NCBI GenBank assembly: GCA_012270635.1
Contig: JAAXHX010000160.1
Coordinates: 1 to 9,993, forward strand
DNA: 9,993 nt
Source of the DNA: Dehalococcoidia bacterium
GTDB lineage: Bacteria; Chloroflexota; Dehalococcoidia; Plut-88900
Direction: 5' to 3'
Under the pieces are notes generated by a model. It was given only the letters and a program-made list of their open reading frames with translations. It was not told the origin of the DNA and ran no database searches. The translations under genes and the position numbers were made by a program. How positions within the stretch are numbered: position 1 is the stretch's first letter; each line of letters starts with the position of its first letter. Shown piece after piece: positions 1-9,993 of this stretch.

Positions 1-8
1 TCCGAGAA

Positions 9-416
9 ATGTTTGTTATTGATGCCATCATGGAGAACATGCAGGACCTTAAGGATGCAATTGGAGATGCCACGGAACCATCATCACTTTATTTTCCCGT
101 GTTGGATCGGGGCGCAAAAGTTCTTGCCCTGAAAGGGTACAGGCAGGGTCTTGAAAAGATGAGTGATGTCGTGACTAATAGTGTTGGATTGCAGTCTCAT
201 GCCACTGAGGTCGAAAAGCATTTCAGTGACATGCAGCTTTTCCAAGACATCCGTGAAGCAGTACGCGCTAATCCGAAGTGTGACCAAAGCGATGTGAAGA
301 TTCTTGTTGCCGAAGTAGACGGACGGCGTGTGGCTAATCTCATCCAGTGGTTAGATAGGCACGGAGACATCATTCGTACTAGGGAGGGTCGTAAAATATT
401 TTTGGAGATTGCGTAG
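9..416 (+). CDS. Hypothetical protein, possible C-terminal winged helix, possibly 5'-truncated
   Basis: I do not recognise this protein. From the first visible ATG it is 135 residues with no signal peptide or membrane segment. The N-terminal half (about 1-75) is acidic and looks helical. The C-terminal part (about residues 80-135) reads like a small helix-turn-helix or winged-helix fold, ending in a basic/hydrophobic strand with an R-T-R-E-G-R-K core, which is inference from pattern only. The frame is open to the window edge (codons for R and E precede the ATG) and no convincing ribosome site fits in the eight upstream bases, so the true start may lie outside. Base composition is clearly lower in GC than the rest of the window (25 G/C in the first 60 bases by my count), which hints at a different origin from its neighbours. 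It ends 96 bases before a shared hairpin terminator. Confidence 0.6.
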   Translation: MFVIDAIMENMQDLKDAIGDATEPSSLYFPVLDRGAKVLALKGYRQGLEKMSDVVTNSVGLQSHATEVEKHFSDMQLFQDIREAVRANPKCDQSDVKILVAEVDGRRVANLIQWLDRHGDIIRTREGRKIFLEIA

Positions 417-511
417 AAGTAACAGATGTATCCGAGCTTCTTTTCCGGTTAATGAAGGTGTCGTACCAAGACTAGGTCTGAGGACAGTCAAACACACAAT
501 TCAAGAAGATA

Positions 512-540
512 AAGGGTCGCCGCCTTTTGCGACGACCCTT
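512..540. terminator. Bidirectional hairpin terminator between convergent genes
   Basis: Inverted repeat: bases 512-519 (AAGGGTCG) pair with 533-540 (CGACCCTT). After one C/A mismatch (520 with 532), 521-523 (CGC) pair with 529-531 (GCG), leaving a CTTTT loop. It lies 22 bases past the stop of the minus-strand amidohydrolase and about 95 bases past the stop of the plus-strand hypothetical gene. Flanks are only moderately T-rich in each direction (CATCTTCTCT on plus, TATCTTCTTG on minus), so it is a plausible but not textbook intrinsic terminator serving both genes. Confidence 0.6.
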
Positions 541-562
541 CATCTTCTCTAGAGGTGTGGGG

Positions 563-1693
563 TTAGTTGAGCCCGTAGAGTGCGGCGGCGTTTTCGCCGA
601 CTATCTTGACGGTCTCGTGCTCCGGGATGTCGTGGAAGTCTTTGGCGATTTGTTGGCGGGAGAAGGGGAATACGCCCTCGGGGTGGGGGTAGTCGGAGCC
701 CCACATCAGCCGGTCGATATTCAGAAGCTCTCGGGTGAGGAGTCCTGCACGGTCGTCCTCGAAGGTGGCCCAGAACTGGCGGAAGAAGTAGCTGCTGGGC
801 GGCTCTTCCAGCTTGGGCTCCATCCAGTGGCGGTGGTCCTCCCACCAGTGGTCGTTGAGGCGGAGGACGCTCGGGATCCAGCCGATGCCGCCTTCGGCCA
901 TGACGAAGCGGAGGCCGGGGAACGACTGGGGAACTCCCGAGAGGATGAGGTCGGTGAGGCCGCGGGCCACGGCGCATATCTTCTGTTCGATGACGGCGAC
1001 GCCGACACCCAGGCTGCGGTACTTGTCGGCGCTGACCGACTTCGTGCTGGAGCCAACGTGAAATCCGAGGGGCAGGCCGACGTCCTGAAGGGCGGCCCAA
1101 AGCCGGTCGCCGCCCTCCATGTTGACGTATCCGCCCTCCACTTCCAGGGGGAGCATTACGGACCTGAGTCCGAGCTTCGCCACCCTCTCCACCTCGGCGA
1201 CCTTGCTTTCGGTGGAGCCTCTCATGGGCAGGATCCCGACGCCGACGAGGCGGTCCGGGGCGGAGGCGCTGAACTCGGCGATCCAGTCGTTGTAGACGCG
1301 GACGATTTCGATGTGGAGGTCGTCGTCGGAGGCGTTGTAGGACCAGAGGCCGAAGACTCCCGGATACATGACCTCGGCGCGGACGCCGTCTAGGTCCTGG
1401 TCCTTCAGCCGTTCGACGGGGTCCCAGGCGCCGGGGCGGGTGTCGTTATAGCGCAGGCCGGCCATGTGAATTTCCTTACCCTCGGCCTTGTCCGTGGCGG
1501 CAGTGCCCTCGCCGGAAAGGCCGATGGCGAACTCTCCGAAACCTTCCATGACGTAGAAGTCGCCGGACTCCCGGGACTCGATGTGGGGGGCCTTTTCAGC
1601 AAGCTTCAGGTCCATGCGGGAGGTGAACAGGTCCTTGGGCTCTACGACGTGTCCGTCGGCGGAAACGTAGCTTCCGGTAAGGGTAGTTGGCAC
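563..1693 (-). CDS. Amidohydrolase 2 (ACMSD-like) family metal-dependent hydrolase or decarboxylase
   Basis: A cytosolic TIM-barrel enzyme of the amidohydrolase-2/ACMSD group, whose members hydrolyse or decarboxylate carboxylated ring and ring-derived compounds; the substrate is not predictable. Visible landmarks are the N-terminal S-A-D-G-H-V-V-E-P (residues 11-19), the mid-barrel G-F-H-V-G with His212, A-E-G-G-I-G-W (266-272) followed by an acidic/aromatic D-H-W-W-E-D-H-R-H-W helix (281-290), and the C-terminal M-W-G-S-D-Y-P-H-P-E-G (330-340) with metal ligand Asp334. D13-x-H15 stands where classical ACMSD has H-x-H; this acidic-x-His variant is common in the group. At 376 residues it is full length. 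The start is GTG at 1691-1693: an AGGAGG site (1700-1705) sits six bases upstream, and no better start is seen. It is divergent from the ureohydrolase gene. Family assignment is firm; function is open. Confidence 0.92.
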   Translation of the reverse strand: MPTTLTGSYVSADGHVVEPKDLFTSRMDLKLAEKAPHIESRESGDFYVMEGFGEFAIGLSGEGTAATDKAEGKEIHMAGLRYNDTRPGAWDPVERLKDQDLDGVRAEVMYPGVFGLWSYNASDDDLHIEIVRVYNDWIAEFSASAPDRLVGVGILPMRGSTESKVAEVERVAKLGLRSVMLPLEVEGGYVNMEGGDRLWAALQDVGLPLGFHVGSSTKSVSADKYRSLGVGVAVIEQKICAVARGLTDLILSGVPQSFPGLRFVMAEGGIGWIPSVLRLNDHWWEDHRHWMEPKLEEPPSSYFFRQFWATFEDDRAGLLTRELLNIDRLMWGSDYPHPEGVFPFSRQQIAKDFHDIPEHETVKIVGENAAALYGLN

Positions 1694-1737
1694 GGGTCAC
1701 CTCCTGAGGCTATCGCCTTTCCTCGTCCGCCCGGGAC

Positions 1738-1767
1738 ATTACGGCGATATGCTACCATCTCCGTCAA
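1738..1767 (-). promoter_or_regulatory. Candidate sigma70-like promoter for the amidohydrolase
   Basis: On the minus strand TTGACG (complement of 1762-1767, five of six matches to the -35 consensus) is followed after 18 bases by CGTAAT (complement of 1738-1743, four of six matches to -10). Transcription would start near 1731 and leave a leader of about 38 bases before the GTG at 1693. It lies in the 115-base divergent gap. I found no comparably good plus-strand promoter for the ureohydrolase. Confidence 0.3.
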
Positions 1768-1808
1768 CGCCGAAGGATGGGACAAGGCAGTAATCGGAGT
1801 CATTTCAC

Positions 1809-2768
1809 ATGGGTAACGTTGAAGAAAACCGCTTGATGCCCGAGGCATGGCAGCAGGGGCCCCGATACGGGACTCCGAACACCTTCATGCAGATCCCCGG
1901 CTCCCGGGACATGTCCAAGGCGGACGTGGCGATAGTCGGGTTCCCGTTGGACCTAGGAACGATCATCCGGTCGGGGGCGAGGTACGGGCCCCGGGGGATA
2001 CGGACGTCGTCGATGCACATCGGGCAGCACGGCCTGGAAACGGAAGAGCTCACCGAGCCCTTCAAGAGCCTTCGCATCGTGGATTACGGGGACATCGAGA
2101 TGCCCTTCGGTTATATCGAAGAGGCGGTGAGGCGCATCGAGGACGCGGTGACGGACATCATATCCCAGGACGTCTTTCCCGTTTGCCTGGGCGGCGACCA
2201 CACCGTGTCCCTGCCCATTCTGAGGGCGTTGTACAAGAAGCACGGGAAGATATCCTTGGTCCACTTCGACGCCCACCCCGACTTCTGGGAGCCGCCCAAG
2301 GACATGCCCCTGCATCACGGGACCATGTTCCGCATCGCCTCGGACGAAGGGATCATGGACCCCGCCACGTCGGTGCAGGTGGGGATTCGGGGCAGGCCCT
2401 CCATGGGCATAGTGGAGAACGTCAGGGCCGCGGGAATCACCGTGATCACCGGCGAGGAGTTCTGGCACACGGGGGTCGAGGCCACCATCGAGAAGATAAA
2501 GACGGCGACCAGGGGTCGCCCGGTGCACATCTCTTATGACATCGACAGCGTGGACCCGGGGTTCGCCCCGGGCACCGGAACGCCGGAGGTCGCGGGGCTG
2601 ACAAGCCGTGAAGCAATGGCCTTGGTGAAGGGGTTGAGGGGGGTCGGGGTGGTGGGTTTCGACATAGTGGAAGTTGCCCCGGTCTATGACATCTCTGAAA
2701 TAACGTCCCTTCTGGCTGCCAACCTGGTGTTGCAGTTCCTGCTCACCCTGGTCCCCGAGGCCAAGTAA
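1809..2768 (+). CDS. Arginase/agmatinase-family ureohydrolase
   Basis: A manganese-dependent hydrolase of the ureohydrolase superfamily (arginase, agmatinase, guanidinobutyrase, guanidinopropionase, formiminoglutamase), which removes urea or a related amidine product from a guanidino-type substrate. All six metal ligands are present: His131 in G-G-D-H-T, Asp154/His156/Asp158 in F-D-A-H-P-D, and Asp244/Asp246 in S-Y-D-I-D-S-V-D-P. The P-G-T-G-T-P-E signature (254-260) and the E288 region (G-F-D-I-V-E-V-A-P) follow, plus H-H-G-T at 169-172. The 319-residue length and an N-terminal extension of about 35 residues fit the agmatinase-like branch better than true arginase. The ATG at 1809 has a GGAG site at 1796-1799, nine bases upstream. 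The exact substrate cannot be read, so no gene symbol is given. It is followed closely by a DUF1801 gene. Confidence 0.93.
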   Translation: MGNVEENRLMPEAWQQGPRYGTPNTFMQIPGSRDMSKADVAIVGFPLDLGTIIRSGARYGPRGIRTSSMHIGQHGLETEELTEPFKSLRIVDYGDIEMPFGYIEEAVRRIEDAVTDIISQDVFPVCLGGDHTVSLPILRALYKKHGKISLVHFDAHPDFWEPPKDMPLHHGTMFRIASDEGIMDPATSVQVGIRGRPSMGIVENVRAAGITVITGEEFWHTGVEATIEKIKTATRGRPVHISYDIDSVDPGFAPGTGTPEVAGLTSREAMALVKGLRGVGVVGFDIVEVAPVYDISEITSLLAANLVLQFLLTLVPEAK

Positions 2769-2774
2769 GGCGGG

Positions 2775-3137
2775 GTGACGGGCATGCCGCCGAAGAAGAG
2801 CTTTGACGATTGGCTGAAGGACGTCGACGCTCGGCTCAGGCCCCTGGCAATAAGGCTGCGTCGGATGTTCCTGGACGCGGCCCCCGACCTCAGAGAGTCG
2901 ATCAAGTGGGGCAACCCGGTGTTCGAGAAGAGGGGAAGGGTCTTCTACATAGCCTCGCAAGGGGATAAATACGTGACGCTGGGGCTGTGGCAAGGAGCCC
3001 GGCTCTCGAACACCGAGGGCTTGATCGAGGGGACCGGGAAGGGGATGAGGCACGTGAAGATCAGGAAGGCGGAGGACCTGGAGGTCCCGGCTATCGGCGA
3101 TATCATCCGCGGGGCGCTGGAGGTGGATGGGGGGTGA
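2775..3137 (+). CDS. DUF1801 (YdhG/CyaY-like fold) domain protein
   Basis: A small soluble protein of 120 residues (117 if translation begins at the in-frame ATG at 2784) matching the DUF1801 pattern as I recall it: S-I-K-W-G-N-P-V-F (42-50), Y-I-A-S-Q-G-D-K-Y-V-T-L-G-L (58-71), and the signature E-G-T-G-K-G-M-R-H-V-K-I-R (85-97), then D-L-E-V-P near the end. The biochemical role of the family is unknown; a ligand-binding or stress role has been guessed for relatives. It begins six bases after the ureohydrolase stop with AAGG/GGGG sequence overlapping that gap, so the two are very likely cotranscribed. GTG at 2775 sits only four bases from the AAGG, so either start is possible. It fills the whole length of a single-domain DUF1801 protein. 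Confidence 0.85.
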   Translation: MTGMPPKKSFDDWLKDVDARLRPLAIRLRRMFLDAAPDLRESIKWGNPVFEKRGRVFYIASQGDKYVTLGLWQGARLSNTEGLIEGTGKGMRHVKIRKAEDLEVPAIGDIIRGALEVDGG

Positions 3138-3167
3138 CGGGTGTTGAGGGGATGGTGACAACCACCT

Positions 3168-3203
3168 CGCTCATACTTCGACAGGCTCAGCACGAGCGGC
3201 CCC
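3168..3203. repeat. Interspersed repeat, compact copy
   Basis: The element reads CGCTCATACTTCGACAGGCT and then CAGCACGAGCGGCCCC. Its ends are imperfectly self-complementary (CGCTCAT against the complement of CACGAGCG). A second copy with inserted bases lies at 4609-4668. Related CTTCGACAGGCTCAG elements are widespread intergenic repeats in many high-GC environmental bacteria (recalled knowledge). Translated, it gives the familiar spurious peptide L-R-Q-A-Q-H-E-R-P. It sits 31 bases past the DUF1801 stop. Confidence 0.8.
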
Positions 3204-3244
3204 ACCACCCCGCCCGAGGAACGTTTTCGACCAGATGATTCACC

Positions 3245-3274
3245 TTGTTTATGGTGGGAGGGTGAGACTATACT
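3245..3274 (+). promoter_or_regulatory. Candidate sigma70-like promoter for the M20 gene cluster
   Basis: TTGTTT (3245-3250) is followed after 18 bases by TATACT (3269-3274), a five-of-six match to the -10 consensus. This local dip in GC content lies about 70 bases ahead of the first M20 start codon. The -35 match is weak. An alternative is TTGATA at 3285-3290 (five of six) with a poor -10 near 3308. The gap 3138-3343 otherwise holds only the repeat copy and the ribosome site. Confidence 0.35.
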
Positions 3275-3343
3275 CGCCCCGTCATTGATAAGAAGCACTA
3301 AACCTTTTATTGCTGATGAACACACTTGTCTCGGGAGGTAGGA

Positions 3344-4594
3344 ATGGTTGACCAAGCCGTCGAGGAACGCGTGCTGCGCCAGATAAAGACCGAGCAAACG
3401 GTCAAGCTGTGCAGCGACCTGATATCCATACCCAGCTTCAAGACGGAGGAACAGAAGGTCGCGAGGTTTTTGGCGGGCTTCTTCCGGCGGAGGGGCTACG
3501 AGGTGGACCTGCAGGAGGTGGAGCCGGGCCGGTACCAGACGATAGCGACGTTGAAGGGGTCGGGTGGGGGGAAGAGCTTGATGCTGAACGGGCACATCGA
3601 CATCGACCCGCTGGCGATGGGATGGGTCCGGGACCCGTTTACGCCCAGCTGGGAAGGCGACCGGTTGTACGGGGCGGGGGTCAACAACATGAAGGGCGGC
3701 GTGACCGCGATCATCACCGCCGCGGAGGCAATACGCAAGGCCAGGGCCCCGATGAAGGGCGATCTGGTCATTGCCTGTGTCGTCGGGGAGCTTCAGGGAG
3801 GGGTGGGGACGGTGTACGCCCTGAACCAGGGCCTGAGGACGGACGGGGCGTACGTGTCGGAGCCGACGGGGGACGGCGACAACATCATGACGACCCACGC
3901 CGGCGTGGTGGAGTTGGCCATAAGCACCGTCGGCCTGTCGCAGCACGTGAGCCGCTCTCACCTGGCGGTCGATGCGCTGGAGATGATGACGAAGGCGATA
4001 CCGGCAATCAAGAACGTGGAGTTTACCTACACGCCTAGGCCCGACCTGCCCGACCTGCCCCGGATCATCGCCGGGACGATAATCGGGGGAAGGGGGAGGA
4101 ACCACGACCTGAAGGGCCCGAACTTTACCTGCGACTACTGCACGGTCATCGTGGATGCGCGGATCGTGCCTGGGCAGTCGCACGTGACGGTGAAGGCGGA
4201 CCTGGACTGGGCCCTGAGCAAGATCAAGGCCGAGGACCCGACCTTCGAATACGAGATAGTTACGCCCGTGCCGCCCGAGTACAAGGTGATGACGGTGTTC
4301 ATGAACCCGCTGGACGTGCCCAGGGACAACGTGATCGTGCAGAACCTGGAAAAGGCTTATCGGAGGGTGTCCGGGAGGGGGCCGGACAAGATCGGGGCGA
4401 TAGTTACCCAGTCCTACGCGGGGAACGATAGCTGTCACATCTGGGAAGCAGGCATCCCCGTGTGCCTGATGGGCGCGGAGAGCGGTCGGGACCAGAAGGG
4501 AGAGCCCGACTCCTTCGTCAAGGTCCCCAGCATGGTGCAGCTGGCGAAGACGTATGCGCTGGCGGCGTTGGACTGGTGCAACCAGGAGAGATAG
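3344..4594 (+). CDS. M20 family (ArgE/DapE-like) metallohydrolase, paralog 1, atypical metal site
   Basis: A cytosolic M20-fold enzyme (deacylase, deacetylase or dipeptidase type) of 416 residues. ATG at 3344 is chosen over the in-frame TTG at 3326 because GGGAGG (3333-3338) lies five bases ahead of the ATG, and because the length then matches the 414- and 415-residue paralogs. N-G-H-I-D-I-D (82-88) carries metal His84 and Asp86. The second motif reads G-A-G-V-N-N-M-K-G-G (110-119), with Asn115 where the family has the metal-bridging Asp. V-G-E-L-Q-G-G (147-153) keeps catalytic Glu149 but has Leu150 for the second Glu. S-E-P (172-174) keeps Glu173. The lid-domain His201 is in S-Q-H-V-S. The usual C-terminal A-H-x-P-D-E metal His is absent: the segment reads K-G-E-P-D-S-F. 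G-N-D-S-C-H-I-W (360-367) replaces the usual S/T-D-A-R. Fold assignment is firm; activity and substrate are uncertain. Confidence 0.9.
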   Translation: MVDQAVEERVLRQIKTEQTVKLCSDLISIPSFKTEEQKVARFLAGFFRRRGYEVDLQEVEPGRYQTIATLKGSGGGKSLMLNGHIDIDPLAMGWVRDPFTPSWEGDRLYGAGVNNMKGGVTAIITAAEAIRKARAPMKGDLVIACVVGELQGGVGTVYALNQGLRTDGAYVSEPTGDGDNIMTTHAGVVELAISTVGLSQHVSRSHLAVDALEMMTKAIPAIKNVEFTYTPRPDLPDLPRIIAGTIIGGRGRNHDLKGPNFTCDYCTVIVDARIVPGQSHVTVKADLDWALSKIKAEDPTFEYEIVTPVPPEYKVMTVFMNPLDVPRDNVIVQNLEKAYRRVSGRGPDKIGAIVTQSYAGNDSCHIWEAGIPVCLMGAESGRDQKGEPDSFVKVPSMVQLAKTYALAALDWCNQER

Positions 4595-4608
4595 GGGACA
4601 AACCCCCT

Positions 4609-4668
4609 CCGCTCATACTTCCCTTCGACAGGCTCAGGATAAACTAGGGGCTCAGCACGAGCGGCCCC
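4609..4668. repeat. Interspersed repeat, expanded copy with 18-base insertion
   Basis: Second copy of the element at 3168-3203, starting CCGCTCATACTT and ending GCACGAGCGGCCCC. Relative to the compact copy it carries three extra bases (CCC, 4621-4623) and an 18-base insertion (about 4638-4655), GATAAACTAG followed by GGGCTCAG. The insertion duplicates the GGCTCAG motif, so the copy has GGCTCAG at 4631-4637 and again at 4649-4655. It lies just past the stop of M20 paralog 1 and separates it from paralog 2. Confidence 0.75.
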
Positions 4669-4714
4669 TGCGCCCCTGTTCGTACTTTAGCGGGTTTGGG
4701 GTGAGGGGGCACTG

Positions 4715-4794
4715 GGGATGGATTCCCGATCGGAGTCGGGAATGACGGAGAGGGGGGATGGATTCCGGCTCGGGGGCCGGAATGACGGAGGGGA
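4715..4794. repeat. Two tandem 40-base REP-like hairpin units
   Basis: Two adjacent units share the frame GGGATGGATTCC...GGAATGACGGAG. In the first, ATTCCCGA (4722-4729) pairs with TCGGGAAT (4736-4743) around a six-base loop. In the second, ATTCCGGC (4762-4769) pairs with GCCGGAAT (4776-4783) around a six-base loop. Stems are start-to-start 40 bases apart. The stem sequences differ but each has compensating changes that keep eight perfect pairs, so the structure is conserved rather than the sequence. This resembles REP-type intergenic elements. The rest of 4595-4845 (the gap between M20 genes 1 and 2) shows nothing else except the ribosome site at 4836-4839. Confidence 0.8.
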
Positions 4795-4845
4795 GGATTG
4801 GTGGGGACATTAGGTTGGCCGAGGGAGCCGTGAACGGAGAGTGAT

Positions 4846-6090
4846 ATGGATGGAGCGGTGAAGGACAAGGTGCTCGGGAAGATCAGGGAAAGGGAGGTGG
4901 TGGACCTGTGCAGCAGGCTGCTGCGCATACCGAGCTTCAAAACGGAGGAGCAGAAGGTTGCGCGGTTCCTGGCCGGGTTCTTCCGGCGGAGGGGCTACGA
5001 GGTGGACCTGCAGGAGGTGGAGCCGGGCCGGTACCAGACGATAGCGACGTTGAAGGGGTCGGGGGGCGGGAAGAGCCTGATGCTGAACGGCCACATTGAC
5101 ATCGACCCCCTGGCGATGGGCTGGGTTCGGGACCCGTGGGCGCCAAGCTGGGAGGAGAACCGGCTATACGGAGGCGGGGCCTTCAACATGAAGGGTGGCG
5201 TGGCGTCAATGATCTCGGCGGCGGAGGCCATTCGGAAGTCGGGGGTGGGGTTGAAGGGGGACATTGTGGTGGCCTGCGTCGTGGGGGAGCTGCAGGGAGG
5301 GGTGGGGACGGTGCACGCCCTGGAAAGCGGCGTTACTGCGGACATGGCCATCGTGGCGGAGCCCTTCGGCTCGAAGACCATCATGACTACCCACGCTGGT
5401 GTGATCGGCATGGCCATCAACACCCTGGGATACTCGAAGCACATCACCGTGCGCGAAGAAGCCGTGGACGCGATCGGCAAGATGATGAAGGTGATCGAGG
5501 CGGTGGACAAGGTCGAACTGAGACACACGCCGCACCCCGATCTGCCGGGCCTGCCCCGGATAAACTGCGGGGCGATCATCGGGGGTCGGGGGCGGGAGCA
5601 CGACCTGAAGGGACCCAACTACGTGAGCGACTTCTGCACCTCCATCTGGGACGTGCGCATAGCGCCGGGCCAGACCGCCGAGACCGTCGAGGAAGACGTC
5701 AGGAAGGTTCTGGACGCCCTTAGCGCTCGGGACCCGGAGCTCAAGTGGGAGATGGAGATACCGCCGCCCGCGAGGTATAAGGGCGTCGTCGTGACCATGG
5801 ACCCGGTGGACATTCCCAGGGACGAGTACATAGTCGGGGCGGTCTCCCGGGCCATCGAGGAGCACACGGGAGCGCCGCCGGAGAACGTGGGGGCGATACT
5901 GCCCCGCTCCTACGCCGGCAACGACACGTGTCACCTTTGGAAGGCGGGCATACCGTGCGTGCTGAACGGGCCGGGGGGCGACAGATCGGTGGACGGGGAG
6001 GCCGACACCTTCGTCTACGTGAGCGATATGGTCGAGTGCGCCAAGACCCACGCCCTGACGGCCCTGGAAGTCTGTAACCTGCCGGCCTAG
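4846..6090 (+). CDS. M20 family metallohydrolase, paralog 2, atypical metal site
   Basis: A 414-residue paralog of the preceding M20 gene. ATG at 4846 has GGAG (4836-4839) six bases upstream. Family landmarks: N-G-H-I-D-I-D (81-87) with His83 and Asp85; G-G-G-A-F-N-M-K-G-G (109-118) with Asn114 in place of the bridging Asp; V-G-E-L-Q-G-G (146-152) with catalytic Glu148 but Leu149; A-E-P (171-173) with Glu172; lid His199; G-P-N-Y-V-S-D-F-C-T (257-266) and D-V-R (269-271), typical of the C-terminal catalytic half; G-N-D-T-C-H-L-W-K-A-G-I-P (358-370), then G-P-G-G and V-D-G-E-A-D-T-F (382-389), where the metal His is missing. Residues about 30-97 are almost identical to paralog 1, while the rest is roughly half identical by eye. 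The next paralog starts 15 bases after its stop, so the two form an operon. The substrate is unknown. Confidence 0.9.
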   Translation: MDGAVKDKVLGKIREREVVDLCSRLLRIPSFKTEEQKVARFLAGFFRRRGYEVDLQEVEPGRYQTIATLKGSGGGKSLMLNGHIDIDPLAMGWVRDPWAPSWEENRLYGGGAFNMKGGVASMISAAEAIRKSGVGLKGDIVVACVVGELQGGVGTVHALESGVTADMAIVAEPFGSKTIMTTHAGVIGMAINTLGYSKHITVREEAVDAIGKMMKVIEAVDKVELRHTPHPDLPGLPRINCGAIIGGRGREHDLKGPNYVSDFCTSIWDVRIAPGQTAETVEEDVRKVLDALSARDPELKWEMEIPPPARYKGVVVTMDPVDIPRDEYIVGAVSRAIEEHTGAPPENVGAILPRSYAGNDTCHLWKAGIPCVLNGPGGDRSVDGEADTFVYVSDMVECAKTHALTALEVCNLPA

Positions 6091-6105
6091 CCGGGGAGGT
6101 CGAGA

Positions 6106-7353
6106 ATGGCTGCTCAAACTTTGGATAGAGTCACGAACCGAGTGAAGGAAGACTGGGTCCTGGGGTTTGCGAAGAAGCTGATCGACATACCGAGCTTCAA
6201 GACCGAGGAGTCCGAGATAGCCCTGTTCCTGGCCTCGAATTTCCGGCGCTGGGGCTACGAGGTTGACCTTCAGGAAGTGGACCCGGGCCGATACCAGGTG
6301 GTGGCGACGCTGCGGGGCACGGGGGGCGGGAAGACGCTGATGCTGAACGGGCACATAGACATGGACCCGCTCTCCATGGGGTGGAAGCGAGACCCGTGGG
6401 CTTCGACGGTGGAAGGGGACCGGCTCTATGGAGCGGGAATCTACAACATGAAAGGGGGCGTCGCCTCCATAGTGGCGGCGGCGGAGGCGCTGCGTCGGGC
6501 CAAGGCGGCCCTCAAGGGCGACGTCCAGGTGGCCTGCGTGGTGGGGGAGCTGCAGGGAGGGATGGGCACCGAATACGCCCTGGCTCAAGGATACCGGCCC
6601 GATATGGCGATAGTGGCGGAACCCAACGACGCGGACACTGTTCTTACCGTTCACGCCGGCTGGCTGGAGATGGCGGTGAACGTGCTGGGCGAGTCCCGGC
6701 ACATCAGCCAGAAGGAGAGCGGGGTCAACGCCATCCAGAAGATGTCCAGGGCGATAGAAGCGATAAACGGGCTGGAACTGGCGCACACCCCTTTCCCGGC
6801 CCTGCCGTCGTTGCCGCGGCTCCACGTGGGGGCGATCATCGGGGGGCAGGGGAGGGACCACGTGATAAACGGCCCGAACTTCGTGCCGGACTTCTGCACT
6901 GCCCTGGTGGATGGGCGCATGGTCCCGGGGCAGACGTCGGCGGGGGTCCTGGAGGAGGTGCGGCGGGCCCTGGACGCGGTCAAAGCCTCGGACCCCGAAT
7001 TCGAGTATGAAATCGAGATGCCGCCGCCCGCGGGGTACCGGGTGCTTCGCACGGTGATGGAGCCGATGGACATGCCGACGGACGAGGAGATCGTCAAGGC
7101 GGTGGCCCGAGGGTATAGGGCGGTCACGGGGGGCGAGTTGGCCCACGTCGGGAGCAAGACCCCGAACTCCTACTCGGGGAACGACACCACGCACATGTGG
7201 AAAGCGGGCATCCCGTGCGTTCTCTACGGGCCGGGAGGCGCCTGCGACGAGCGGGAAGGCGAGCCGGACAACTACATCCGCATCAGCGACATGGTGACCT
7301 GCGCCAAGGTCATCGCGGCGACGGCGCTGGACGTCTGCAATCAGGAGGGGTAA
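6106..7353 (+). CDS. M20 family metallohydrolase, paralog 3, atypical metal site
   Basis: The third tandem paralog, 415 residues. ATG at 6106 has GGGGAGG (6093-6099) six bases upstream. It shares the atypical active-site set: N-G-H-I-D-M-D (81-87) with His83/Asp85, G-A-G-I-Y-N-M-K-G-G (109-118) with Asn114, V-G-E-L-Q-G-G (146-152) with Glu148/Leu149, A-E-P with Glu172, lid His199, and G-N-D-T-T-H-M-W-K-A-G-I-P (358-370) followed by G-P-G-G. The C-terminal metal His is again absent (E-G-E-P-D-N-Y, 384-390). It is the most divergent of the three: R-D-H-V-I-N-G-P-N replaces the R-x-H-D-L-K-G-P-N seen in the other two, which could mean a different substrate. Its last 13 bases overlap the end of the convergent alpha/beta hydrolase gene, leaving no room for a terminator in between. 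Confidence 0.9.
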   Translation: MAAQTLDRVTNRVKEDWVLGFAKKLIDIPSFKTEESEIALFLASNFRRWGYEVDLQEVDPGRYQVVATLRGTGGGKTLMLNGHIDMDPLSMGWKRDPWASTVEGDRLYGAGIYNMKGGVASIVAAAEALRRAKAALKGDVQVACVVGELQGGMGTEYALAQGYRPDMAIVAEPNDADTVLTVHAGWLEMAVNVLGESRHISQKESGVNAIQKMSRAIEAINGLELAHTPFPALPSLPRLHVGAIIGGQGRDHVINGPNFVPDFCTALVDGRMVPGQTSAGVLEEVRRALDAVKASDPEFEYEIEMPPPAGYRVLRTVMEPMDMPTDEEIVKAVARGYRAVTGGELAHVGSKTPNSYSGNDTTHMWKAGIPCVLYGPGGACDEREGEPDNYIRISDMVTCAKVIAATALDVCNQEG

Positions 7354-8042
7354 CCGGGGGCCGCCAACTTCTCCCTTAGCCAGCCGAATAGGATCTCATT
7401 CAACTCTTCCCGACATTCGTTCAACCCGTGCCCCGCGCCCTGGAAGCAGCGAAGCTCCTTGGGCTGGCCTGCCAGGTCATATATGAACTGGGAAGCGCGG
7501 ACGGGGATTATGGCGTCGTCGGTCCCGTGGACCAGGAGGAGGGGCCTGGGGGCCACCTCCGAGACCCGTTGGGCGCCGGCGCTCTGGCTGGACAATCCCA
7601 CCACGGCGACGATCTTATCGTTGTAGGGCGCGGCGGCTATGACCACGGCCCCTCCGAAGGAATGGCCGACCAGGGCCAATCGCTTGAACCCGACCCCCAG
7701 CAGCAGGGTCGTCCCGGCGAGGGTGTCGAGGACGGACTCGTAGAGATCGTTGGGCCAGCGGTAGTCGAGCCTGAGAGAAGCTATGCCCTCGCCGGCCAGG
7801 CGCTCGGCGAGGCGAACGTAGATGCTATCGGCGGGGCCGGTAACTCCGCCCCCGGCGCCCCACACCCAGAGGACGGCAGCGTCCATGGTCTGGGTGGCGT
7901 GAAAGAGGCTGAATATGTTGCCGCGGGTGGTGTTGATGAGGATTCCCTGGCCGGAGTGGCCTTCGGGGGCGCGGAAGCGATGGTACCCCTGGACCTGGAT
8001 GGCCTCGTCGTCGGTGGGCGGCGGGCCGGCGGGGCCGGTCAT
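7341..8042 (-). CDS. Alpha/beta hydrolase
   Basis: A 233-residue serine hydrolase of the alpha/beta fold, probably cytosolic, with substrate unknown. The catalytic triad is readable: nucleophile Ser128 in V-G-H-S-F-G-G (125-131), Asp176 in V-H-G-T-D-D-A-I-I-P (171-180), and His205 in G-A-G-H-G-L (202-207). The oxyanion/strand region W-G-A-G-G-G (61-66) and the compact cap-less layout resemble dienelactone-hydrolase or small acyl-esterase relatives. The ATG at 8040-8042 overlaps the stop of the upstream gene as ATGA, and no Shine-Dalgarno site is seen before it, so translation is probably coupled to the MetE-like fusion gene. It is the last gene of the minus-strand operon and runs 13 bases into M20 paralog 3. 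Its role in the operon is unclear; hydrolysis of an ester or thioester linked to the upstream sulfur proteins is speculation. Confidence 0.88.
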   Translation of the reverse strand: MTGPAGPPPTDDEAIQVQGYHRFRAPEGHSGQGILINTTRGNIFSLFHATQTMDAAVLWVWGAGGGVTGPADSIYVRLAERLAGEGIASLRLDYRWPNDLYESVLDTLAGTTLLLGVGFKRLALVGHSFGGAVVIAAAPYNDKIVAVVGLSSQSAGAQRVSEVAPRPLLLVHGTDDAIIPVRASQFIYDLAGQPKELRCFQGAGHGLNECREELNEILFGWLREKLAAPGYPS

Positions 8043-9559
8043 GAGGCCGGGACCAGGTCTCGGGCCTGGACAATGGCCCTCAGCTTGGCCTCGGCGGTCC
8101 TGGCGGAGGCGACGGGGTTGTCGGCGAAGGTGGCGAACCCGCAGTCGGGGGTGAGGAGAAGGCGCTCCCTGCCGAAGAGGTCGATGCCGAGGTCTATGCT
8201 CTTGCGGATGTCATCGGGACTTTCCACGGCGTCCAGCTTCTGGTTCACCACGCCGATGGCGATGCGCTTGTCGTCGGGGAGGGATCGGAGGACGGCGGCG
8301 TCCCCGGCGCGGGGCGTGGAGAGCTCCAAGAAGAGGGTCTCGACGTGGACGCGTTTGAGGAGGTCGAGGAGGGGCCGGTAGTCGCCCGACAGGGCGGCGG
8401 ACTCGTCCCGGGTCCAGTTGCCGCGGCAGACGTGGAGGCCGAGGCGGTCGGGCGGGAGGTCTCGCACGAGGTCGTTGAGAAGGCCTGCGGCGAAATCAAG
8501 CTCGGCGGCGGGCGGCAGCTTCTCGCTGAGGGCCCCGCACATGAAGGTGCGATTGCCGGTCGCGCTGCCGAAAACGACCTCGGTGAGAACGGGCTCGTCG
8601 AACTGTACGAGGGCCGCGCCGGAGGCGAGGAGGAAGTGGAGCTCTTCGCGCAGGACGCGGACCACGTCTCGGGCGAGGTCTTCGCGGGTCCGGTAGGGGA
8701 GGTCGGTGAGGCAGTCGAGCCACATGGTGCGGGTGAGGAGGTAGGGGCCAGGGATGGCGACTTTGACGGGTCTATCGGCGCACTGTGCGGCGAACTCAAG
8801 CTCGTGGAGAGCGAGGGGAGCGCTTCTGCCGAGCTTTCCGTAGACGACGGGGTGGCGGACTTCGCCGGCGGGCACGTCGAGGGCGCGCAGCTCTTTCTCG
8901 AACTTACCGGGATCATCGACCATGGCGGTGAGGTCGGTGAGGGGGATGATCTGGCAGTTGTCCAGGAGGCCGCCAACGAAGCTGGCGTAGCTGTCGCGGC
9001 GCTGCTCTCCGTCGGTTACCACGTCGACACCGGCGCGCAGCTGGGCGTCGATGGAGAGGCGAACTGCGTCGTCGGCGGTGGCCTGGAATTCGTCCTCATC
9101 GAGGCGTCCTTCGATGCGATCATGGACTGCCTGAAGCATCCATCGGGGCCGAGGCCAGCTCCCGATTCCCATGACGGACAGGGCCTCGATTCTGGGGGCG
9201 GCGGAGGGTGGGGGGAGGGAGCCGGGGATGGAGACCTCAACGCGTAGCTGCCGGCCTATGGACGGGGATGAGGGGAGGGGAGTCGAGGGTCGACGCTCCT
9301 CCAGGGGGCCCTTGCACACGAGGAAGCTGCGCTGCCCGTTCCTCCTGGTCCAGGAAACGAGCTCGTTCCCGGTCATCCGGCACCAGGAGGGAAGCTCGAC
9401 CTCTACGGTGGAGTCGGTTGAGAGGATTTCGAGGAGGCCGCCGCGTTTCATGGGGTCGATGTGGCGGCGGATGAGCAGGAGCAGGCCGCCACCGCAGTCG
9501 AGGTCACCGCCGTCGAAGCTGACGTCGGGCGGGTGCAGGTGGCGATGGATGTGGTCCAT
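8039..9559 (-). CDS. TusA-like domain fused to MetE-type (cobalamin-independent methionine synthase) zinc catalytic domain
   Basis: A two-domain protein of 506 residues. Residues about 15-84 resemble TusA/SirA sulfur carriers: D-L-D-C-G-G-G-L-L-L-L (19-29), then L-L-E-I-L-S-T-D (42-49) and L-P-S-W-C-R-M-T-G-N-E-L-V (56-68). The position of the CPxP motif reads L-L-L-I, so the sulfur-carrying Cys is absent; other cysteines are C22, C60 and C82. A Pro/Ser-rich linker (about 85-125) follows. Residues about 128-506 are the C-terminal MetE barrel: G-I-G-S-W-P-R-P (131-138), V-T-D-G-E-Q-R-R (181-188), Q-F-D-E-P-V-L (319-325), and the zinc ligands His376/Cys378 (G-L-H-V-C-R-G-N), Glu412 and Cys473 (P-D-C-G-F). 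The MetE N-terminal barrel is missing, as in short methionine synthases and coenzyme M transferase relatives, so methyl donor and acceptor are uncertain. The ATG at 9557-9559 lies 21 bases past the DsrE-like stop and lacks a clear ribosome site, so the start is less certain. Confidence 0.85.
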   Translation of the reverse strand: MDHIHRHLHPPDVSFDGGDLDCGGGLLLLIRRHIDPMKRGGLLEILSTDSTVEVELPSWCRMTGNELVSWTRRNGQRSFLVCKGPLEERRPSTPLPSSPSIGRQLRVEVSIPGSLPPPSAAPRIEALSVMGIGSWPRPRWMLQAVHDRIEGRLDEDEFQATADDAVRLSIDAQLRAGVDVVTDGEQRRDSYASFVGGLLDNCQIIPLTDLTAMVDDPGKFEKELRALDVPAGEVRHPVVYGKLGRSAPLALHELEFAAQCADRPVKVAIPGPYLLTRTMWLDCLTDLPYRTREDLARDVVRVLREELHFLLASGAALVQFDEPVLTEVVFGSATGNRTFMCGALSEKLPPAAELDFAAGLLNDLVRDLPPDRLGLHVCRGNWTRDESAALSGDYRPLLDLLKRVHVETLFLELSTPRAGDAAVLRSLPDDKRIAIGVVNQKLDAVESPDDIRKSIDLGIDLFGRERLLLTPDCGFATFADNPVASARTAEAKLRAIVQARDLVPAS

Positions 9560-9580
9560 GAGAAGCTCGGGGCGCGGTGG

Positions 9581-9943
9581 TCAGTAGGAGACGGAAGGGC
9601 TGTTGTCGGACAGGAACTCGACGAGCTTGGCCCCGCCGACGATTACGGCCCCATCGACGAGGTTGTTTTCGTCAAGGCCTCGCTTCTTGAAGCACGGGGC
9701 GCAGACGTAGATGGCCCCACCGACCGCCGCGAAGTTGCCCATGAGCTCCTTGAGGGGCAGGAACCCTTCCTCGTGCACATCGTCGGCGTAGCCCTTCTGG
9801 GAGAGGCGTACGCCCTCGGTGCTGAGGAAGACCATGGTCTCCTTCTCGGAGCCGAGGGCGGCGTTGGCTATGACGAAGGCGACGGTGGCCTTGTCGGTGT
9901 TGTCCTTGGCGTGGGTGAGGCTGATGCAGAATTTTCCGGACAT
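9581..9943 (-). CDS. DsrE/DsrF-like (YchN-fold) sulfur-relay family protein
   Basis: A 120-residue soluble protein with the DsrE/TusD-like fold: strand F-C-I-S-L-T-H (5-11), helix with K-A-T-V-A-F-V-I-A-N-A-A (18-29), strand T-M-V-F-L-S-T-E-G-V (37-46), then I-Y-V-C-A-P-C-F-K-K-R-G-L (78-90) and A-V-I-V-G-G-A-K-L-V-E-F-L (99-111). Cys81, in the strand-end position where DsrE/TusD proteins hold the persulfide-carrying Cys, is paired with Cys84 as CxxC; Cys6 is a third. Family proteins pass sulfane sulfur between partners such as TusA. The ATG at 9941-9943 has AAGGAG (9949-9954) five bases upstream. It sits 21 bases before a gene with a TusA-like domain, supporting a shared sulfur-handling role, though the partner lacks the CPxP Cys. 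Confidence 0.87.
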   Translation of the reverse strand: MSGKFCISLTHAKDNTDKATVAFVIANAALGSEKETMVFLSTEGVRLSQKGYADDVHEEGFLPLKELMGNFAAVGGAIYVCAPCFKKRGLDENNLVDGAVIVGGAKLVEFLSDNSPSVSY

Positions 9944-9961
9944 GTTGGCTCCTTACGGGGT

Positions 9962-9993
9962 CTATTTCTGTTCGATCCAGTAGTGGGGGTGGT
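9962..9993 (-). CDS. Possible C-terminal end of an upstream operon gene (partial)
   Basis: On the minus strand the last 32 bases read in one frame as H-P-H-Y-W-I-E-Q-K followed by a TAG stop (complement of 9962-9964), 18 bases ahead of the DsrE-like start codon. The composition looks like a real protein C-terminus and the spacing fits the operon. The fragment is too short to identify and other frames are also open, so this is tentative. Confidence 0.35.
   Translation of the reverse strand, partial: HPHYWIEQK

Follow-up and report, generated by a model that had tools for sequence, protein, structure and literature searches.

Three tandem genes at this locus encode M20-type proteins in which several metal-site residues are replaced, which raises the question of whether the altered site reflects decay, a chemistry invented by these paralogs or a variant shared with other enzymes. 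The window, meaning the whole 9,993-nucleotide stretch of DNA that was analyzed, contains nine genes as counted by a codon-score gene caller, and they are listed here together with the codons at the altered positions:

563-1693, minus strand: Amidohydro_2 gene (Pfam)
1809-2768, plus strand: agmatinase-family (arginase superfamily) gene, upstream of the trio (PF00491 and TIGR01230 above cut-off)
2775-3137, plus strand: DUF1801 gene (Pfam)
3344-4594, plus strand: M20 gene 1, 416 aa, Asn-type (open reading frame, Pfam M20 and dimer domain, alignment)
3686-3688, plus strand: codon of Asn115, gene 1, the bridging Asp position (alignment, arithmetic)
3788-3793, plus strand: codons of Glu149-Leu150, gene 1, the catalytic Glu and the lost second-site Glu (alignment, arithmetic)
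4846-6090, plus strand: M20 gene 2, 414 aa, Asn-type (open reading frame, Pfam, alignment)
5185-5187, plus strand: codon of Asn114, gene 2 (alignment, arithmetic)
5287-5292, plus strand: codons of Glu148-Leu149, gene 2 (alignment, arithmetic)
6106-7353, plus strand: M20 gene 3, 415 aa, Asn-type (open reading frame, Pfam, alignment)
6445-6447, plus strand: codon of Asn114, gene 3 (alignment, arithmetic)
6547-6552, plus strand: codons of Glu148-Leu149, gene 3 (alignment, arithmetic)
7341-8042, minus strand: alpha/beta hydrolase gene (Pfam)
8039-9559, minus strand: match to the cobalamin-independent methionine synthase catalytic domain (Pfam)
9581-9943, minus strand: DsrE gene (Pfam)

A further open reading frame at 3-416 gave no match in the Pfam scan. 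The listed open reading frame of gene 1 opens at TTG 3326, and GGGAGG directly precedes ATG 3344. All three products belong to the M20 peptidase family (PF01546 with PF07687) and pass the curated cut-offs, with genes 1, 2 and 3 scoring 66.2, 70.2 and 92.5 bits for PF01546 (gathering cut-off 24.6) and 27.9, 35.4 and 48.7 bits for PF07687 (gathering cut-off 21). The ArgE/DapE deacylase model TIGR01910 was not reached (187.3, 198.3 and 209.1 bits, cut-off 217.6). By alignment, the gene 1 protein shares 61% and 52% identity with the other two M20 proteins, and the AlphaFold2 model of the gene 2 protein has a pLDDT of 95.4.

Alignment of the trio placed the residue changes named in the first-pass annotation exactly where it had put them in all three genes. 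Asn115/114/114 (genes 1/2/3) within N-M-K-G-G replaces the bridging Asp, the Glu-Glu pair reads Glu149-Leu150 in gene 1 and Glu148-Leu149 in genes 2 and 3, and the C-terminal segments KGEPDSF, DGEADTF and EGEPDNY have no His. An H-x-D motif (His84/83/83-x-Asp86/85/85), Glu173/172/172, a lid His (201/199/199) and a D-x-x-H motif (Asp362..His365 in gene 1, 360..363 in genes 2 and 3) are present. PMC11270798 gives the zinc ligands of EcArgE as H80, E169 and D112 for Zn1 and D112, E145 and H355 for Zn2, by which the altered positions are the bridging Asp, the second-site Glu and the second-site His, as had been claimed. Equivalents of H80, E169 and the catalytic Glu are kept in all three genes, again in line with the annotation, while D112 has become Asn, E145 has become Leu and H355 has no counterpart; what is lost is thus the second metal site and the bridge, and none of the three has a dinuclear site of the DapE/ArgE/CPG2 type. 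The Glu of G-E-(P/A)-D might have taken the place of the lost C-terminal His, but this Glu is not conserved across the wider branch, and the idea was abandoned.

The trio is under purifying selection, so the ligand loss is not decay, a point on which the first-pass annotation was right. The dN/dS ratio is near 0.14 in comparisons with the closest array copies, those of MAG B41T1B8 (0.162/1.14, 0.133/0.96 over 344 codons of partial sequence, and 0.152/1.06), and 0.25 for gene 1 against L002 (0.250/1.01), all of them rough values since synonymous sites are near saturation. In the tree, gene 1 groups with L001, gene 2 with P0002 and P0001, and gene 3 with L010 and P0101; as each gene has its own nearest relatives, the duplications predate the split from them. 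The relatives in MAG B41T1B8 retain the array, with gene-1-like and gene-2-like copies side by side up to the locus end in L001, and with the end of a copy best matching gene 2, a gene-3-like copy and the start of another copy in L010. The distribution is patchy and locally expanded: a sample of 100 genomes from the class of G001 includes 5 with a gene 2 match at E<=1e-40, and G002, the genome containing L001, has 11 matches by itself, contig-end fragments among them.

Within the trio, genes 1 and 2 encode identical protein over 60 codons (3434-3613 and 4933-5112) with DNA identity of 91-93%, compared with 40-77% protein identity in other 30-codon bins. Third-position identity in this stretch is also raised (49/60), and such near-identity suggests gene conversion between the two copies. 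The intergenic regions hold repeats of their own. Copies of a TTCGACAGGCTCAG...GAGCGG element lie at 3177-3199 and 4624-4664, either side of gene 1, and 3 of the 104 loci fetched contain a similar string. Between genes 1 and 2 (4714-4793) are two head-to-tail 40-base units, each an inverted repeat (TTCCCG...CGGGAA or TTCCGG...CCGGAA) followed by TGACGG; at the pattern tried, the 104 fetched loci contained 0 copies of this unit.

The idea of a site newly devised by these paralogs found no support when they were compared with known structures. In a phmmer search of PDB sequences with gene 2, the top match was 5-nitroanthranilate aminohydrolase (5NAA-A; 5k8m, 2.1e-23; 5k8p, 2.4e-23), ahead of 7uoi (1.6e-21). 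A profile of 20 proteins from the trio's branch (the W branch), containing no protein of the 5NAA-A branch, likewise placed 5k8p and 5k8m (2e-31) above 3pfo (3.9e-30) and 7uoi (7.4e-30). The lead over ordinary dinuclear relatives is narrow, the single-stretch score being higher for 3pfo (102.6 vs 86.5 bits), and Foldseek and VIA-align did not single out 5NAA-A, 3pfo and 7uoi scoring just as well. 5NAA-A nonetheless carries the same signature and the same losses (His86, Asp88, Asn124, Glu158-Ile159, Glu196 and Arg373-Asp374 at the motif positions), so the altered site is not peculiar to this locus. The metal site of 5NAA-A is reported to be mononuclear, with a labile metal. PDB titles describe apo, substrate-bound, Mn2+/product-bound and Zn2+/tetrahedral-intermediate-bound R289A forms. 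PMC9814641 describes an enzyme-coordinated M2+ (Mn or Zn) that binds 5-nitroanthranilate, with hydroxyl replacing the amino group, a reaction thought to be SNAr-type (PMC11903332). This deamination opens the Bradyrhizobium JS329 pathway (PMC4539516, PMC10306065). The altered site is a shared and partly characterized M20 active-site variant rather than one new at this locus. Of the reading of a newly rewritten site, real ligand loss under selection stands and exclusivity to the locus falls, and the signature has been characterized in the sister branch but not in the trio's own, which goes halfway towards one of the refutations named in the first-pass annotation, a characterized M20 subgroup. 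Literature searches on mononuclear M20 enzymes and on SAR202 M20 peptidases gave nothing relevant, judged by titles and abstracts.

The breadth of the variant was gauged by three protein searches at E<=1e-10 with gene 2, 5NAA-A residues 41-423 and an Anaerolineae relative from L032, from which the best 120 each of 2785, 968 and 672 proteins were listed; these 360 are the nearest members only and give no measure of clade size. Asn with a non-Glu second position occurs in 359 of the 360, which argues against chance, and the one exception, the fragmentary P0182, shows a gap instead. The second position among the 359 is L (126), T (124), I (101), M (6) or V (2). The L032 homologues have Asn with Glu-Thr in 120/120 (best 120 of 672). 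Fetched loci supplied 75 M20 proteins, which remained of 106 profile hits once short and duplicate ones were removed; 49 are Asn-type and 26 Asp-type, with Glu at the second position in 0/49 and 22/26, respectively. Any His in the C-terminal segment, a loose count of any His within about 20 letters, was seen in 9/49 Asn-type and 21/26 Asp-type proteins, and in 6/123 W-branch and 5/120 5NAA-A-branch proteins among the matches listed. The 34 relatives recorded in the genome collection come from Chloroflexota (many Dehalococcoidia, two SAR202 and one Anaerolineae), Candidatus Rokuibacteriota, Bacillota, Thermomicrobiales and Nocardioides. The family models tried (PF01546, TIGR01910) do not separate the Asn-type clade, and several members consequently bear source names such as acetylornithine deacetylase.

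Phylogeny supports the same grouping. In a first tree of 92 rows, 13 Asp-type rows split from the Asn-type rows with support of 100/98. A second tree (97 rows, 26 Asp-type), built after removal of the signature columns and the C-terminal segment, still joined the trio and 5NAA-A with the other Asn-type rows against the Asp-type at 100/95, except that the Asp row L101 falls inside and several Asp rows form long branches. The L101 protein has Asp at the bridging position and His-Lys for Glu-Leu; with His in the catalytic Glu column, it lacks the catalytic Glu by alignment and is itself aberrant. 5NAA-A, its homologues, L059 and L064 form a branch in both trees (100/97 and 99/97). The trio's branch on the Asn side has 99/94 in the 92-row tree and only 96/74 in the 97-row tree, and the former gives good support (100/97 and 99/94) to its split from the 5NAA-A branch. 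These trees place the trio in an uncharacterized branch beside that of 5NAA-A.

We favor, at a probability of roughly 60%, a role for the trio as single-metal hydrolases of amides or related C-N bonds. Each subunit would bind one divalent metal at site 1 through His83 and Glu172 (gene 2 numbering), next to which Asp85 is kept; Asn114 may be a weak or second-shell ligand, Glu148 would act as the base that activates metal-bound water, and the lid His199 of the partner subunit would steady the tetrahedral intermediate. The roles of the catalytic Glu and lid His are known from DapE/ArgE, and in canonical, amide-cleaving M20 enzymes the lid His comes from the partner subunit and stabilizes the tetrahedral intermediate of amide hydrolysis. 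Predicted targets are amides or related C-N bonds in small substrates, perhaps taken up via the oligopeptide-type ABC transporters adjoining some relatives, and the three copies may cover three different substrate specificities side by side. A further-reaching proposal, which we regard as doubtful, is that the trio's branch comprises single-metal M20 hydrolases, tandem-expanded in some Dehalococcoidia-like Chloroflexota, that cleave C-N bonds beyond peptide or acyl-amide (aryl, heteroaryl, guanidino) and use auxiliary residues (lid His, D-x-x-H) unlike those of 5NAA-A.

The metal-site signature and clade shared with 5NAA-A, which swaps an aryl amino group for hydroxyl via an enzyme-bound divalent metal (PMC9814641), could instead make the trio aromatic or heteroaromatic amine aminohydrolases whose mechanism would be the metal-assisted nucleophilic aromatic substitution proposed for 5NAA-A. 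This is unlikely, as the trio lacks equivalents of Arg289 (mutated in 5k8p) and Arg373, residues that we infer to define 5NAA-A activity. Among the matches listed, the Arg289 column, whose position is alignment-dependent, is Arg/Lys in 110/120 5NAA-A-branch versus F/Y/W/H in 123/123 W-branch proteins, and the position preceding the conserved Asp holds Arg in 119/119 alignable 5NAA-A-branch versus D/N/E in 123/123 W-branch proteins. The lid His199 is likewise present in 123/123 W-branch proteins listed and absent from 5NAA-A, yet some lid-segment His occurs in 43/120 5NAA-A-branch and 118/120 L032-like proteins among the matches listed, so the lid is no clean separator of branches; as the column shifts with alignment in these two groups, only the W-branch count and the absence in 5NAA-A itself are used. 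Scans of 10 window proteins gave no ring-cleavage family among their Pfam or NCBIfam matches. Lid His and the other branch differences would favor amide-type chemistry over aromatic substitution.

It is more improbable still that a dinuclear site has been rebuilt with new ligands, for example with His363 of D-x-x-H standing in for the lost C-terminal His. Asp360 and His363 are each found in 123/123 W-branch proteins and invariant in 120/120 W-branch and 120/120 L032-like proteins, and position 363 is P, V, C, A, I or S, with His in 0/119, among alignable 5NAA-A-branch proteins (all among the matches listed). Such a site would nevertheless have to contend with Asn for the bridging Asp and L/T/I/M/V for the second Glu in 359/359 alignable listed homologues, and His363 is not clade-wide (41/48 alignable Asn-type locus proteins, Trp in 4). 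That the trio are non-catalytic binding proteins or metal-free, a possibility also named in the first-pass annotation and one for which the loss of half of the metal ligands would speak, is very improbable and found no support otherwise, given that Glu148, His83 and Asp85 are kept in 359/359 alignable listed homologues and Glu172 in 360/360, and that the related 5NAA-A depends on metal for its activity although it shows the same losses (PMC9814641; PDB titles).

Genomic context hints at catabolism of amide-like compounds. We scanned 109 of 118 listed neighbors from 24 of 34 related loci, whose genes were called by a codon-score script so that counts are approximate, and the raw matches include 11 ABC permeases, 6 family-5 binding proteins, 6 metallo-beta-lactamase folds, 4 MFS transporters, 3 amidases and 3 Amidohydro_2 proteins, the last family being common to these neighbors and the window (563-1693). 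Single cases are carboxyltransferase-domain subunits CT_A_B and CT_C_D (L001), an ATC-hydrolase-like protein (L013) and DUF1989 (L028). A metallo-beta-lactamase-fold gene (PF00753; e.g. L011 7114-7992) adjoins an Asn-type M20 gene in 7/34 loci, from Dehalococcoidia and other Chloroflexota. Separately, L032 and L033 (Chloroflexota) share a conserved cluster in which an Asn-type M20 gene accompanies a YheO-like PAS regulator, a RidA-family protein, E1-dehydrogenase and transketolase-domain subunits, two dehydrogenase-like genes and an amidohydrolase. The agmatinase-family gene of the window (TIGR01230, 206.6 bits, cut-off 174.3) may possibly belong to the same pathway as the trio. An operon of the trio with this arginase-like gene was set aside as weak, an arginase-family neighbor occurring, by clustering of the called genes, in 1/34 related loci (L008).

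Set against known systems, the trio resembles the dinuclear M20 deacylases DapE/ArgE (TIGR01910) in overall architecture, site-1 ligands, catalytic Glu and lid His, but has lost their site-2 ligands and bridging Asp. The putative acetylornithine deacetylase RPA2325 (PDB 3pfo) differs from the trio in the same way, since it retains the common Asp and Glu-Glu and has a His in its C-terminal segment. The second metal's role in M20 enzymes could be tested with a natural family that lacks one metal site and varies in its lid residues. 5NAA-A from Bradyrhizobium sp. JS329 (PDB 5k8m/5k8n/5k8o/5k8p), 28% identical to gene 2, shares with the trio the M20 fold, the clade, H-x-D, Asn for the bridging Asp (in 5NAA-A, N-C-K-G for D-M-K-G), a non-Glu residue after the catalytic Glu (in 5NAA-A, G-E-I for E-E), the retained Glu (Glu196) and a C-terminal segment without His. 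In contrast to the trio, it has neither a His in the lid segment nor D-x-x-H, and its Arg289 and Arg373 are replaced in the trio by an aromatic residue and Asn. Overall, the comparison suggests that the reduced metal site of 5NAA-A is a hallmark of a broader M20 clade rather than a one-off of a nitroaromatic-degrading Bradyrhizobium.
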